From positions 124,001 to 188,000 of the forward strand of contig WYBP01000018.1 in the NCBI GenBank assembly GCA_011525845.1: DNA of 64,000 nt, in the 5' to 3' direction. The translations under genes and the position numbers were made by a program. The stretch is from Gemmatimonadaceae bacterium (GTDB lineage Bacteria; Gemmatimonadota; Gemmatimonadetes; Gemmatimonadales; Gemmatimonadaceae). This document shows, piece after piece, positions 1 to 64,000 of the stretch; positions within the stretch are counted from its first letter, which is position 1; each line of letters begins with the position of its first letter. A model generated the notes under the pieces. The model made no database searches. It saw only the letters and a program-made list of their open reading frames with translations, and had not been told where the DNA came from.

Positions 1-453
1 CTGGGGCCGGACGGCTACGGCGCGCTCATGGCGAGCTTCGGGCTCGGGGCGGTGGCCGGCGCGCTCGGCATCGCGGCCACCGGGGGCGGGCGGGACCGCG
101 GCGGGCTCTTCCGCTCCGCATCGCACGCCTTCCCGCTCCTCCTGCTCGGCTTCGCCTTCGTGCGGCAGCCCTGGCTCTCGGGCGTGCTGCTCTTCGGCGT
201 GGGGCTCGCGATGATCCTGAACAACGCGCTGGTGAACGCGCGGCTCCAGGCGCTCGTGCCGGACGAGCTGCGCGGCCGCGTGCTCTCGCTCTACGTGATG
301 GTGTACGTGGGCGGCTCGCCGATCGGGAGCTTCGTGTCGGGCGCCGTGGCGCGCGCCTCGGATGCCGCGTGGGCTATCGGCGGGGGCGCGGCGCTGATGC
401 TACTCTTCGCGCTCTGGGCGTTCCGGCGGCATCCCGTGCTTGCGGCGAGCTGA
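1..453 (+). CDS. MFS transporter, C-terminal part (5' end outside window)
   Basis: The frame is open from the first base and ends at 453, giving about 150 residues of a membrane protein. It contains hydrophobic helices separated by a short cytoplasmic loop with the pattern NARLQALVPDELRGRVLSLY, the loop typical of the second half of major facilitator transporters of the enterobactin-exporter/MFS_3 type, followed by a final helix pair and a basic tail (FRRHP). It should be an inner-membrane proton-driven exporter; the substrate cannot be told from this half. Its last 54 bases overlap the end of the convergent ATPase gene. The start codon is not in the window. Confidence 0.85.
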   Translation: MGPDGYGALMASFGLGAVAGALGIAATGGGRDRGGLFRSASHAFPLLLLGFAFVRQPWLSGVLLFGVGLAMILNNALVNARLQALVPDELRGRVLSLYVMVYVGGSPIGSFVSGAVARASDAAWAIGGGAALMLLFALWAFRRHPVLAAS

Positions 454-1863
454 GCGGCCGTACTGCCCGCTCTCCGACCGCGAGAGCTTCCGGCGCGCCA
501 CCAGCGCCTCCAGCACGAGCTCACACGCCACCACGGCATCCGCGTCATCCTTCACGCCGAGCGCCGATGCGGTGACGATCTCGAGGAGGCCCGGCACCGT
601 GGCGAACCCCTCGCGCGCGACCTTCGCGCTCGCGTCGTCGCTCACCTGCAGCGCCTGGCCCCGGTCGAACCACATCACGATCTCGTCGAGGTCGAGCGTG
701 TCGTCGCGCTCGGTGAGCGTCGCGTCCGCCGCCCGGCGGATCAGCTCGCGGGCGATCACCGCCCCGCCGATGAGTTCGCCCTCGTACTCGAGCTCGATCT
801 TCCCGGTGATCGCCGGGAGCGCCGCATAGATGTCGGCGAGGCGCGGGACGATCTCCCGCTCCCCGAGCCGCACCGCGCGGCGCTCCGCGTTCGAGACGAC
901 GTTCTCGAGCAGCGTGATCGAGAGGCGCTGCGAGACGCCGGAGCGCTGGTCGATGCGCTTCTCGGCGCGGGCCTCGAACGCGACGCGCTCGGCCACCTCC
1001 GCGACCACGTCGGGGAGGCGCACCGGGAGCCCGTCGCGCGCCGTCCACGCCTCCTGCTCCGTGATCGCCATCGCGAGGTCCACCGTGGCGGGGTAGTGCG
1101 TGAGGATCTCGCTCCCGACCCGGTCCTTGAGCGGCGTGATGATCTTGCCGCGCGCGGTGTAGTCCTCGGGGTTCGCCGTGAAGGCGAGGAGCACGTCGAG
1201 CGCGAGCCGCACGGGGTAGCCCTTGATCTGGACATCCCCCTCCTGCATCACGTTGAACAGCCCCACCTGCACCTTCCCCGCGAGGTCCGGCAGCTCGTTG
1301 AGCGCGAAGATCCCGCGGTGCGCGCGAGGGAGCATGCCGAAGTGGATCGTGAGCTCATCGGAGAGGAGGTGTCCGCCGCGCGCCGCCTTGATGGGGTCGA
1401 GGTCGCCGATCAGGTCCGCGACGGTCACGTCGGGGGTCGCGAGCTTCTCGACGTAGCGCTGGTCCGGTGCGAGCCACCCGATCGGGGTGTCGTCTCCCGC
1501 CTCGCGGACGCGGTCCCGGCCGAACTTCGAGATCGGCGCGAAGGGATCGTCGTTCACCTCGCTCCCGGCGATCACGGGGAGCGCCGGGTCGAGCAGCGTC
1601 GTGAGCGCGCGCAGGATCCGCGACTTCGCCTGCCCTCGGAGCCCGAGCAGGATGAAGTGGTGCCGCGAGAGGAGGGCGTTCACCATCTGCGGCATCACGG
1701 TGTCCTCGTAGCCGAGGACTCCGGGGAACAGAGGCTTCCCGTCGCCGATGCGCGCGAGGAGGTTGGCGCGGAGCTCGTCCTTCACGGAGCGGCCGCGGCG
1801 GTCGTCGCGGCCGAACGGGGACTTCCGGAGCGCGCCGAGCGTGGTGGGCAGTGAGCTGGTCAC
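400..1863 (-). CDS. Magnesium-chelatase ChlI-like AAA+ ATPase
   Basis: 487 residues from a GTG start. Walker A is GLRGQAKS at residues 74-81. The sensor and helix-insert regions follow the ChlI/BchI pattern, with ALNELPDLAGKVQVGLFNVMQ for the Walker B/h2 region and LLAFTANPEDY for sensor 1. Such ATPases usually work with a von Willebrand A (ChlD/CoxE-like) partner as a metal-chelatase or remodelling motor in the cytoplasm; no such partner lies beside it here, and the chlorophyll pathway is absent. Automated pipelines often call relatives sigma-54-interacting regulators, but I see no GAFTGA loop or DNA-binding helix. A TAGATT hexamer ends 6 bases before the GTG, so the mRNA may be leaderless. 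The 3' end overlaps the convergent MFS gene by 54 bases. Confidence 0.8.
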   Translation of the reverse strand: MTSSLPTTLGALRKSPFGRDDRRGRSVKDELRANLLARIGDGKPLFPGVLGYEDTVMPQMVNALLSRHHFILLGLRGQAKSRILRALTTLLDPALPVIAGSEVNDDPFAPISKFGRDRVREAGDDTPIGWLAPDQRYVEKLATPDVTVADLIGDLDPIKAARGGHLLSDELTIHFGMLPRAHRGIFALNELPDLAGKVQVGLFNVMQEGDVQIKGYPVRLALDVLLAFTANPEDYTARGKIITPLKDRVGSEILTHYPATVDLAMAITEQEAWTARDGLPVRLPDVVAEVAERVAFEARAEKRIDQRSGVSQRLSITLLENVVSNAERRAVRLGEREIVPRLADIYAALPAITGKIELEYEGELIGGAVIARELIRRAADATLTERDDTLDLDEIVMWFDRGQALQVSDDASAKVAREGFATVPGLLEIVTASALGVKDDADAVVACELVLEALVARRKLSRSESGQYGRSARRKHGMPPERPEREE

Positions 1864-1869
1864 ACCTGC

Positions 1870-1875
1870 AATCTA
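1870..1875 (-). promoter_or_regulatory. -10 hexamer TAGATT for the AAA+ ATPase
   Basis: TAGATT on the minus strand, then 6 bases (GCAGGT), then the GTG at 1863. The spacing puts the expected transcription start on the start codon. It lies between the molybdopterin oxidoreductase stop and the ATPase start. Confidence 0.5.
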
Positions 1876-1883
1876 GCCGGGTG

Positions 1884-3986
1884 TCACCCCGCGACGCGGA
1901 TCTCGACCAGGTTGTCGTAGAACACCGCGCCCGCACCCATGTCGGTGAGGCGCTGGCTCGTCGTGGTGTTCACGTTCACCCCATCCTTCGAGAGCTTGGC
2001 CCACCAGACCCCCGGCGCCCACGCGACCCCCTCGCGGATCCCCTCGCGATGGCGGGCGGTGGCGGTGAAGTGGCCGCGGTCGTTCTCGACCACGACGCGC
2101 GCGCCGTCCGCGATCCCGCGGCGCTGCGCGTCGGTCGGGTGGAGCGCCACCTCGGGCTCGCGCGCCGCGCGCTGCAGCGGACCCACGTTCACGAAGCTCG
2201 AGTTAAGGAACTGGTGCGCGGGGGAGGAGATGAGCGTGATCGGGTACCGCTTCGCCAGGTCGGGCGAGAGCTCGACCGACTCCACCATCGGCGTGTAGGT
2301 CGGCACCGGGTCGAGCCCCATCTCCTTCAGCCGCTCCGAGTAGAGCTCGCACTTCCCGCTCGGCGTGTGGAAGCCGCCGTTCGCGAACGGGGCGTAGGGG
2401 CGCGGCACGTCGAGCCGCACCCAGCCGTCGCGCTCCAGGCGCTCGAGCGTCACGGAGCGCATCTGCGGCGCCGTCGTCTCCAGGGCCTGCGCGATCAGCG
2501 CATCGTCGTCGTCGGCGAGGCAGGGGTGGTCGAGCCCCATGCGGGCGGCGAGCCGGCGGAAGATCTCGGTGTTGGGCAGCGCCTGGCCGAGCGGAGCGAT
2601 CGCCGGCTTGTTGAGTGAGGCGTAGAGGTGGCCGTACGACCAGTGCAGGTCGCGGTGCTCGAGCTGGGTCGTCGCCGGGAGCACCCAGTCGGCGTAGTCG
2701 CAGGTGTCGGTGCGGAAGTGCTCCAGCACCACCGTGAAGAGGTCGTCGCGCTTGAGGCCGCGCACCACGGCGTGGTGGTCGGGTGCGATCGCGCCGGGGT
2801 TCGAGTTGTAGACCACGAGGGCACGCACCGGGGGCCCGCCGATACCCGCGTCGGGCTTCGTGAGCGCCTCGCCGAGCAGTGACATGTTGATCATGCGCGT
2901 GCCGGGCGGCGAGAGATCCGGGCGCTGCAGCTTCGCCTTGTTGAACGCGAAGTTCCCGCTCGAGGAGAGCTGCACGCCCCCACCCGGGCGCCTCCAGTGC
3001 CCCGTGACGGCCGGTAGGCAGGCGATCGTGCGCACGGCCATGCCGCCACCCGCATGCCGCTGGAGGCCGTAGTTGATGCGCACGAACGCGGCGCGCGCCC
3101 TGCCGTACTGCCGGGCGAGCTCGACGATCCGCGCCTCGGGGATCCCCGTGATCGCGGCGACGCGCGAGGGCGGGTACTCCTTCACCCGCGCGCGCAGCTG
3201 CTCGGCGCCGATCGTGTGCCGTGCGAGGTAGTCGTCGTCCTGCATCCCCTCGGCGAAGAGCACCTGCATCATGCCGAGCGCGAGCGCGGCGTCGGTGCCG
3301 GGCCTGATGCCGATCCACTCATCGCACTGCTCGGCCGTGCGCGTCCGGATCGGGTCGATGCAGATGACCGGCGCGCCGCGCTTCTTCGCCTCGAGCACGT
3401 GCGGCCAGAGGTGCGGGTTGCTCGTGAGCGTGTTCGTGCCCCAGAGGATCACGAGGTCGCTCTCCGGGAGCGATTCCGCGTCGGCGCCGATGCTCGCGCC
3501 CACCGTCATCCGCATCCCGATCATCCCGGCGCTCGCGCAGATCGTGCGGTCGAGGAGCGAGGCGCCGAGCACGTGGAAGAAGCGGCGGTCCATCGACTCA
3601 CCCTGCAGGAGCCCCATCGTGCCCGCATACGAGTACGGGAGGATCGCCTGCGGGCCGTCGGGCGAGCGACGGATCTCGTTGAGCCTCGCCGCGATCGCGT
3701 CGAGCGCCTCGTCCCAGGTCGCCTCGACGAACTCACCGCGTCCCTTCGGGCCGACGCGCTTGAGCGGCGTGAGGACGCGCTCCGCGTGATAAGTGCGCTC
3801 GAGATAGCGGTTCACCTTCGTGCAGAGGAACCCCTGCGTGAAGGGATGGTCGGGGTCGCCCTGGATGCGCGTGGCGCGTCCCCGTTCCACGGTCACGAGC
3901 GTCGCGCACGTGTCGGGGCAGTCGTGTGGGCAGGCGCCGCGCACGACGTGTGAATCACCGACTGGTGCCGCGACCGCAGGGTTCAA
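1884..3986 (-). CDS. Molybdopterin-dependent oxidoreductase
   Basis: Up to 700 residues. The N-terminus carries a [4Fe-4S] site, CPHDCPDTC with a fourth cysteine at LCTK (Cys19, 23, 27 and 55), followed by the bis-MGD binding folds of the DMSO reductase/formate dehydrogenase superfamily (WGTNT, near residue 190; CIDPIRTRTAEQ) and a C-terminal molydopterin dinucleotide-binding domain with the usual ALHPTDAQRRGI stretch. There is no Tat signal, so it is probably cytoplasmic. No FeS or membrane subunit is adjacent, so its electron partner is unknown; substrate cannot be assigned. The longest frame begins with TTG at 3986; a GTG at 3944 is an alternative that keeps all four cysteines. It has no strong Shine-Dalgarno sequence at either start. 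Confidence 0.88.
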   Translation of the reverse strand: MNPAVAAPVGDSHVVRGACPHDCPDTCATLVTVERGRATRIQGDPDHPFTQGFLCTKVNRYLERTYHAERVLTPLKRVGPKGRGEFVEATWDEALDAIAARLNEIRRSPDGPQAILPYSYAGTMGLLQGESMDRRFFHVLGASLLDRTICASAGMIGMRMTVGASIGADAESLPESDLVILWGTNTLTSNPHLWPHVLEAKKRGAPVICIDPIRTRTAEQCDEWIGIRPGTDAALALGMMQVLFAEGMQDDDYLARHTIGAEQLRARVKEYPPSRVAAITGIPEARIVELARQYGRARAAFVRINYGLQRHAGGGMAVRTIACLPAVTGHWRRPGGGVQLSSSGNFAFNKAKLQRPDLSPPGTRMINMSLLGEALTKPDAGIGGPPVRALVVYNSNPGAIAPDHHAVVRGLKRDDLFTVVLEHFRTDTCDYADWVLPATTQLEHRDLHWSYGHLYASLNKPAIAPLGQALPNTEIFRRLAARMGLDHPCLADDDDALIAQALETTAPQMRSVTLERLERDGWVRLDVPRPYAPFANGGFHTPSGKCELYSERLKEMGLDPVPTYTPMVESVELSPDLAKRYPITLISSPAHQFLNSSFVNVGPLQRAAREPEVALHPTDAQRRGIADGARVVVENDRGHFTATARHREGIREGVAWAPGVWWAKLSKDGVNVNTTTSQRLTDMGAGAVFYDNLVEIRVAG

Positions 3987-4308
3987 CGTACGTTCCGGAA
4001 GGGGTTGGCCGCCGTCTCGGTCTCAAGCTAGCTGAACCGGCGCCTCGCTCCACACTATCACATAACTCCGTGTAGAGTAAAGCCTTACGTGCATCCTCCC
4101 ACGCCGCATTGAAATAGGATGTACTGCCAGAACGTCAGCGGACGGGAAGGCGTTAATCGAATCCTAATCTCCAAGCCGTTGCCTGTTAACGACTTACTGG
4201 GCGAGCCAAGTTGCCATTCACGGCAGGACGCACTAAAATTCGCGGCACGTGCGCAGCCGCGAACCGTTCGTGTTGCACCGCACGACCCTACCTTTGGAGA
4301 ATGTTCAG
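3987..4308. other. Gene-free divergent regulatory region
   Basis: About 320 bases between the divergent oxidoreductase and lipoprotein genes, the longest non-coding stretch in the window. It is clearly more AT-rich than its surroundings. It holds one convincing plus-strand promoter (given separately) and several promoter-like AT-rich hexamers on the minus strand that could serve the oxidoreductase. I see no tRNA cloverleaf, no riboswitch I recognise and no conserved open frame. Confidence 0.7.
4211..4239 (+). promoter_or_regulatory. Sigma-70 promoter of the small lipoprotein gene
   Basis: TTGCCA at 4211-4216 and TAAAAT at 4234-4239 are separated by exactly 17 bases, close to the consensus. 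The predicted start near 4246 gives a leader of about 60 bases before the ATG at 4309, unlike the leaderless genes elsewhere in the window. Confidence 0.65.
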
Positions 4309-4506
4309 ATGAAGCGTCTTGTCGCCCTCGCCGCCGTGCTCGTGCTCGCCGCCTGCGCCCCGAAGACCGAGGAAGCTCCTTCCGACGCGGCCGCGCCGGC
4401 CGCCGCCGTGACGGACTCCGCGGCCCCGATGATGGATTCGGCCCACACGATGATGGACTCCACGGTGAAGACGGATTCCGCGACCGCTGCCAAGTCCAAG
4501 ATGTAA
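4309..4506 (+). CDS. Small lipoprotein, 65 residues
   Basis: The ATG at 4309 follows a GGAG eight bases upstream. The product has a basic start, a hydrophobic core and a lipobox ending LAAC (Cys16), so Lgt and signal peptidase II should process it to about 50 residues. The mature part is low-complexity and acidic: Ala-rich, with repeated MMDS and TDS units (PMMDS, TMMDS, KTDS) and a Lys-rich tail. I recognise no domain. Its own near-consensus promoter and a strong terminator make it a monocistronic, probably highly expressed unit. A lipid-anchored spacer or metal-related peptide is possible, but no function can be claimed. Confidence 0.75.
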   Translation: MKRLVALAAVLVLAACAPKTEEAPSDAAAPAAAVTDSAAPMMDSAHTMMDSTVKTDSATAAKSKM

Positions 4507-4529
4507 GCTGCTTCCCCACGGGAAGCGAA

Positions 4530-4561
4530 GAGCGCGCGGCCCCTCGGGGTCGCGCGCTCTT
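4530..4561 (+). terminator. Bidirectional intrinsic terminator
   Basis: A 12-bp stem (4530-4541 with 4548-4559, one G-T pair) around a 6-base loop, followed by TTGCTTTC. On the minus strand the downstream side is TCTTCGCTTCC. It separates the lipoprotein gene from the convergent ygfZ gene and can stop both. A smaller inverted repeat (GCTTCC/GGAAGC, 4510-4525) sits just before it. Confidence 0.8.
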
Positions 4562-4579
4562 GCTTTCGGACAGCGTCGC

Positions 4580-5557
4580 TCAGCGATCGACGGTGCTCGG
4601 CTCGCCCATGCGCATCACGCGCGCGCGGAGCTCGGCGCCGTCCACGCCGACGCGCACCTCGCTGCCGGGCGCGACCTCGCGCCGCACCATCGCGATCGCG
4701 AGCGGACCCCGCGCCGGCGAGAGCACGCTCGAGCGCACGTCGCCGACCTCCTTGCCGTCGGCGTCGTGCACCGGCGCTCCCACGGGAAGCGGCGCCTCGC
4801 TCAGCAGCCAGCGCAGGTGCCGGTTCACGTGCCCGCGGAAGTGGATGCGCGCGACCACCTCCTGCCCCGTGTAGCATCCCTTGTCGAAGGCGATCGCGCC
4901 GAGGTCGTCGAGCATCGCCTCCTGCGGGATCGTCTCCCCGTCCATCTCGCGGCCCCACGCGGGGACCCCGGCTTCGATGCGCGCGATCTCCGCGCGCTCC
5001 GCCGACGCCATCGTGATGCCGGACGCTTCGAGCATCGCACGCAGCGCGGCGATCCGTGCCGTCGCACCGATGAGATCGAAGCCGCCCGGCGCCAGGTCGG
5101 TCGAATGCACGACCAGCACCGCGGCCTCCCCCTCCGCGGCGGTGAGCGCGCACTGGGGGTCGAGTGCCGCGAGGGCTGCCGGGTCGGTCCCGGTCGCGCG
5201 CGCCACCAGCTCCACGCACGCCCCGCGCTCGCCGTACACGCCGAGGCACGACGTCGTCGCACGGACGTCCGCGTACTTGGCCAGCCGCGGATTCACGTAC
5301 TTCCGGATCATCGCGACGAACCCCTCCGCCGAGGCCGCGTCGGTGTCGACGAGCAGGTCCGCGCCCCGGTCGATCACGCGCAGCAGCGCGATCACCCGTC
5401 CCTTCGGGGTGAGGGCCGCGGCGCGGACCCCGCGACCCGGGGTGAGCGACACCACGTCGTTCGTGAGCAGCCCACCGAGCGTGGCCTTCGCCGCGTCGCC
5501 GCCGAAGGTCATGCGGAGGCGCGGGGATCGATCGACCAGGAACGGGGCGTCGCTCAC
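4580..5557 (-). CDS. ygfZ: YgfZ/GcvT-family folate-binding protein
   Basis: 325 residues from GTG at 5557, which overlaps the stop of the HAD gene as GTGA. The family signature KGCYTGQE lies near residue 225, with the conserved cysteine; the fold is that of the aminomethyltransferase GcvT without its catalytic context. YgfZ proteins bind tetrahydrofolate and help maintain or repair certain iron-sulfur enzymes in the cytoplasm. Here it closes an operon containing glcF, an eight-cysteine iron-sulfur protein, a plausible client. Length matches the family. Confidence 0.88.
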   Translation of the reverse strand: MSDAPFLVDRSPRLRMTFGGDAAKATLGGLLTNDVVSLTPGRGVRAAALTPKGRVIALLRVIDRGADLLVDTDAASAEGFVAMIRKYVNPRLAKYADVRATTSCLGVYGERGACVELVARATGTDPAALAALDPQCALTAAEGEAAVLVVHSTDLAPGGFDLIGATARIAALRAMLEASGITMASAERAEIARIEAGVPAWGREMDGETIPQEAMLDDLGAIAFDKGCYTGQEVVARIHFRGHVNRHLRWLLSEAPLPVGAPVHDADGKEVGDVRSSVLSPARGPLAIAMVRREVAPGSEVRVGVDGAELRARVMRMGEPSTVDR

Positions 5558-6243
5558 CGGCGTCCTCCCGTCGAGACCCCCGTCAGCGCGCGCACGCGCT
5601 CGGGGGTGAGGTCGGCGAGCGATTCCACCCACGCGTCGGCCTCGAGCGCCTCGTGCGCGGGGACCGCGCCGACGGCCACGCACGCGATGCCGGCGGCCCG
5701 GGCACCGCGCAAGCCCACCACGTGATCCTCCACCGCGAGCGCCCGGAGCTGCTGTCCCGGGAAGAGCTGGCCGATGCGCGCGAGCGCGGCGCCGTAGGGC
5801 GCGGCGGCGGGCTTGGCCGGCGTGGCGTCCTCCACGGCGATGATCGGCCGGAAGAGCCCGGCGAACCCGCCGAGTTCGAGCACGAACTCGACCTCGCGGC
5901 GCGAGGCCCGCGTCACGATCGAGAGCCGGCAACAGGAGGTGAGGCGCTCGAGCGCGGCCCTCACGTCCGGCGCGAGCGTCATCCCCTTGCCCGCGCGCGC
6001 GGCGAAGGCGCGTTCCGCGCGGAGCCGGCCGAGCTCGGTCGCGGTCTCGTCGGCGGGTGCCCCGGCCGCTTCCCGCACACGGCGCACGGCGTCCTCGGTG
6101 GCGTATCCCGCGCCGATCCGCGCCAGCGCGTCCGTGAGCTCGATCCCTTCCACGGCGAGCGACTCCGCCAGCGCCTCGCGGCGCAGCGCGGCCGTGTCCG
6201 CGATGACGCCCTCGAACTCGACGAGCAGGACCGGGACTTCCAT
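5554..6243 (-). CDS. HAD-superfamily protein with Glu in place of the catalytic Asp pair
   Basis: 229 residues. The fold of a beta-phosphoglucomutase/phosphoglycolate-phosphatase type HAD is clear: motif II SIVTRAS, motif III lysine in ATPAKP, motif IV VEDHVVGLRGARAAG. Motif I, normally DxDGV, reads VEFEGV: both aspartates (positions 9 and 11) are glutamates, confirmed from the codons gag ttc gag. The first Asp is the nucleophile in this family, so ordinary phosphatase activity is doubtful. It sits directly after glcF, where a phosphoglycolate phosphatase would make metabolic sense. TAGCAT ends 6 bases before the ATG; its TAG is the glcF stop. It overlaps ygfZ by GTGA. Confidence 0.8.
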   Translation of the reverse strand: MEVPVLLVEFEGVIADTAALRREALAESLAVEGIELTDALARIGAGYATEDAVRRVREAAGAPADETATELGRLRAERAFAARAGKGMTLAPDVRAALERLTSCCRLSIVTRASRREVEFVLELGGFAGLFRPIIAVEDATPAKPAAAPYGAALARIGQLFPGQQLRALAVEDHVVGLRGARAAGIACVAVGAVPAHEALEADAWVESLADLTPERVRALTGVSTGGRR

Positions 6244-6249
6244 GCCCGA

Positions 6250-6255
6250 ATGCTA
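6250..6255 (-). promoter_or_regulatory. -10 hexamer TAGCAT for the HAD/ygfZ pair
   Basis: TAGCAT, 6 bases (TCGGGC), then ATG at 6243. The first three bases are the stop codon of glcF. It would allow the HAD-ygfZ pair to be transcribed apart from glcDEF as a leaderless message. Confidence 0.4.
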
Positions 6256-7518
6256 ACGGGGGGGCGCGCCCCGGGCGTACCCCTCGTCGAGCAGCTCCAC
6301 GGGATGCCGTGCGACGACCGCACGCTTCTCGAGCGTCAGGCCGCCGCCGATCTGCATGAGGCACCCGGGGTTCCCCGTGGCGACGACCGCCGCGCCGGAC
6401 TCGGCGATGCGCGCGAGCTTGGGCGCCAGCACCCGCTCCGCCACGTCGGGCTGCACGAGGTTGAAGATCCCGGCGCTCCCGCAGCACTGGTCGGCGTCCG
6501 CGAGCGGGACGAGGACCACATGGCCGAGCGCGGCGAGCACGGCGCGCGGCGGGTCCACCACGCGCTGTGCGTGCTGCAGGTGGCAGGGAGCGTCGTACGC
6601 GACGCGGGCGCGTTCGCCCGACGCGAGGGTGGGCCGGGGACCCGCCGCCGCGAGCAGCTCGTGCACGTCGCGCACGCGCGCGGCGAAGCGCACGGCGCGC
6701 TCCGCCCACGCCGGGTCGTGCTGCAGGAGGTGGCCGTACTCCTTGCACATCGCGCCGCACCCGGCGGAGTTCACCACGACCACGTCCGCGGCACTGGCCT
6801 CGAACGCGGCGATGTTCGCGCGGGCCAGCGCTCGCGCGGCATCGGCCTCGCCGGCGTGCGCGTGGAGCGCGCCGCAGCAGCGCTGGCCGTTCGTCGCCGT
6901 CATCCGCCAGCCGTTCACCGTGAGCGTGCGCTCGGTGGCGCGGTTCACGTCGGTGAAGAGCCCCTCCATCACGCAGCCGGTGAGGAGCGTCGCCGTCCCG
7001 CGTTCCCCGTCTCCCGCGGGTGTCCAGGCGGGCCGTGACTCACGGCGCGTGGATGCCAGCATCGCGAACGGCATCGCCACCCGTCGTGGGAGCACCCGCG
7101 CGAGCAATGCCGCGAGTCCCGAGCCGCGCGCGAGGCGTGCCTTGAGGAGTGCCACGCGCAGCAGGAAGGGGCGCGCGAAGATCGCGAGCACCAGTCGCGC
7201 CACCCAGGGGAGCGGACGGGTGGCGACGAGGGTCTCGCGCGTCGCCTCCAGGAGGTGGCCGTAGGGGACACCGCTCGGGCACGCCGTCTCGCATCCGCGA
7301 CAGCCGAGGCACTTGTCGAGATGGTCCCGCACGAGCGGATCGTCCCTCTCCACCGTGCCATCGAGGAGGGCGCCCATGAGCAGCAGGCGACCGCGGGGCG
7401 AGTCGTTCTCGTCCTCGAGGGCGAGGTAGGTGGGGCAGGCGGGGAGGCAGAAGCCGCAGTGCACGCAGGCGTCGAGCCCCGCGCGCGCGCGGTCGAGGGG
7501 GGATCCTGCGAGGCTCAC
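6253..7518 (-). CDS. glcF: Glycolate oxidase iron-sulfur subunit GlcF
   Basis: 421 residues from GTG at 7518, overlapping the glcE stop as GTGA. Two [4Fe-4S] ferredoxin motifs are seen (Cys18, 21, 24, 28 and Cys70, 73, 76, 80), followed by two CCG domains with QRCCGALHAHAG and DQCCGSAGIF. This is the electron-transfer subunit that takes electrons from the GlcD/GlcE flavin subunits and passes them to the quinone pool at the membrane. Length and order match the glcDEF family. Confidence 0.93.
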   Translation of the reverse strand: MSLAGSPLDRARAGLDACVHCGFCLPACPTYLALEDENDSPRGRLLLMGALLDGTVERDDPLVRDHLDKCLGCRGCETACPSGVPYGHLLEATRETLVATRPLPWVARLVLAIFARPFLLRVALLKARLARGSGLAALLARVLPRRVAMPFAMLASTRRESRPAWTPAGDGERGTATLLTGCVMEGLFTDVNRATERTLTVNGWRMTATNGQRCCGALHAHAGEADAARALARANIAAFEASAADVVVVNSAGCGAMCKEYGHLLQHDPAWAERAVRFAARVRDVHELLAAAGPRPTLASGERARVAYDAPCHLQHAQRVVDPPRAVLAALGHVVLVPLADADQCCGSAGIFNLVQPDVAERVLAPKLARIAESGAAVVATGNPGCLMQIGGGLTLEKRAVVARHPVELLDEGYARGAPPR

Positions 7519-8447
7519 GCGGCGTCCCCGAGCAGGCCGGGGTTCAGGAGGCGCGCGGGGTCGAACCGCTCCCTGATCCGCAGCGAGAGGGCGTTCCAGT
7601 CCCAGCGGCGCGCGCGGTCCTCCGGTGCGAGGCGCGCCCGCACGGCGTTCCAGATGGCCGGATCCGCGGGCCGGGCGTCCCCGCACGCCGCCAGCCGCGA
7701 GCGCGACTCCGCGACGAACGCCGCGTTCCCCCCGACGCGCACGAGCGCGCGCGCCGACCCGTCGAATCCGAGTGCGCCGGCGCTCGCAGCGCCGAGCCGG
7801 ACGATCGCCATCGGCGCGAGGGGACCGCGGGCGAACGCGTCGAGTGCGGCACGAAGCCGCTCGACCCCCGCATCATCCGCGTGCAGCACCCAGCTCTCCT
7901 CCCCGGGAGGGAGCGCACGCAGCCGCAGGTGCAGCCGCGTGAGGACGGCGAGCGTGCCCCACGACCCCGTGAGTGCCCGCGTCAGGTCGAATCCCGCGAC
8001 GTTCTTCACCACGCGTCCGCCCGCCACCAGCGTGCGCGCGCGCCCATCCACCGCCTCCACCCCGAGCACGAGGTCGCGCGGGCGGCCGAGCGCCGCCGCG
8101 CAGGGGCCGTCCGTGGCGGTCGCGACCGTGGCGCCGACGGTGCCGGTGTCATCCCCCCACGGAAGGAGTGGGCACCACTGCCGGTGCGCGCGCGTGACCT
8201 CGTCGAGCTCGGCGAGGGTCGTCGCCGCGCCGACGCTGATCGTGAGGTCACCCGGCGTGTGCGCATCGACTCCCCGGAACGCCTCGAGCGAGAGCGGTTC
8301 CGCGTCCCGCACCGGATGTCCCGCGTCCATCCACGTGCCGGCGCCGCGGATGCGCAGCCGTGCGCGGCGTGCGGACGCATCGCGCACGAGCGCCGCGAGC
8401 TCGGCGGTCCCGGCGGGCGTGTGCGTGGGGCCTCCGGGAGCCGTCAT
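7515..8447 (-). CDS. glcE: Glycolate oxidase FAD-binding subunit GlcE
   Basis: 310 residues from ATG at 8447, overlapping the glcD stop as ATGA. It has the PCMH-type FAD-binding fold, with RGAGTWMDAG near residues 34-43 and GRVVKNVAGFDLTR in the middle, and ends in a short FAD-linked oxidase segment (DPARLLNPG). It is shorter than GlcD, as expected for GlcE. With GlcD and GlcF it oxidises glycolate to glyoxylate. Confidence 0.92.
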   Translation of the reverse strand: MTAPGGPTHTPAGTAELAALVRDASARRARLRIRGAGTWMDAGHPVRDAEPLSLEAFRGVDAHTPGDLTISVGAATTLAELDEVTRAHRQWCPLLPWGDDTGTVGATVATATDGPCAAALGRPRDLVLGVEAVDGRARTLVAGGRVVKNVAGFDLTRALTGSWGTLAVLTRLHLRLRALPPGEESWVLHADDAGVERLRAALDAFARGPLAPMAIVRLGAASAGALGFDGSARALVRVGGNAAFVAESRSRLAACGDARPADPAIWNAVRARLAPEDRARRWDWNALSLRIRERFDPARLLNPGLLGDAA

Positions 8448-9889
8448 CGCGCGACGGCCTCGCGGGCGAGCGCGCGCGCCGCCGGCGCGGCATGCCATTC
8501 CCGGCAGGCGCGCACCGGCACGACCTTCCCGGGGTTCGCCCTCCTCGAAGGATCGAACACGTCGCGCAGCGTGCACATCGCGTCGAGCGTGTCGGCCGTG
8601 AAGAGCGCATCCATATAGGGCAGCTTGTCGAGCCCGACGCCGTGCTCCCCGGTGATCGTCCCGCCCTCTGCGATGCAGCGCGTCATGATCTCGCGCATGG
8701 CGCCGTGCACCCGGCGCGACGCGTCGGGGTCGTTCGCGTCGTAGGGGATGTTCGGATGGAGGTTCCCGTCCCCGGCGTGGAAGACGTTGCACACCCGCAC
8801 GCCATGCCGCTCGCCGATCCGCCGGATCTCGTCGAGCAGATCCGCGAGCCGTGTGCGCGGGACCACGGCATCCTGCACCGCGAGGTGCGGCGCCACGCGC
8901 CCCATCGCGCCGAACGCCTTCTTGCGCCCCTGCCAGAGGCGCGCCCGCTCGGCCGCGTCGTGCGCGATGCGCACCTCGCGCGCGCCCGCGCCCCGGCACT
9001 CGGCCTCCACCGCGCGCGCGTCGTCCTCGAGGCCCGCCGCCGCGCCATCCACCTCGATGAGGAGCACGGCGGCCGCATCGCGCGGATAGCCGGCGGCATA
9101 GATGCTCGACTCCACCGCCTCGATCGTGGCCTGGTCCATCAGCTCGAGCGCGGCGGGGAGGATCCCCGCCGCGACGATGCGGGAGGTGGCATCCGCGGCC
9201 GCACGCACCGAGGTGAAGTCGGCGAGGAGGGTGATCACCCGCTCCGGGTCCCGGGTGAGCCGCACGGTCACGTCCACCACCACGCCGAAGCACCCCTCGC
9301 TGCCGACGAAGGCGCCGAGCAGGTCGTAGCCGCCCTCGTCGCCGCGGTCGAGGGTGGTGAGGGTTCCGTCGGGGAGCACCACGGTGGCCCGCACCACATG
9401 GTTGAGCGTGACGCCGTACTTGAGGCAGTGCGGCCCCCCCGCGTTCTCGGCGATGTTCCCGCCGATGGTGCACGCCGTCTGCGACGAGGGGTCGGGGGCG
9501 TAGTGCAGGCCGTGGGGCGCGACGGCGCGCGAGAGCGAGGCGTTCACCACGCCGGGCTCCACCGTCGCGGTGCGCGCCTCCGCGTCCACCGCGATGATGC
9601 GCTTGAGCCGGTGCAGGCCGAGGAGGGTCACGCCATCCGCGAGCGCACCCCCCGAGAGGCCGGTGCCCGCGCCCCGGGCGACGAAGGGCGCCTCCGCCTC
9701 CGCGAGCGCGCGCATCACCGCGACGAGTTCCTCGCGCGAGCCGGGGAAGACCGCGAGCGCGGGCTGCCGCTCGAGGCCGGGAAGGCCGTCGGACCGGTAG
9801 ACGAGCAGCGAGGAGGCGCGCGTCAGCACGTGCCGCGCGCCGACGATCCGCGCGAGGGTCGCGGCGAGTGCGGGGGCGTCAGGGTTCAC
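8444..9889 (-). CDS. glcD: Glycolate oxidase catalytic FAD subunit GlcD
   Basis: 481 residues from GTG at 9889. FAD-binding PCMH domain with VARGAGTGLSGGALADG and IGGNIAENAGGPHCLKYG, then the FAD-linked oxidase C-terminal domain with NVFHAGDGNLHPNIPYD, the GEHGVGLDK motif and a closing FDPSRRANPGKV. It oxidises glycolate (or D-lactate) in the cytoplasm. An upstream in-frame ATG at 9955 lies inside the terminator hairpin and is unlikely. TAGCTT ends 7 bases before this GTG and no Shine-Dalgarno sequence is present, which favours a leaderless start here. First gene of the glcDEF-HAD-ygfZ operon. Confidence 0.92.
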   Translation of the reverse strand: MNPDAPALAATLARIVGARHVLTRASSLLVYRSDGLPGLERQPALAVFPGSREELVAVMRALAEAEAPFVARGAGTGLSGGALADGVTLLGLHRLKRIIAVDAEARTATVEPGVVNASLSRAVAPHGLHYAPDPSSQTACTIGGNIAENAGGPHCLKYGVTLNHVVRATVVLPDGTLTTLDRGDEGGYDLLGAFVGSEGCFGVVVDVTVRLTRDPERVITLLADFTSVRAAADATSRIVAAGILPAALELMDQATIEAVESSIYAAGYPRDAAAVLLIEVDGAAAGLEDDARAVEAECRGAGAREVRIAHDAAERARLWQGRKKAFGAMGRVAPHLAVQDAVVPRTRLADLLDEIRRIGERHGVRVCNVFHAGDGNLHPNIPYDANDPDASRRVHGAMREIMTRCIAEGGTITGEHGVGLDKLPYMDALFTADTLDAMCTLRDVFDPSRRANPGKVVPVRACREWHAAPAARALAREAVAR

Positions 9890-9896
9890 GCGCGGG

Positions 9897-9902
9897 AAGC
9901 TA
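9897..9902 (-). promoter_or_regulatory. -10 hexamer TAGCTT for glcDEF
   Basis: TAGCTT followed by 7 bases (CCCGCGC) and the GTG of glcD at 9889. It lies just downstream of the terminator that isolates the operon from the sigma-factor gene. Confidence 0.5.
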
Positions 9903-9929
9903 GGCGCATCCCGCAGGCGGCGGAATGAC

Positions 9930-9968
9930 GAAGGGGGCCCGGACGCGAGTGGCATCCGGACCCCCTTC
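9930..9968 (-). terminator. Terminator of the sigma-factor gene
   Basis: GAAGGGGG/CCCCCTTC plus TCCGGA/CCGGA arms form a 14-bp stem with one mismatch around an 11-base loop. It lies 54 bases after the sigma-factor stop and before glcD. There is no long U-run on either side, so strength is uncertain. Confidence 0.6.
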
Positions 9969-10021
9969 GCTGTCGCCGCGCGTTCACCGGGCGCGCGACG
10001 ACGGCTGCTGCCCTCACGCGG

Positions 10022-10915
10022 TCAGGTGACCGCCCAGAATCCCGCCAGCGAACGCCCCTCGGGGGAGGTGCGCAGCTTGTCGAAGGCGCGCTCGCGGATC
10101 TGCCGGATGCGCTCGCGGGTCACGCCCATCAGCGCGCCGATCTTCTCGAGCGTCATCGCCTCGGCGCCCTCGTCGAGTCCGTAGTAGAGGTTGAGGATCT
10201 TGCGCTCGCGCGGCGTCAGGTACTGCTGGAAGACGCGGTCGATGCACTCGCGCATGAGCTTGAAGTCGGTGCGCTCCTCGATCTCCACGCCGTCGCCGCC
10301 GGCGAAGCGCTCGCCGAGGGTGCAGGCCTCGCGGTCGGAGCGGTCGACCGGGGCGTCGAGGGAGAGCTCGGTGGAGCTCATCGCCTTGGAGGCGCGGACC
10401 TGCTCCGGGCTCTCGTCGAGGAGGCGGCCGATCTCGCCGTCCGTCGGGTCGCGCTTCAGCACCTGGGCCAGCACAGTCTCCGCGCGGGAGAGGCGGATGA
10501 GCTGCGAGTTCTGGTTCAGCGGGATGCGGACCGAGCGGGTCTGCTCCGCCAGCGCCTTGAGGACTGCCTGGCGCACCCACCACACGGCGTAGGAGATGAA
10601 CTTCACGCCCTGGTCGGGATCGAACTTCCGGACCGCCTTGAGGAGGCCCTCGTTCCCGATGGCGACGAGCTCGGAGAGGTCGAGGCCGTGGCCCTGGTAC
10701 TTCTTCACGTAGGAGATCACGAACCGGAGGTTCGCGGTCACGAGCCGCTCGGCGGCGGCCTCATCGCCCTTCTGCGCGAGGCGGGCGAGCCGACGCTCTT
10801 CGGCGGCGTCGGTGATCAGCGGGAGCTTCTGGATGTCCTGGAGGTACTGGTCGAACGCGGATGAAGGTGAGGAACGGAAGTAGCCTTTCGATCTCGATTC
10901 AGTCGCGTGCTGCAT
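10022..10915 (-). CDS. Primary-type RNA polymerase sigma factor (sigma-70, RpoD/SigA-like)
   Basis: 297 residues from ATG at 10915, which follows GGGGTGGGT. Region 1.2 begins at SAFDQYLQDIQKLPL; region 2 has NLRFVISYVKKYQGHGLDLSEL and FISYAVWWVRQAVLKAL; region 4.2 ends with MGVTRERIRQIRERAFDKLR. Region 1.1 and the long non-conserved insert are absent, so it is short for an RpoD but complete for core promoter recognition. An in-frame GTG at 10993 would add 26 residues with no family similarity. Upstream there is its own promoter, downstream a hairpin: a monocistronic unit. It could be the housekeeping factor or a group 2 paralogue; the window cannot decide. Confidence 0.9.
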   Translation of the reverse strand: MQHATESRSKGYFRSSPSSAFDQYLQDIQKLPLITDAAEERRLARLAQKGDEAAAERLVTANLRFVISYVKKYQGHGLDLSELVAIGNEGLLKAVRKFDPDQGVKFISYAVWWVRQAVLKALAEQTRSVRIPLNQNSQLIRLSRAETVLAQVLKRDPTDGEIGRLLDESPEQVRASKAMSSTELSLDAPVDRSDREACTLGERFAGGDGVEIEERTDFKLMRECIDRVFQQYLTPRERKILNLYYGLDEGAEAMTLEKIGALMGVTRERIRQIRERAFDKLRTSPEGRSLAGFWAVT

Positions 10916-11024
10916 ACCCACCCCGTAGACCGCGTGTTGAATGAAACGGCCGACTTCGCCGCCAAACGCATTCAGGGACGTGATGCGAATCACCTATCTC
11001 GGGCCAGTACCGCCCGGGAGGCAT

Positions 11025-11054
11025 AGGCTAGTGGCGGGGGGAGATGGCGGTCAA
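11025..11054 (-). promoter_or_regulatory. Promoter of the sigma-factor gene
   Basis: On the minus strand TTGACC (11054-11049), an 18-base spacer and TAGCCT (11030-11025). The predicted start near 11018 gives a leader of about 100 bases to the ATG at 10915. Confidence 0.55.
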
Positions 11055-11096
11055 CAGCCAAGAAGTGTGCCAAAGCGACACCACGGCGTCGCCAAT

Positions 11097-11129
11097 GCGC
11101 CATCTCGTTGACAGGCAACGAGATGGCGC
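11097..11129 (-). terminator. Perfect 14-bp hairpin after aroB
   Basis: GCGCCATCTCGTTG and its exact complement surround a 5-base loop (11111-11115). It starts 3 bases after the aroB stop. Only ATT follows on the minus strand, so it is either a U-poor terminator or an mRNA 3'-end stabiliser. The 9-mer GAGATGGCG of one arm occurs again at 11041-11049. Confidence 0.6.
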
Positions 11130-11132
11130 AGG

Positions 11133-12227
11133 TCACAAATGTTCGAGAGCGCGGATGACGTCGGCGTCCGGGGCCGGGATCCCGTAACCGGACTCGCTGC
11201 CGGCCATCTCACCCAGCGCGCGAGGCAGTGCGTACGCAACTCGACCGCCGCTCGATTTCTTGTCAGTGCGCGTGGCCGTGAGCACCTCCGCGGGGCTGAC
11301 ACCGTCTGGAAGTCGAACAGGGAGGCCGGCCGCGTCGCACACCGTGGCGATGGAATCGGCGAGTCCGCGCTGCGCGAGCCGCAGGCGTTCGGCGAGGATC
11401 CCCTCGGCCACCATCCCGATCGCCACCGCCTCCCCGTGTGCGATCCCGTAGGCCGTCACCTGCTCGATCGCGTGCCCGATCGTGTGCCCGAAGTTGAGGA
11501 CCTTCCGCAGGCCGCGCTCGCGCTCGTCCTTCCGGACCACGTCCACCTTGATCTCGATGGAGCGCCGGACGAGCTGCAGGCTGGTCGCGTCGTCGGGGGC
11601 GTTGCCGTGCAGGATCTGCCGGAGGTTCGCCGCGATCCAGCCGAAGTACGCGGCGTCCGCGATCACGCCGTGCTTGATGGCCTCGGCGAGCCCGGAGCGC
11701 ACCTCCTTCTGCGGGAGGGTCGCGAGGAGCTGCGGGTCGGCGATCACGAGCGCGGGGTGGTGGAACGCCCCGACGAGGTTCTTCCCGCTCGGGGTGTCGA
11801 CGCCCGTCTTCCCGCCGATCGACGCGTCGATCATGGCGAGGAGCGTCGAGGGCACCTGCACGAGCGGCACGCCGCGCATGTAAGTGGCGGCGACGAATCC
11901 CGCGAGGTCCCCGGTGACGCCGCCGCCGAGCGCGACGACGACGGTGTCGCGCCCGAAGCCCGCCTCGACGAGCTGGTCGGTGAGCGATCCCCACGTGGAG
12001 CGCGACTTGTGCTTCTCGCCCGCGGGGAAGGTGAGGAGGAGCGGGTCACCACCCGCGGCGGCGAGCGATGCGCGCGCCCGTTCGCCGTAGAGCGCCGCCA
12101 CCTGCGCGTCGGCGATCAGGGCGACCCGATGCGCGGGGAGCCGGGCCGCGATCCGCGCGCCGAGGGTGTCGAGGGCGCCGGGCGCGACGTCGATCTCCGC
12201 GCCGTGGAGGGTGAGCCCCCCGGGCAC
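11133..12227 (-). CDS. aroB: 3-dehydroquinate synthase
   Basis: 364 residues from GTG at 12227, two bases after the stop of the adenosyltransferase gene. It carries the NAD-binding GGGVTGDLAGFVAATYMRG, the substrate segment SIGGKTGVDT, KHGVIAD and the metal-binding GHTIGHAIE. It catalyses the second step of the shikimate pathway, DAHP to 3-dehydroquinate, in the cytoplasm with NAD+ and a divalent metal. Length is normal. It is the last gene of the kinase-adenosyltransferase-aroB operon rather than sitting with aroK or other shikimate genes. Confidence 0.95.
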   Translation of the reverse strand: MPGGLTLHGAEIDVAPGALDTLGARIAARLPAHRVALIADAQVAALYGERARASLAAAGGDPLLLTFPAGEKHKSRSTWGSLTDQLVEAGFGRDTVVVALGGGVTGDLAGFVAATYMRGVPLVQVPSTLLAMIDASIGGKTGVDTPSGKNLVGAFHHPALVIADPQLLATLPQKEVRSGLAEAIKHGVIADAAYFGWIAANLRQILHGNAPDDATSLQLVRRSIEIKVDVVRKDERERGLRKVLNFGHTIGHAIEQVTAYGIAHGEAVAIGMVAEGILAERLRLAQRGLADSIATVCDAAGLPVRLPDGVSPAEVLTATRTDKKSSGGRVAYALPRALGEMAGSESGYGIPAPDADVIRALEHL

Positions 12228-12229
12228 GG

Positions 12230-12781
12230 CTACCAGGTGACTTCGCCGGCTCCCGCGCGCCGGTTCGCCACGCGGGCGAGCACGAAGAGCAGGTCGGAGA
12301 GCCGGTTGAGGTAGATCACGACGATCTGGGGGATCTCGGCCTCGCGCTGCAGCCGGATGATCGCGCGTTCCGCGCGCCGGCAGACGGTGCGCGCCACGTG
12401 CAGGGCGGCCGCCTTGGGGGTGCCGCCGGGCATGATGAAGGCCTTGAGGGGTTCGAGCTCCGCCTCGCCGTCGTCGATCGCCTGCTCCAGCTGGCCGATC
12501 CGCGCGTCCGAGATGCGCGCCTTGGCGAGCTGCTCCTTCATCTTCTCGTGGTCGGGCGTCGCGAGCAGCGCGCCGAGCGCGAAGAGGTCGCGCTGGATGG
12601 GGGCGAGCACCTCGTCGATCCGCGGCATCACGTCGACCGACCGGGCCATGCCGAGCACCGCGTTCAGCTCGTCGACGTCCCCATAGGCGGCGACCCGTGC
12701 ATGGTCCTTCGGCACGCGACCGCCCCCGAAGAGGCCCGTGTCCCCGTCGTCGCCGGTCTTGGTGTAGATCTTCATGCTCAT
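12230..12781 (-). CDS. pduO: ATP:cob(I)alamin adenosyltransferase, PduO type
   Basis: 183 residues. It has the N-terminal MKIYTKTGDDGDTGLFGG ATP-binding motif, the VAAYGDVDELNA helix and a C-terminal RVANRR helix. It transfers the adenosyl group of ATP to cob(I)alamin, giving coenzyme B12, in the cytoplasm. The start may be the ATG at 12781 or the one at 12775. TAGATT ends exactly 6 bases before 12781, and the TAG is the kinase stop codon, so this gene may have its own leaderless promoter inside the operon. No B12-dependent mutase is in the window. Confidence 0.93.
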   Translation of the reverse strand: MSMKIYTKTGDDGDTGLFGGGRVPKDHARVAAYGDVDELNAVLGMARSVDVMPRIDEVLAPIQRDLFALGALLATPDHEKMKEQLAKARISDARIGQLEQAIDDGEAELEPLKAFIMPGGTPKAAALHVARTVCRRAERAIIRLQREAEIPQIVVIYLNRLSDLLFVLARVANRRAGAGEVTW

Positions 12782-12787
12782 GCCCCG

Positions 12788-12793
12788 AATCTA
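12788..12793 (-). promoter_or_regulatory. -10 hexamer TAGATT for pduO-aroB
   Basis: TAGATT, CGGGGC, ATG at 12781. The TAG is the stop of the kinase gene. The same word TAGATTCGGGG precedes ruvB. Confidence 0.45.
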
Positions 12794-13795
12794 ACGTCCG
12801 CCGCGGCCCCCGGAGTCGGAGATGGCGGAGATCTCCTCGGTGCTGCGGGTGGGCGGCCGGTAGCTCTCGGGGAAGAGGTCGGCGAGGTGCGCCTGCAGGC
12901 GTTCGGGGGAGCCGGGCGTGCCGCGACCCGCGCACCAGGCGTCGAGGGTGCGGCCCAGGGCGGCCGCGTTCGGGCGCGCGTCGGGGTCCTTGCTGATGGC
13001 CTGGGCGATCATCTGCTGGATCTCGGCGTCGGCGTCGGGGAGGCGGAGCGCGACGTCGGGGCTGGGGCCGAGCACCACCTCGTCGATCGCCGCGAGGGTC
13101 TCGTCCTCCGTGAAGAGCGAGCGGAGCGCGAAGAGCTCGAAGAGCACGACGCCCATGGCGAAGATGTCGGTGCGGGTGTCCACGCCGCGCCCCATCAGCT
13201 GCTCGGGGCTCATGTAGTGCTTCTTGCCGAGGAGGAGCGGGCGCTTCGCGGCGGGGTCCGCCATCGTGCGCGCCTTGGCGATCCCGAAGTCCCCGAGCTT
13301 CACGTGCCCGTCCCACGTGAGCATCACGTTCCCGGGGGAGACGTCGCGATGGACGATGTCGAGGTGGTTCCCGTCGTCGCCGACGAAGTGGTGCGCGAAG
13401 TCGAGGGCGCGACAGACGCGGCTGGCGCAGTACGCGGCGATGTCGGGGGGCAGGGGGACGCGGCGCGCGCGGTGCGTGTTGATCAGCGTCCGCAGGGTGA
13501 GGCCCTTGATGAACTCCATCGCGATGAAGTACGTGCCGTCCGACTCGCCGAGCTGGTAGATCTGGACGATGTTGCCGTGCACGAGGTTGGCCGAGAGCTT
13601 CGCCTCGTCGATGAAGAGCTGCCGCCACTCCGCGTGCCGGCCGAAGCGGTCATGGATGATCTTGACCGCCATCCGCTTGGTGAAGCCGGCGGTCCCCACC
13701 TGTTCGGCCTCGTAGACGGTGGCCATGCCCCCGCGCGCCACCTCCCGGATGAGGCGCAGCTGGCTCGAGGCGTTCAGGGCGGTGGGAACGGACAT
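12791..13795 (-). CDS. Hanks-type serine/threonine protein kinase
   Basis: 334 residues, essentially one kinase domain. Visible are the glycine loop ARGGMATVYEA (20-30), Lys45 in MAVKII, the alpha-C Glu64, the catalytic HRDVSPGN with Asp151, DFG at 169-171, and the activation-segment end YMSPEQ. The segment between DFG and SPE is poor in Ser/Thr (GIAKARTMADPAAKRPLLLGKK in outline), with one Thr at 178. There is no transmembrane segment or PASTA domain, so it is a cytoplasmic kinase, unlike PknB. The C-terminal 35 residues are charged and Ser-rich. It heads an operon with pduO and aroB and is divergent from the ferredoxin-NADP reductase gene. Confidence 0.92.
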   Translation of the reverse strand: MSVPTALNASSQLRLIREVARGGMATVYEAEQVGTAGFTKRMAVKIIHDRFGRHAEWRQLFIDEAKLSANLVHGNIVQIYQLGESDGTYFIAMEFIKGLTLRTLINTHRARRVPLPPDIAAYCASRVCRALDFAHHFVGDDGNHLDIVHRDVSPGNVMLTWDGHVKLGDFGIAKARTMADPAAKRPLLLGKKHYMSPEQLMGRGVDTRTDIFAMGVVLFELFALRSLFTEDETLAAIDEVVLGPSPDVALRLPDADAEIQQMIAQAISKDPDARPNAAALGRTLDAWCAGRGTPGSPERLQAHLADLFPESYRPPTRSTEEISAISDSGGRGGR

Positions 13796-13866
13796 CGGGA
13801 TCGGATGGGAAGGTGTGAGGCGGGGAACCGTTGCTCCCGGAGGGCGGGAGCGGCGAGCTTTCGGGA

Positions 13867-14886
13867 ATGGCCATCCACGACATACGCGACATCACTATTA
13901 TCGGCGCGGGACCCTCGGGACTGTTCGCCCTATTCTATGCTGGGATGCGCGGGGCGAGTGCGCAAATCATCGAAGCGCTGCCGGAGCCCGGGGGGCAGCT
14001 CACCGCCCTCTACCCCGAGAAGTTCATCTTCGACGTGGCCGGGTTCCCCAAGGTCCTTGCCAAGGACCTGGTGCGGGACCTCCGGGCGCAGGCGGGCCAG
14101 TTCCAGGAGCCGATCCACTGCGGCCAGCGGGTGGTGGGCCTCGAGGAGGCCGACGGGGTGTTCACGCTCGTCACCGAGACCGACCGGTTCCCGACGCGCT
14201 CCCTGATCATCGCCGCCGGGATCGGGGCGTTCTCGCCGCGGCGCCTGCCCCAGGCCTGCGCCGAACCCTGGTACGGCAGGGGGATCCACGACACGGTGCA
14301 GGACCCGAAGGCGTTCGCGGGCCGGCAGGTGGTGATCATCGGCGGCGGGGACACCGCGTTCGACTGGGCGCACCAGCTGGAAGGTGTCGCGGCGGGCATC
14401 ACGCTCGTCCATAGGAGTGATCGCTTCCGCGCGCACCAGGCCACCGTGGACCTGGTGCTCGCCTCGGCGGCGGCCGGCCGGTGCGCGGTCCACACCTTCC
14501 ACGAGCTCGCCGACGTGATCGCCGAGGACGGACGGATCGTCGGTCTCGACCTGAAGGACATCAAGCAGAAGACGGTGCGACGGGTGCCCTGCGACGTGGT
14601 GCTCCCGATGCTCGGCTTCGTGAGCGACATGGGGACGCTGCTCGAATGGGGCCTCACCCTGGAGAAGAACGAGATCGTGGTGAACCAGGTGATGGAGACC
14701 GGGCGGCCGGGGATCTGGGCGGCCGGCGACGTGAACACGTATCCCGGGAAGCTGAAGTTGATCGCGACGGGCTTCGCCGAGGCGGCGACGGCCGTGAACC
14801 AGGCCGTGCACTGGGTGTACCCGGAGAAGAAGGTGAACCCCGGCCATTCCTCGAACCTCGCCGTCTTCGGCCAGAAGGACGATTGA
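13867..14886 (+). CDS. Ferredoxin-NADP reductase, thioredoxin-reductase-like type
   Basis: 339 residues from ATG at 13867. GAGPSG (13-18) binds FAD, GGGDTAFDWA in the middle binds NADPH, and the C-terminal AAGDVNTYPGKLKLIATGFAEA closes the FAD site. The CxxC of thioredoxin reductases is missing, so this is the YumC/TrxR-like FNR class that reduces ferredoxin or flavodoxin with NADPH. It stands divergent from the kinase gene and four bases upstream of tamA. The sequence GAGCTT-TCGGGA-ATG resembles the window's leaderless promoter pattern except for the first base. Confidence 0.92.
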   Translation: MAIHDIRDITIIGAGPSGLFALFYAGMRGASAQIIEALPEPGGQLTALYPEKFIFDVAGFPKVLAKDLVRDLRAQAGQFQEPIHCGQRVVGLEEADGVFTLVTETDRFPTRSLIIAAGIGAFSPRRLPQACAEPWYGRGIHDTVQDPKAFAGRQVVIIGGGDTAFDWAHQLEGVAAGITLVHRSDRFRAHQATVDLVLASAAAGRCAVHTFHELADVIAEDGRIVGLDLKDIKQKTVRRVPCDVVLPMLGFVSDMGTLLEWGLTLEKNEIVVNQVMETGRPGIWAAGDVNTYPGKLKLIATGFAEAATAVNQAVHWVYPEKKVNPGHSSNLAVFGQKDD

Positions 14887-14890
14887 TCTC

Positions 14891-17149
14891 GTGATGTTCC
14901 GGCGCTCCTGGCTCGCGGGGATCGCGCTGCTCCCCGTCGCAGCGGTGGGGGCGCACGCGCAGGAGACGCGTTGCGAGCGCGGGGACGTGGAGGTCCGGGC
15001 GCTGACCTTCACCGGCAACACCGCCTTCACCGACGCGCAGCTCGCCGCCGGCATCGTGACCACCGCGTCCTCGTGGGCGCGGCGCACGCTGCGCCTGGTC
15101 GGCACGCGGCGCTGCCTGAACGAGACGGAGTTCCCGGACGACGTCCTGCGCCTCACGATCTGGTATCGCAACCACGGCTTCATCGACGCGACCGTCGACA
15201 CCGTGGTCACCTCCCTCGGGAAGTCGCGCGTGGCGGTGCGCTTCGTGATCGACGAGGGCGAGCCGATGCTCGTGGACACGCTGCGCGTGACCGGGCTCGA
15301 CGCGGTGCCGGAGCGCGCGGCGGTGCTGGCCGGCCTGCCGACCGTCGTCGGGGGGCGTTTCGACCGGTACGCGAACCGCGCCTCCCTCGATTCGATCACG
15401 AGCCGACTGCGCGACAACGGGTATCCCGACGCGCAGACCTACCTCGGCTACGACACGCGCACGGCGGCGCGCCGCGCGACGGTGCAGTTCACCGTGGATC
15501 CGGGGGTGCGACGGCGCATCGGGACGGTGGCCATCTCCCGCAGCGGGAGGGACGGCGCGCCTCCCGAGGTGACCGAGGCCGCGGTGCGGCGGCTCGCGGG
15601 GCTCGAGGTGGGAGACCTCTACCGCGAGCGCCTGCTCGAACGGGCCAAGCGCACGCTCTACCAGAGCGAGGCGTTCAGCCAGGTGAGCGTGCAACCCGGC
15701 GCGGTGGCGCCGGACTCCACGCTCACCGTGGACGTGGCCGTGACCGAGAGCTACCTGCGCGGGGCGCGGCTCGGGGGCGGGTGGGGGACGCTCGACTGCT
15801 TCCGCACCACCGGGGAGTTCACCGAGTACAACCTCTTCAAGACGGCGACGCGGCTCGAGCTGCGGGGCCGCGTGTCCAAGCTCGGCATCGGCGGCCCTCT
15901 CGAGCTCTCGCGCAACATCTGCCAGACCGCGGCGAAGGACATCTACAGCGGGGACCTCAACTACTATGCCGGCGCGACGCTGAGCCAGCCCTCGCTGCTC
16001 CGCGCGAGCTTCGTGCCCACGCTCTCGTTCTACTCCGAGCGCCGCTCCGAGTACAACGCCTTCCTCCGGACGACGCCGGCGGGCGCGAGCCTGGCGCTGA
16101 GCAAGAGCCTGCCGCGCCGCGTGCACGGGCTCGCGTACAGCATCGAGGCGGGGCGCACGGAGGCGCTGCCGGCGCTCTTCTGCGCCGTCTTCAACGCCTG
16201 CACGCGCGAGGACCGGGTGCAGCTGGAGCGGACCCAGCGGTTGGCGGTGCTCAGCGCGTCCTCCAGCTACGAGCGCACCGACAACCCGCTCGACCCCAGC
16301 GTCGGCCGCGTCGGCCGCGTCGAGGCGCGCTACGCCTCCCGCTTCGTCGGTGCCGACGCCTCGCTCGAGTTCGCCCGCTTCACCGCGGACGGGGCGTTCT
16401 ACGTGCCGCTGGGCTCCGACGCCGTCTTCGCCGCGCGCCTCCGCGCCGGCGTCGTGCTCGGGCCCTCGCTCGCGCTCGGGAGCGCCGCGCGCTACGTGCC
16501 GGCGCAGGAGCGGCTCTTCGCCGGCGGTCCGACCACGGTGCGCGGATTCCGGCAGAACGAGCTCGGGCCCGCCGTCTACATCCCGAGCGCCTACGACACC
16601 GTCACCGCAGCGGGTGCCCGCGTCACCTCCGTCGCTGCGGGTGACACGGTGTTCTTCCGCGCGAACGCGGACTCGGTGGGGCAGCGGACGGTGCCCACCG
16701 GGGGGAACACGCTGGTGGTGGGGAACGCGGAGATCCGCTTCGCGGGCCCCTTCCTGCAGAACCTGCTCCGGTGGACGCTCTTCGCGGACGTGGGGCAGGT
16801 GTGGAACCGCGGCGGGACGTTCACGAGCGGACGCTCCAGCGCCCTCCGCATCACCCCCGGCTTCGGGGTGCGCATCCGGACGCCGATCGGCTACTTCCGC
16901 GCGGACCTGGCGTACAACCCGTATGCACGCGCCAGCGGTGCCGCGTACTTCGACGCGCCCGTGGCCGCGGGGGGCGCGCTCTACTGCGTGAGCCCGGACA
17001 ACATGCTCCCCGTGACGCTCGAGGGGACGGGGAGCGCCGCGCGCCTCGTGCAGGCCGAGGGCGCGTGCGCGGCGTCCTTCCGCCCGCCGACGGGCTCGAG
17101 CTTCTTCAGCCGGCTCACGCCCTCGATCGCCATCGGGCAGGCGTTCTGA
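14891..17149 (+). CDS. tamA: Omp85-family outer-membrane translocon, TamA-like
   Basis: 752 residues; start GTG at 14891 or ATG at 14894. A signal peptide ends at AHAQE. Three POTRA-like repeats follow (residues about 30-270), among them one beginning VRALTFTGNTAFTDAQL, then a 16-strand barrel. The Omp85 hallmark of loop 6 appears as TTVRGFRQNELGP near residue 550. The very next gene is a TamB homologue, which makes TamA a better call than BamA. TamA with TamB forms an envelope-spanning path used in outer-membrane assembly and lipid transport. Length exceeds E. coli TamA (about 577), mostly through barrel loops. Confidence 0.88.
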   Translation: MMFRRSWLAGIALLPVAAVGAHAQETRCERGDVEVRALTFTGNTAFTDAQLAAGIVTTASSWARRTLRLVGTRRCLNETEFPDDVLRLTIWYRNHGFIDATVDTVVTSLGKSRVAVRFVIDEGEPMLVDTLRVTGLDAVPERAAVLAGLPTVVGGRFDRYANRASLDSITSRLRDNGYPDAQTYLGYDTRTAARRATVQFTVDPGVRRRIGTVAISRSGRDGAPPEVTEAAVRRLAGLEVGDLYRERLLERAKRTLYQSEAFSQVSVQPGAVAPDSTLTVDVAVTESYLRGARLGGGWGTLDCFRTTGEFTEYNLFKTATRLELRGRVSKLGIGGPLELSRNICQTAAKDIYSGDLNYYAGATLSQPSLLRASFVPTLSFYSERRSEYNAFLRTTPAGASLALSKSLPRRVHGLAYSIEAGRTEALPALFCAVFNACTREDRVQLERTQRLAVLSASSSYERTDNPLDPSVGRVGRVEARYASRFVGADASLEFARFTADGAFYVPLGSDAVFAARLRAGVVLGPSLALGSAARYVPAQERLFAGGPTTVRGFRQNELGPAVYIPSAYDTVTAAGARVTSVAAGDTVFFRANADSVGQRTVPTGGNTLVVGNAEIRFAGPFLQNLLRWTLFADVGQVWNRGGTFTSGRSSALRITPGFGVRIRTPIGYFRADLAYNPYARASGAAYFDAPVAAGGALYCVSPDNMLPVTLEGTGSAARLVQAEGACAASFRPPTGSSFFSRLTPSIAIGQAF

Positions 17150-17150
17150 G

Positions 17151-20100
17151 ATGATGGGACGCCGCCGACTCGTCGCGCTGGTGAGCGCGCTGGTGATGCT
17201 CGTGATCTTCGCCGGCGGCATCGGTGGGTTCGTGCTCGCCACGCAGAGCGATGGCGGCCGCGACCTCATCCGCCGGCTGGCGCAGGCCCAGCTCTCGCGG
17301 TCGGTGCAGGGTACCGTCCGCCTCGGCACGCTCAGCGGGTCCTTCCTCACCGACCTGCGCACGGACTCGCTCGAGATCCGCGACCCGAACGACTCGGTCT
17401 TCGTCGCGTCCGGTCCCCTGCGGATCACCTACGACCCGCGGGACCTCCTCGACGGGCGGATCTTCATCCGCTCGGTGGAAGTCGAGCGTCCGGTCGCGTA
17501 CATGCGCCGCGACTTCGACGGGACGTGGACCAAGGACCTCATCTGGCCGCGCACGAACCGGCCGCGCATGCGGCGGGCGCGCACGGCGTTCGGTGCGCTC
17601 GTCGTGCTGGAGCAGGTGCGGGTGCACGACGGGGAGTTCGTGCTCAAGATGCCCTGGTCCCCGGCGGACTCGCTCACCGGCGCGCGCCGCGACAGCGCCG
17701 TGGCCGTGGCGCTCGCGAACGGGCGCCCGGAGGTCCGGCGCGCCGGGACGGGGTTCATGCGCACCTGGCGCTGGAGGGCGATCGAGGCGGAGCTGCCCCG
17801 CATCCGCATCACGCACCCCGACTCCGCCGGCCGCACCTTCGACGTCGCGCGACTCGACGTGAGCGAGACCGACCCGCCCTTCGACTTCCGCGGCATCCAG
17901 GGTGATGTGCGCTGGCTGGGCGACTCGATCTGGTTCGACTTCCCGAGCTTCTCGCTCCCGCGCTCCGTCGGCCGCGCGGAGGGGAAGCTCTGGTGGGGGA
18001 ACGACCAGCCGCTCCGGCCCCGCGTGCGCATCCGGGGAGACAGCGTCTCCCTGGCGGACGTGGCCTGGATCTCCACCTCGCTCCCGACCACGGGCGGGGG
18101 CTCCGTGGTGGTCGACATCTCGATGGCGGACCGACCGCACAATCCGATCTCGTACGCGCTCTCGGCCCTCGACGTGCGCAGCCACAGGTCCCGGATCCGC
18201 GGGCGGATGACCTGGGTGGTCGGCGGCCCGGTCGTCACGCTCGAGGACGTGGACCTCGAGGGGAGCCCCGTCGACTTCGAGCTGCTCGAGCGGTTCAACA
18301 CCGCGCCCTTCCCCTTCCCGTTCCGGGGGACGATCACGGGCCGTGTCCGGGGCCCGGGCGGGCCCCTGAACCGCTTCGTGGTGAGCGACGCGGCGGCCAC
18401 CTTCCGCGACGCGAACGTCGAGGGGGCCGTCACGCGGGCCCGCGGCCGCGGCGGACTGGACATCCTGCGCCCCGCCCTCACCGTGTTCCGCGGGTTCGAC
18501 CTCGAGCTCCTCGAGCTGGACCTCCGCACGCCGCAGTTCCTGAACCCGGAGTTCCCGCGCGTGAACGGCACCCTCTCGGGCGTGGCGCGCCTCGACTCCT
18601 CCTGGCTCGACGTGCACATCACCGACGGGGACTTCGCGCACCGCGACGGGGACGCCCCGGAGTCGCGCGTCCGCGGCCGCGGGCGGCTGACGAACGGGCC
18701 GGTGGAGATGAGCTACGAGATGGTCGCGGCGGCGACGCCGCTCTCGTTCACCACCCTCGCCCGCTCGTACCCGGCGGTGAGGCTGCGCGGCGAGTTCAGC
18801 GGCCCCATCCGCGTGCGCGGGTCGCTCTCGGACCTCACGCTGGGCGGCGACCTCGTGGGGCGCGCCGGACGGATCGAGTCGGACCTCCGCATCGACGCCG
18901 TGGCCCCCGAGTACCGCGTCGCCGGTCGGCTCAACCTCACGGCGTTCGACCCGAGCCTGGCGAGCGACGACGCACGCGTGCCGGCGGGTGAGCTCACCGC
19001 GCGCGCCGCCTTCGACATCGCCGGTGACTCGCTCGCGGACCTCCGGGGGAACGCGGAGGTGGGGGTGGACCGCTCGACGCTCGAGGGGATCCGCATCTTC
19101 GTCGGCGACGCGCGCGTGCGCTTCGACGGCGGGCGGGCCCACCTCGACACCCTGCACGTCGAATCGTCCGCGTTCGAGATGGACGCCCGCGGGGCGCTCG
19201 GGCTCCGCGCCTCGGTGCGCGACTCGCTCCGCCTGCGGGCCTCGCTCGACTCCCTCGGCGGCCTGCGCCGCTGGATCGCCTCGGACGACGCGGACTCGCT
19301 CGCGGGAAGCCTGCGCGTGGATGGGACCTTCACGGGCTGGCTGCGCGACTTCGGCATCGTCGCGACCGCCACCGGCGAGGGGCTCCTCGCGCGCGGCGCG
19401 CGGGCGCAGGCGCTCGGCCTGACCGCGCGGCTCCAGGGATTGCCGTCCGCACCGCGCGGCACGGCGCGGCTCGTGCTCGACACCGCGCGCGTGGTCGGGC
19501 TCGGCATCGCGCGCGCCGTCTCGACGCTCGACGTCGACACGGCGGGCGCCGGTGCCCTCACGCTCGAGGCGACGGGGGCGCGCGGCACGCTCACGCGTGG
19601 CGGCGCACTGGTGCGGCGCGAGGCACAGGGACTCGACATCCGCGTCGACTCGCTCGCGATTACCACCGCCCTCCAGCGCTGGACGCTCGCGGGCCCGGCG
19701 CGGTTCTCCACGACCGGCGGGTTCGCGGTCGACTCCTTCGTCCTGCGCGGCCGCCCGGGCGCCACGGTCCGCCTCGCCGGGCGCGCGCCGCGGGAGGGGG
19801 CGATGGACATCTCGGTCGCGGCGCGGAGGCTCCCCGTGAGCGACATCGCCGAGCTCCTGCAGCTGGCGGACGTGCGCGAGGGGAGGGTCGAGCTCGATGC
19901 CCGCGTCGGCGGGAGCCGTGCCGCACCCGCGCTGGACCTCGACGCCTCGCTGAGCGGGGCCCTCGTCCGCGGACTGCGGCTCGACTCGCTCCGGGCGCGC
20001 GCGACGGCGTCCGCCGACCAGCTCCGCTTCACCGCCGAACTCGGCGCGCGGGCGCGCCCGGCGCTGCGCGCCGAGGGGACGCTCCCCGTGCGCCTCGGCC

Positions 20101-21689
20101 TCGACGGCGGCGGACCCGCGCTCATCACGGACGCACCGCTCCAGGCTCGCGTCCGCTCGGACTCGGTGGGGCTCGGGATCTTCGAGCGCTTCGTGGTGCG
20201 CTCCAACGGGGATCCGGGCAGCTTCGCGCTCAACGTCGACGTGGCGGGCAGCTGGCGGCGCCCCTCGTTCACGGGGGACCTGCGCGTGCGCAACGGGAAC
20301 CTCGCCGTCGCCCCGCTGGGCGACGTCCGCTGGCGGAACGTGCAGGCCGAACTCGGGTTCCTGGGCGACAGCATCGCCGTGCGCACGCTCACCGCGACCT
20401 CCGCCACCTCCGGGCGCACCGGCCGCGCGTCGCTGACCGGGTGGCTCAGCGTCGCGGACCGCGACGATCCCGCGTTCGACCTGCGCCTGGCCCTGCGTGA
20501 CTTCCACGTCTTCAACCAGCGCGACATCGCCGACGTCGACGTCTCGGACAGCCTGCACCTCCACGGCTCGCTGAGCGCGGCGACGCTCGGCGGGGTGCTC
20601 ACGGTGGACCGCGGCGTCATCGCCATCCCCGAGCTGGCGAGCAAGAACGTGATCGCGCTGGAGGAGTTCGACCGCTTCGGGCTGGTGGACACCGCGTCGC
20701 TGATCGACCGGCGGCTGGCGCCGCGCACCCCCTGGCTGCTCGAGCAGAACCTCACGGTGCAGAACGTCCCGGTGCGGATGGGACGCGACGTCTGGCTGCG
20801 ATCGGCCGAGTCGAACATCAACCTCGGCGGCGCGGTCTCCATCACCGTGGCCCAGGATCCGCGCGCCCGGGACCCCCAGCGGGCCGCGCTCTCGCAGCTG
20901 GCGCTCACCGGGTCGCTCCAGACCGTGCGGGGCACCTACCGCCTGAACCTCGGGCCCGTGCAGCGCACCTTCGGCGTGGAGACCGGCGAGATCCGCTTCT
21001 TCGGGGACGCGGACCTCAACCCCTCGCTCGACATCTCCGCCCTGTACACGGTGCGGCAGTACAGCCAGCAGCAGGCGCTGCCGGACGTGCGCGTCCGCGT
21101 GCACCTCGGCGGCACCCTCCAGGCGCCCCAGCTCAACCTCTCCACCCCCGACTCCCTGCGGGTGACGAACGCGGACCTGATCTCGTACCTGGTCACCGGG
21201 GGCCCGAGCTTCGCCATCGGGGACCCGAACGCGGACTACACGTCGACCGCCGCGCGCGTGGTGATCTCGTCGATCGGCAGCGTGCTCGGCGGCAAGGCCG
21301 CCGGCGGGCTCTGCGACGACGCCCAGCTCTCGACGGCCGGCCTCGAGGGGTACCGCGGGCGCCTCGGGGACGTGAGCGCGAGCGTCCTCTCCGGCACCCG
21401 CTTCAACTGCGCCAAGCAGCTCAGCGACCGCACCTTCGTGCGGCTCGACGCCGGCCTCTGCCGCGTGGGGCAGCTCGTCTCGGGCGCGAGCGCGACCGGC
21501 GTGAACTTCGCGGACAACATCGGCGTGAAGCTCGACTACCTCCTGCGCCCCGACCTCACCGCCTCGGTCGGCGTGGAGCCGCCGACGAGCGCCGTCCTCT
21601 GCGCGGCGAACGCGGGCGCGAGTGCCCGCGGGTTCGCGCCCACGCCGCGGCAGATCGGCTTCGACCTGTTCCGGGTCTGGCGCTTCTGA
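17151..21689 (+). CDS. tamB: TamB-family translocation/assembly or lipid-bridge protein
   Basis: 1512 residues starting one base after the tamA stop. An N-terminal signal anchor (about residues 8-28) should hold it in the inner membrane; the body is repetitive beta-strand sequence as in AsmA/TamB-like bridge proteins, with many LRLRASLDSLGG-type segments; the C-terminal DUF490 region (about 1050-1512) has the pattern GTYRLNLGPVQRTF followed by TPDSLRVTNADLISYLVTGG. The last 150 residues contain cysteines (LCDDAQL, FNCAKQ, AGLCRVG) and end in a barrel-like Phe (RVWRF), presumably touching TamA. Size is close to E. coli TamB (1259) plus 250. Confidence 0.9.
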   Translation: MMGRRRLVALVSALVMLVIFAGGIGGFVLATQSDGGRDLIRRLAQAQLSRSVQGTVRLGTLSGSFLTDLRTDSLEIRDPNDSVFVASGPLRITYDPRDLLDGRIFIRSVEVERPVAYMRRDFDGTWTKDLIWPRTNRPRMRRARTAFGALVVLEQVRVHDGEFVLKMPWSPADSLTGARRDSAVAVALANGRPEVRRAGTGFMRTWRWRAIEAELPRIRITHPDSAGRTFDVARLDVSETDPPFDFRGIQGDVRWLGDSIWFDFPSFSLPRSVGRAEGKLWWGNDQPLRPRVRIRGDSVSLADVAWISTSLPTTGGGSVVVDISMADRPHNPISYALSALDVRSHRSRIRGRMTWVVGGPVVTLEDVDLEGSPVDFELLERFNTAPFPFPFRGTITGRVRGPGGPLNRFVVSDAAATFRDANVEGAVTRARGRGGLDILRPALTVFRGFDLELLELDLRTPQFLNPEFPRVNGTLSGVARLDSSWLDVHITDGDFAHRDGDAPESRVRGRGRLTNGPVEMSYEMVAAATPLSFTTLARSYPAVRLRGEFSGPIRVRGSLSDLTLGGDLVGRAGRIESDLRIDAVAPEYRVAGRLNLTAFDPSLASDDARVPAGELTARAAFDIAGDSLADLRGNAEVGVDRSTLEGIRIFVGDARVRFDGGRAHLDTLHVESSAFEMDARGALGLRASVRDSLRLRASLDSLGGLRRWIASDDADSLAGSLRVDGTFTGWLRDFGIVATATGEGLLARGARAQALGLTARLQGLPSAPRGTARLVLDTARVVGLGIARAVSTLDVDTAGAGALTLEATGARGTLTRGGALVRREAQGLDIRVDSLAITTALQRWTLAGPARFSTTGGFAVDSFVLRGRPGATVRLAGRAPREGAMDISVAARRLPVSDIAELLQLADVREGRVELDARVGGSRAAPALDLDASLSGALVRGLRLDSLRARATASADQLRFTAELGARARPALRAEGTLPVRLGLDGGGPALITDAPLQARVRSDSVGLGIFERFVVRSNGDPGSFALNVDVAGSWRRPSFTGDLRVRNGNLAVAPLGDVRWRNVQAELGFLGDSIAVRTLTATSATSGRTGRASLTGWLSVADRDDPAFDLRLALRDFHVFNQRDIADVDVSDSLHLHGSLSAATLGGVLTVDRGVIAIPELASKNVIALEEFDRFGLVDTASLIDRRLAPRTPWLLEQNLTVQNVPVRMGRDVWLRSAESNINLGGAVSITVAQDPRARDPQRAALSQLALTGSLQTVRGTYRLNLGPVQRTFGVETGEIRFFGDADLNPSLDISALYTVRQYSQQQALPDVRVRVHLGGTLQAPQLNLSTPDSLRVTNADLISYLVTGGPSFAIGDPNADYTSTAARVVISSIGSVLGGKAAGGLCDDAQLSTAGLEGYRGRLGDVSASVLSGTRFNCAKQLSDRTFVRLDAGLCRVGQLVSGASATGVNFADNIGVKLDYLLRPDLTASVGVEPPTSAVLCAANAGASARGFAPTPRQIGFDLFRVWRF

Positions 21690-21788
21690 GCCCCTCGCGC
21701 CCCGCGGGCGCGGCATTGCGCCTGCGCTTCCCCTGCGCATCTTCATCGAAGAAGTGCACGTGATCCCCCGCACCCCCTGCCTGAGCGC
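21690..21788 (+). other. Spacer between tamB and the response regulator
   Basis: 99 bases with short GC-rich inverted repeats near 21695-21735 and an AT-richer patch at about 21743-21760. No convincing promoter hexamers and no open frame; transcription from tamB may continue. Confidence 0.4.
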
Positions 21789-23138
21789 ATGGCCAGCATC
21801 CTGATCATCGATGACGAGGTCGCGATCGCCACGGCGTTCGCGATGTTCTTCCGGCACGACGGCGGCCACCAGGTGACCGAGGCGTACACCGGACAGGACG
21901 GGATCGATGCGTTCCGGCGGCTCCGCCCGGACCTCGTGCTGCTCGACGTCCGGCTCCCCGACATGACCGGGTTCGACGTCCTCTCGGCGATCCGCGAGGA
22001 CCACCCGGTGGTCATCATGGTCACCGCCTACGGCGACGTGCCGATGGCGGTGGACGCGCTGCACAAGGGCGCCGAGAACTTCCTCACCAAGCCCGTGGAC
22101 CTGAGCCACCTCGCGGCGTCCGCGGAGCGGGCCCTCGAGAAGGCGCAGCTCCGGCGGCTCAGCCGCTGGCTGAGCGGGAAGCGCGGGCAGGGAGCGGGCA
22201 CCGTGTTCGGGTCCTCGAACGCGATGCGCGAGCTGCAGGCGCAGGTCGCGCTGCTCGCGGGGAGCGAGCGCACCACCGCGCTCATCGTCGGCGAGAGCGG
22301 GTCGGGGAAGGGGCGCGTCGCCGAGCTGCTGCACGCCCAGAGCCCGCGCGCGGGGAAGCCCTTCGTGGAGATCAACTGCGCCACGCTGCGCCCCGAGTCG
22401 CTGGACGCGGAGCTCTTCGGGGTGGAGGCGGGGGCGGCGAGTGGCGGGAGCACCACGCTCGGCGCCTTCGAGATCGCCGATGGCGGGACGCTCTTCCTCG
22501 ACGAGATCGGCGACCTCGACCCCGTCCTGCAGCCCAAGCTCGTGCGCGTGCTGGAGGGGAAGGGGTTCCGCCGCGTGGGCGGGACGCAGGAGGTGACCCC
22601 GAACGTGCGCGTGATCGCGGCCTCCTCGCGCGACCTCGTGTCCGAGGTGGCGGCCGGACGCTTTCGGGAGGACCTCTACTACCGGCTCGCGGTGATGCCC
22701 ATCCAGCTCACGCCGCTGCGCTCGCGGAACCGGGAGGACCTCGTGGAGCTGGTCGCGAGCGTGCAGGACACGCTGGCGTCCTCGCTCTCCAACGCGCCCT
22801 CCTCCCTCTCCGAGGCGGCGCTCGACGCGATCCTCCGCTACGGCTGGCCGGGGAACATCCGCGAGCTGCGCAACGTGCTCGAGCGGGCGATGCTGATGGC
22901 GCGCGGCCTTCCCGCGGTCGAGCTCGTGCACCTGCCGCGGGAAGTGCAGGGGGCGAGCGGCGCCGAGGTCACCCACCACGAGCCGCGCTCGCTCGCCGAG
23001 GTGGAACGGGCGCACATCGACCGGACGCTCCGGGCGCACGCCCACAATCGGACGCACGCCGCGCGCGAGCTCGGGATCTCGCGCGCGACGCTCATCAAGA
23101 AGATCCGGGACTACGACCTCGCCGAGAAGGTCCGGTGA
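21789..23138 (+). CDS. NtrC-family response regulator lacking the GAFTGA loop
   Basis: 449 residues. Receiver domain 1-120 with phospho-acceptor Asp53, Thr79 and Lys101; AAA+ domain with Walker A GESGSGKG (168-175), Walker B GGTLFLDEI (232-240) and FREDLYYRL; Fis-type helix-turn-helix at the end (THAARELGISRATLIKKI). The sigma-54 contact loop, normally GAFTGA, reads GAASGG (215-220), and the segment after it is shortened. It may therefore regulate with sigma-70 or only bind DNA. No histidine kinase is adjacent. Confidence 0.92.
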   Translation: MASILIIDDEVAIATAFAMFFRHDGGHQVTEAYTGQDGIDAFRRLRPDLVLLDVRLPDMTGFDVLSAIREDHPVVIMVTAYGDVPMAVDALHKGAENFLTKPVDLSHLAASAERALEKAQLRRLSRWLSGKRGQGAGTVFGSSNAMRELQAQVALLAGSERTTALIVGESGSGKGRVAELLHAQSPRAGKPFVEINCATLRPESLDAELFGVEAGAASGGSTTLGAFEIADGGTLFLDEIGDLDPVLQPKLVRVLEGKGFRRVGGTQEVTPNVRVIAASSRDLVSEVAAGRFREDLYYRLAVMPIQLTPLRSRNREDLVELVASVQDTLASSLSNAPSSLSEAALDAILRYGWPGNIRELRNVLERAMLMARGLPAVELVHLPREVQGASGAEVTHHEPRSLAEVERAHIDRTLRAHAHNRTHAARELGISRATLIKKIRDYDLAEKVR

Positions 23139-23177
23139 TGCGGCGTGTCCCCGGGACGACGGCTGGGGGGAGGTGCC

Positions 23178-23360
23178 ATGGCTGAACGGGACGTGATGGT
23201 GTGCCGGGCCTGCGGCAACGAGGAGCGCGCGTCGGAGGGATATCCCTGCGAGCACTGCGGCACCTTCATCTGCCAGATCTGCTCGCTGCGTGGCGTGGTG
23301 CTCTGCGCGTCGTGCGCGCGGGACGAGGGCGACTCCCGCACGCCGCCGCCCCCCGCGTGA
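23178..23360 (+). CDS. Cys-rich miniprotein with four CxxC pairs
   Basis: 60 residues from ATG at 23178, preceded by GGGGGGAGGTG, the strongest Shine-Dalgarno sequence I see in the window. Eight cysteines form four CxxC knuckles (9/12, 24/27, 32/35, 43/46), a cross-brace or double zinc-ribbon layout, followed by a Pro-rich tail. It probably binds two zinc ions. It starts 39 bases after the regulator and overlaps the peptidase gene as GTGA, so the two are translationally coupled. No family assigned; a small zinc-binding adaptor is a guess. Confidence 0.75.
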   Translation: MAERDVMVCRACGNEERASEGYPCEHCGTFICQICSLRGVVLCASCARDEGDSRTPPPPA

Positions 23361-24316
23361 GCGCCTCGCTCGCACGCTTCGGGCTGGCCGTCGGGCACGC
23401 CACCGACGAGGCGGGCGCCACCGGTTGCACCGTCATCCGCGGCGTGACGGCCGCGCACCGCGCCGCGTGCGCGGTGGTCGGCCGGGCCACGGGGTCGCGC
23501 GAGCTCGCACTCCTCGAGCCCGGGCACCTGGTGGAACGCGTCGACGCCATCCTGCTGAGCGGCGGGTCCGCGTACGGATTGGACGCGGCGGCGGGCGTCA
23601 TGCGCTGGATGGAGGCGCGGGGCCGCGGCTTCCCCGTGGGCGGGGGCGTGGTGCCGATCGTGCCCGCTGCGGTGCTCTTCGACCTCGCGCCGCTCGGGAG
23701 GTTCGACGCGCGCCCGACCGCGGCGATGGCGGAGGCGGCGTGCGAGGGCGCGGTGAGCGAGGCGATCGCCGAGGGCGCGGTGGGCGCGGGCGCCGGCCTC
23801 ACCGTGGGGAAGATCCTCGGCAAGCCGGGGGCGATGAAGGGCGGCTTCGGCCTCGCGGTGCGCGAAGAGGGGGGGCACGCGGCAGCGGCGATGGTGGCGG
23901 TGAACGCCTTCGGCGACGTGCGGGACGGTCAGGCGCGCATCATCGCGGGAGCACGGCGGCCGGACGGCAGCTTCGCCGACACGGAACGTGTGCTCGCGGC
24001 GGGGGGTCCGGAGCGCGCGTTCGGCGGCGCGGCCGCGCCCAACACGACGCTCGCCGTGGTGGCAGTGGATGCCGCGTACACGCGCCTCGAGCTCCAGCAG
24101 GTGGCGCGCGCCGCGACCGCGGCGTTCCACCGGCGGCTCGGCCCCGCGGGGTCGAGCTTCGACGGCGACATCATCTTCGCGCTCTCGCCGATGGAGGGCC
24201 CGCAGGCGCCGCTCGCGCAGGCGGAGATGCTCGCGGTGGCCGCCCTGGAGGAGGCCATCGAGCGCGCAGTACGGCTCGCGCGCGGTCGCGACGGCGTCCC
24301 CGGTCTCGGGGACTGA
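23357..24316 (+). CDS. P1-family (DmpA/NylC-like) N-terminal nucleophile peptidase
   Basis: 319 residues from GTG at 23357. The DmpA/NylC fold is recognisable from [20 protein letters not shown], the [14 protein letters not shown] segment and [10 protein letters not shown]. The autocleavage site is probably Asn229-Thr230 in [10 protein letters not shown]; family enzymes are cleaved there into two chains and the new N-terminal Thr or Ser is the nucleophile. Members hydrolyse N-terminal amino acid amides, beta-peptides or nylon oligomers. No signal peptide, so cytoplasmic. It is the last gene before the VapBC pair. Confidence 0.88.
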
Positions 24317-24434
24317 CCGCAGGATCGGCGACGCCGGCGGCGTTCCGGTGTCGCCCTCGCCCGTCCCCGCCGCACCTTTCCCGTACCCCCGGGGGGGCAC
24401 CGCACGCCCGGCTCCCACCTGCCGAGATCCCCCC

Positions 24435-24476
24435 TTGACTACTTCGCAGGAGTGTATAATACTCATGCTCATGAGT
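24435..24476 (+). promoter_or_regulatory. vapBC promoter with overlapping palindromic operators
   Basis: TTGACT (24435-24440), a short 14-base spacer and a perfect TATAAT (24455-24460). The -10 box is embedded in an imperfect palindrome GAGTGTATAATACTC (24450-24464). A second, perfect inverted repeat ACTCATG-CT-CATGAGT (24461-24476) covers both candidate start codons. Two adjacent palindromes sharing ACTC are what a ribbon-helix-helix antitoxin binding as tandem dimers would need for autorepression. Confidence 0.65.
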
Positions 24477-24725
24477 CAGCGCCTGCAGGTCCTCCTCGAC
24501 GAGTCGGAGTTCGCCGAGATCCGCCGCATCGCCCGGCGCCACCGCATGACGGTGGCCGAGTGGGTGCGGCAGGCGCTGCGCGCGGCCCGGAGCGAGGAGC
24601 CCGCCACCGAGCCGCGCCGCAAGCTCGCCGTGGTGCGCGAGGCGGCGCTCGGCGCGTACCCCACGGCGGGGATCGAGACCATGCTCTCGGAGATCGAGCG
24701 CGGCTACCTCGACGACCACGCGTGA
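24471..24725 (+). CDS. vapB: VapB-type ribbon-helix-helix antitoxin
   Basis: 84 residues from ATG at 24471 (an ATG two codons upstream at 24465 is possible). The N-terminal [18 protein letters not shown] and [15 protein letters not shown] make a strand and two helices of a ribbon-helix-helix DNA-binding dimer; the C-terminal half, ending [13 protein letters not shown], is the flexible toxin-binding part. It neutralises the PIN toxin encoded next, with which it overlaps by GTGA, and should repress its own promoter. The mRNA would start within a few bases of the start codon. Confidence 0.85.
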
Positions 24726-25117
24726 TCTTCGTCGACTCGAACATCCCGATGTACCTCGTCGGCGCGCCGCATCCGAACAAGGAGGCGGCGCGCCTGTCGC
24801 TGGAGCGGTGCATCACGCGCGGCGAGCGTCTGGTCACGAGCGCCGAGGTGTTGCAGGAGATCCTCCACCGCTATCACGCCATCCGGCGACCGGATGCCAT
24901 CCAGCCGGCGTTCGACGCGCTCCTCGGCGTGGTCGACGAGGTCTATCCGATCGAGGCCGGGGACGTGCAGCGGGCGCGCGACGTGATGATGGGGCTCGCC
25001 AAGCTCTCCGCGCGCGACGCGCTCCACGCGGCCGTGATGCAGCGCCGCGGCGTCGAGCGGATCATGTCGTTCGACGCGGGCTTCGACGCGCTGGGGTGGA
25101 TCGAGCGCCTCGGCTGA
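24722..25117 (+). CDS. vapC: VapC-type PIN-domain ribonuclease toxin
   Basis: 131 residues from GTG at 24722. The acidic residues of the PIN active site are visible: FVDSN at the N-terminus (Asp5), [17 protein letters not shown] and SFDAGFD. VapC toxins are Mg-dependent endoribonucleases that cut tRNA or rRNA when the antitoxin is degraded. Base composition is like the neighbours, so I see no sign of recent transfer. Confidence 0.88.
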
Positions 25118-25124
25118 CGGCGCG

Positions 25125-25550
25125 TCAGCTCACCATCCCACCCATCGCCGGCAGCGCGGGGGCACCCGTGCGGACGTGGAGCAGCAGTTCCGCGCAGAGG
25201 TCCCCGTCGAGCGCCACGCGCATCACGTGGGTGCCGGACTCCTGGATCGGGAGGTCGATCGCCGCGATCACGGGTACGTCGAGCTCGGTCGCGCCGGGGG
25301 GCGGGGTGCCCACCTCGAGCTCCCCAGAGGAGGACCAGATCTCCTCGCCCCCGGGCGTCACCCAGGCGAAGGCCAGGGTGTGACGCCCAACGTCGTCGGG
25401 GTGCGCCTTGAGCCGGACGATCATCGTGGCGCGCGGATGCACCGCCGGCACCGAGGCGACCTGGAGGGCATCGAAGACGCCCAGGATGTTGAGCTTCCCT
25501 TCCTGGGAGATGTTCGCGGCGTCCGCGAAGAGGGCGAAGGAGACGTGCAT
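25125..25550 (-). CDS. Hypothetical protein, DUF6941-like
   Basis: 141 residues starting FALFADAANISQEGKLNILGVFD after the first three, the usual opening of a small family of unknown function (DUF6941 by my recollection). Mostly beta strands, with a conserved central WVTPGGEEIWSSSG and an AELLLHV strand near the end; no signal peptide. TACCTT ends exactly 6 bases before the ATG. It is convergent with vapC (7-base gap) and divergent from the EamA exporter. Confidence 0.75.
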   Translation of the reverse strand: MHVSFALFADAANISQEGKLNILGVFDALQVASVPAVHPRATMIVRLKAHPDDVGRHTLAFAWVTPGGEEIWSSSGELEVGTPPPGATELDVPVIAAIDLPIQESGTHVMRVALDGDLCAELLLHVRTGAPALPAMGGMVS

Positions 25551-25556
25551 CGGGAT

Positions 25557-25562
25557 AAGGTA
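25557..25562 (-). promoter_or_regulatory. -10 hexamer TACCTT for the DUF6941-like gene
   Basis: TACCTT, 6 bases (ATCCCG), ATG at 25550. The same hexamer at the same spacing precedes tyrS. Confidence 0.5.
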
Positions 25563-25607
25563 CCCGCCCCGGGGGCGCGGGGGCAGGAGGCGCGGGCGAT
25601 CCGTCGT

Positions 25608-25613
25608 TAAGAT
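25608..25613 (+). promoter_or_regulatory. -10 hexamer TAAGAT for the EamA exporter operon
   Basis: TAAGAT, 6 bases (TCGTGG), ATG at 25620, with no Shine-Dalgarno sequence. Back to back with the promoter of the DUF6941-like gene, 45 bases away. Confidence 0.55.
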
Positions 25614-25619
25614 TCGTGG

Positions 25620-26519
25620 ATGCCCACCGCCGAATTCGCGCTGCCGCACGAGCGCGCCGCCTCGCGCACGACCGAGCTCCTGCTCGTGGTCATGGCCGTG
25701 ATCTGGGGCGTGAACTTCTCGGTGGTGAAGTACGGCACGCAGGTGATGGAGCCCCTGGCCTACAACGCGCTCCGCATGGCGATCGGCTGCGCGGTGCTCA
25801 TGGTGTTCGCGCTCTGGCGCCCGGGGATGCGCGCCAGCACGCGCGACCGGCTGCAGCTCATGGCGCTCGGCGTGCTCGGCCACTGCCTCTACCAGGTGCT
25901 CTTCATCAACGGCATCGCCCGCACGCGCGCCGGCACGGCGTCGCTGGTGGTGGCCGCGAGCCCGGCGGTGGTCGCACTCGTCGCGCGCGCGTATGGGCAC
26001 GAGAAGCTCCCCCTGCGCGCGGTGGTGGGGATCGCGCTCTCGATCACCGGGGTGGTGCTCGTGCTCGGCGGCACCATCTCCGCGGATGGCGCCTCCCACC
26101 TCGTGGGCGACCTGATGATCCTCGCCGCCGTGGTCGCGTGGGCGTTCTACACGACGCTCCTCCTCCCCTTCACGAAGCGCGTGGACGCGCTGCGGCTCGC
26201 GGCGTGGACGCTGCTGGGCGGCGTGCTCCCCCTCGTGGTGATCGCGTCGCCGGCGCTCTGGCGCACCGACTGGGGTGCGGTGACGCCGCTGACCTGGAGC
26301 GCCGTGCTCTACTCGGGACTGATGGCGATGGTGGTGGCCTACCTCCTCTGGTACCGCGGCGTGAAGGAGATCGGCGCCACGCGGACCGCGATGTTCGGCA
26401 ACCTGCAGCCGATCGTGGCCCTGCTGGTGGCGTGGATCGCGCTGGCGGAGGTGCCCACCGCGTTCCAGGGTGCGGGTGCCGCGACGGTGCTCGGCGGCCT
26501 CTATCTCTCCCGCCGATGA
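25620..26519 (+). CDS. EamA/DMT-family metabolite exporter
   Basis: 299 residues with ten predicted helices in two EamA repeats. The first begins LVVMAVIWGVNFSVVKYG and the second covers residues 155-297, ending with NLQPIVALLVAWIALAEVP, the usual closing motif of this family. Inner-membrane exporter of amino acids, nucleosides or related metabolites; substrate unknown. It starts a five-gene run to acpS; its stop overlaps the next start as ATGA. Confidence 0.9.
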   Translation: MPTAEFALPHERAASRTTELLLVVMAVIWGVNFSVVKYGTQVMEPLAYNALRMAIGCAVLMVFALWRPGMRASTRDRLQLMALGVLGHCLYQVLFINGIARTRAGTASLVVAASPAVVALVARAYGHEKLPLRAVVGIALSITGVVLVLGGTISADGASHLVGDLMILAAVVAWAFYTTLLLPFTKRVDALRLAAWTLLGGVLPLVVIASPALWRTDWGAVTPLTWSAVLYSGLMAMVVAYLLWYRGVKEIGATRTAMFGNLQPIVALLVAWIALAEVPTAFQGAGAATVLGGLYLSRR

Positions 26520-27208
26520 GGGTCGTCCTCTTCGACATCGACGGCACGCTCCTCCTCAGCGGGGGCGCGGGGCGCCTCGCCATGGAGGCCGCGCTGCGGC
26601 AGGAGTTCGGCACCGTCGGGCCCGACTCCTACCGGTACGACGGCAAGACGGACCGGCTCATCGTCCGCGAGACGATGCGGCTCGAGGGGTTCGACGACCG
26701 GACGATCGACCAGCGGATGCCGGCCGTGATGGCGCTCTACCTGGAGGGACTGCGCGCGGCGCTCGCGAACGGGGCGCGGCGGGCGTACACGCTCCCCGGC
26801 GTGCAGGCGATCGTCGATGCGGTGGACGCGGCGGACGACCTCGTGCTCGGCCTCCTGACGGGGAATGTGGTGGAGGGCGCGGAACTCAAGCTGAGTGCCG
26901 CGGGGCTCGCGCCCCGGCGGTTCCGCGTGGGGGCGTTCGGTTCGGACCACGAGGATCGCCCCATGCTCCCCGCCTTCGCGCGCGACCGCGCCAGCGCGTT
27001 GCTCGGGGAGCAGGTGCCGGGGGAGCGGCTCGTGATCATCGGCGACACGCCGGCCGACGTGCAGTGTGGGCGTGGCGTCGGGGCGCGGGCGATCGCCGTG
27101 GCGACGGGCGGGTTCACCGTGGAGGAGCTGAACGCGCACGCGCCGGCCGCGGCGTTCCGGGACCTCACGGAGACCGAGCGCGTGCTGGACGCGATCCGCC
27201 ATGCGTGA
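26516..27208 (+). CDS. HAD-family hydrolase (phosphatase-like)
   Basis: 230 residues. Complete HAD motifs: FDIDGTLL with Asp7 and Asp9, LLTGN for motif II and IIGDTPADVQCGRGVGA for motif IV, with a helical cap between. In contrast to the HAD gene at 5554-6243, all catalytic residues are present. Probably a soluble phosphatase of the phosphoglycolate/nucleotide type. It overlaps both neighbours (ATGA with the exporter, 8 bases with the CYTH gene). Confidence 0.88.
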   Translation: MRVVLFDIDGTLLLSGGAGRLAMEAALRQEFGTVGPDSYRYDGKTDRLIVRETMRLEGFDDRTIDQRMPAVMALYLEGLRAALANGARRAYTLPGVQAIVDAVDAADDLVLGLLTGNVVEGAELKLSAAGLAPRRFRVGAFGSDHEDRPMLPAFARDRASALLGEQVPGERLVIIGDTPADVQCGRGVGARAIAVATGGFTVEELNAHAPAAAFRDLTETERVLDAIRHA

Positions 27209-27791
27209 GGTCGAGCTGAAGGGCCTCGTGCCCGACCCCGAGGCCGTCCGCACGCGGCTGCGGGATGCGGGCGCGCGGCTGGAGTACGCCGGCCGACTCG
27301 AGGACAAGCGCTACGACACCGCCGAGCGCGGCCTCGCCCTCACCGACCATGTGCTCCGCCACCGGGTGTATGGCGCCGACCCCGCACGCTCGGCGCTCGA
27401 CTGGAAGGGGCCGACGACGTACGTGGATGGGTACAAGGTGCGCGAGGAGCACTCGGTGCCGATGGGGGATCCCGCGGCGCTCTCCCGGATCCTCGAGCGG
27501 CTCGGCTACGTGGTCACCCGGGAGATCGATCGCGAGATCGAGCAGTACCGGCTGGATGGCGCGGTGGTGCGCATCGAGCGATACCCCCGGATGGACGTGC
27601 TCGTCGAAGTGGAGGGCGAGCCCGAGGCGATCGAGCGGGCGATCGCGGTGCTCGCCCTGCCACGTGACGGCTTCACCACCAAGCGCCTGCCGGACTTCGT
27701 GCGCGAGTACGAGGAACGCACGGGAGAGCGCGCGGCGATCTGCGACCGGGAGCTCGATGGGGACTACCGCTACTCCGCCACGGATGCCTGA
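27201..27791 (+). CDS. CYTH-domain protein (class IV adenylate cyclase/ThTPase-like)
   Basis: 196 residues. The CYTH signature ExExK appears as EVELKG at residues 3-8; further conserved charged strands are LRHRVYG, LDWKGP, REEHSV, EIDREIEQYRL and VLVEVEGEP, which line the triphosphate tunnel. Bacterial relatives are class IV adenylate cyclases, thiamine or inorganic triphosphatases. Without a CHAD partner the activity cannot be chosen. It overlaps the genes on both sides by 8 bases. Confidence 0.85.
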   Translation: MREVELKGLVPDPEAVRTRLRDAGARLEYAGRLEDKRYDTAERGLALTDHVLRHRVYGADPARSALDWKGPTTYVDGYKVREEHSVPMGDPAALSRILERLGYVVTREIDREIEQYRLDGAVVRIERYPRMDVLVEVEGEPEAIERAIAVLALPRDGFTTKRLPDFVREYEERTGERAAICDRELDGDYRYSATDA

Positions 27792-28281
27792 GTACGTGCT
27801 CCCCGAGTTCACGCGCTCCCTGCGTGCGCTGGCCGTGCCGTCGGCCCCGGGCTCCGACCACGACCGGGTCTTCGCGCCGCTCATCCAGGCGCGGACCGCG
27901 GCGCACCGGGTCCAGGCGCTCGAGGGCCAGGTGGCGGCCTTCGACGCCGCCCGGCTGGAACGCGAGATGCGCGGCGTGATCGAGGCCCTCGCGGCGGAGC
28001 GGCATCCGAGGTCGGCGCCGGACCGGCGTGCCCTGGCGGCGGAGCTCGAGACGCTCGCCGCACCGCTCTGGAAGGCGCTCGCCGCCCTGCAACGCTCCGC
28101 CTCCGAGGCGCGCACGGCGCCGGCGGCGGACCGTCACGCGGCCTGGCAACGCTGGACCGGCGCCGTGCAGCGCGTGTTCAACGCGGCCGACGACTGGTGG
28201 CGCGCGGCGCTCCCCGCGCTGGGCGACCCGCGCGGACGGCGTGGCGCGTTCTGGCGTCGCGTGCTGCGGCGGTCGCGATGA
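27784..28281 (+). CDS. Hypothetical protein, helical
   Basis: 165 residues from ATG at 27784. Mostly amphipathic helix, rich in Ala and Arg, with tryptophan-containing segments WQRWTGAVQ and DDWWRAALPAL near the end. No signal peptide, membrane segment or motif I recognise. The tight overlaps (8 bases with the CYTH gene, ATGA with acpS) and the good codon pattern show it is a real coding gene in a translationally coupled operon. Function unknown. Confidence 0.7.
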   Translation: MPEYVLPEFTRSLRALAVPSAPGSDHDRVFAPLIQARTAAHRVQALEGQVAAFDAARLEREMRGVIEALAAERHPRSAPDRRALAAELETLAAPLWKALAALQRSASEARTAPAADRHAAWQRWTGAVQRVFNAADDWWRAALPALGDPRGRRGAFWRRVLRRSR

Positions 28282-28658
28282 TCGTCGGCATCGGGTTCGA
28301 CCTCGTCGCGATCGCCCGCGTGGAGGCGATGCTCGCGCGGAAGGAGCAGCGCGCGCTCGACCGGCTCTTCACGGCCCACGAGCAGGAGTACGCCCTCGCG
28401 CGCGCGCGGCCGGCGATGCATCTCGCCGCCCGCCTCGCGGCCAAGGAGGCGGCGTTCAAGGCGCTCACCGGGTCCGACGAGGCCAAGCTCATCGGGTGGC
28501 GCGAGGCCGAGGTCCGCCGCGGCGCGGAGGGACCCCCCGTGCTCTCCTTCACGGGCCGCGCGGCCGCGCGCGCCGCGGTGCTTCAGGTGCGGACGGTCTT
28601 CCTGACCCTGAGCCACACCGACGACACCGCCGGCGCGGTGGTCATCCTCGAGGCGTAG
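28278..28658 (+). CDS. acpS: Holo-[acyl-carrier-protein] synthase
   Basis: 126 residues from ATG at 28278. MIVGIGFDLV with Asp8 and KEAAFKAL with Glu57 give the metal and coenzyme A site; SHTDDTAGAVVI is the usual end. It transfers 4'-phosphopantetheine from CoA to acyl carrier protein in fatty acid synthesis. Length matches AcpS. The last 17 bases overlap the end of the convergent lgt gene. Confidence 0.93.
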   Translation: MIVGIGFDLVAIARVEAMLARKEQRALDRLFTAHEQEYALARARPAMHLAARLAAKEAAFKALTGSDEAKLIGWREAEVRRGAEGPPVLSFTGRAAARAAVLQVRTVFLTLSHTDDTAGAVVILEA

Positions 28659-29490
28659 CGGCCGCGCCGGGCGCCATGATCCCCGGCCTCGTGGGCGAGG
28701 TCTGCGCGCGCATCTGCATCCAGACGAGGCCCAGCGTGATGAAGCCGAGCGCGATCACCTGTGCGACCGTCAGGGCGCCGAAGATCCGGTCGTCCTTCGC
28801 GCGGAAGAACTCGATGATGAAGCGCTCGCTCCCCTGCAGCACGCAGTACACGCCGAAGAGCCATCCCTGCGCGTGCTTGTGGTCGCGCAGCCGCCAGAGG
28901 ATCGCGAACATCGCCATCCCCATCGCCGTCTCGTAGAGCTGCGTGGGGTGCACCGAAAGCACCTGCGACCCGGGGAGGTCGCCCAGGCCGCTGAGCCCGA
29001 ACTGCTGCGTGAGGTTGGCCACGGTGCTCGGCGGCGCGCCGTCGGGGAAGGCCACGGCGAGGAACCCGTTCCACGGGGTGCCGTAGTCGTCGCCCACCGC
29101 GAAGCACCCCGTGCGCCCGACGGCGTAGGCCGCCGCGAGTCCAGGTGCGACCGCATCGGAGATGTTCGCGAAGGTCTGCTTCTTGTAGTAGATGACGCCG
29201 GCGCAGGCGACCATCCCGCCCATCAGCCCGCCCCAGAAGACGAACCCGGCGCGGCTGAACACCGCGCCCGGGTCGCCGATCAGGATCGCATAGTAGATCT
29301 TCGCGCCCAGCAGGCCGCCGATGACGGCCGCGACGGTCATGTCCCCCATGATCTCCGCGTCCCAGCCGCGCCGCGAGAGCTCCTCCGAGCTCGCCATCTG
29401 CGCGATGACGAAGCCGAGGAGCATGGCGATGCCGAACCCCGTGATCTGGAGCGGGCCGACGTCGTAGGCGAACGGGATGTGAGTGGTCAT
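28642..29490 (-). CDS. lgt: Prolipoprotein diacylglyceryl transferase
   Basis: 282 residues, seven membrane helices. Lgt motifs: FWGGLMGG, the signature region AYAVGRTGCFAVGDDYG (usually GRxGNFxNGE, here altered) and HPTQLYE before the last helices, with SERFIIEFFR near the end. It attaches diacylglycerol to the lipobox cysteine of prelipoproteins such as the one at 4309-4506. Last gene of the long yebC-lgt cluster. TAGGAT, whose TAG is the tsaD stop, ends 8 bases before the ATG. Confidence 0.93.
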   Translation of the reverse strand: MTTHIPFAYDVGPLQITGFGIAMLLGFVIAQMASSEELSRRGWDAEIMGDMTVAAVIGGLLGAKIYYAILIGDPGAVFSRAGFVFWGGLMGGMVACAGVIYYKKQTFANISDAVAPGLAAAYAVGRTGCFAVGDDYGTPWNGFLAVAFPDGAPPSTVANLTQQFGLSGLGDLPGSQVLSVHPTQLYETAMGMAMFAILWRLRDHKHAQGWLFGVYCVLQGSERFIIEFFRAKDDRIFGALTVAQVIALGFITLGLVWMQMRAQTSPTRPGIMAPGAAATPRG

Positions 29491-29498
29491 GGCGCCGA

Positions 29499-29504
29499 AT
29501 CCTA
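29499..29504 (-). promoter_or_regulatory. Possible -10 hexamer TAGGAT before lgt
   Basis: TAGGAT followed by 8 bases and the lgt ATG at 29490. The TAG is the tsaD stop codon. Weaker case than the 6-base examples. Confidence 0.3.
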
Positions 29505-30557
29505 GTGCGCGGGTGCGCCCGCGTCGATGAGCCCCGGAAGGGGACGGCTGGAGTGCGCGTTGAGCGTGGGCCCGTCGCGCTGCCCCTGCTCGAACCGGAA
29601 GAGCCCGGCGGCCGCGATCATCGCCGCGTTGTCGGTGGCGAGCCGCGGCGTGGGGGCGAACACCTCGCCCCCGATCGCGGACGCCGCCTCCGCCATCGCG
29701 CGCGCCAGGGTCTTGTTGCAGGCCACCCCGCCGCCGAGCACGATGCGCGTCCGCCCCTCGGCGCGCGCGGCGCGCAGGGTCTTGGCGACCAGGGTCTCGA
29801 TCACGGCGTCCTGGAAGGCGCGGGCGATGTGCGGCTTGTCGGCCTCGAGGTCGGCGCTCGCGCGCACCGCGTGCAGCACCGCCGTCTTGAGCCCGCTGAA
29901 CGAGAGGTCGAAGTAGTCGTCGTCGCCCGGGCGCTGCCCGCCGTGCAGCATCGGGCGCGCGAACCGGAAGCGCGCGGGGTCCCCCGTCTTCGCGAGCGCC
30001 TCGATGTGGCGGCCGCCGGGATAGGGGAGGCCGAGGAGCTTCGCGGTCTTGTCGAACGCCTCGCCGGCGGCATCATCGCGCGTCTCGCCGAGGAGGCGGT
30101 AGCGGCCCCACGCGGGCACGTCGAGGAGCATGGTGTGGCCGCCGGAGACGAGCAGGGCGGTGAAGGGGGGCGTCGCCGTGGGGTGCTCGAGCGCCGTCGC
30201 GAAGATGTGCCCTTCCATGTGGTGCACGCCGAGCACCGGCACGTCGAGCGCGTGCGCGAGGGCCTTGGCATAGCTCACGCCCACGAGGAGCGCGCCAACG
30301 AGACCCGGGGCGTGCGTCACCGCGATGGCCTCCACGTCCCGCAGCTCGCACCCGGCGTCGGCGAGCGCCTGGCGCGTCACGGGGACCACCGCGGTGAGGT
30401 GCTCGCGCGACGCGATCTCCGGCACCACGCCGCCGAAGATCCGGTGGACGTCCTGCGAGAGGATCACCAGCGACTCCAGCTTCGGTGCGTCGGCCGTGCC
30501 GCTCACGACCGACGCCGAGGTCTCGTCGCAGGAGCTCTCGATGCCGAGGATGCGCAT
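29502..30557 (-). CDS. tsaD: tRNA N6-threonylcarbamoyladenosine transferase TsaD
   Basis: 351 residues. Opens with ILGIESSCDETSASVV; the metal-binding HxxxH is HHMEGH, followed by LLVSGGHTML; the C-terminal ASKH-fold motif is VLGGGVACN. With TsaB, TsaE and TsaC it makes t6A37 in tRNAs reading ANN codons; those partners are not in the window. Six bases separate it from the tlpA-like gene upstream in the cluster. Confidence 0.96.
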   Translation of the reverse strand: MRILGIESSCDETSASVVSGTADAPKLESLVILSQDVHRIFGGVVPEIASREHLTAVVPVTRQALADAGCELRDVEAIAVTHAPGLVGALLVGVSYAKALAHALDVPVLGVHHMEGHIFATALEHPTATPPFTALLVSGGHTMLLDVPAWGRYRLLGETRDDAAGEAFDKTAKLLGLPYPGGRHIEALAKTGDPARFRFARPMLHGGQRPGDDDYFDLSFSGLKTAVLHAVRASADLEADKPHIARAFQDAVIETLVAKTLRAARAEGRTRIVLGGGVACNKTLARAMAEAASAIGGEVFAPTPRLATDNAAMIAAAGLFRFEQGQRDGPTLNAHSSRPLPGLIDAGAPAH

Positions 30558-30563
30558 CGGTCG

Positions 30564-31115
30564 CTACGGCCGCGGCTCGGCGAGCAGGCGCTCCAGGAAC
30601 GCGAGGTTGGCCTTGCTGGACCAGTCGTCGGGGCCGATGATGCGGCGCCGGATGCGCCCGTCGCGCCCGATGATGAAGGTCTCGGGCACGCCGGTGGTCT
30701 GGTACTGGTCGCGGATGCGGCCGGGCGCGTCGTGGAGGATCTCGAAGGTCAGGGCGTACTCCTCGCGGAACGCCTTGATCTTCGCCTCCATCCCCGGGTC
30801 GTCGATGCTCACCGCGACGATGCGGAGCCCCTTGGGGCCGAGTTCCTGCTCGAGCCGCTCCATGGACGGCATCTCGACGCGGCAGGGGAGGCACCAGGTC
30901 GCCCAGATGTTGAGGAGCACCACGTCGCCCTTGTACTCGTCGATGCCCTTCGGGACCGCCGCCGCGTCGAGGGTCACGGCGCGGAAGTCGGGGGCGCGCG
31001 AGCCGATGCTCAGCGGGAAGAGCTCCGCGCCGAAGCGCGTGGCGGTCACGAAGAGCGCGAGGGCGAGCACGCCGACCACGCCGGCGATCACGGCCCACTG
31101 CCGGCGGTTCGTCAT
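30564..31115 (-). CDS. TlpA/ResA-like membrane-anchored thioredoxin
   Basis: 183 residues: an N-terminal membrane anchor (about 8-28), then a periplasm-facing thioredoxin fold with NIWATWCLPCRVEMP (Cys75, Cys78) and the cis-Pro loop GVPETF. TlpA/ResA proteins reduce disulfides in the periplasm, for instance in cytochrome c maturation, though no ccm gene is near. Its ATG overlaps the rpe stop as ATGA. Confidence 0.9.
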   Translation of the reverse strand: MTNRRQWAVIAGVVGVLALALFVTATRFGAELFPLSIGSRAPDFRAVTLDAAAVPKGIDEYKGDVVLLNIWATWCLPCRVEMPSMERLEQELGPKGLRIVAVSIDDPGMEAKIKAFREEYALTFEILHDAPGRIRDQYQTTGVPETFIIGRDGRIRRRIIGPDDWSSKANLAFLERLLAEPRP

Positions 31116-31795
31116 GCCTGCTCCGTGCAGAGGGCGCGGAGCGCGCCGATCTCGGCGCGCGGGTCCTTCGCGGAGAAGATCGCGTTCCCGGCCACGAAGG
31201 TGTCCGCGCCCGCGCGCCAGCAGGCGGCGATGGTCTCGCGCGCGATCCCCCCGTCCACCTCGAGCACCGCGCGGCTCCGCGCCTCGTCGAGCATCGTGCG
31301 CGCGCGGGCGATGCGCTCGACGGCGCCGGGGATGAACCTCTGCCCGCCGAACCCCGGGTTCACGCTCATGATGAGCAGGAGGTCGAGGTCCGCGGCGATG
31401 TCGCGCACGGTCTCGAGCGGCGTGGCGGGGTTGAGCGTGGCGCCCGCCATGGCCCCGAGCTCCTTGATGGCCATCACCTGGCGGTGCAGGTGCGGCGCCG
31501 CCTCGACGTGGATGGTGAGGGTCGCCGCGCCCGCCCTCACGAACGCGTCGAAGTACTTCTCCGGCTCCACGACCATCAGGTGCACGTCGAGCGGGAGCTT
31601 CGTGAGCTTGCGGCAGGTCTCGATGACCTTGGCCCCGAAGGTCAGGTTCGGGACGAAGACGCCGTCCATCACGTCCACGTGCAGCCAGTCGGCGCCGCCG
31701 GCCTCGAGCATGGCGAGGTCGTCGGCGAGCCGGCCGAAGTCGGCCGAGAGGAGGGAGGGCGCGATCCGCACCTTGCCGCGGGCCTGCGGGGTCAT
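31112..31795 (-). CDS. rpe: Ribulose-phosphate 3-epimerase
   Basis: 227 residues from ATG at 31795, overlapping rsmB as ATGA. Typical segments: IAPSLLSADFGRL, HVDVMDGVFVPNLTFG with the catalytic and metal-binding Asp/His, LDVHLMV, SVNPGFGGQ and LEVDGGI. TIM-barrel enzyme interconverting ribulose 5-phosphate and xylulose 5-phosphate in the pentose phosphate pathway. It sits within translation genes, as it does next to rsmB in several phyla. Confidence 0.96.
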   Translation of the reverse strand: MTPQARGKVRIAPSLLSADFGRLADDLAMLEAGGADWLHVDVMDGVFVPNLTFGAKVIETCRKLTKLPLDVHLMVVEPEKYFDAFVRAGAATLTIHVEAAPHLHRQVMAIKELGAMAGATLNPATPLETVRDIAADLDLLLIMSVNPGFGGQRFIPGAVERIARARTMLDEARSRAVLEVDGGIARETIAACWRAGADTFVAGNAIFSAKDPRAEIGALRALCTEQA

Positions 31796-33120
31796 GCGCG
31801 CGGCCCCCGGCGGAGACGCGCGGCGAACGACCCGTCGGTGCCGTGCCGGTGCGGGAGCACGCGGAGGCGGCCGGCGTCGAGCACCGACGCGGGGACCGCG
31901 CCCGCGGGGGGCGGCTCCAGCGTCCACCCCGGATGATCGGCGAGGAAGGCCTCCACCTGCGCGTCGTTCTCCTCCGGCTCCAGGGAGCAGGTGGAGTAGA
32001 TGAGCAACCCGCTCGGCGCCACGGCGTCCGCGGCGGCGCGGAGGAGGGCGCGCTGCGTGGCGGCCATCACCGCGAGGTCCGAGGTGCGGAGGCGCCAGCG
32101 CGCGTCCGGGTGGCGGCGGAAGGTGCCGGTGCCGGTGCAGGGGGCGTCGAGGAGCACCGCGTCGAAGGTGCCGAGGGAGGCGTCACGCACGTCGGCGACC
32201 ACCGCGGTGACGTGGTCGAGGTCGAGCCGGTCGATCGTCTCCTGCAGCCGCGCGAGGCGGGCCTCGGAGACATCCGCCGCGGTCACGTACTCCGCCGTGC
32301 GCGCGAGCTCGACCGTCTTGCCCCCGGGCGCGGCGCAGAGGTCCGCCACGCGGGAGCCGGCCGGGATGGCCGCGTACTGGGTGACCAGCGTGGCGGCGGG
32401 GTCCTGCACGAAGCAGCGCCCCTGCTGGAAGGCGCCGAGCGAGAGGAGCACGGTGCCCGGCGCGAGCAGCAGCGAGTCGGGGACGAGGGGCGCATCCTCG
32501 GTGGCGACGCCGGAGGCGTCGAGCATCGCCTCGAGCTGTTCGCGCACCACGCCCCAGGGCCGCACGATGAGCGGCGCCTCGCGGTTGTTCGCCTCGAGGA
32601 GGGCGCGCGTCGCCTCCGCCCCCCAGCGCGCGACCCAGCGTGCGACGAGCCAGCGCGGGTGTGAGTGCTCGATCGCGAGCGCCTCGACCGGGTCCGCCGG
32701 CAGCGCGGGCGCGAGCTCGTCGCGTTCGCGGTCCAGGCGGCGGAGCACGGCGTTCACGAGCTTGCTCGCCCCGATGCCGTGGCGCTGCTTGGCGAGCTCG
32801 ACGGTCTGGGCGATGGCGGCGTATGGGGGCACGCTCCCCATGTGGAAGAGCTGGTAGACGCCGAGCCGGAGGAGGTCGGTGAGGTCGCCGTCCAGGCGCG
32901 CGATGCCGCCGCGGACGCGGGGGGCGAGCAGGTGGTCGATGTAGCCGCGGCGGCGCAGCATCCCCCAGACGAGCTCCTGCGCCCAGCGCCGGTCGCGCGG
33001 GTCGAGGGCGCCCGCGTGCCGGTCGAACGCCGCGTCCAGGAGGAGTCCCGAGCGGAGTTCAGCGAGCGTGTCCGCGGCCGCGAGGCGCGCGTCGGTGACG
33101 ACGGAGAGGGCGTGGGCCAT
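31792..33120 (-). CDS. rsmB: 16S rRNA (cytosine-967 C5)-methyltransferase RsmB
   Basis: 442 residues. N-terminal NusB-like RNA-binding domain (1-140), then the Rossmann methyltransferase: DLCAAPGGKT binds S-adenosylmethionine, DAPCTGTG holds one catalytic cysteine and STCSLEPEEN the other. It methylates C967 of 16S rRNA. Upstream neighbour fmt is its common partner. TATCTT ends 8 bases before the ATG. Confidence 0.94.
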   Translation of the reverse strand: MAHALSVVTDARLAAADTLAELRSGLLLDAAFDRHAGALDPRDRRWAQELVWGMLRRRGYIDHLLAPRVRGGIARLDGDLTDLLRLGVYQLFHMGSVPPYAAIAQTVELAKQRHGIGASKLVNAVLRRLDRERDELAPALPADPVEALAIEHSHPRWLVARWVARWGAEATRALLEANNREAPLIVRPWGVVREQLEAMLDASGVATEDAPLVPDSLLLAPGTVLLSLGAFQQGRCFVQDPAATLVTQYAAIPAGSRVADLCAAPGGKTVELARTAEYVTAADVSEARLARLQETIDRLDLDHVTAVVADVRDASLGTFDAVLLDAPCTGTGTFRRHPDARWRLRTSDLAVMAATQRALLRAAADAVAPSGLLIYSTCSLEPEENDAQVEAFLADHPGWTLEPPPAGAVPASVLDAGRLRVLPHRHGTDGSFAARLRRGPRA

Positions 33121-33128
33121 GCCCTCGA

Positions 33129-33134
33129 AAGATA
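33129..33134 (-). promoter_or_regulatory. Possible -10 hexamer TATCTT before rsmB
   Basis: TATCTT right after the fmt stop, then 8 bases (TCGAGGGC) and ATG at 33120. It could give rsmB-rpe-tlpA-tsaD-lgt an internal leaderless promoter. Confidence 0.4.
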
Positions 33135-33135
33135 G

Positions 33136-34074
33136 TCAGGCCGGCGGGTCCCAGTGGTCGCCCTGCGCCACGCCCCGGCCCTGCGCCCAATCGAGGGCGG
33201 CGAGCCGGCGCTTGCCGGCCGGATGCACCGTCTCCACCGCCACGGCGCCGTTCCCGCACGCGATGATCATCCCCATCTCCCCGACGGCGAGCACCTCCCC
33301 CGGATCCCCACGGCGGTCGGGGAGGACGCGGGCGCCGAAGAACCGCACCTCCGTGCCGCGCAGCAGGGCCCACGCGCCGGGCTTCGGGTCGTACGCGCGG
33401 ATCTCGCGCGCCACGAGTTCCGCGTCCTCCGAGAAGTCGAGCCGCGCCTGGGCGCGCTCGATCTTGGGCGCGTAGGTGACGAGCGACTCGTCCTGCGGGC
33501 GCTCGGTGAGCCCGCCGAGGTCGAGGAGTGCCAGCGCCTCGATGATCGCGCGCGACCCCAGCTCGGCGAGCCGCTCCGTGAGCTCGCCCGCCGTCTCGTC
33601 GCGGCCGATCGGCGTGCGGATCTCGTGGAGCACGGGGCCGGCGTCGAGACCGAGCACCATCCGCATGATGGTGACGCCGGTCTCCGAGTCGCCGGCGAGC
33701 ATCGCGGCCTGGATCGGGGCCGCCCCGCGCCAGCGGGGGAGGAGCGAGGCGTGGATGTTGAGCGTGCCGCGCGGCGGCAGGTCGATCACCTCCTGCCGCA
33801 GGATGTGCCCGTACGCGACCACCACGCTCAGCTCGGGTTCCAGCGCACGGAGCGCCGCCATGAAGTCGTCCCCGCGCGGGCGCTCCGGCTGCAGCACGGG
33901 GATCCCCTCCTCGAGCGCCACCTGCTTCACCGGCGACGGCACGAGGCGCGAGCGCGAACGTCCCTGCGGCCGGTCGGGCTGCGTGACCACTCCCACGACA
34001 TCGTGTCCCTCGCCGACCAGGGCGCGGAGCGCCGGCGTGGCGAACTCAGGGGTGCCGAAGAAGAGGATCCGCAT
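33136..34074 (-). CDS. fmt: Methionyl-tRNA formyltransferase
   Basis: 312 residues. ILFFGTPEFATPALRAL at the start, HASLLPRWRGAAPIQ with the catalytic residues, and the C-terminal OB-like tRNA-binding domain. It formylates Met-tRNA(fMet). A GGGGGG run lies 5 bases before the ATG. It follows def, the deformylase that later removes the formyl group, the common def-fmt-rsmB order. Confidence 0.96.
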   Translation of the reverse strand: MRILFFGTPEFATPALRALVGEGHDVVGVVTQPDRPQGRSRSRLVPSPVKQVALEEGIPVLQPERPRGDDFMAALRALEPELSVVVAYGHILRQEVIDLPPRGTLNIHASLLPRWRGAAPIQAAMLAGDSETGVTIMRMVLGLDAGPVLHEIRTPIGRDETAGELTERLAELGSRAIIEALALLDLGGLTERPQDESLVTYAPKIERAQARLDFSEDAELVAREIRAYDPKPGAWALLRGTEVRFFGARVLPDRRGDPGEVLAVGEMGMIIACGNGAVAVETVHPAGKRRLAALDWAQGRGVAQGDHWDPPA

Positions 34075-34086
34075 GCGGCCCCCCGG

Positions 34087-34653
34087 TCAGAGCTCGCCGT
34101 CCGCTGCCTGCGCGTGGCGCGGCGTGTCGGTATCCCCGGGCTTGAGGATGCGCAGGAGGTCGGGGTACTTGGCCTTCTCCTCCTCCCACGCGGCGAGCGC
34201 CTGCCGCCGCTTGAGGAAGCTCAGGTGGTCGATGAAGAGCTTCCCGTGCAGGTGGTCGATCTCGTGCTGCAGGCAGACGCCGAGGAGGTCGGTCCCCTCG
34301 ACCTCGATGGGCGCGCCGGTGCGGTCGAGGGCGCGCACCTTCACCCAGGCGGCGCGGTCCACCCAGCCGAAGACCTCGGGGATGGAGAGGCATCCCTCCT
34401 CCCACCGGAGCTTCCCCTCGCGCGCGACGATCTCGGGATTGAAGAGCGTGTAGGTGCGGTCATCGACCGAGACGACGCAGAGCCGCTCGGTGCGCCCCAC
34501 CTGCGGCGCGGCCAGGCCGATGCCGGAGGCGGCGTGCATCGTCTCGAGCATCTGGTCCGCGAGGTCCCGCAGCTCGTCCGTCACGGCCGCCACGGGCACC
34601 GTCTCCTGCCTGAGGATCGGCGCGCCGAGGACCGTGATCGGGAGGATCGCCAT
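34087..34653 (-). CDS. def: Peptide deformylase
   Basis: 188 residues. All three metal motifs are present: GIGLAAPQ (motif 1), EEGCLSIP with the cysteine ligand (motif 2) and QHEIDHLHG (motif 3). It removes the formyl group from nascent peptides. Somewhat longer than E. coli Def through a charged C-terminal tail. Its ATG shares the A with the yajC stop (TGATG). Confidence 0.96.
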   Translation of the reverse strand: MAILPITVLGAPILRQETVPVAAVTDELRDLADQMLETMHAASGIGLAAPQVGRTERLCVVSVDDRTYTLFNPEIVAREGKLRWEEGCLSIPEVFGWVDRAAWVKVRALDRTGAPIEVEGTDLLGVCLQHEIDHLHGKLFIDHLSFLKRRQALAAWEEEKAKYPDLLRILKPGDTDTPRHAQAADGEL

Positions 34654-35015
34654 CAGCTCGCGGGGGCCTCGCCGCCCACGGCGGCGATCCGGCCGCGCGT
34701 GACGATCAGCCGCGACTCACCGCTCTTGATGGTGATGTGGTCGCCCATGCCGGGCGCGGGCGCGCCCTCCTTCATCCCTTCCTTGATGTGGAGCACCTCG
34801 CCGACGATGCCGCCGGAGGTGACGATCTGGTCGCCCTTCTTGATCGCCATGATGTCCGCCTCGTGCTTCTTCCGCTGCTTCTGCTGCGGGCGGATCATCA
34901 GGAAGTAGAAGATCCCGAAGATCGCGGCGATCTGGAACAGGAAGGGCGCGAAGGAGCCACCGCCGCCGGCGGCGGGGGCGGCGGTCTGGGCGAAGAGCGT
35001 CGCGAGCAGGTTCAT
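34653..35015 (-). CDS. yajC: Preprotein translocase subunit YajC
   Basis: 120 residues: a Gly/Ala-rich start, one membrane helix (FLFQIAAIFGIFYFLMIRPQ), then the QQKQRKKHEADIMAIKKGD pattern and a small beta domain. YajC joins SecDF at the Sec translocon. It stands between tgt and def, a common arrangement; secD and secF do not follow here. The ATG overlaps the tgt stop as ATGA. Confidence 0.94.
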   Translation of the reverse strand: MNLLATLFAQTAAPAAGGGGSFAPFLFQIAAIFGIFYFLMIRPQQKQRKKHEADIMAIKKGDQIVTSGGIVGEVLHIKEGMKEGAPAPGMGDHITIKSGESRLIVTRGRIAAVGGEAPAS

Positions 35016-36166
35016 TCGTCAGTCTCTTGTGAGGTCCCGGCGTGGTACCGCGCGAGCCACTCGCGACTCCACGTGGTGAAGGTCCCGGCGCGGATCGCCT
35101 CGCGGGCGCGGCGCATCAGGGCGATGAGGAAATGTACATTGTGCAGGCTGAGGAGGCGGAGTCCCAGCACCTCCTCCGCGGTCACGAGGTGGCGGATGTA
35201 CGCGCGCGAGAACCGGCGGCAGGTGGAGCAGGCGCACCCCTTCTCGATCGGCCGCGGGTCGGTGCGGTGCGCGGCCCGCTTGATGTTCAGGCGTCCGGTG
35301 GAGGTCATGGCCGCGCCCGTGCGCCCGAAGCGCGTGGGGGCGACGCAGTCGAAGAGGTCCACCCCGCGCGCGACCCCCTCCAGCAGGTCCTCCGGGTAGC
35401 CGACGCCCATCAGGTAGCGCGGACGGTCCGCGGGGATCACCGCGTCGCAGGCCTCGAGCATGGCGTACATGTCGGGCTTGGCCTCGCCCACCGAGAGTCC
35501 GCCGATCGCCCAGCCGTCCCAGGGGCCGAGCTCCCCGATCGCGCTGACGGCCTCACGCCGGAGGTCGGTGTGGATCCCGCCCTGCACGATCGGGAAGAGG
35601 GTCTGGCGCGGCGCGTCGGGAAGGGCGTGCAGCCGGTCGAACTCCACCCGGCACCGCTGCAGCCAGCGGATGCTCCGCTCGCTGGCGTCGCGCGAGGCCG
35701 CCGCCTCGGACTGCCCGGGGATCACGTGGTCGAACTGCATGATCACGTCGGCGCCGAGGTTGGTTTCGATCGCGATCACGCGCTCGGGCGTGAAGTGCCG
35801 GAGCGAGCCGTCGATGTGGCTGCGGAACTCGACCCCGTCCTCCGTGATCGTGTTCAACTGGGCCAGCGAGAAGACCTGGAAGCCGCCCGAGTCGGTGAGC
35901 ATCGGTCCGTTCCACCCCGAGAAGCGCTGCACGCCGCCCAGCGCGCGCACGGTCTCGTCCCCGGGGCGGAGGTGCAGGTGGTACGCGTTGGCGAGGATCA
36001 TCTGCGCGCCCATCGCCCGGAGCTCCACGGGGTCGAGCGCCTTGACGGTCGCGAGCGTGCCCACCGGCATGAAGGCCGGCGTCTCGACCGCCCCGCGCGG
36101 CGTGATGAACGTGCCGGCGCGTGCACGGCCCTCGGCGGCCGCGATGGAGAAGGAGAAGTCGGGCAT
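35012..36166 (-). CDS. tgt: tRNA-guanine transglycosylase (queuine/preQ1)
   Basis: 384 residues from ATG at 36166 (a GTG one codon earlier, at 36169, would make a GTGA overlap with queA). TDSGGFQVFSL contains the catalytic Asp, VDLFDCVAPTR the nucleophile region, and the zinc site is CACSTC with the later HNVHF. Exchanges G34 for preQ1 in GUN-anticodon tRNAs. It acts just before QueA, encoded immediately upstream. Confidence 0.96.
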   Translation of the reverse strand: MPDFSFSIAAAEGRARAGTFITPRGAVETPAFMPVGTLATVKALDPVELRAMGAQMILANAYHLHLRPGDETVRALGGVQRFSGWNGPMLTDSGGFQVFSLAQLNTITEDGVEFRSHIDGSLRHFTPERVIAIETNLGADVIMQFDHVIPGQSEAAASRDASERSIRWLQRCRVEFDRLHALPDAPRQTLFPIVQGGIHTDLRREAVSAIGELGPWDGWAIGGLSVGEAKPDMYAMLEACDAVIPADRPRYLMGVGYPEDLLEGVARGVDLFDCVAPTRFGRTGAAMTSTGRLNIKRAAHRTDPRPIEKGCACSTCRRFSRAYIRHLVTAEEVLGLRLLSLHNVHFLIALMRRAREAIRAGTFTTWSREWLARYHAGTSQETDE

Positions 36167-37230
36167 CACAGGATGAGCATCGCGTCGCCGTACGAGTAGA
36201 ACCGGTATCCCTCGGCGATCGCGACGTCGTAGGCGTGCATCGTGAGCGGGTAGCCGGCCACCGCCGCGACGAGCATCAGCAGGGTGGAACGCGGGAGGTG
36301 GAAGTTGGTGAGCAGGAGGTCCGCGCCGCGTGGCCGCGTTGGCGGACGGATGAAGATGTCGGTCTCGCCGGTGGCGGCGCGGAAGCGCCCGTCGGCGCCG
36401 AGCACCGACTCCAGCGTCCGGAGCGCCGTCGTGCCCACGGCGCAGATCCGCCCGCCGCGCTCGCGCGTCGCGTTCAGCAGTGCGGCACTGGCCTCACCGA
36501 CGCTGTACCACTCCTCGTGCATCAGGTGCTCCGCGGGGTCCTCCACCTCCACCGGCTTGAAGGTCCCCGCGCCGACATGCAGGAGGAGCTCGGCGCGCGC
36601 GACGCCGGCCGCCTCGAGTGCGGCCAGGACCTCGGGGGTGAAGTGGAGCCCGGCGGTGGGCGCCGCGACCGAGCCCTCCTCGCGGGAGAAGACGGTCTGG
36701 TAGCGCTCCGCGTCCGCGGGGGCGTCCGCGCGCGCGATGTAGGGCGGGAGCGGGATGTGCCCGTGCGCCGCGATCGCGGCGTGCACGGCGGCGTGCGCGT
36801 CGACATCGGCTCCGGCGGCCCGCAGCCGCACGAGACGCGTCCCGCGTTCCGTACCGCCGAGCATCTCCGCCGTGAACCCATCGGCGAAGGTCACCACGCG
36901 CCCCGGCTTGAGCTTGGCGCCGGGCTGCACCATCGCCTCCCACTCGTCCCCCGCGTGCTCGCGCAACAGGAGCACCTCGGCCGGCGCACCCGAGCCGTCC
37001 CGTACGCCGAGCAGCCGCGCGCGGAAGACGCGCGTCGTGTTGAGCGCGAGCGCGTCACCGGCGCGCAGGAAGGATGGGAAGTCGCGGAAGGTGTGGTGCC
37101 GTACCGTGCCGCCCGCGCGGTCCACGACCATCAGCCGGCTCTCGTCGCGCCGTGCGGCCGGCGCCTGCGCGATGCGGTCGGGAGGGAGCGAGAACTCGTA
37201 GTCCGACGTGCGCAGTCCGGTGCGGACCAC
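36166..37230 (-). CDS. queA: S-adenosylmethionine:tRNA ribosyltransferase-isomerase QueA
   Basis: 354 residues from GTG at 37230. Starts with the family's YEFSLPPDRIAQAPAARRDESRLMV region and has the GTFKPVEVEDP and HEEWY motifs. It converts preQ1-tRNA to epoxyqueuosine-tRNA. Two bases follow the ruvB stop, and it is joined to tgt. Confidence 0.96.
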   Translation of the reverse strand: MVRTGLRTSDYEFSLPPDRIAQAPAARRDESRLMVVDRAGGTVRHHTFRDFPSFLRAGDALALNTTRVFRARLLGVRDGSGAPAEVLLLREHAGDEWEAMVQPGAKLKPGRVVTFADGFTAEMLGGTERGTRLVRLRAAGADVDAHAAVHAAIAAHGHIPLPPYIARADAPADAERYQTVFSREEGSVAAPTAGLHFTPEVLAALEAAGVARAELLLHVGAGTFKPVEVEDPAEHLMHEEWYSVGEASAALLNATRERGGRICAVGTTALRTLESVLGADGRFRAATGETDIFIRPPTRPRGADLLLTNFHLPRSTLLMLVAAVAGYPLTMHAYDVAIAEGYRFYSYGDAMLIL

Positions 37231-37232
37231 GG

Positions 37233-38273
<1,041 letters not shown>

Positions 38274-38278
38274 CCCCG

Positions 38279-38284
38279 AATCTA
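38279..38284 (-). promoter_or_regulatory. Possible -10 hexamer TAGATT before ruvB
   Basis: TAGATT, 5 bases (CGGGG), ATG at 38273. Identical word TAGATTCGGGG at the kinase/pduO junction. The TAG doubles as the ruvA stop. Confidence 0.4.
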
Positions 38285-38881
38285 CTTCGCGACCGCCGCG
38301 AGCGACCGGCGGATCAGGTCGGCGGTGCTCTCACCCTTGGGCGCGCCCTCCATCGTGGCACGCACGGCGCGCTCCGCGTCGGCAGGTGCGTAGCCGAGCG
38401 CGACGAGCGCGCGGACGGCATCGGCGCCCGGGCCGCCCGAGGGCGCGGGGCGGGCGGACGCGGCATCGCTTCCGCCGCCGTCGAGCTTGTCGCGCAGCTC
38501 CAGCACCAGCCGCTCGGCCAGCTTCTTCCCCACGCGCGGCACCTGGGTGAGCGTCACCAGGTCGCCGTCGCGGATCGCGCGCACCAGCCGCTCGCCGGTG
38601 AGGGTCGAGATCAGGTTCATCGCGAGCGCGGGGCCCACGCCGGTGGTGCCCGTGAGCCGATGGAAGAGCCGCCGCTCCTCGGCCGATGCGAAGCCGTAGA
38701 GGAGCCAGGCGTCCTCGCGGACGACCATCGCGGTGTGGAGCGCGATCTCGTCCCCGGGGCGCGGGAGCGACTCGAGCACGCTCAGCGGCACGAGGAGCTC
38801 GTAGCCGAGCCCGCCGGCGGTCATGACCTCGATCCGGTCGAGGGTGTGCGAGAGGAGGACGCCCTGGATGCGGGAGATCAT
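38282..38881 (-). CDS. ruvA: Holliday junction-binding protein RuvA
   Basis: 199 residues from ATG at 38881. N-terminal OB fold ([10 protein letters not shown]), helix-hairpin-helix motifs ([12 protein letters not shown] and [16 protein letters not shown]) and a C-terminal helical domain that contacts RuvB ([16 protein letters not shown]). Overlaps ruvC as ATGA. Confidence 0.97.
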
Positions 38882-39375
38882 CGGCGTGCCGCGGAGAGGG
38901 CGCGCGCGAGGGGGAGTCGCATCGCGCAGGTGAGGGCGGCGGCCACGCCGTCGGCGGCGTCGGCGGGCTGCGGGACCTCCTTCAGCCGCAGGAGCTTGGC
39001 GATCATGAACTGCACCTGCGTCTTGGTGGCGCTCCCGGTGCCGACGATCGCCTTCTTGATGTCGGCGGGGGCGTACTCGTGGATCTCGATCCCCGCCTCC
39101 GCACCGGCGAGGAGGATCACGCCGCGCGCGTGGCCCAGCACCAGGGTGGTGCGCACGTTGCGCGCGTAGAAGACGTCCTCGACCGCCATGGCCTGCGGGG
39201 CGTGCCGCACGATGAGCTCGCGCACCCCCTCCGCGATGTCGCGGAGCCGCTCGGCCAGCGGGCGGTCGGCGCGGGTGCGGATCACGCCGCACTCCACCAG
39301 CGCGGAGGGCGTGCCCGCGCGCACCACGCCGTATCCCGTGACCGCGGTGCCGGGGTCGATGCCGAGGATCAGCAC
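38878..39375 (-). CDS. ruvC: Crossover junction endodeoxyribonuclease RuvC
   Basis: 165 residues from GTG at 39375. LILGIDPGTAVTGYG has the first catalytic Asp, AVEDVFYARN the Glu, and the last helix DAADGVAAALTCA the final Asp pair. Resolves Holliday junctions. 22 bases after yebC, the usual neighbour. Confidence 0.97.
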   Translation of the reverse strand: MLILGIDPGTAVTGYGVVRAGTPSALVECGVIRTRADRPLAERLRDIAEGVRELIVRHAPQAMAVEDVFYARNVRTTLVLGHARGVILLAGAEAGIEIHEYAPADIKKAIVGTGSATKTQVQFMIAKLLRLKEVPQPADAADGVAAALTCAMRLPLARALSAARR

Positions 39376-39397
39376 GCGCGGCCGCGGGGCGCGCGCG

Positions 39398-40141
39398 TCA
39401 CTCCGCGCCGACCTCCGACGCGTCCATGTCGAAGTTCGCGTCGATCTTCTGCACGTCGTCGAGGTCCTCGATCACCTCGAGGAGCTTGATGAGCTGTGCC
39501 GCGGTCTCCCCCTCGACCTTCACCGTCGTGATCGGGATCCAGGCGAGCTCGGCCTCGGAGGCGGTGAGCCCCGCCTCCTCGAGCGCCTGCTTCACCATGT
39601 GCAGTTCACCGGGTGCGGTGGTGATGACGAACTGGTCGTCCTGCGTGGTGAGGTCCTCGGCGCCCGACTCGAGCACCTTCTCCATCACCGCGTCCTCGCT
39701 CACCCCGTTGGTGGGGACGAAGATCTGGCCCTTCCGGTCGAAGAGGAACGAGACGGAGTTGGTGGAGCCGAGGTTGCCGCCGCCGCGCGAGAGCTTGGCG
39801 CGGATGTCGGCCACGGTGCGCGTCGGGTTGTCGGTGAGGGCCTGGATCATGAGGGCGACGCCCCCGGGGCCGTACGCCTCGTAGAGGACCTCGCTGTAGT
39901 CGACGCCCTCGAGCTCGCCGGTGCCCTTCAGGATGGCGCGCTCGATGTTCTCCTTGGGGCAGGACTGCGACTTGGCGTTGTCGATCGCGGTGCGGAGCCG
40001 GGCGTTCCCCGCCGGGTCACCGCCCCCATGCTTGGCCGCGACGGTGATCTCGCGCAGCAGCTTGGTGAAGAGCGCACCACGCTTCTTGTCCGTGGCGGCC
40101 TTGTAGTGCTTGATCTGCTTCCATTTGCTGTGGCCGGCCAT
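39398..40141 (-). CDS. yebC: YebC/PmpR-family protein
   Basis: 247 residues from ATG at 40141. MAGHSKWKQIKHYKAATDKKR is opened by the invariant MAGHSKW, followed by GGGNLG and the acidic end of the family. Long known as a putative transcription regulator, more recently linked to translation of proline-rich stretches. First gene of the yebC-ruvCAB cluster. An upstream frame extension exists but has no similarity to the family. Confidence 0.95.
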   Translation of the reverse strand: MAGHSKWKQIKHYKAATDKKRGALFTKLLREITVAAKHGGGDPAGNARLRTAIDNAKSQSCPKENIERAILKGTGELEGVDYSEVLYEAYGPGGVALMIQALTDNPTRTVADIRAKLSRGGGNLGSTNSVSFLFDRKGQIFVPTNGVSEDAVMEKVLESGAEDLTTQDDQFVITTAPGELHMVKQALEEAGLTASEAELAWIPITTVKVEGETAAQLIKLLEVIEDLDDVQKIDANFDMDASEVGAE

Positions 40142-40169
40142 GGGACTGCGGGCGGGAGGGGAATTGAAA

Positions 40170-40202
40170 GGGGAGGGGTGAGCCGTCGGCTCTCCCCTCC
40201 CC
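40170..40202 (-). terminator. Strong hairpin between the barrel-protein gene and yebC
   Basis: 15-bp stem with one T-T mismatch and a 3-base loop (40185-40187). On the minus strand it is followed by TTTCAATT, so it can end transcription of the gene stopping at 40276. A TATGTT (40209-40204) just upstream could instead start a yebC mRNA whose 5' end is this hairpin. Confidence 0.65.
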
Positions 40203-40275
40203 AAACATATCGCAGGCGGCGCTCGCGGCGGAACCGAGCAGCGGGTGGTGACCCGCCGGTCGCGGGCAGGCCGAC

Positions 40276-41355
40276 CTAGTGGAAGCGGATCGTGAGGCTG
40301 AACCGGTAGCCCGTGAGGTCCTCGCTCGCACCGGCGTCGTCGTAGATCTTGCCGAGCGTGTACCCGGCCGCCGGGTAGAACGAGAACGCGCCGGCACCGA
40401 TCCGGGCGCGGGTGCCGAGGTTGACCAGCTGCCCGGCACGGGCGCCGTCGACCTGCCAGAGGCGCGTCTCGACGTTCGGCTGGATGAGCACGCGGCCCAC
40501 ATCAAAGCTGAACCCGGCGTTCACGTTCGCGATGTTCTCCGCGGGCGCGTCGCCGCCGTACTGCTGTCCGGCGAGCCGGAAGAGGTTCCAGGCCGAGATG
40601 AACGCGGACGCGTTCCGGACCGGGAACGACCAGGTCCCGGTGACGGTGATGCGGTCACCGGAGCTGTAGGTGGTGGTGTCGGCGACGTCCTCGCCGAAGG
40701 CGGAGTACGACACGCCGAGCGCCACCTCTCCGTCCCCGACCGGCCGGTCGAGCCCCAGGCGGAGCCGGATCTCGTCCGCGGGCGCGAAGCGGAAGTCGCC
40801 CGAGGGCTGCTCGAACGCGCTGAACTCCGCGGACTTCCTGAAGCTCGCGCCTGCTCCGAGGTTCCAGCTGCCCATCGCCCGCGCGAACGCGATGCCCCCG
40901 GTCCCGGCGAACCCGTTCCCCATCGAGGGGACCGGATACCCGAGGAAGTCGTTGCCCACCTGTCCGGCCACGGCGAGCTGGTCGTTGGAGATGGTGTACT
41001 GGCCCGTGGGGACGTTCAACCCGACGGTGAACACGACGAGGTCGCTGCCGACGGAGAAGTTCGCCCGCACCTGCGTGTCCGTGAGGCCGGACACCTTGCT
41101 GACGGAACCGCCGTTCGTGATGAAGTCCGAGTTCGCGAACGCGGTCGCGACGTCCATCGTGAAGCGCTCGGAGAACGGGAGCACGATCACGATGGGGATG
41201 GAGGACTGGGACACGGTCCGCTCGGCGGACCCCGACCCGAAGGTGTACTGGGCGGAGTGCGGTGCCACGATGACGGCCGCGTCGCGGACGCCCTGGGCGC
41301 CGGCGACGGCCGGGAGGGTGACGACGAGTGCCGCGAGGGCGAGGGATCTGCGCAT
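40276..41355 (-). CDS. Outer-membrane beta-barrel protein
   Basis: 359 residues with a signal peptide ending AGAQG. The mature part alternates hydrophobic and polar residues throughout, with aromatic girdles and a closing strand YRFSLTIRFH whose last residues fit an outer-membrane protein. No named family recognised, although the layout is like the transporter/phenol-degradation MetA-pathway type barrels. Sixteen bases after the CsgG-like gene, so co-transcribed. Confidence 0.75.
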   Translation of the reverse strand: MRRSLALAALVVTLPAVAGAQGVRDAAVIVAPHSAQYTFGSGSAERTVSQSSIPIVIVLPFSERFTMDVATAFANSDFITNGGSVSKVSGLTDTQVRANFSVGSDLVVFTVGLNVPTGQYTISNDQLAVAGQVGNDFLGYPVPSMGNGFAGTGGIAFARAMGSWNLGAGASFRKSAEFSAFEQPSGDFRFAPADEIRLRLGLDRPVGDGEVALGVSYSAFGEDVADTTTYSSGDRITVTGTWSFPVRNASAFISAWNLFRLAGQQYGGDAPAENIANVNAGFSFDVGRVLIQPNVETRLWQVDGARAGQLVNLGTRARIGAGAFSFYPAAGYTLGKIYDDAGASEDLTGYRFSLTIRFH

Positions 41356-41371
41356 CGGTGTTCGGCCTCGC

Positions 41372-42736
41372 CTATGGGCGTCGGATGATCACGACCACCG
41401 TCCCCGTGGGCGGAGCCGGTCGGTCAGGGATGACCGTGCCGATCGGGTCCCGGCTCGGCGTCTGCTGCGGCGCGATCACGACCGTCGTGCCGCGGTCCAC
41501 GCTGGTGGTCGCGACGACCGTCGTCGCGGCCGAGGGATTCAGGTCGGCTGCGACCCGTGTCGCGGTGGAGGCCAGCGGGTCCACGGAGCGGAGCACGCCG
41601 CTCGAGACGGCCGCATCCACCGTCCGGACCTCCGCAGTACCGGTGATGCTCGCCTCGATCGAGGTCGCGGAGGCCTGCTGCCCCGCGCTCGACGCGGCCT
41701 GCATCGACTGGTAGCGCGCGGCGGCCGCCGCGAAGCCGGGGTCGAGCGTGCGCGCGTTCTCGAAGAAGCGCGTGGCGTCCTCGAATCGCCCGTCGTCCAC
41801 CGCGAGGAGGCCGCGGCTGTACGCCATGAACGCGGCCATGTTGTTCGTCGGCCGGCGCTCCACCAACTGCCGCTCTGCGGGCGTCAGGTTGACCTGGAGC
41901 CGCTCGAAGATCTGGAAGACGAGTGCCTTCTCCATCGCGAAGAGTGCGTCGAGCGAGTTGCTCACCGTGGCCGGGTTGCTGATCACCCCGCTCGAGACGT
42001 TCACGATGCGGGCGTCCATCCGGAGCTGCGTGCCCTGCTGCACCAGCGAGCCGTTCACGAGGTTGCCGGCCTGGATCAGGCGTCCCGCGCGCACGGCGCT
42101 CGACGAATCCACGGCGCCCGACTGGGAGAGCCGGATCTCGTCGGCGAGCGCCTGCATCCGGTCGCGCTCCACGACGGTGAGCTGCGACGAGTGGCTGAGG
42201 TCGGTGATGAGGAGGTCGGCCATCCCGCGCTCGAGCGGGCGGAGCGAGGAGTCGGTGCCCGAGAAGGTGAGCGGGGGCACGGCGATCGTGCGGGGGGAGC
42301 CCGGCGTCTGGGAGATCCGTGCTTCGTTCGCGACCGCGGCCTTCGCTGCGGCGAGGGCCTCTTCACGCGCCAGGGCGACGAGCCGGGCGCGGATCTCGTT
42401 CTTGACCTTCCGGGTGCGCCCCACGCTGAGGTAGGCGTTGTATGCCGCCTTGGCGTGCGTGAGATCACCCAGAGCTTCGGAGCTGAGGCCGGCGTAGAGC
42501 GCGCTCACGCCATCCCGCTGGTCGAGGCGACGGGCCTGGTCGAGGACGGTGCGCGCATCGCTGTACCGCTTGGCCTTGTAGTAGGCCACGCCGAGCGCAC
42601 GGAGCGCGGCCACGTTCTGCGGCCGGCGGTCCCGCGCGGCCTCGAGCTTGGCGATCGCGTCGGCGCCCTGCGCCGCGAGCGGGGGCGCCACGGCCGTGAG
42701 CAGCGAGAGGGCCAGCACAATTCGGACGATTCGCAT
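41372..42736 (-). CDS. TPR protein with a CsgG/FlgO-like domain
   Basis: 454 residues from ATG at 42736, preceded by AGGAGATGTG. Signal peptide ending LAAQG; two or three TPR repeats (about 25-125); then a CsgG/FlgO-like domain with TIAVPPLTFSG, RGMADLLITDLSHSSQLTVVERDR and QAGNLVNGSLVQQGTQL; another TPR (FFENARTLDPGFAAAAARY); and a Thr/Val-rich tail. Periplasmic or outer-membrane associated. CsgG-like domains serve secretion or surface-structure assembly; the specific role is unknown. Confidence 0.8.
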   Translation of the reverse strand: MRIVRIVLALSLLTAVAPPLAAQGADAIAKLEAARDRRPQNVAALRALGVAYYKAKRYSDARTVLDQARRLDQRDGVSALYAGLSSEALGDLTHAKAAYNAYLSVGRTRKVKNEIRARLVALAREEALAAAKAAVANEARISQTPGSPRTIAVPPLTFSGTDSSLRPLERGMADLLITDLSHSSQLTVVERDRMQALADEIRLSQSGAVDSSSAVRAGRLIQAGNLVNGSLVQQGTQLRMDARIVNVSSGVISNPATVSNSLDALFAMEKALVFQIFERLQVNLTPAERQLVERRPTNNMAAFMAYSRGLLAVDDGRFEDATRFFENARTLDPGFAAAAARYQSMQAASSAGQQASATSIEASITGTAEVRTVDAAVSSGVLRSVDPLASTATRVAADLNPSAATTVVATTSVDRGTTVVIAPQQTPSRDPIGTVIPDRPAPPTGTVVVIIRRP

Positions 42737-42744
42737 CACATCTC

Positions 42745-43554
42745 CTAGCGGTCGGGATCCAGCATGTCTTCGAACCGGAGCCACTGCTTGTAGAAGTACA
42801 GGTCCACGTATCCGGTCGTGCCGTTCCGGTTCTTCCGCACGAGCAACTCCGTGGCTCCTTCCACCCCGTACCCTGGGGAATACATCTCTTCGCGATAGAG
42901 CGCCATCACCACGTCGGCCTGCTGCTTCACGGCGCCCATGGCGCCGAAGTCCTCGAGGGTCGGCCGGGGATCGGCCCGCCGCTCCCAGGCCGGGAGCTGG
43001 GCGGTCACCAGCACGCAGACCCCCCGCTCCACCGCCATCGACTTCAAGAAGCGTACCGCCGTGGCCAGCTCCTCGTCCTGCGACCGCGGCCCGCCGGCGA
43101 GCGCCTGCAGGGAATCCACCACGATCAACTCCGCCTCGAACGCCGCGAGCTGGGCCTGCAGCGGCTCGAGACCACCCGGCGAGAGGACCTCCACCCGGGG
43201 AGCATGGTCACGCAGCCGGAGGGCCGCGGCCCCCACTCCCGCCCGCGTCAGGTCATCCAGCTTGCCCTGCCGCAGGTCGTCCACCCGGGCCCGTCCCTCG
43301 AGGGCGAGGGCCCGCTCCATCACCCGCTCGACCGTCATCTCGCCCGTGAGGAACGCCGCCGCGGATCCCGCCTGGGCCGCCCGGAGGGCGATCGCGAGCG
43401 CGAGCGCCGACTTCCCGCTCCCGACATCCCCCCCGAGGACCACCAGGTCCCCGGGGCGTACCCCGCCCCCGAGCCAGCGGTCGATGCTCGGGAAGCCGGT
43501 CCGCACGCCATCGCCCACCACCGACCCGTCGGCGGCGAGGTCCACTCGACGCAT
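42745..43554 (-). CDS. Stand-alone DnaB-C/KaiC-type RecA-fold ATPase
   Basis: 269 residues from ATG at 43554 (a GTG one codon before is possible). It opens with RTGFPSIDRWLGGGVRPGDL, Walker A GDVGSGKS, ELIVVDSLQAL for Walker B, and ends with LLVRKNRNGTTGYVDLYF, the end motif of replicative DnaB helicases. The DnaB N-terminal domain is missing, so it is not the replicative helicase; phage-like or regulatory DnaB-C proteins look like this. It shares an operon with two envelope proteins, which is odd. Confidence 0.82.
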   Translation of the reverse strand: MRRVDLAADGSVVGDGVRTGFPSIDRWLGGGVRPGDLVVLGGDVGSGKSALALAIALRAAQAGSAAAFLTGEMTVERVMERALALEGRARVDDLRQGKLDDLTRAGVGAAALRLRDHAPRVEVLSPGGLEPLQAQLAAFEAELIVVDSLQALAGGPRSQDEELATAVRFLKSMAVERGVCVLVTAQLPAWERRADPRPTLEDFGAMGAVKQQADVVMALYREEMYSPGYGVEGATELLVRKNRNGTTGYVDLYFYKQWLRFEDMLDPDR

Positions 43555-43622
43555 CACGCGGGAGATCGGGGAGATATCGGTCGGACGCAGGACTTCCTCC
43601 GCAGGAATGGGACGCGGACGCC

Positions 43623-44060
43623 CTATTCTACGGGCCCGTCGCGAGGCGCGGCAAGCATCGCCGCCTCGGCGCGAAGACCCTCGATCAGGCGCAGCAGCTC
43701 TGAACGTGCCCCCCGGTCGAGGTGGGCCGCCGTGACCTCGGTCACCTGCTGGAGCGCGTCCGCCACTTGCGCGAGGTCGCTCCCCGCACTCGCGGCGAAC
43801 GCCCGGAGGAGCGCAGTGCGCGTCCGCGCCGGCAGGCTGATCGCGCCAAGCCAGGCGCGCGCCGCCTCCGCGCGCGCGGTCCGCATCGGCGCCGCGAGGG
43901 GGAAGGGCGCGCGCATCGCCGACGAGAGCCGCACTGCCATCACGCTCCCGAGCAGGCTCTCGCGAGCGCCGCCGAGGGTCGCGCGGGCCGCCGCGCTCAG
44001 CAGTGCCGGGCAGGCGAAGCTCGCTCGCGCGGAGGCGAAGGGGGGGAGGGCGTCGGTCAC
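43623..44060 (-). CDS. Hypothetical protein
   Basis: 145 residues from GTG at 44060. Ala/Arg-rich and almost entirely helical, with segments ASFACPALLSAAARATLGG and LLRLIEGLRAEAAML; no signal peptide or known motif. It lies 68 bases upstream of the DnaB-like gene in the same direction and divergent from the ABC exporter. Composition alone would allow a chance frame, but its position, start and lack of a competing gene favour coding. Confidence 0.5.
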   Translation of the reverse strand: MTDALPPFASARASFACPALLSAAARATLGGARESLLGSVMAVRLSSAMRAPFPLAAPMRTARAEAARAWLGAISLPARTRTALLRAFAASAGSDLAQVADALQQVTEVTAAHLDRGARSELLRLIEGLRAEAAMLAAPRDGPVE

Positions 44061-44122
44061 GGTCCCAAAGTGCGCCGAGCGAGTCGCCGGAGGGAAGGGG
44101 CCGTGCGGAGCGACCGGCGGAG

Positions 44123-44152
44123 TTGGAAGCGCCCCCGTCGGCGGACTATCTT
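44123..44152 (+). promoter_or_regulatory. Promoter of the ABC exporter operon
   Basis: TTGGAA (44123-44128), 18-base spacer, TATCTT (44147-44152). The predicted start near 44159-44161 coincides with the ATG of a 15-codon open frame. Confidence 0.55.
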
Positions 44153-44160
44153 GCGCGTCT

Positions 44161-44208
44161 ATGCACCGACCGGCGCCCCGGCGCTCGCCTTCCACCGACG
44201 CCCGCTGA
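44161..44208 (+). CDS. Possible leaderless 15-residue leader peptide
   Basis: ATG 8 bases after TATCTT opens a 15-codon frame (MHRPAPRRSPSTDAR) whose TGA overlaps the exporter's ATG as TGATG. If translated, it would couple ribosomes to the exporter, which has no Shine-Dalgarno sequence. The peptide is Arg/Pro-rich. It may equally be a non-coding leader. Confidence 0.35.
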   Translation: MHRPAPRRSPSTDAR

Positions 44209-46034
44209 TGCGGGTCTATCGCCGGCTGCTCCAGTTCCTGCGCCCGCACGCGTGGCGGATGGCCGGGAACGTGGTGATGAACGTCACGGCGGCGGTGCTC
44301 GACGGTGTGGCGTTCACGCTGCTCATCCCGTTCCTCAACACCCTCTTCGGGTCGCCGACGCAGATCGCGGAGGGGATGGGGTGGATCACCCAGCTGCAGA
44401 CGCGGCTGATCGGCCCCTTCCTGGATGCCGCCGACCCGATGGGGTCGCTCCGCGCCGTGATCCTCGTGATCATCGCGATGGTCACGCTGAAGAACCTCCT
44501 GCTCTGGGGCGGCGGCCAGCTCGGTGCCTCGCTGCAGGAGTACATCACGCGCGACCTGCGGCACGCGGTCTTCTCGCACATGCAGCGCCTCCCGCTCCCC
44601 TGGTTCGGCCGGACCAAGGCGGGGCAGATCATCACCCGCATCCAGACCGACACGGAGCAGACCAAGGCGATCCTCTCCGAGGTGGCGACGCGCACGGTGC
44701 AGAACGCGGCCACCATCGTGGTGACGGTGGTGATCCTCTTCAACATGTCGCCGCGGCTCACGCTGATGGCGCTGGTGATCGCGCCGGCCGTGATGGCGGT
44801 GCTCCAGCCGCTGCTCCGCAAGCTGCGCAAGGGGCACCGCCGGCTGCGCGACGAGTACGGCGAGATGACCAGCGTGCTGCAGGAGGTCGTGAGCGGGGTG
44901 CGGCTGGTGAAGTCGTTCCGCGGCGAGGCGTACGAGGACGAGCGCTACCTGGGCGCCTCCGCCCGCTACGCGCGCGGGATGACGCGGATGCAGCGGCTCG
45001 CCCTCCTCTCCGGGCCGCTCACCGAGGTTCTCGGGACGATCATCGCGGTCGGCGTGCTCTGGGTCGGCGCGCGCGAGGTGCTGGATCTGCGGACGATGGA
45101 CGGCGGCACGCTCATCGCGTTCATGGTGCTCGTGATGCGGCTGCTGCAGCCGATCAAGCAGCTCTCGCAGGCGCCGACCACGGCGCAGCAGTCGCTGGCG
45201 GCGGCCGAGCGGCTCTTCGAGGTGCTCGACGAGACGGCGGAGACGGAGAGCGACCGGGGCACGCGCGAGGTGGGCGCGCTCCGGGAGGGGGTGGAGTTCG
45301 AGGGCGTCTCGTTCTCGTACGGCGACGAGATGGTCCTCTCCGACGTCTCGTTCCGCGCGCGGCGCGGCGAGGTGGTGGCGCTGGTCGGGGCGAGCGGGGC
45401 GGGGAAGAGCACCCTCGTGGACCTGATCCCCCGCTTCATCGAGCCCACCGCGGGGCGGGTGCTGATCGACGGCGTGGACGCCCGAGAGATCAAGCTCGCC
45501 TCGCTCCGCGGCCTCACCGGGATCGTGAGCCAGGACACGGTGCTCTTCAACGACACCGTGCGCGCGAACATCGCGTACGGTGGCGGCACGCGGTACAGCG
45601 CCGCGCAGGTGGAGGCCGCGGCGCGCATGGCCAACGCCCACGACTTCATCGCCGAGCTCCCGCAGGGGTACGACACCGTGCTCGGCGAGCGCGGCACCCG
45701 GCTCTCGGGCGGCCAGCGCCAGCGCCTCGCGATCGCGCGCGCCCTGCTCACCGACCCGCCGATCCTGATCCTCGACGAGGCCACCTCGGCGCTCGACACC
45801 GAGAGCGAGCGGCTCGTGCAGGAGGCGATCGACCGGCTGCTCGAGGGGCGCACGGTGTTCGTGATCGCGCACCGGCTCTCCACCATCGTGCACGCGTCGC
45901 AGATCCTCGTGTTCGAGCGCGGCCGCGTGGTGGAGCGCGGGACGCACGCGGAGCTCCTCGCGCGCGGCGGGGTGTACGCGCGGCTCCACGCCATCCAGCA
46001 GCGGCCCGGCGCGGCGGGCGATGTCGCCGGCTGA
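44208..46034 (+). CDS. MsbA-type ABC exporter, fused membrane and ATPase domains
   Basis: 608 residues. Six membrane helices in 1-320, then the nucleotide-binding domain: Walker [10 protein letters not shown] near residue 395, signature LSGGQRQR, Walker [13 protein letters not shown] and the switch His in IAHRLST. The organisation is that of lipid flippases such as MsbA or multidrug exporters. The next gene is an LpxL-type acyltransferase, with which it overlaps by 14 bases, which favours a lipid A or lipid substrate. Confidence 0.92.
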
Positions 46035-46956
46035 GCGCGCGCGCCCCACGCTGGTGCAGTGGGCGGAGTACGCGGCGCTCCGCGTGATCGCGACCACGCT
46101 GCGCCCGTTCGGCTGGCGCGCGGCCTCCGCGGTCGGTGCCTTCGTCGGCGGGCTCGGGTGGTGGCCCTTCCGCATCCGCGCGGACCGGGTGGAGCGGGCG
46201 ATCCGCGCCTGCTTCCCCGAGTTCGACGACGCGCGGGTGCGGCGCACGGCCCGCGACTCGTACCGCGGCCTCGGGCGCGTGACGATCGAGAGCATCGTGC
46301 TCTCGCGCCAGCCGCGGGAGGAGGTGCTCAAGGCGTTCGTCGAGCCCGTGGGCTACGAGGCGCTGGAGCAGGCCTTCGCGCAGGGGAAGGGAGTGGTGCT
46401 CGTCGCCGGCCATCTCGGCAACTGGGAGCTCAGCGCGGCCTACATGACGGCGCGCGGGCTCCCGATCGACGCCATCGCGATGCACATGGCGAACCCGCTC
46501 TCCGACGACTTCTTCCGGCGCACGCGCGAGCGGTTCGGGACGCGCGTGATCTTCGACGACGAGGCGGTGCGGAAGATCCCGCGCGCCTTCAAGGAAGGGC
46601 GCGGGGTCGGATTCCTCTCCGACCAGGGCGCGAAGGGGCTCGCCTCCACCTTCGTGCCCTTCTTCGGACGTCCGGCGCGCACGCCGCGCGGCGCGGCCGT
46701 CTTCGCGCTCCGGGGAGACCTGCCGATCGTCTTCCTCGCGGCCATCCGGCAGCCCGACCTCCGGTACCAGGTGCACTTCGAGGCCGTGCCGCTCGTGCGC
46801 ACCGGGGAGAAGGAGCACGACGTGGACGCGACGGTGCTCGCCTACACGCAGGTGCTGGAGCGCTACGTGCGCCGCTTCCCCGAGCAGTACTTCTGGCAGC
46901 ACCGGCGCTGGCGCCGGCAGCCGGAAGGCACCCCACCCGAGCTCCGCGAACCGTGA
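46021..46956 (+). CDS. LpxL/HtrB-type lysophospholipid acyltransferase
   Basis: 311 residues. Catalytic HxxxxE in GHLGNWE, then GFLSDQGAK and an APxxxR-like KIPRAFKEGR region, and QYFWQHRRWRRQP at the end, all typical of the lauroyl/myristoyl transferases that complete Kdo2-lipid A. Peripheral inner-membrane enzyme. Coupling to an MsbA-like exporter supports a role in lipid A synthesis and export. Confidence 0.9.
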   Translation: MSPAERARPTLVQWAEYAALRVIATTLRPFGWRAASAVGAFVGGLGWWPFRIRADRVERAIRACFPEFDDARVRRTARDSYRGLGRVTIESIVLSRQPREEVLKAFVEPVGYEALEQAFAQGKGVVLVAGHLGNWELSAAYMTARGLPIDAIAMHMANPLSDDFFRRTRERFGTRVIFDDEAVRKIPRAFKEGRGVGFLSDQGAKGLASTFVPFFGRPARTPRGAAVFALRGDLPIVFLAAIRQPDLRYQVHFEAVPLVRTGEKEHDVDATVLAYTQVLERYVRRFPEQYFWQHRRWRRQPEGTPPELREP

Positions 46957-46981
46957 CCCTCGCCCCAGGACGCCGCCGACC

Positions 46982-48148
46982 GTGACCCCGCCCCTCCTCC
47001 CCGGGTCCGACGCCCTGCGCGCACGCGAGTACGCGTGGGAGGCGCGCGGCGACGCGATCCACTTCGACCACGCCTCCGTCGGCCCGGTGCCGCAGCGCGC
47101 GGTGGACGCGGTGGGCGCGTTCAACCTGAAGCGCGCCGAGCCCCACCGGCTGCGCGCCGAGGACTTCAACCCGATCCTCGAACGCGGGCGCGCGCTGTCG
47201 GCCGGGTTGATCGGTGCGACCGCCGGCGAGATCGCGCTCGTCACGAACACGAGCTGGGGGGTGAACCTCGCGGCGTATGCGCTCCCGCTCGGCCCCGGCG
47301 ACGTGGTGCTCGGGAGCGAAGGGGAGTTCCCGGCGAACGTGTATCCGTGGATGGCGGCCGCGAAGGCACGCGGCTTCACCTTCGAGCTGCTGCCACACGT
47401 GGAGGGCGCGGCGGACGAGGCGACGATCCTGCGACGCATCGATACCGACCCGGCGGTGCGCGCGGTCGCGCTCTCCTGGGTCTCGTTCTGGAGCGGGGCG
47501 CGGGTCGACCTCGGGCGCATCGGGCACGCCTGCCGGGATCGAGGCATCTGGTTCGCGGTGGACGCCATCCAGGGGCTCGGCGCCGCAGAGCTCGACGTGG
47601 GCGCGACGCCGGTCGACGTGCTCTCGTGCGGCGCCCAGAAGTGGCTCTGCGCCCCCTGGGGGAGCGGGTTCGCCTACGTGCGGGATGGGTTGCTGCAGCA
47701 GCTCGAGCCGCCGGCCGCCGGCTGGCTCGCGCAGGCGAGCTCCGGCGACTTCGGTGCCTTCCTGGACTACGACCCCACGTGGCACGCCGACGCGCGCCGG
47801 TTCGAGGTGGGGACGATCCCGTACCAGGACATCGTGGGGATGAACGAGTGCCTCGCACTCCTGCTCGAGCTGGGGCCCGCGCGCATCGAGGCGCACGTGC
47901 GCGCCTTGGCCGACCGGCTCATCGCGTGGGCCGCGGCCGCGCCGGGTGTCCGGTTGCTCACCCCGCGCGACCAGGCCCGCCGCGCCGGCATCGTCGCCTT
48001 CGTCACCGGCGACGTGCCCGGCGACTCCGCGCGCCTCCGTGCGGCCCGCATCACCCATTCCGTGCGCGAGGGGGCGATCCGGCTCGCCCCGCACTTCCAC
48101 AACACGCCGGACGAGGTCGACCGGGCGATCGCCGCGCTCACGCGATGA
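46982..48148 (+). CDS. Class V aminotransferase-fold PLP enzyme
   Basis: 388 residues from GTG at 46982. The PLP lysine is in CGAQKWLCAPWGSGF; the cofactor Asp is in FAVDAIQGLG and the N-terminal FDHASVGPVPQ marks the substrate loop. SufS/IscS-type catalytic cysteine is not obvious, so a desulfurase role is not supported; isopenicillin-N-epimerase-like or kynureninase-like enzymes are closer. Twenty-five bases after the acyltransferase. Confidence 0.85.
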   Translation: MTPPLLPGSDALRAREYAWEARGDAIHFDHASVGPVPQRAVDAVGAFNLKRAEPHRLRAEDFNPILERGRALSAGLIGATAGEIALVTNTSWGVNLAAYALPLGPGDVVLGSEGEFPANVYPWMAAAKARGFTFELLPHVEGAADEATILRRIDTDPAVRAVALSWVSFWSGARVDLGRIGHACRDRGIWFAVDAIQGLGAAELDVGATPVDVLSCGAQKWLCAPWGSGFAYVRDGLLQQLEPPAAGWLAQASSGDFGAFLDYDPTWHADARRFEVGTIPYQDIVGMNECLALLLELGPARIEAHVRALADRLIAWAAAAPGVRLLTPRDQARRAGIVAFVTGDVPGDSARLRAARITHSVREGAIRLAPHFHNTPDEVDRAIAALTR

Positions 48149-48196
48149 GATGATGTCGGATGCCGCGTTCCGCTCCGGCGGGGCGCGGCGTTCCGT

Positions 48197-48202
48197 TATC
48201 AT
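48197..48202 (+). promoter_or_regulatory. -10 hexamer TATCAT for prfC
   Basis: TATCAT, 6 bases (TCCTCG), GTG at 48209; no Shine-Dalgarno sequence. A predicted leaderless start. Confidence 0.55.
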
Positions 48203-48208
48203 TCCTCG

Positions 48209-49885
48209 GTGACTGCGCCCGCCACGACGCCCATTGCCGGCCCCCTCGACGCGCTCATCGCGCGGCGCCGGACCTTCGCGATCATCTCGCACCCGGACGC
48301 CGGCAAGACGACGCTCACCGAGAAGCTCCTTCTATATGGTGGCGCCATCCACCAGGCGGGGGCGGTGAAGGCGCGCAAGTCGCAGCGTCACGCCACCTCC
48401 GACTGGATGGCGCTCGAGCAGGAGCGCGGCATCTCCGTCACCTCCTCGGTCCTCCAGTTCGAGTACCTCGGCTACCAGGTGAACCTCCTCGACACCCCGG
48501 GTCACCAGGATTTCGGCGAGGACACCTTCCGCACCCTCGTCGCCGCGGACAGCGCCGTGATGCTCCTCGACAACCGCAAGGGCGTCGAGGAACGCACGCG
48601 ACAGCTCTTCGACGTCTGCCGCCGACGGCGGATGCCGATCTTCACCGTGGTGAACAAGTGCGACCGCGTCGGTGAGGACCCGCTCAAGCTCGTCAGCGAT
48701 CTCGAGGCCGAACTCGGCATCACCGCGGTCGCCGCGCACTGGCCGATCCACATGGACTCGGCGGAGCACGGCACCGTGTTCGTCGGCGTGTACGACCGCC
48801 TGCACACCCGCGCCTACCTCTTCGAGCGCGGCACGCACCACGGGGCCAAGCGCGTGGCCACCGCCACCCTCGACGTCTCCGGACCCTCGGACCCGCAGAT
48901 CACCAAGGCGCTCGGCGGCGGCGAGGCCGCCGTGTCCGCGGTCGCCAAGCTCGCGCACGACGTCGAGCTCCTCGACATGGCCGGGCACGAGTTCGACCCC
49001 ACGGCCATCCTTGCCGGCGAGCAGACGCCCGTCTTCTTCGCCTCCGCGCTCACGAACTTCGGGGTGGAGCCCTTCCTCGAGGCCTTCCTCCCGCTCGCCC
49101 CGTCGCCGGTGGCGCGCGAGAGCAGCGCCGGGCCGGTCGCGCCCGGACTCAGCGCGTTCACGGCATTCGTGTTCAAGGTGCAGGCGAACATGGACCCGCG
49201 GCACCGCGACCGCGTCGCCTTCCTGCGCGTCTGCTCGGGGCGGTACGCCGCGGGGCTCGACGTCACGCACGTGCGCACCGGAAAGAGCTTCAAGCTCGCG
49301 CCGCCGCAGCAGTTCATGGGGCGCGAGCGGGCGTTCGCCGAGGAGGCGCTGCCGGGGGACGTGGTGGGCGTGCATGACCGCGGCCTCCTCAGGATCGGGG
49401 ACACGCTGGCCACCGAGGACGCCCCGCGCGACGCGGAGGGGAAGCTCCTGGCCTACGTCGGCATCCCGCGGTTCGCGCCGGAGCACTTCGCGCGCATCCT
49501 CTCGAAGGATCCGCTCCGACGGAAGGCGCTCGACAAGGGGCTCCGGGAGCTGACCGAGGAGGGGGCGGCGCAGGTGTTCTTCGCCGAGTCGCAGATGGGT
49601 CCCGTGCCGATCGTCGGGGCGGTGGGGTTGCTCCAGTTCGACGTGATGGTGCACCGGCTCGAGAACGAGTACGGCGCCCCCTGCTCGCTGGAGAACCTCC
49701 CCTTCCGCTATCCACGCTGGGTCACGGGCCCTGCGGAGGAGATCCAGCGCCTCGGCGAGTCGCAGGACCTCACGCTCCTCTACGACGCGAAGAACCATCC
49801 GGTGCTGCTCTTCCGGGACGAATGGCGCCTCCGGTGGGCCACCGAGCGTCACACGGCGCTGACCTTCCACGAGGCGGCACCCTAG
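48209..49885 (+). CDS. prfC: Peptide chain release factor 3
   Basis: 558 residues from GTG at 48209. GTPase motifs: SHPDAGKTTLTEK (G1), LDTPGHQDFGEDT (G3) and NKCD (G4); RF3-specific HATSDWMALEQERGIS region; C-terminal beta domains with FAESQMGPVPIVGAVGLLQFDV. It recycles RF1 and RF2 from the ribosome after peptide release. Slightly longer than E. coli RF3 (529). Stands as a single-gene unit. Confidence 0.95.
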   Translation: MTAPATTPIAGPLDALIARRRTFAIISHPDAGKTTLTEKLLLYGGAIHQAGAVKARKSQRHATSDWMALEQERGISVTSSVLQFEYLGYQVNLLDTPGHQDFGEDTFRTLVAADSAVMLLDNRKGVEERTRQLFDVCRRRRMPIFTVVNKCDRVGEDPLKLVSDLEAELGITAVAAHWPIHMDSAEHGTVFVGVYDRLHTRAYLFERGTHHGAKRVATATLDVSGPSDPQITKALGGGEAAVSAVAKLAHDVELLDMAGHEFDPTAILAGEQTPVFFASALTNFGVEPFLEAFLPLAPSPVARESSAGPVAPGLSAFTAFVFKVQANMDPRHRDRVAFLRVCSGRYAAGLDVTHVRTGKSFKLAPPQQFMGRERAFAEEALPGDVVGVHDRGLLRIGDTLATEDAPRDAEGKLLAYVGIPRFAPEHFARILSKDPLRRKALDKGLRELTEEGAAQVFFAESQMGPVPIVGAVGLLQFDVMVHRLENEYGAPCSLENLPFRYPRWVTGPAEEIQRLGESQDLTLLYDAKNHPVLLFRDEWRLRWATERHTALTFHEAAP

Positions 49886-49895
49886 CGGACGGCAA

Positions 49896-49915
49896 ACCCG
49901 GCTGGAACGCCGGGT
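49896..49915 (+). terminator. Short hairpin after prfC
   Basis: ACCCGGC/GCCGGGT, a 7-bp perfect stem with a 6-base loop, 10 bases after the prfC stop. No U-run follows, so it is a weak terminator at best. Confidence 0.4.
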
Positions 49916-49964
49916 GTCCAACGCGCGTAGAGAGCCTGCCCGCCCCACCCTGCACGAGCCGACC

Positions 49965-51506
49965 ATGACCATCCAGAACGCCGTACGGACCGCCGTGACC
50001 ACTCCTGCCGTGCGTGCGCTCGCCGCGGTGGCGCTCGTCGCCGGGTCGAGCGTCGCCCTCCTCGCGCCGGCCGCCGGCGCGCAACAGGCGAAGCTCCCCG
50101 CCATCACCCCGCTCACCCCGATCCTCGCGCGCTCCACCGAGCCGATGGGCGCGGTCTCGACGATCGCGACGCTCCCGGGCGGCAAGGTGCTCGTGAACGA
50201 CATCCTCGGCCGGCGCGTGGTGCTCTTCGACTCCACGCTCACGCTGGTGGGCGTGGTGGCCGACTCCACGGGTGCGACGGCGAACGCCTACGGCGCGCGG
50301 GGTGGCGGACTGCTGAGCTACCAGGGTGACTCGGCGATGTTCGTCGATCCGGCGTCGCTGACCATGATGGCCATCACCCCCGCCGGGCAGCTCGCCGGGG
50401 TGAAGGCGGTCCCGCGCGCGAACGACATCAGCTTCCTGGTGGGCGGACCCAACGGCCGTCCCGGCTTCGACCTGCAGGGCAGGCTCATCTACCGCGGGAT
50501 GGCGCGGGGCCGGCCGGCACCGGCGGATGCGCGCCCAGCGTTCGGCAACTTCGTGATGCCGCAGCAGCCGGACTCCGCGCCGGTGGTCCGGGTGGACCCG
50601 GCCACGAGAAAGCTCGACACCCTCGCGATGTTCAAGATCCCGAAGGTGGACATCAACATCTCGCAGGGGAACGACGGCCGGATCAGCGTGCAGACGAAGA
50701 TCCACCCGCTGCCGACGACGGACGACTGGGCGCTGCTCAGCGACGGCACGATCGCCATCGTGCGCGGGCACGACTTCCACGTGGACTGGGTGGACGCGAA
50801 CAAGGGAGTCACGTCGTCGCCGAAGATCCCGTTCGAGTGGCAGCGGCTCTCGGACGAGGACAAGGAGTTCCTCGTCGACAGCGCGCGCACGGCGATGGAG
50901 AAGGCGCGCGACGAGGCGATGCGGATGATGAACAGCGCCGGGGGTCCGGCGGCGTTCGTCGCCAGCGGCGGGGCCGAGCGGATGATGGTGATGGGCGACT
51001 TCGGCGGTGGCGGGCCTCCGCCGCGCGCCGCGGCACCGGCGGCGGGTGCGACGCCGCCCGCCGGCGGCACTGCAGGTGGCACTGCAGGTGGCACTGCCGC
51101 ATCGTCCGGTGCGGCCGGCGGCGCGGGTGCGGCTTCGGCGGGTTCGTCGGCCACCGGGACGCCTCCCGCGCGGGGTGGCCAGGGCGGAGGCCCGGGGGGC
51201 GCGGGTGGCTTCCCGATCCCGGCGATCAACATGGTGCCGGCGAGCGAGCTCCCGGACTATCGCCCGCCCTTCGGCCAGCAGGCCTCGCTCGGGGACCTCG
51301 ACAACAACCTCTGGGTGCGCACCTCGGCCCCGGTGGGTGATGCGGGGCCCGTGTACTTCGTGATCGCCAAGGGAGGGGAGGTGCTCGCCCGCGTGCAGGC
51401 CCCGCAGGGGCGCATCGTCGTCGGGTTCGGGAAGGGAGGGCTCGTCTACCTCGCGTTCCGCGATGCCGAGGGGCGTTCGTACCTGGAGTCGGCACGCTGG
51501 AAGTAG
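49965..51506 (+). CDS. Secreted beta-propeller-like protein A, paralogue of 55380-56909
   Basis: 513 residues from ATG at 49965. Signal peptide ends AGAQQ. Repeated beta-rich segments such as GGKVLVNDILGRRVVLFDST and ATRKLDTLAMFKIPKVD suggest six-bladed (NHL-like) propeller blades. A Gly/Ala/Pro-rich low-complexity insert (about residues 345-425) splits the propeller; then comes NMVPASELPDYRPPFGQQA and a last blade. Nearly every segment outside the insert matches the gene at 55380. It precedes a TonB-dependent receptor. Function unknown; a periplasmic binding or sensing partner of the receptor is plausible. Confidence 0.82.
   Translation: MTIQNAVRTAVTTPAVRALAAVALVAGSSVALLAPAAGAQQAKLPAITPLTPILARSTEPMGAVSTIATLPGGKVLVNDILGRRVVLFDSTLTLVGVVADSTGATANAYGARGGGLLSYQGDSAMFVDPASLTMMAITPAGQLAGVKAVPRANDISFLVGGPNGRPGFDLQGRLIYRGMARGRPAPADARPAFGNFVMPQQPDSAPVVRVDPATRKLDTLAMFKIPKVDINISQGNDGRISVQTKIHPLPTTDDWALLSDGTIAIVRGHDFHVDWVDANKGVTSSPKIPFEWQRLSDEDKEFLVDSARTAMEKARDEAMRMMNSAGGPAAFVASGGAERMMVMGDFGGGGPPPRAAAPAAGATPPAGGTAGGTAGGTAASSGAAGGAGAASAGSSATGTPPARGGQGGGPGGAGGFPIPAINMVPASELPDYRPPFGQQASLGDLDNNLWVRTSAPVGDAGPVYFVIAKGGEVLARVQAPQGRIVVGFGKGGLVYLAFRDAEGRSYLESARWK
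51066..51097 (+). repeat. 12-bp tandem repeat in the Gly/Ala-rich insert
   Basis: GGCACTGCAGGT occurs twice in tandem and begins a third time, encoding GTAG units. In frame, so copy-number change would lengthen the linker by four residues per unit. Confidence 0.75.
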
Positions 51507-51527
51507 CGCGCTGACCACGTTCGGCCC

Positions 51528-51561
51528 GACCCCCACGTTCCGCTAACGCGACGTGGGGGTC
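51528..51561 (+). terminator. Hairpin between propeller A and the receptor
   Basis: GACCCCCACGT and its exact complement enclose a 12-base loop. It follows the propeller A stop by 21 bases. No U-run; the receptor promoter comes right after it. Confidence 0.6.
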
Positions 51562-51566
51562 CGGCG

Positions 51567-51572
51567 TATACC
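51567..51572 (+). promoter_or_regulatory. Possible -10 element TATACC of the receptor gene
   Basis: TATACC 53 bases before the GTG at 51625, directly downstream of the hairpin. No clear -35 hexamer, so the assignment is tentative. Confidence 0.3.
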
Positions 51573-51624
51573 ATGGGCGAGCGGGAAGGACCGGTCGCCC
51601 CAACTCTGTCACCGGATCCGATTC

Positions 51625-54600
51625 GTGCTGCTCCGCCGCCTGGTCATCCTCGTTGGACTCGTCGCACTGCTCCTTCCGGCCGCCCCGGCTGCGGCGCAGG
51701 ACGGCGCGGACATCATCCGCGGCCGCGTGACGGGTCCCGACGGCGCGCCGATCCTCGGCGTGATCGTCACCGCGACCTCCGTGAGCGGGAACGTAAGCCG
51801 GCGGGCGCGCACGGGGAACGACGGACGCTTCACCATCGCCTTCCCGGGCGGCGACGGCGACTACTTCGTGAGCTACCAGGCGATCGGCTACGCGCCGCGC
51901 CGGTTCCAGGTGAAGCGCACCGCCGACCAGGAGATCCTGGTGGCGGACGCGCGCCTCGCGATCGCCGCGCAGCAGCTCGACACCGTGCAGATCGCCGGCG
52001 AGCGGAACCGGGTGAACCGCAACCAGAACCCGGCGGACATCAGCGGCACCGAGCGCAACGTGAACGCCAGCGCGCTCTCGGCCGAGCAGCAGGGCGACCT
52101 CGCGGCGATGGCCGCGTCCCTTCCGGGGGTGCAGTTCATCCCGGGCGCGGACGGCGATCCGTCGGGCTTCTCCGTCTTCGGCCTCACCGCGGACCAGAAC
52201 TCGACGACGATCAACGGACTCAGCTCGGACGCGACGAACCTCCCGCGCGACGCGGCGATCTCGAGCTCGCTCGTAACCTCGCCGTACGACGTGAGCCGCG
52301 GCGGCTTCAGCGGCGGGCAGTTCAACATCCGGAGCCGCTCCGGGTCGAACTACCTCACGCGCTCCTCGAGCCTCAACCTCGATTCGCCGGCGCTCCAGTG
52401 GACGGACCCGGCGGGGCGCGCGCTCGGGCAGGAGTACTCCAACGCCTCGCTCGGCGCCGGGATCAGCGGCCCGATCAAGTTCGACGAGTCGTTCTACAAC
52501 ATCTCGCTCCAGGCGGGGCGGCGGGCCAACGACCTGCAGACGTTGCTCAACACGAGCGCGCTCGGCCTGCAGACGTCGGGCGTCGCGCAGGACTCGGTGA
52601 CGCGCCTCCTCTCGCTCCTCTCGGCGGCGGGGATCCCCGCCACCGTGCGCGGGATCCCGGCGGACCGCACGAACGACAACCTCCTGCTCTTCGGTTCGCT
52701 CGATTGGGCGCCGACCTCGTCCCTCTCGGGGGTGGCGTACAACATCGCGCTCACGGGCAGCGTGACCAAGCAGTCGCCGGTCTCGAGCCTCTCCAACCAG
52801 CTCCCCGCCTACTCGGGGGAGCGGACGAACTTCAGCGGCGGCATCTCGGGGCGGCACACGAACTTCTACGGCGTGTTCCTGAGCGAGACCTCGGTGGGCG
52901 CGAGCGTCTCGAACAACGACGCGGACCCCTACCTCGCCCTGCCCGCGGGCACGGTCCGGATCAACTCCACCTTCGCCGACGGCACGAGCGGCGTGACGAA
53001 CATCGCGTTCGGCGGGAGCCCGAACCTGAGCACGACGCAGGGGTCGAGCACGCTCTCGTTCCGGAACCAGCTCTCCTGGTTCAGCCTCAACAACAGGCAT
53101 CGGCTCAAGTCCACGCTGGAGCTCCGGCGCGACGGCTACTCCACGGACCAGACCGTGAACTCGCTCGGCACCTTCCGGTTCAACTCGCTGGCGGACCTCG
53201 AGGCGAACGCGCCCGTGTCGTTCACGCGCGTGCTGCAGGACCGCTCGCGCTCGGGGAGCCAGTGGATCGCCGGCGCCTCCATCGGCGACGCCTGGCGGAA
53301 GTCGAACGACTTCCAGCTCCAGTACGGGGTGCGCGTGGACGCCAACCGCTTCGACGACCGGCCGGACTACAACCCGGCGGTCACCGCGGCGTTCGGCGTC
53401 CGGAACGACGTGCTCCCGAACAAGGTCTCGGTGAGCCCGCGCGTCGGCTTCTCGTGGACGTACGGGACCGCACCGCAGATCTCCGGGTTCGAGGGCGCGG
53501 TGCGCGGGCCCCGGGCGGTGGTGCGCGGCGGCGTCGGTGTCTTCCAGAACTCTCCCCAGGCGCGCCTCACCAGCGGCGCGATCGACAACACGGGACTCCC
53601 CGGCTCGTCACAGAACCTCGCCTGCACCGGGAGTGCGGTGCCGGTGCCCGACTGGGCCACCTACGGGCTCGACCTCTCCTCCATCCCGACGCTCTGCGCG
53701 AACGGGACCACCGGCACGCCCTTCAACAACACGACGCCGAACGTCACGCTCTTCGCCGACGACTACCAGCTGCAGCGCTCGATCCGCTCCAACCTCCAGT
53801 GGAGCGGCTCGATCCTCGACAACCGGTTCACGACGACGGCCGAGGTCACCTATTCGATGAACCAGCACCAGCCGGGCGCGGTGGACCTGAACTTCAACCC
53901 CGTCCAGCGTTTCGCGCTGGCCGAGGAAGGGGGGCGCCCGGTGTACGCGCTCGCGTCGAGCATCACGCCGGCCACGGGCACGGTGGCGCCGGGGGCGGCG
54001 CGGCTCTCGCCGCAGTTCGCCCGCGTGTCGCAGCAGCGCTCCGACCTCCTGGGCGAGAGCCGCCAGTTCTCGCTCCGCCTCTCGCCGTCGCGCTTCAGCA
54101 CGAACCTCACCTGGAACGCGAGCTACGTGTACTCCAACGTGATCGAGCAGGTGCGCGGCTTCCAGAACACCGCGGGCAACCCGCTGCTGGTGGAGTGGGC
54201 CCGCGGCGCCTTCGACTCGCGCCACCAGCTCAGCTACAACCTCGGCTACAACTTCGGCGACATGGTGCGGGTGAACTGGTCCGGGAGCTTCCGCTCCGGC
54301 CGGCCCTACACCCCCGTCGTCTCCGGAGACGTGAACGGCGACGGCTACACGAACGACCGCGCCTTCGTCTTCGACCCTGCGACCGCGACGGACCCGGCGC
54401 TGGCGAGTGCGATGTCCGCACTCCTCTCCTCCACGAGCGAGGGCGCCCGCAAGTGCCTGCGCTCCCAGCTGGGCGAGCTCGCGGCGCGCAACAGCTGCGA
54501 GGCGCCCTGGACGCAGTCGGCGGTGCTCTCGATCTCGCTCAACCCGCTGAAGTTCCGCCTGCCGCAGCGCGCCACGCTCTCGTTCAACGTCTCCAACCCG

Positions 54601-55347
54601 CTCGGCGCCGCCGACCTGCTCCTCCACGGCGAGGGGAGGATCAAGGGGTGGGGCCAGCAGCGCGTGCCCGATGCGACGCTGCTCTACGTGCGCGGCTTCG
54701 ACGCCGGGAACCAGCGCTTCCTCTATGACGTCAACCCGCGCTTCGGCAACACGGACCAGCAGCTCTCGGCCATCCGCGCGCCGGTGACCATCACGGCGCA
54801 GATCCGCTTCGACCTCGGGCCGACGCGGGAGCGGCAGCTCCTGATCCAGTCGCTCGACCGCGGGCGCATCCACCAGGGCTCCAAGGCGCCGGAGGCGCAG
54901 CTCAAGGCGATGTACGGGAGCGCCGGCCTGCCGAACCCGATGGCGACCATCCTCCGCTCGGCCGACACGCTCAACCTCACCACCCAGCAGGCGGACAGCC
55001 TCGCGACGTGGAACCGCTGGTACCTCGTGCGCCTCGACTCGATCTGGTCGCCGCTGGTGAAGGAGCTGGCGGCGCTGCCCAACGCGTACGACCGCGATGC
55101 GGTCTTCGCCAAGTACACCAAGGCGCGGCAGGGCTCGGTGGACCTGCTCACCGGGCTCTCCGTCCGGATGAACGCGCTCCTCACCAAGGAACAGATCCGC
55201 AAGCTGCCGCAGTTCATCGCGGTGTACCTCGACAAGCGCTATCTCGCGTCCATCCGCAACGGCACGGCCGGCAGCGGATTCGGGTTGCCCGGCGGGTTCG
55301 ACGTCGGCGCGATCCGGGGCGGGGGCGGCACCTTCATCGCGCGCTGA
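51625..55347 (+). CDS. Giant TonB-dependent receptor with carboxypeptidase-regulatory-like domain and C-terminal helical tail
   Basis: 1240 residues from GTG at 51625. Signal peptide to AAAQD, then a carboxypeptidase-regulatory-like beta sandwich (DIIRGRVTGPDGAPILGVIV), a plug domain (LPGVQFIPGADGDPSGFSVFG, DQNSTTINGL) and a long barrel with FRSGRPYTPV and DVNGDGYTNDRAF, features of SusC/CarbopepD-reg receptors. The barrel ends near ITAQIRFDLG; about 170 further residues follow, mostly helical with LTxxQ-like LNLTTQQADSL and LLTKEQIRKLP. Flanked by paralogous propeller genes. No TonB box is obvious. Substrate unknown. Confidence 0.85.
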   Translation: MLLRRLVILVGLVALLLPAAPAAAQDGADIIRGRVTGPDGAPILGVIVTATSVSGNVSRRARTGNDGRFTIAFPGGDGDYFVSYQAIGYAPRRFQVKRTADQEILVADARLAIAAQQLDTVQIAGERNRVNRNQNPADISGTERNVNASALSAEQQGDLAAMAASLPGVQFIPGADGDPSGFSVFGLTADQNSTTINGLSSDATNLPRDAAISSSLVTSPYDVSRGGFSGGQFNIRSRSGSNYLTRSSSLNLDSPALQWTDPAGRALGQEYSNASLGAGISGPIKFDESFYNISLQAGRRANDLQTLLNTSALGLQTSGVAQDSVTRLLSLLSAAGIPATVRGIPADRTNDNLLLFGSLDWAPTSSLSGVAYNIALTGSVTKQSPVSSLSNQLPAYSGERTNFSGGISGRHTNFYGVFLSETSVGASVSNNDADPYLALPAGTVRINSTFADGTSGVTNIAFGGSPNLSTTQGSSTLSFRNQLSWFSLNNRHRLKSTLELRRDGYSTDQTVNSLGTFRFNSLADLEANAPVSFTRVLQDRSRSGSQWIAGASIGDAWRKSNDFQLQYGVRVDANRFDDRPDYNPAVTAAFGVRNDVLPNKVSVSPRVGFSWTYGTAPQISGFEGAVRGPRAVVRGGVGVFQNSPQARLTSGAIDNTGLPGSSQNLACTGSAVPVPDWATYGLDLSSIPTLCANGTTGTPFNNTTPNVTLFADDYQLQRSIRSNLQWSGSILDNRFTTTAEVTYSMNQHQPGAVDLNFNPVQRFALAEEGGRPVYALASSITPATGTVAPGAARLSPQFARVSQQRSDLLGESRQFSLRLSPSRFSTNLTWNASYVYSNVIEQVRGFQNTAGNPLLVEWARGAFDSRHQLSYNLGYNFGDMVRVNWSGSFRSGRPYTPVVSGDVNGDGYTNDRAFVFDPATATDPALASAMSALLSSTSEGARKCLRSQLGELAARNSCEAPWTQSAVLSISLNPLKFRLPQRATLSFNVSNPLGAADLLLHGEGRIKGWGQQRVPDATLLYVRGFDAGNQRFLYDVNPRFGNTDQQLSAIRAPVTITAQIRFDLGPTRERQLLIQSLDRGRIHQGSKAPEAQLKAMYGSAGLPNPMATILRSADTLNLTTQQADSLATWNRWYLVRLDSIWSPLVKELAALPNAYDRDAVFAKYTKARQGSVDLLTGLSVRMNALLTKEQIRKLPQFIAVYLDKRYLASIRNGTAGSGFGLPGGFDVGAIRGGGGTFIAR

Positions 55348-55379
55348 GCGGCGCGCGACCACGGCCACCGGCACCACTC

Positions 55380-56909
55380 ATGACCACCGACCTCAAGCAT
55401 CGCCCACGCCTCCCGGCCCTCCGGGGCGGCCACGTCGCGGCGTCACGCGCCACGCTGGCGGCGCTCGCCGCCCTGCTCGTGCTCGGGGCCGCGGCCGTGC
55501 CGGCCGCCGCGCAGAACCAGGTGAAGGCACCGCCGGTGCGGCCGATCGGTCCCGTGCTCTCGCGCTCCGCTGAGCCCCTCGGCGCCGTCTCGACCGTCCT
55601 CCCGCTGCCGGGAGGGAAGGTGCTCGTGAACGACATCCTGCACCGCCGCGTCGTGATGTTCGACTCGACGCTCACCGAGGTGCGGGTGATCGCGGACTCG
55701 ACGAGCGCGACGGCGAACGCCTACGGCGCGCGCGGCGGTGGCCTGCTCTCCTACCACGGCGACTCGGCGCTCTTCATCGACCCGGCCTCGCTCTCGATGA
55801 TGGTCGTGAATGCGAATGGGGAGCTGGCCGGGGTGCGCGCGGTGCCGCGCGCGACGGAGATCGGGCTGCTGGTCGGTGGTCCGAACGGCCGGCCGGGGTT
55901 CGATGGCGAAGGACGGATGATCTATCGCGGGCAGGCGCGCGCGCGGCCGGCGGCCCAGGCTGCGGCGGCGCGGGCGGGCGCGCGCGCGGGTGGCGGCGGC
56001 GCGGGCGGCGGCCCGGGGGGTGGGAACTTCGCCCTGCAGCCCGACTCCGCTCCGATCGTGCGCGTCGACCTGCGCACGCGGAAGCTAGATACGCTCGCGA
56101 TGATCAAGATCCCCCGCGTGGACGTGCGGGTCACCCAGGGCGCCGACGGCCGCCCGAACATCAGCACGACGATCAACCCGCTCCCCACCACCGACGACTG
56201 GGCGCTGATGAGCGACGGGACGGTGGCGGTCGTGCGCGGCCACGACTTCCACGTGGACTGGATCGCCGCCGACGGGTCCACGAGCTCCTCGCCCAAGATC
56301 CTCTTCGAGTGGCAGCGCCTGAGCGATGAGGACAAGGAGATGATCATCGACAGCGCGCGCACGGCGCTGGAGCGCCGGCGCGCCGAGGCGGATCGCCTCA
56401 CCGGAGGACGGGGCGGGATCGCCGCGGTCCTGGGCGGCGAGGCCGGTGCCGGCCCCGGGGGCGGTGGCGCGCTGGGCGGCGGTCCCGGGGGCGGTGGCCG
56501 GGGCGCCGCAGGCGGGTTCGGCGGCGCGGGCGGCGGCCAGCGCGGCGGCGGGGCGGGGGGTGGCGAGCCGAACCCGCAGCGCCGTGGGGACGGCCCCGGC
56601 GGGGGCGAGGGTCCGCGTGCACCGACCATCAACATGGTGTCCCCGAGCGATCTCCCGGACTACCGCCCGCCGTTCGGCCAGCAGGCCGCGCTCGGCGATG
56701 CGGACGGCCTCCTCTGGGTCCGCTCCAGCGCGCCCGTGGGCGAGGGCGGGCCGATCTACTACGTGATCAGCCGCCAGAACGAGGTGGTGGACCGCATCCA
56801 GCTCCCGCAGGGGCGCATGATCGCGGGGTTCGGGAAGGGAGGCGTGGTGTACATGGCCTTCCGCGACACCGAGGGGAACAACCGGGTGGAGACGGCGCGC
56901 TGGAAGTGA
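55380..56909 (+). CDS. Secreted beta-propeller-like protein B, paralogue of 49965-51506
   Basis: 509 residues from ATG at 55380, 32 bases after the receptor stop. Signal peptide ending AAAQN. It matches protein A through most of its length (for example KVLVNDIL, STSATANAYGARGGGLLSY, PLPTTDDWAL, VRGHDFHVDW, FEWQRLSDEDKE, LPDYRPPFGQQAALGD and the final ARWK). The differences are two Gly-rich inserts: a short one near residue 190 and a long one near 355-420, nearly pure Gly/Ala/Arg. It is likely the product of a tandem duplication around the receptor gene. Confidence 0.82.
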   Translation: MTTDLKHRPRLPALRGGHVAASRATLAALAALLVLGAAAVPAAAQNQVKAPPVRPIGPVLSRSAEPLGAVSTVLPLPGGKVLVNDILHRRVVMFDSTLTEVRVIADSTSATANAYGARGGGLLSYHGDSALFIDPASLSMMVVNANGELAGVRAVPRATEIGLLVGGPNGRPGFDGEGRMIYRGQARARPAAQAAAARAGARAGGGGAGGGPGGGNFALQPDSAPIVRVDLRTRKLDTLAMIKIPRVDVRVTQGADGRPNISTTINPLPTTDDWALMSDGTVAVVRGHDFHVDWIAADGSTSSSPKILFEWQRLSDEDKEMIIDSARTALERRRAEADRLTGGRGGIAAVLGGEAGAGPGGGGALGGGPGGGGRGAAGGFGGAGGGQRGGGAGGGEPNPQRRGDGPGGGEGPRAPTINMVSPSDLPDYRPPFGQQAALGDADGLLWVRSSAPVGEGGPIYYVISRQNEVVDRIQLPQGRMIAGFGKGGVVYMAFRDTEGNNRVETARWK

Positions 56910-56923
56910 GCCGGGGCTGAGGG

Positions 56924-58249
56924 CTAGCCCGCGATCTCCGCGATCGCGATGTCCCGCCCCCCCTTCCGCACCAGCAGCCACCGTCCGCGCACCGCGTCCG
57001 CGCGCGGGACGCCCGTGGCGTCGGACGGGAGCTTCGCGCCGTTCACCGACACCGCGCCCTGCTGCACCAGCTTGCGCGCCGCGGTCTTCGAGAGCTTGAA
57101 GGCCTCCTCCAGCACCGCGACCACGTCGAGCGTGCCGCCGGACGCCGGGAGCCGCACGGACGGCATCTCGGCGGCGAGGGTCGCGAACACCTCGTCGCTG
57201 AGCGCGTTGGCGTCCGCCTTCTTGTCGAACACCGTATCCGAGACGGAGCGCGCGAGCGCCGCCGCCTCGGTGCCGTGGATCATCGTGGTGACCTCGAGCG
57301 CGAGACGCTTCTGGGCGCCGCGCAGGTGCGGTGCGGCGGCGTGCGCGGCCTCTAGCGCCTCGATCGCGTCGCGGTCGAGCATGGTGAAGGTGCGCAGGAG
57401 CCGCCCGACCTCGCTGTCGTCCGCGTTCACCCAGAACTGGTAGAACTGGTACGGGCTGGTGCGCGTGGCATCGAGCCAGACGGCCCCGCCCTCCGTCTTG
57501 CCGAACTTCTTCCCGCTGGCGTCGGTGAGGAGCGGGAAGGTCAGTCCGTGGGCCTCGCCGCGCGCCGCACGCCGGATCAGTTCGGTGCCGGCCGTGATGT
57601 TCCCCCACTGGTCGCTCCCGCCGAGCTGCAGGGTGACGCCGTCGTGCTGGAACATCTGCAGGAAGTCGTGCGCCTGGAGGAGCATGTACGAGAACTCCGT
57701 GAAGGAGATCCCGCCGTCGAGCCGGGACTTCACGGAGTCCTTCTGCATCATCCAGTTCACGGTGAAGTGCTTCCCCGTGTCGCGCAGGAAGTCGATCAAC
57801 CGGAGCGGGGAGAGCCAGTCGGCGTTGTTGCGGAAGATCACGCGCGCCCCGGCCTCGCGGGCGCCGGTGCCCTCGCCGTAGCCGGCCCCGAGGGCGTTCT
57901 GGACCACGCGCCGGATCTGCGCCTCGATCAGCGCGGCGTTCGCGCGGATCTCGTCGGCCGAGCGGATGGGGCGCTCCTCGGACTTCCCGCTGGGGTCGCC
58001 GATCATCGCCGTGCCGCCCCCGACCAGCGCGACCGCCTGGTGCCCCGCGCGCGCGAGGCGCACGAGGCCGAGGATGGAGACGAGGTTGCCGACGTGGAGG
58101 CTCTCGGCGGTGGGGTCGAACCCGCAGTAGCCGCGCACGAGCCCCTTCGCGAGCGCGTCGCCGCATCCCTCGGTCTGCTGGTGGAGCAACCCACGCCACT
58201 CGAGTTCCTCGAGCAGCGGCCGTGAACCGGGGGCGGGAACGATCGTCAT
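56924..58249 (-). CDS. tyrS: Tyrosyl-tRNA synthetase
   Basis: 441 residues from ATG at 58249. The HIGH motif is HVGN (52-55), the KMSKS motif is KFGKT, YCGFDPTAESLHVGN and the QLGGSDQWGNI motif identify the class I tyrosine enzyme, and a C-terminal S4 domain (KLVQQGAVSVNG) binds tRNA. TACCTT ends exactly 6 bases before the ATG. Convergent with propeller B, divergent from the penicillin-binding protein gene. Confidence 0.96.
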   Translation of the reverse strand: MTIVPAPGSRPLLEELEWRGLLHQQTEGCGDALAKGLVRGYCGFDPTAESLHVGNLVSILGLVRLARAGHQAVALVGGGTAMIGDPSGKSEERPIRSADEIRANAALIEAQIRRVVQNALGAGYGEGTGAREAGARVIFRNNADWLSPLRLIDFLRDTGKHFTVNWMMQKDSVKSRLDGGISFTEFSYMLLQAHDFLQMFQHDGVTLQLGGSDQWGNITAGTELIRRAARGEAHGLTFPLLTDASGKKFGKTEGGAVWLDATRTSPYQFYQFWVNADDSEVGRLLRTFTMLDRDAIEALEAAHAAAPHLRGAQKRLALEVTTMIHGTEAAALARSVSDTVFDKKADANALSDEVFATLAAEMPSVRLPASGGTLDVVAVLEEAFKLSKTAARKLVQQGAVSVNGAKLPSDATGVPRADAVRGRWLLVRKGGRDIAIAEIAG

Positions 58250-58255
58250 GCCAGA

Positions 58256-58261
58256 AAGGTA
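58256..58261 (-). promoter_or_regulatory. -10 hexamer TACCTT for tyrS
   Basis: TACCTT, 6 bases (TCTGGC), ATG at 58249; no Shine-Dalgarno sequence and no T-box leader, unlike many Firmicute tyrS genes. Confidence 0.55.
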
Positions 58262-58328
58262 GGGAACGGGGCCGGTGAAGTCACTGTGATCCCGCACCGT
58301 CCGCGTTGCCCCTCCCCAGACCCCGGCC

Positions 58329-58334
58329 TAGCTT
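58329..58334 (+). promoter_or_regulatory. -10 hexamer TAGCTT for the class A PBP
   Basis: TAGCTT ends 12 bases before the ATG at 58347, predicting a leader of only about five bases. Confidence 0.4.
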
Positions 58335-58346
58335 CCGCTGCACGCG

Positions 58347-60410
58347 ATGCGACGCAAACTCCTCTATTCCGCCCTCGGGCTGACCGGCCTCGGCCTGCTC
58401 GGGCTCGTGTCCTTCGCGGTCTACTGGACCTGGTTCGTCTGCGCGGGCGACGTCTGCCCCTCGCTCGAGCAGTTCGACGAGTACCGCCCCGACCAGCCCG
58501 CCCGCCTCTACGCCGCCGACGGCCGCTACTTCGCGGAGGTCGGCGCCGAGGGGCGCACGGTGGTGCGGCTGGAGCAGATCCCGCAGCACGTGATCGACGC
58601 GTTCGTGATCACCGAGGACAAGCGCTTCTACCGGCACGCCGGCATCGACTACATCCGCATCCTCGGCGCGGTCTGGGCGAACATCAAGGCCGGTGGGTTC
58701 GCGGAGGGGTTCTCGACCATCACGATGCAGCTCGCCCGGAACATCTTCTCGGAGCAGCTCTCGCCGGAGAAGACGCTCCTCCGGAAGGTCCGCGAGGCGA
58801 AGGTCGCGCGGCAGATCGAGTCCCGCTTCTCCAAGGAGCGGATCCTCGAGCTCTACCTGAACCAGATCGCGTTCGGCACCGGCGCGTTCGGCGTGGAGTC
58901 GGCCGCCCAGCGCTACTTCGGCCGGCCGATCAACGAGATGACCGTGGCCGAGGGGGCGATGCTCGCCGCGCTCCCCAAGGCGCCCTCGCGCTACAACCCG
59001 CGGCGCTTCCCGGACCGCGCGATCCAGCGCCGCAACACGGTGATCGAGCTGATGCGGCGGGAGAACGCGCTCTCCGACGCCGACGCGTCGATCGCCAAGG
59101 CCTACCCGCTCCGCCTCTTCCGTCCCGCGCGGGGCGGCACCGGCGAGATCGCACCCTACTTCGTGGAGTGGGTGCGCACCGAGCTCGTCCGGCGCTTCGG
59201 GCGGCAGGCGTACGAGCAGGGGCTCCGCGTGATGACCTCGCTCGACCTCGACATGCAGGGCGCCGCCGAGCGCGCGATGGAGCGGCAGATCCGCGCGGTC
59301 GAGGCGATGAGCGACTTCGAGTATCAGACCTACGAGCAGTACATGGCGCGCGGGCAGGGGGGCAACGCGGACCCGAACCGCGCGAACTCCCCCTACCTGC
59401 AGGGCGCCTTCGTGGCGATGGACCCGCGCACCGGCGGCGTGCGCGCGCTCGTCGGGGGTCGCGACTTCGACGACTCCCAGTTCAACCGGGCGGTGATCGC
59501 GCAGCGGCAGCCGGGGTCGACGTTCAAGCCGATCGTCTACTCCACGGCGATCCGCACGGGGCGCCCGGCGAGCTACTTCATCGACGACGAGCCGATCGAG
59601 GTGCCGCAGCTCGACGGCTCGCTCTGGGCGCCCCAGAACTACGACCTCAAGTTCGAGGGGCGGGTGACGATGCGGCGCGCGCTCTACCAGTCGCGCAACC
59701 TCCCCGCGATCCGCCTCACCATGGAGCTCGGGGAGTCGGGCGTGGTGGAGATGGCGAAGAGCTTCGGCCTCACCACCAAGGTCCCGCCCTATCCGTCGAT
59801 CGCGCTCGGCTCCGCCGACGTCTTCCCGATCGAGATGATCGCCGCGTACTCCACCTTCGCGAACCTCGGCTGGCGCGTGCCCGCGAACCCGATCCTCCGC
59901 GTGGAGACGGCCGACGGGCGCCGCCTCTACGAGGCGCAGCCGGAGCGGGTGCAGGTGCTCTCCCGCGAGGAGGCCTGGCTGATGGTGGACATGATGAAGG
60001 ACGTGGTGCGGCGTGGCTCGGGCACCGCGGTGCTGCGGGGCGGCTTCACGCTCCCCACCGCCGGCAAGACGGGCACGACGAACGACTACACCGACGTCTG
60101 GTACATCGGGTACACCACCGACCTCGTGGCCGGCGTCTGGATGGGGTTCGACCAGCCCAGGAAGATCATCCGCGACGCGCAGGGCGGACGCCTCGCCGCG
60201 CCGGCGTGGACGGCGTTCATGCGCGAGGTCTACCAGCGCAAGCCACCCTCCCCGGACTGGCCGGTGCCGCTCGGCATCATCCGCATGGAGATCGACCCGG
60301 CCACGGGACTCCGTGCGGGACCCGGGTGCATGTCGGACTCGGTGCGCGTCGAGTTCTTCCTGCCGGGCACGGAGCCGCAGTCCGAGTGTCCGCGCCCCTT
60401 CCCGTTCTGA
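58347..60410 (+). CDS. Class A penicillin-binding protein (PBP1A type)
   Basis: 687 residues. Membrane anchor at 8-28; glycosyltransferase 51 domain with the catalytic ITEDKRFYRHAGID (Glu90) and STITMQLARN; transpeptidase domain with STFK (Ser391), SRN and KTGTT (Lys near 574). It polymerises and cross-links peptidoglycan in the periplasm. Shorter than E. coli PBP1A (850), without the OB-fold insert. Overlaps the amidohydrolase start by 25 bases. Confidence 0.94.
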   Translation: MRRKLLYSALGLTGLGLLGLVSFAVYWTWFVCAGDVCPSLEQFDEYRPDQPARLYAADGRYFAEVGAEGRTVVRLEQIPQHVIDAFVITEDKRFYRHAGIDYIRILGAVWANIKAGGFAEGFSTITMQLARNIFSEQLSPEKTLLRKVREAKVARQIESRFSKERILELYLNQIAFGTGAFGVESAAQRYFGRPINEMTVAEGAMLAALPKAPSRYNPRRFPDRAIQRRNTVIELMRRENALSDADASIAKAYPLRLFRPARGGTGEIAPYFVEWVRTELVRRFGRQAYEQGLRVMTSLDLDMQGAAERAMERQIRAVEAMSDFEYQTYEQYMARGQGGNADPNRANSPYLQGAFVAMDPRTGGVRALVGGRDFDDSQFNRAVIAQRQPGSTFKPIVYSTAIRTGRPASYFIDDEPIEVPQLDGSLWAPQNYDLKFEGRVTMRRALYQSRNLPAIRLTMELGESGVVEMAKSFGLTTKVPPYPSIALGSADVFPIEMIAAYSTFANLGWRVPANPILRVETADGRRLYEAQPERVQVLSREEAWLMVDMMKDVVRRGSGTAVLRGGFTLPTAGKTGTTNDYTDVWYIGYTTDLVAGVWMGFDQPRKIIRDAQGGRLAAPAWTAFMREVYQRKPPSPDWPVPLGIIRMEIDPATGLRAGPGCMSDSVRVEFFLPGTEPQSECPRPFPF

Positions 60411-61771
60411 CCGCGCGCGTCCGCTACCACGCGCGATGGGTCGTGCCCGTCGCCACGCCGCCCCTCGAGGACGGCACGGTCATCACGGAGCATGACCGCA
60501 TCGTCTGGGTGGGGCCGCGCGTCCACGCGCCCGCGGGCGGGCGCGACGAGGTGCTCGGGGAGCACCGCATCATCACCCCGGGGCTCGTGAACGCGCACAC
60601 GCACCTCGAGCTCACCACGATGCGCGGCTTCCTCGAGGACCTCCCCTTCTTCGAGTGGGTGCGGACCCTCACGCGCGCGCGCGCCGAGGTGCTGGAGGAC
60701 TCCGACCTGCGCGACGCGGCGCTCCTCGGCGTCGCCGAGGGATTGCGCGCGGGGATCACGACCTTCGGCGACACGGGGGCGTCGGCGGCGCCCTTCGATG
60801 CGCTCCGCGCGCTCGGCGCCCGCGGGGTCGCCTACCGCGAGGTCTTCGGCCCCGATCCCGCGCAGGCCGCGGCGGCGCTCGCAGGGCTCCAGTCGCAGGT
60901 CTCGGCGATGCGTCGCCACGCGACCCCGCTGGTGCGGGTCGGCGTCTCGCCCCACGCGCCCTACTCCGTGTCGAACGCGCTCTTCAGCGCGGTGGCCGCG
61001 TGGGCCGCCCAGGAGTCGCTCCCGATGGCGGTGCATGTCGCGGAGAGCGAGGCGGAGGACGCGCTGGTGCAGCGGGGGGAGGGACCGTTCGCGGACTTCC
61101 TGCGCGGCCGCGGCATCGCGGTCGCACGGCGCGCCCCCGGTTCCGTGCCCCTGATGCGCGCCACGGGGATGGCGCGGGCGGACACGCTGCTGATCCACTG
61201 CGTGCGGGCGAGCGCGGAGGACATCCGCGCGATCGCCAACGCCGGGTGCGGCGTGGCGCACTGCCCGGCGTCGAACGCGAAGCTCGGGCACGGCGTCGCG
61301 CCCCTGGCGGAGTTCGTCGCGGCGGGCGCGCGGGTGGGACTCGGCAGCGACTCGATGGCGTCCAACAACGAGATGGACATGCTGGCCGAGGCGCGGACGG
61401 CGCTGCTGCAGCAGCGGGCGCGCACGGCGCTCCCCGCGGCGGCGGGGTTCAGTGCCCGGTCCGCCTTCCGCCTCGCGACGCTCGGGGGGGCCGAGGCGCT
61501 CCGCCTCGACGAGGAGGTCGGGTCGCTCGAGGCGGGGAAGCAGGCGGACCTCGTGGTCTTCGCGATCGAGCCGACCAGTGCCCCCGCCCCCGATCCGCTC
61601 GCCGCCCTGATCTTCGCGCCGCGGGGTACCCGCGTCGAGCGCGTGATCATCGCCGGCGAGGAGCGCGTGCGCGACGGCCGCGTGGCGGGATTCGATCCCG
61701 CGGTCGCCGACCGGGTGCACGCCGCCGCGGGGCGACTCCACCAGTGGCGCAGCGCAGAACTGGCCCGTTAG
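60386..61771 (+). CDS. Amidohydrolase-family deaminase (TrzA/AtzA/SAH-deaminase-like)
   Basis: 461 residues from GTG at 60386. Metal and catalytic residues of the family: VNAHTHLELT (HxH), GVSPHAPYS (His), VHVAESEAE (His and Glu) and GLGSDSMASNN (Asp). Composite beta sandwich at both ends, TIM barrel between. Such enzymes deaminate S-adenosylhomocysteine, 5'-methylthioadenosine or aminofutalosine; without menaquinone or SAM-cycle neighbours the substrate is open. Confidence 0.88.
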   Translation: MSAPLPVLTARVRYHARWVVPVATPPLEDGTVITEHDRIVWVGPRVHAPAGGRDEVLGEHRIITPGLVNAHTHLELTTMRGFLEDLPFFEWVRTLTRARAEVLEDSDLRDAALLGVAEGLRAGITTFGDTGASAAPFDALRALGARGVAYREVFGPDPAQAAAALAGLQSQVSAMRRHATPLVRVGVSPHAPYSVSNALFSAVAAWAAQESLPMAVHVAESEAEDALVQRGEGPFADFLRGRGIAVARRAPGSVPLMRATGMARADTLLIHCVRASAEDIRAIANAGCGVAHCPASNAKLGHGVAPLAEFVAAGARVGLGSDSMASNNEMDMLAEARTALLQQRARTALPAAAGFSARSAFRLATLGGAEALRLDEEVGSLEAGKQADLVVFAIEPTSAPAPDPLAALIFAPRGTRVERVIIAGEERVRDGRVAGFDPAVADRVHAAAGRLHQWRSAELAR

Positions 61772-61818
61772 ACTTCGGGGTCCTGTTCCCGCCCTCTCCC
61801 CCGTGGAGTGGAGGTTTC

Positions 61819-62421
61819 GTGACTGCTGGCTGTCTCGCGCTGAACTCCTCGTTCGAGCCGCTGACGATGGTCCCGCTCAAGCGGGCCCTCCGTCTGCTGA
61901 TCGACGGGAAGGCCGAGATCGTGGAAGCGGATCGTGGGCGCACGATCCGCTCGGAACACCTGGCGCTCCCGCGCCCGGCGGTGATCCGCCTGCGCAAGTT
62001 CGTGCACGTGCCGCGCCGGTTCCGCCGCCAGGTCACCAACACCTTCCTCTTCGCGCGCGACGCCTACCGCTGCCAGTACTGCGGGCGGGCGAGCTACGAG
62101 CTGCGCACGCGCGAGTCGCTCACGCGCGACCACGTGGTCCCGATCTCGCGGGGCGGCAAGAACGTCTGGACGAACGTCGTGACCGCCTGCTCGGGGTGCA
62201 ACACGCGCAAGGCGAACCACCTGGTGGAGGAGTGCGGGATGCACCTGCTGAACAAGCCGGTGGAGCCGCACTTCGTGCACCTCTCCTGGGCCGTGCGCCG
62301 CCTCACGCCCACGCAGGCGCACTACATCAAGCTCTTCTACGGCGGCGACGTGGTGCGCCAGCTCGAGGCCATGGAGCGCCGCCACGGCGGCACCCTCCCC
62401 CCCGAGGCGCAGGTCATCTGA
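61819..62421 (+). CDS. HNH endonuclease
   Basis: 200 residues from GTG at 61819, with GGAGTGGAGG upstream. After an N-terminal domain (ALNSSFEPLTMVPLKRALRL) it has the HNH zinc knuckle: CQYCGR, TRDHVVPISRGGKNVWTN, CSGCNTRKAN. This is the RE_HNH type found as single chromosomal genes across many bacteria, with an unknown housekeeping or repair role. The last 8 bases overlap the convergent gene. TTAGACTT near 61768 could be its -10 region. Confidence 0.9.
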   Translation: MTAGCLALNSSFEPLTMVPLKRALRLLIDGKAEIVEADRGRTIRSEHLALPRPAVIRLRKFVHVPRRFRRQVTNTFLFARDAYRCQYCGRASYELRTRESLTRDHVVPISRGGKNVWTNVVTACSGCNTRKANHLVEECGMHLLNKPVEPHFVHLSWAVRRLTPTQAHYIKLFYGGDVVRQLEAMERRHGGTLPPEAQVI

Positions 62422-63088
62422 CCGCGTCGGCGGGCGGACGGAAGGTCGGCGTCCGCTCGCGGTACTGGCGCCGGTCCCCGCCCAGCAGGCGCGTCGCCAG
62501 CGACCGGATGCCGCGCGTGAACGCCGTGCCGGGGTTCCGTTCACCCTGCACGGCCGGCCGCAGCTCGCCGCGCAGCCAGCGCCCGACCTCGTCCAGGTCC
62601 GACATCGAGAGCGTCTCCACCTCGAGCGTGGCCAGGTAGTAGAACCGGCGGTTCTCCGGCGGCGCGGCGATCGGCACGCGCACGGGACGCGAGGCGGCGA
62701 TCTCGGCGTCCTCCACCCGCTTGAACGCGCCGAGGGAGAGGGGGCGCTCCCCCACCAACTGGACGACCTCGTACGCCTGCTCGACGCCGAGGAACCGGAC
62801 CACCACGTCCCACTCGACCGTGCGCTGCAGTTCGTCGAAGAACCGGCCGTCCGCCCAGAGCTCCACGCGGTAGTGCAGGCGCGCGGGGAATCCGCTCTGC
62901 AGCAGCTCCCGGATCGCGGCGTCGGTGAGCGTGCCGCGCGCCCGCACGAGCGGCCCGTCGATCGTCAGGCGCGACGCGGTGGGGAGCTGGATCTCGACGC
63001 CGGGCGCGACCTGCGCCGCGAGCGGTGCGGGGAGCACCGCCGCGGCGCAGGCGAGCAGGCCCGCGGCCAGGAGTGCGCGAGTCGTCAG
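62414..63088 (-). CDS. DUF4390-like exported protein, probable CTG start
   Basis: 224 residues if read from CTG at 63088. The product then has a full signal peptide (LTTRALLAAGLLACAAAVLP) ending at PLAAQ. The mature part resembles DUF4390 proteins: LLQSGFPARLHYRVELWADG, an RTVEWDVVVRF strand and a helical end. The only conventional start, GTG at 63037, would cut off the front of the signal peptide. CTG overlaps the Omp85 stop as CTGA, matching the ATGA/GTGA pattern used throughout. Likely periplasmic; function unknown. Confidence 0.7.
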   Translation of the reverse strand: MTTRALLAAGLLACAAAVLPAPLAAQVAPGVEIQLPTASRLTIDGPLVRARGTLTDAAIRELLQSGFPARLHYRVELWADGRFFDELQRTVEWDVVVRFLGVEQAYEVVQLVGERPLSLGAFKRVEDAEIAASRPVRVPIAAPPENRRFYYLATLEVETLSMSDLDEVGRWLRGELRPAVQGERNPGTAFTRGIRSLATRLLGGDRRQYRERTPTFRPPADAVR

Positions 63089-64000
63089 AACCGGCGCCCC
63101 AGCCGCACGATCACGTTCATCGGTTCATCCCCGGTGGAGAGTGCCTTCGCGAAGTAGAATCCGATGGACCCGAAGTCGACTCCCGCGCCGATCGTCGTGC
63201 GGAAGGTGCTGAGCGGCGGGATGCCGTTCGCGTACTCGATGCCCGCCCCCCCGGTGGCGGTGCGCCATCCGCGCCCGGCGTCGGCGAAGAGCACCCACGC
63301 ACCGTGCGTGTTGAACCCGGGCCGCCACCAGGTGTCGCCGCGGTCGGTCCGGAACCAGTCGAGGTCGAACTCCTGCCGCACCTCGAGCTGGGCCATCGCG
63401 ACGCGGTCACAGAGCGCCGCCCGTCCGGGCCAGCTGTCGATGCCGCCGCAGGTGAAGACGTCCACGGGGTCGCGCGTGGCGCGCCGGAAGTCGTAGCCGT
63501 CCACCGCGCCGGGCCCGCCGATCGAGGAGCGCTTCTGCAGCGGCAGCTCATCGCCGCCGAGCCACCCGCCGAGGAGGAGGCGCATGTTCACCTCGGTGCC
63601 CGGCGAGAGCTTGTTGTAGCGCCGCGCGTCGAGGAAGCCGCGCGTGTAGGTCACCGCCTCCGGCGCGTTGAGGATCGGCGACGGCCCCGGGTCGCGCACG
63701 AGCGTCCCGCTCCCACGCTCGAAGTCGGCGCTCAGGTACCATCCGCCGAGCCAGGGCGAGCGGGCCCGTTCCCGCGTGTCCACGCGCAGGCGGACGGACG
63801 CGAGGTCCAGCTGGCCGACGTCCATCGCGGGGTTCTCGCGCCAGCGCTCGCTGTCGCGGAAGAGCGTGAAGGGCCGCCGCGCCTCCACCGCGCGCCACGT
63901 CTCGCTCCCCGCGACGAACTGGAGTGACGCCTCCTCCCCGAGCCGGCCGCCAAGAGCGCCCTCCCAGCCGTGGCGGCCGTAGTAGTCGCGATGGTCCCGG
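63085..64000 (-). CDS. Omp85/BamA-family surface protein, C-terminal barrel (5' end outside window)
   Basis: About 305 residues open to the window edge. Barrel strands rich in Arg/Gly with the Omp85 loop-6 region represented by GGPGAVDGYDFRR, late strands AWVLFADAGRGWR and TTIGAGVDFGSIGFYFAKAL, and a terminal VRLGRRF ending in Phe. The DGYDFRR motif replaces VRGY/F and may mark a bacterial surface antigen/D15-type branch or a patatin-free Omp85. A cysteine pair (FTCGG, ALCDR) sits in a loop. Co-transcribed with the DUF4390-like gene. Confidence 0.78.
   Translation of the reverse strand, partial: RDHRDYYGRHGWEGALGGRLGEEASLQFVAGSETWRAVEARRPFTLFRDSERWRENPAMDVGQLDLASVRLRVDTRERARSPWLGGWYLSADFERGSGTLVRDPGPSPILNAPEAVTYTRGFLDARRYNKLSPGTEVNMRLLLGGWLGGDELPLQKRSSIGGPGAVDGYDFRRATRDPVDVFTCGGIDSWPGRAALCDRVAMAQLEVRQEFDLDWFRTDRGDTWWRPGFNTHGAWVLFADAGRGWRTATGGAGIEYANGIPPLSTFRTTIGAGVDFGSIGFYFAKALSTGDEPMNVIVRLGRRF

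Follow-up and report, generated by a model that had tools for sequence, protein, structure and literature searches.

The window, i.e., the whole 64,000-nucleotide stretch of DNA that was analyzed, carries on its reverse strand a gene for a HAD-fold protein (N-terminus MEVPVLLVEFEGVIADT) that lies between glcF, the third of the glycolate oxidase genes glcDEF, and a ygfZ / GCV_T-like gene (Table 1). Phosphatases of the HAD type are very common, and HAD proteins usually receive that annotation. The genes around this one are tightly packed, with overlaps between glcD and glcE, between glcE and glcF, and between the HAD gene and ygfZ, and with 9 nt from glcF to the HAD gene. We refer to the operon position next to glcF and ygfZ as the slot and to the HAD genes found there in relatives as slot copies; the family and order names of the relatives' loci, Gemmatimonadaceae and Gemmatimonadales, are inferred. 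Beyond ygfZ, on the same strand, lies a molybdopterin oxidoreductase gene, whose link to the locus is conserved.

Table 1. Genes and residues of the glycolate oxidase locus (coordinates in the window; residue numbers are those of the HAD-fold protein)
Feature	Coordinates	Strand	Basis or remarks
Molybdopterin oxidoreductase gene, beyond ygfZ	1884..3986	-	Matched in 43/60 family loci; several of the others have short flanks
ygfZ / GCV_T-like gene	4580..5557	-	GTG start codon and HAD stop codon overlap in GTGA
HAD-fold protein, 229 aa, motif I E-x-E	5554..6243	-	ORF; Pfam; AlphaFold model
C1 cap, about residues 17-87			Limits by analogy with the cap T16-V87 described for beta-phosphoglucomutase (beta-PGM; PMC11283535)
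E172-D173, motif IV	5725..5730	-	Alignment
K144, motif III	5812..5814	-	Alignment
R115, after motif II	5899..5901	-	R in 70/71 slot, 23/23 sister and 15/22 D-x-D rows; not clade-specific
T111, motif II	5911..5913	-	Alignment
R75 to R78, cap helix	6010..6021	-	R75 in 66/71, R78 in 62/71 slot rows
D65	6049..6051	-	71/71 slot rows versus 10/23 sister rows; just before cap helix 66-84
R21	6181..6183	-	Clade-specific; R in 70/71 slot rows, H in 22/23 sister rows
E11 codon GAG, where the general acid/base Asp is expected	6211..6213	-	Alignment
E9 codon GAG, where the nucleophilic Asp is expected	6217..6219	-	Coordinates computed from the ORF start
glcF, glycolate oxidase Fe-S subunit	6253..7518	-	Ends 9 nt ahead of the HAD gene; GTG start codon deduced from its overlap with the end of glcE
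glcE, FAD-binding subunit	7515..8447	-	Named by position and FAD_binding_4
glcD	8444..9955	-	Family match
Sigma-70 family factor	10022..10993	-	Upstream neighbor in many loci

The protein belongs to the HAD fold, scoring above the cut-offs of the Pfam models HAD_2 (PF13419, 47.6 bits versus 23.8) and Hydrolase (PF00702, 39.7 bits versus 26.4). All 12 of its matches to NCBIfam models are below cut-off (HAD-SF-IA-v3, 19.4 versus 29.4), and with 43 bits against a cut-off of 180 it falls outside the phosphoglycolate phosphatase model TIGR01449. An AlphaFold model, for which the input consisted of 11 sequences (the window protein and the named loci), has a mean pLDDT of 85.6 and a pTM of 0.78 and places helices at residues 18-30 and 66-84, which would put R21, R75, and R78 on cap helices and D65 directly ahead of one.

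In a 116-row alignment, E9 and E11 align with both Asp columns of motif I, and T111, K144, and E172/D173 align with motifs II to IV. The initial annotation was therefore right in reading V-E9-F-E11-G-V as a change of both catalytic aspartates to glutamate with motifs II to IV intact: the D-x-D of a catalytic HAD is absent, and the motif II Thr/Ser, the motif III Lys, and the acidic pair of motif IV are all there. We found HAD matches in 80 of the 99 related genomes searched, and an alignment of the 30 best matches has Glu at position 9 in 29. The family level is represented by 71 slot copies, which are sampled copies and not every related match (60 from long loci and 11 from short loci, each of the latter with a glcF and/or ygfZ match in its stretch). 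Positions 9 and 11 read EE in 46 of these, AD in 10, ED in 6, DD in 4, DE in 3, and EH in 2, which gives Glu at position 9 in 54 copies and Ala or Asp in 17. At the genus level, E9/E11 is present in all 15 rows, and a local mutation or an assembly error as the source of E-x-E is rejected on that ground.

None of the 71 family copies has the canonical catalytic set. E9, E11, T/S111, K144, and E172/D173 are present together in 31 copies, which include the window's and 13 of the 15 genus-level rows. Motifs II to IV are intact in 31 of the 46 EE copies and 3 of the 6 ED copies; the remaining 19 copies have all lost at least one of them. Neither K144 nor D173 occurs in any of the 17 rows without E9, and in the four D-x-D copies K144 is missing together with the acidic residues of motif IV. 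Even so, among the 19 rows with a motif I other than EE or ED, R21 is kept in 18 (Lys in 1) and D65 in all 19. Ala takes the place of the nucleophile (A-F-D), with loss of motifs III and IV, in L107-L109, L111-L113, L117, L120, L094, and L097, and motif I reads E-F-H in L096 and L098, which form one small clade.

Copies from two other families of the order, which we call the sister copies and which were chosen by similarity, have D-x-N in 23 of 23 cases, with motifs II to IV intact. A glcF gene is found at 21 of these 23 loci, at times 0.7-2 kb off, and ygfZ likewise at 21, the remaining two being cut by contig ends. These loci (L127-L145, L179, L180, L185, and L186) carry a natural D10N-type HAD beside ygfZ, which may hold substrate or a slow phosphoenzyme. 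Non-slot HADs read D-x-D throughout, both in the alignment (22/22) and in a second background sample (25/25 readable non-slot HAD_2 loci among 30 examined of about 100 matches listed); the other five loci of that sample comprise three slot copies (one E-x-E, two D-x-N), one truncated copy, and one misread frame, and the two D-x-D background sets have at least three genes in common (L032, L191, and L206). Slot-like HADs outside the order were sought in 20 loci, part of a larger set of phylum-level matches to the D-x-N profile: 16 of these, namely L181 and 15 loci outside the order, read D-x-D and have neither a glcF nor a ygfZ match in their stretch, and the other 4 (L179, L180, L185, and L186) are the order members with D-x-N listed above.

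A maximum-likelihood tree built without the two motif I columns places the slot copies of the window's family in a single clade (100/99) and the D-x-N sister copies in another (99/100), with the D-x-D HADs outside. The tree omits the partial copies L046 and L157, the remnant L165, the D-x-D rows L124, L125, L175, L176, and L183, and the named loci L036-L045, so that G007 (as L036) is absent from it. EE occupies nearly all basal branches of the slot clade, the exception being the long-branched E-x-D copy L099. All remaining forms (D-x-E, D-x-D, A-x-D, E-x-H, and the rest of the E-x-D copies) branch from inside the clade, in which position 9 has changed at least five times. Read by parsimony, E-x-E is probably ancestral for the window's family, and the D-x-D slot copies would be secondary; having lost K144 and the motif IV acids, they do not look like active survivors. 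The initial annotation had named D-x-D in aligned orthologues as the observation that would speak against its reading, and D-x-D does turn up in 4 of the 71 copies, yet these are nested and lack motifs III and IV, and the sister copies are D-x-N, so that they do not refute it. The joint loss of E9 and motifs III and IV amounts to four independent pairs and is not significant in a phylogenetic test with so few events.

The slot can also be empty. Among 20 further loci, picked mostly for having no clear HAD match known, 18 have glcF and ygfZ matches less than 300 nt apart and no HAD match between them, and the other two hold a remnant (L165) and a truncated E-x-E copy (L157). The 18 empty slots, in which glcF adjoins ygfZ (L147-L156, L158-L164, and L166), come from several genera and reflect repeated loss of the gene. 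They indicate that ygfZ and glcDEF are independent of the HAD.

With respect to the partner of the HAD, all 60 long family loci have ygfZ downstream in the same orientation, and 59 have glcF upstream, at a distance of about 1.5 kb in L086 and L095; L099 is the locus without glcF. The HAD is found beside ygfZ in L099/G046, L110/G034, L179/G079, and L180/G250, and our search of these four genomes gave no clear glcF orthologue: the best matches, where there are any, reach E 1.1e-15 at most, with about 30% identity. In G152, G145, and G134, of which the G152 locus was read in detail, glcF is about 12 kb off and the HAD match and ygfZ are together. Thus, where the linkages to ygfZ and glcF are separable, the HAD stays with ygfZ. 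The E. coli homologue YgfZ is described as having a role in Fe-S enzyme biology (PMC10002905). The most likely partner, as judged from gene neighborhoods, would be YgfZ or the GlcF-YgfZ pair. However, ygfZ occurs in almost every genome (139 of 149), whether or not the HAD is there, and its linkage to the HAD may for this reason reflect only shared transcription. Furthermore, L099 and L110, the family copies without a clear glcF, sit on the longest branches of the slot clade (1.35 and 1.58), as though loss of glcDEF had eased the constraint on the HAD; this favors GlcDEF as the partner.

In the pairs tested, the slot copies evolve under purifying selection. Across the 11 computable of 15 pairs (10 family pairs and 1 D-x-N pair, with the window gene in none), HAD dN/dS is 0.055-0.302 by NG86 and 0.035-0.248 by YN00, and in most pairs it is near the glcF or ygfZ value of the same pair; in three (L103/L104, L111/L113, and L067/L070) it exceeds the values of the neighbors by a factor of about 1.4 to 3. 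The four family pairs with a motif I other than EE or ED (one D-x-D, one E-x-H, and two Ala) range from 0.055 to 0.142, with the two Ala-form pairs at 0.055 and 0.142 (NG86). Slot HADs thus combine what is expected of a HAD-fold pseudoenzyme, i.e., loss of catalytic residues, a conserved clade, and purifying selection, the last in pairs that exclude the window gene.

The most conserved columns of the slot clade are not those of the pocket. D65 leads, followed by T17, R21, and R115 (70 of 71 each), G87 (67), and R75, compared with 54 for E9, 49 for E11, 41 for K144, and 40 for D173. Ranked over the 229 columns, T17, R21, D65, R75, and R115 are within ranks 1 to 6, versus 33 for E9, 46 for E11, 73 for K144, and 76 for D173. 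The D-x-N and D-x-D groups show no variation in either motif I column, at K144, or at D173, and only weak conservation in columns 65, 75, and 78 (0.17-0.57). The set of T17, R21, D65, R75, and R115 is complete in 64 of 71 slot rows versus none of the 45 other rows. Together, these ranks and group contrasts indicate a shift of constraint away from the catalytic pocket and towards the cap with its hinge. R115 is no sign of a new role, since it is also common in the sister and D-x-D rows, and the conservation of D65 may come from simple helix capping. The idea that the gene was selected for a new role is borne out in part: a role other than that of a classical phosphatase fits a change that is old and family-wide, in a gene under purifying selection in the tested pairs, whereas the E-x-E pair as the new function itself is not supported, with Glu at position 9 only in the 54 copies, a rank of 33, and Ala in some lineages.

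Substitutions of this kind have been made in the laboratory. In the HAD phosphatase Pah1, D398E and D400E are each reported to nearly abolish activity, purified D398E having none, and limited proteolysis is reported to show unchanged overall structure for D398E and other mutants (PMC12357310). A lipin in which DIDGT is changed to EIDGT is used as the phosphatase-dead variant (PMC6161900). The sister families' D-x-N corresponds to D10N of beta-PGM, for which no proton transfer to the leaving group is described (PMC11283535), and crystals of CbbY D10N contain its bisphosphate substrate, according to their PDB titles. By analogy with these precedents, we infer that the window protein is not a phosphatase. 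We consider it fairly probable that the slot HAD is a pseudophosphatase of HAD subfamily IA, with nearest solved relatives of the CbbY/beta-PGM type, in which constraint has shifted towards the cap and which is more tightly tied to ygfZ than to glcDEF. The gene is probably kept under selection for a different, non-enzymatic job.

Such a protein would form no aspartyl-phosphate and turn over no phosphate ester. The pocket-complete copies (the 31 that include the window's, plus 3 E-x-D) may still bind a phosphorylated ligand, or Mg2+, with no turnover, and the remaining lineages, with the pocket partly or wholly gone, would be left with a cap-centered function alone. The retained job could be that of an accessory protein of the operon's Fe-S module, most likely with YgfZ and next to GlcF, a step about which we are less confident. 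Motifs II to IV are kept in 34 of 71 slot copies (31 EE and 3 ED), which counts against a pure scaffold, since a scaffold would not need them, and some residual or altered chemistry in slot HADs is conceivable from the sequences.

A protein that binds without hydrolysis could also be a sensor, in which the Glu form recognizes a phosphometabolite (phosphoglycolate or another sugar phosphate) and regulates glycolate oxidation. The joint retention of the whole pocket in 31 slot copies, including 13 of the 15 genus-level rows, fits this idea, as does the substrate held by CbbY D10N at a position that is naturally Asn in all 23 sister copies. We nevertheless regard it as unlikely, given that at least one of motifs II to IV is altered in 37 of 71 copies with the cap residues mostly kept, and that HAD-ygfZ pairs persist without a clear glcF orthologue. 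The phosphoglycolate sensor proposed in the initial annotation is possible and gained no positive support: the window's genome has no match to RuBisCO (PF00016), so that a photorespiratory source of phosphoglycolate is not seen, the TIGR01449 score is far below its cut-off, and the nearest solved relatives are CbbY proteins. A D-x-D PpaX/Gph-like gene does occur elsewhere in the window's genome (L032), itself below the cut-offs of both models. In addition, the glycolate used by Gemmatimonadota is believed to come from phytoplankton that release it (PMC10581226), and its use needs no phosphatase.

That the protein is an active enzyme, either using Glu as its nucleophile or following a different chemistry, strikes us as decidedly improbable. 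This reading would account for the persistence of E9/E11 with intact motifs II to IV over deep divergence (the 31 EE rows span several basal branches) and for the conserved charge at motif I, but it conflicts with the near loss of Pah1 activity upon a single D-to-E change at either motif I position (PMC12357310), with Ala or Asp at position 9 in 17 copies, and with the low dN/dS of the four pairs that are neither EE nor ED. Decay under relaxed selection after catalysis was lost, with the gene kept merely by its operon position, is the least probable reading and mostly refuted, because the empty slots and the L165 remnant, the drift of catalytic residues in several lineages, and the three faster pairs are outweighed by purifying selection mostly near that of the neighboring genes and by a residue set that 64 of the 71 slot copies have in common and that none of the 45 others has in full.

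Returning to the pseudophosphatase reading, we put forward its evolutionary course only tentatively: in Gemmatimonadales (inferred), a CbbY-like sugar phosphatase may have turned into a non-catalytic YgfZ partner serving glycolate oxidase, through natural changes to D-x-N (sister families) or E-x-E (the window's family) that equal laboratory inactivating mutations, after which constraint would have passed from pocket to cap, with some lineages dropping the pocket.

Among known systems, the best PDB sequence match of the protein is CbbY, a xylulose-1,5-bisphosphate phosphatase (PDB 4uar and 4uat; profile E 4.2e-21), which has the same fold (Foldseek TM 0.70-0.71; VIA Z 20.2, rmsd 3.6 over 212 residues). 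CbbY, however, has the Asp pair (its D10N form is a made mutant) and a RuBisCO setting, whereas the window protein has E-x-E, a different operon, and a genome without a RuBisCO match. The domain layout is also that of AlnB (VIA Z 22.1 over 208 residues) and beta-PGM (VIA Z about 18.6-21.4), and the pyrophosphatase BT2127 is at the top of the Foldseek results; the window protein differs from all three (HAD IA, C1 cap) in lacking the motif I Asp pair. The D-x-N sister clade differs in turn at position 21, with His where the slot clade has Arg. Gph (TIGR01449) is a distant homologue that would suit a location beside glcDEF metabolically, but the window protein lacks its catalytic Asp pair and scores 43 versus 180 bits. 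Our literature search for the slot HAD found no paper on the protein.

The term pseudophosphatase is used in PMC3827238 for phosphatase-like proteins mostly of the PTP type. The slot HAD resembles these in that the fold is kept and catalytic residues are lost, and it differs in being a bacterial, operon-linked HAD IA protein whose motif I change can be traced across families. Pseudoenzymes as such are known; what is new here, and both real and conserved, is that a HAD IA phosphatase fixed in one operon has probably become a pseudoenzyme, with several forms alive in relatives. A single operon position allows one to trace how the catalytic pair was lost, with a D-x-N sister and with Glu, Asp, and Ala forms among the orthologues, which makes the slot HAD a good case for asking why a phosphatase fold persists once its chemistry is gone, and it offers a specific candidate for an additional factor in the biology of glycolate oxidase and YgfZ.

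Follow-up and report, generated by a model that had tools for sequence, protein, structure and literature searches.

A conserved receptor–propeller gene pair in Gemmatimonadota and its possible role at the outer membrane

Gene content of the locus

The locus was analyzed within the window, i.e., the whole 64,000-nucleotide stretch, which belongs to a 3.6 Mb Gemmatimonadaceae genome (G000, contig C13). On the plus strand, the RF3 gene (48209–49885) is followed by a propeller gene (P1, 49965–51506, 513 aa), a TonB-dependent receptor gene (R, 51625–55347, 1240 aa from a GTG start) and a second propeller gene (P2, 55380–56909, 509 aa), after which a convergent gene interpreted as encoding tyrosyl-tRNA synthetase (TyrRS) begins at 56924. 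An alternative GTG at 51553 would extend R to 1264 aa; the P1–R gap thus measures 46–118 bp, depending on the start chosen, and the R–P2 gap 32 bp. The original prediction of two similar propellers flanking a receptor on one strand with short gaps is borne out by these three intact genes. The alignment of P1 and P2 also agrees with its statement that the copies differ mainly in Gly-rich inserts, their 308-residue core being 64% identical (E 6e-131). Compared with their counterparts in genome G007, a congener, both propellers are under purifying selection (dN/dS 0.22 and 0.27 by a crude NG86 estimate).

The gap between P1 and R contains a G+C-rich hairpin (51528–51561, plus strand; z −2.3, with 4 of 200 shuffles folding as well), and a similar one is found in the same gap of G007. 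It weakly suggests that P1 is separate from the R–P2 unit. Its candidacy as a terminator was dropped, since a consensus scan of the region returned neither a terminator nor a promoter, which leaves the hairpin only suggestive.

To characterize the propeller family (P), an AlphaFold2 model of P2 (ma8c3133c4d2e) was built on an alignment of 35 homologues. The model has a mean pLDDT of 79, with 267 residues at pLDDT of at least 90, and its Foldseek matches include Drp35, NHL domains, the designed Pizza6 and BtuG (8okv, E 2.9e-6). Foldseek and VIA-align together also point to DFPase, phytase and a propeller lactonase. The best VIA-align matches are the six-bladed NHL, Pizza6 and phytase folds (Z 13.7–16.6), led by the Brat NHL domain at Z 16.6. 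P is therefore probably a six-bladed β-propeller, the number of blades being taken from its closest structural matches, and the earlier, purely sequence-based guess of a propeller-like protein is upheld by the confident core of the model. When the P profile was searched against PDB sequences, nothing beyond weak hits to NHL proteins emerged (best E 0.035), and neither P1, P2 nor the homologue set has a credible Pfam or NCBIfam family. For the NCBIfam PQQ-associated propeller model, no match was obtained with P1 and P2 (threshold E 1) or with the 35 members (threshold E 0.1).

By visual inspection, both propellers begin with a Sec-type leader, and their sequences are devoid of cysteine; across the N-termini of 80 P genes, a single lipobox-like match was found and judged a chance event. 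Without a cysteine, P1 and P2 cannot be surface lipoproteins like SusD or BtuG, and this identity was ruled out. The residues invariant in the family (D85, D128, G178, D237, T238, P267, D272, W274, G280 and R286 in P2 numbering) look, by eye, like structural propeller repeats.

The receptor comprises a CarboxypepD_reg N-terminal domain (51715–51933, E 3.4e-13), a plug (52036–52233, E 1.1e-4) and an outer-membrane β-barrel (52696–54819) with an OMP_b-brl_4 match at 52696–54387 (E 6.3e-21). The Plug match scores 23.1 bits, 0.8 bits below the 23.9-bit cut-off, and the R profile additionally matches the TbpA plug region. R thus has the N-terminal domain, plug and barrel that define an Oar-type TonB-dependent receptor. 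A candidate TonB box, LDTVQI (51976–51993; family consensus LDTV), is proposed by position and resemblance only. The Ton system is present in the genome, with nine TonB_C and three ExbD matches over the cut-off.

Conservation of the pair across Gemmatimonadota

Among 79 retrieved propeller loci, the receptor lies directly upstream of the propeller in 64, namely 58 plain R–P pairs and six variants: RPP (one), RPPP' (two), RRRP (one) and edge-truncated P–R–P (two). Seven loci with available upstream sequence have no receptor, so that the partnership, though strong, has exceptions; the remaining loci are cut off by contig ends or display a partial cassette. Profile searches of the fetched loci, a collection separate from these 79, found the receptor followed by the propeller in nearly all of them, giving 62 R–P pairs whose profile edges lie a median of 75 bp apart. 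In a sample of 61 genomes, the same 25 carry both R-subfamily receptors and close homologues of P, while the other 36 carry neither, with no discordant case. The original prediction had named recurrent co-location of propeller and receptor in related genomes as a check, and these counts supply it. Distances in the R tree correlate with those in the P tree (r 0.86, against at most 0.27 in shuffles), and 37 of 59 splits are shared; part of this correlation is owed to shared species history.

The propeller-family loci from the genome collection are almost all from Gemmatimonadota, and the hosts of the pair belong to a single group of bacteria from soils and lakes. The flanking genes differ between genera, which indicates that R–P is conserved independently of its context. 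No neighbor family recurs in more than three of 79 downstream or 61 upstream neighbors, so this route to the substrate gave no candidate. In our reading, R and P form a dedicated outer-membrane module of two genes in Gemmatimonadaceae, restricted to the phylum.

The P–R–P arrangement had been proposed as a three-part system. As a general unit it was rejected on the locus layouts, the conserved unit being R–P, and P–R–P with RF3 directly upstream was seen only in the window species and G007. Members of the genus with a single pair show the order RF3–R–P–feoA–feoB–TyrRS, while the window and G007 read RF3–P–R–P–TyrRS. In the propeller tree, both window copies fall inside the genus, each beside the matching G007 copy with support of 100/100, which indicates that the extra copy, P1, stems from a duplication inside the genus. 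P1 may represent a second version of the propeller with altered specificity. Loss of the first receptor in an R–P–R–P tandem, such as that of locus L125 (G103:C53, 1763–12402), whose receptors form a sister pair in the receptor tree, would give P–R–P. Extra propellers also pile up beside the receptor elsewhere, as R–P–P, R–P–R–P or a single receptor with a tandem array of five P-family genes behind it (L044, G030:C26, 3151–13319).

Two further observations were made on the distribution of the family. Three genomes of the same genus assembled in few contigs (G005, G011 and G015) have neither R-subfamily receptors nor close homologues of P. On another contig of the window genome (L049, G000:C14, 9747–14505), a distant propeller homologue follows gyrA and is succeeded by genes for more secreted proteins resembling propellers and by a set of RND efflux genes.

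The C-terminal extension and tail of the receptor

The last barrel strand of R ends at 54819 (approximately ITAQIRFDLG), leaving some 175 residues, the first part of which is helical in the model. This helical extension (54820–55224) contains two LTxxQ motifs (54976–54990 and 55180–55194). Barrel termini of outer-membrane proteins face the periplasm, and the extension is therefore expected there. The Pfam LTXXQ family (PF07813) matches five of 21 receptor members, all weakly (best E 0.056). A structure search of the extension gave only noise-level hits (best Z 7.8; CnrX Z 5.6), and a PDB sequence search with it returned nothing useful. A CpxP/Spy-like module in this region is possible. The helical part is widespread in the receptor family, whether or not a propeller is present (receptors L165–L184); being shared with paralogues that have no propeller, it is not specific to P. 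Beside one unpartnered receptor, a small membrane-anchored protein with an LTALGLSDD motif (L169, 2717–3160) is encoded, which is possibly Spy/CpxP-like itself.

The C-terminal tail (55225–55344), which reads YLDKRYLASIRNGTAG...GGGGTFIAR and is a candidate docking site, shows a different pattern. Its motif, YLDxRYLASIRxGTxG, lies within the last 40 residues and is conserved in 63 of 67 partnered receptors vs. none of 19 unpartnered paralogues. Among receptors of the same family, the partnered ones form a single clade (support 100); tail and partnership therefore arose on the same branch, and their association is confounded by descent. The tail could accordingly be a clade marker unrelated to P.

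Related systems and possible roles

Partnerships between propellers and TonB-dependent transporters (TBDTs) are already known as such from BtuB–BtuG and XusA–XusB. BtuG of Bacteroides is a seven-bladed, cysteine-anchored surface lipoprotein that binds vitamin B12 and partners BtuB (PMC10404256), and XusB, a seven-bladed DUF4374 lipoprotein, binds siderophores and partners XusA (PMC13142918). The original prediction knew of no named system with such a layout; BtuG and XusB are named propeller partners, though both are seven-bladed surface lipoproteins. Like them, P is encoded next to its TBDT in the same locus, but it lacks the lipid-anchored cysteine signal, is six-bladed by model and, unlike XusB, has no credible family match, and R differs from BtuB in its CarboxypepD_reg domain and helical C-terminal extension. 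R–P thus departs from both systems in the anchor, the receptor architecture, the tail and, probably, the number of blades. In Acidobacteria and Gemmatimonadetes, xoxF3 clusters combine a YncE-type propeller with a TonB receptor (PMC10875860), partly in the same phylum as R–P; YncE is annotated as a PQQ-catabolism propeller, whereas P does not match the corresponding NCBIfam model. Oar of Myxococcus xanthus shares the CarboxypepD_reg, plug and barrel architecture of R and is required for secretion of the protease PopC from the periplasm; the part of the source consulted describes no propeller partner (PMC6434023), and R has the helical extension and tail in addition.

SusC and SusD likewise form a gene pair with the receptor first, but SusD is a helical surface lipoprotein and P a soluble propeller. 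No named R–P system of Gemmatimonadota was found in the full text of open papers, and as far as we found the pair itself is undescribed.

We tentatively favor, at somewhat less than an even chance, the reading that P works in soluble form in the periplasm, as a partner of R. R itself would be a TonB-dependent transporter that combines an Oar-type N-terminal domain with an unusual helical extension reaching into the periplasm after the barrel. P, exported by Sec, would remain there in soluble form, dock on the C-terminal extension and tail, and receive, hold or process what R brings in, as a partner on the periplasmic side rather than an extracellular lid. The computations establish that the pair exists, is conserved and arose once, that P folds as a propeller without features of a lipoprotein, and that the tail goes with partnered receptors. 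The periplasmic location of P is deduced only from the signal peptide read by eye; direct contact and hand-off of the substrate are likewise inferred.

Several other explanations were weighed. P might be an enzyme of the SMP-30, phytase or lactonase kind that works on the substrate once it has been imported into the periplasm and makes no contact with R, as its structural matches to Drp35, DFPase, phytase and a propeller lactonase would allow. The non-enzymatic NHL domains and Pizza6 share the six-bladed fold at similar Z, however, the invariant residues resemble structural repeats and no Pfam enzyme family scores above its cut-off in P; we consider this reading doubtful. P could instead sit at the cell surface, covering R as a lid or capturing its substrate, in the manner of BtuG on BtuB or XusB on XusA. 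Such lids do exist and BtuG is among the Foldseek matches of P, but six-bladed folds match better, no known surface-export signal was recognized, and the lack of a cysteine in P1 and P2 and of any credible lipobox in the 80 P genes tells against both this unlikely arrangement and the SusD-like extracellular role of the original prediction. Slightly less likely still is that R works as an Oar-like exporter with P as the cargo moved from the periplasm to the outside. The role of Oar in PopC secretion offers a precedent with the same N-terminal architecture; that architecture is all the two share, though, the same source reports it in 28% of TBDTs (PMC6434023), and a folded six-bladed propeller would be a large cargo.

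The position of R–P directly upstream of feoA–feoB in ten genomes of the genus would fit uptake of ferrous or ferric iron. A Fur-box-like palindrome, TGAGAAYNRTTCTCA, precedes feoA in these ten loci (L055–L064), but none precedes the receptor. The link to feoAB does not extend beyond the genus: feoB is not beside R–P in the other genera looked at, the R–P genomes G021, G022, G025, G029, G030, G035 and G036 have no feoB match, and the window species carries feoB on other contigs. An iron role drawn from this neighbor is weakened accordingly, and we consider it improbable.

Returning to the periplasmic partner of R, a further step can be envisaged, which we put forward as speculation that is rather unlikely to hold in full. 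R–P would then exemplify a phylum-specific form of TonB transport in which a soluble periplasmic propeller docks on the receptor's periplasmic tail and takes the substrate at the inner side of the barrel, while additional propeller copies act as exchangeable cartridges for specificity. The propeller and SusD partners of TonB transporters cited here are all outside and lipid-anchored. A 40-residue tail present only in propeller-bearing receptors provides a concrete test of the partnership.
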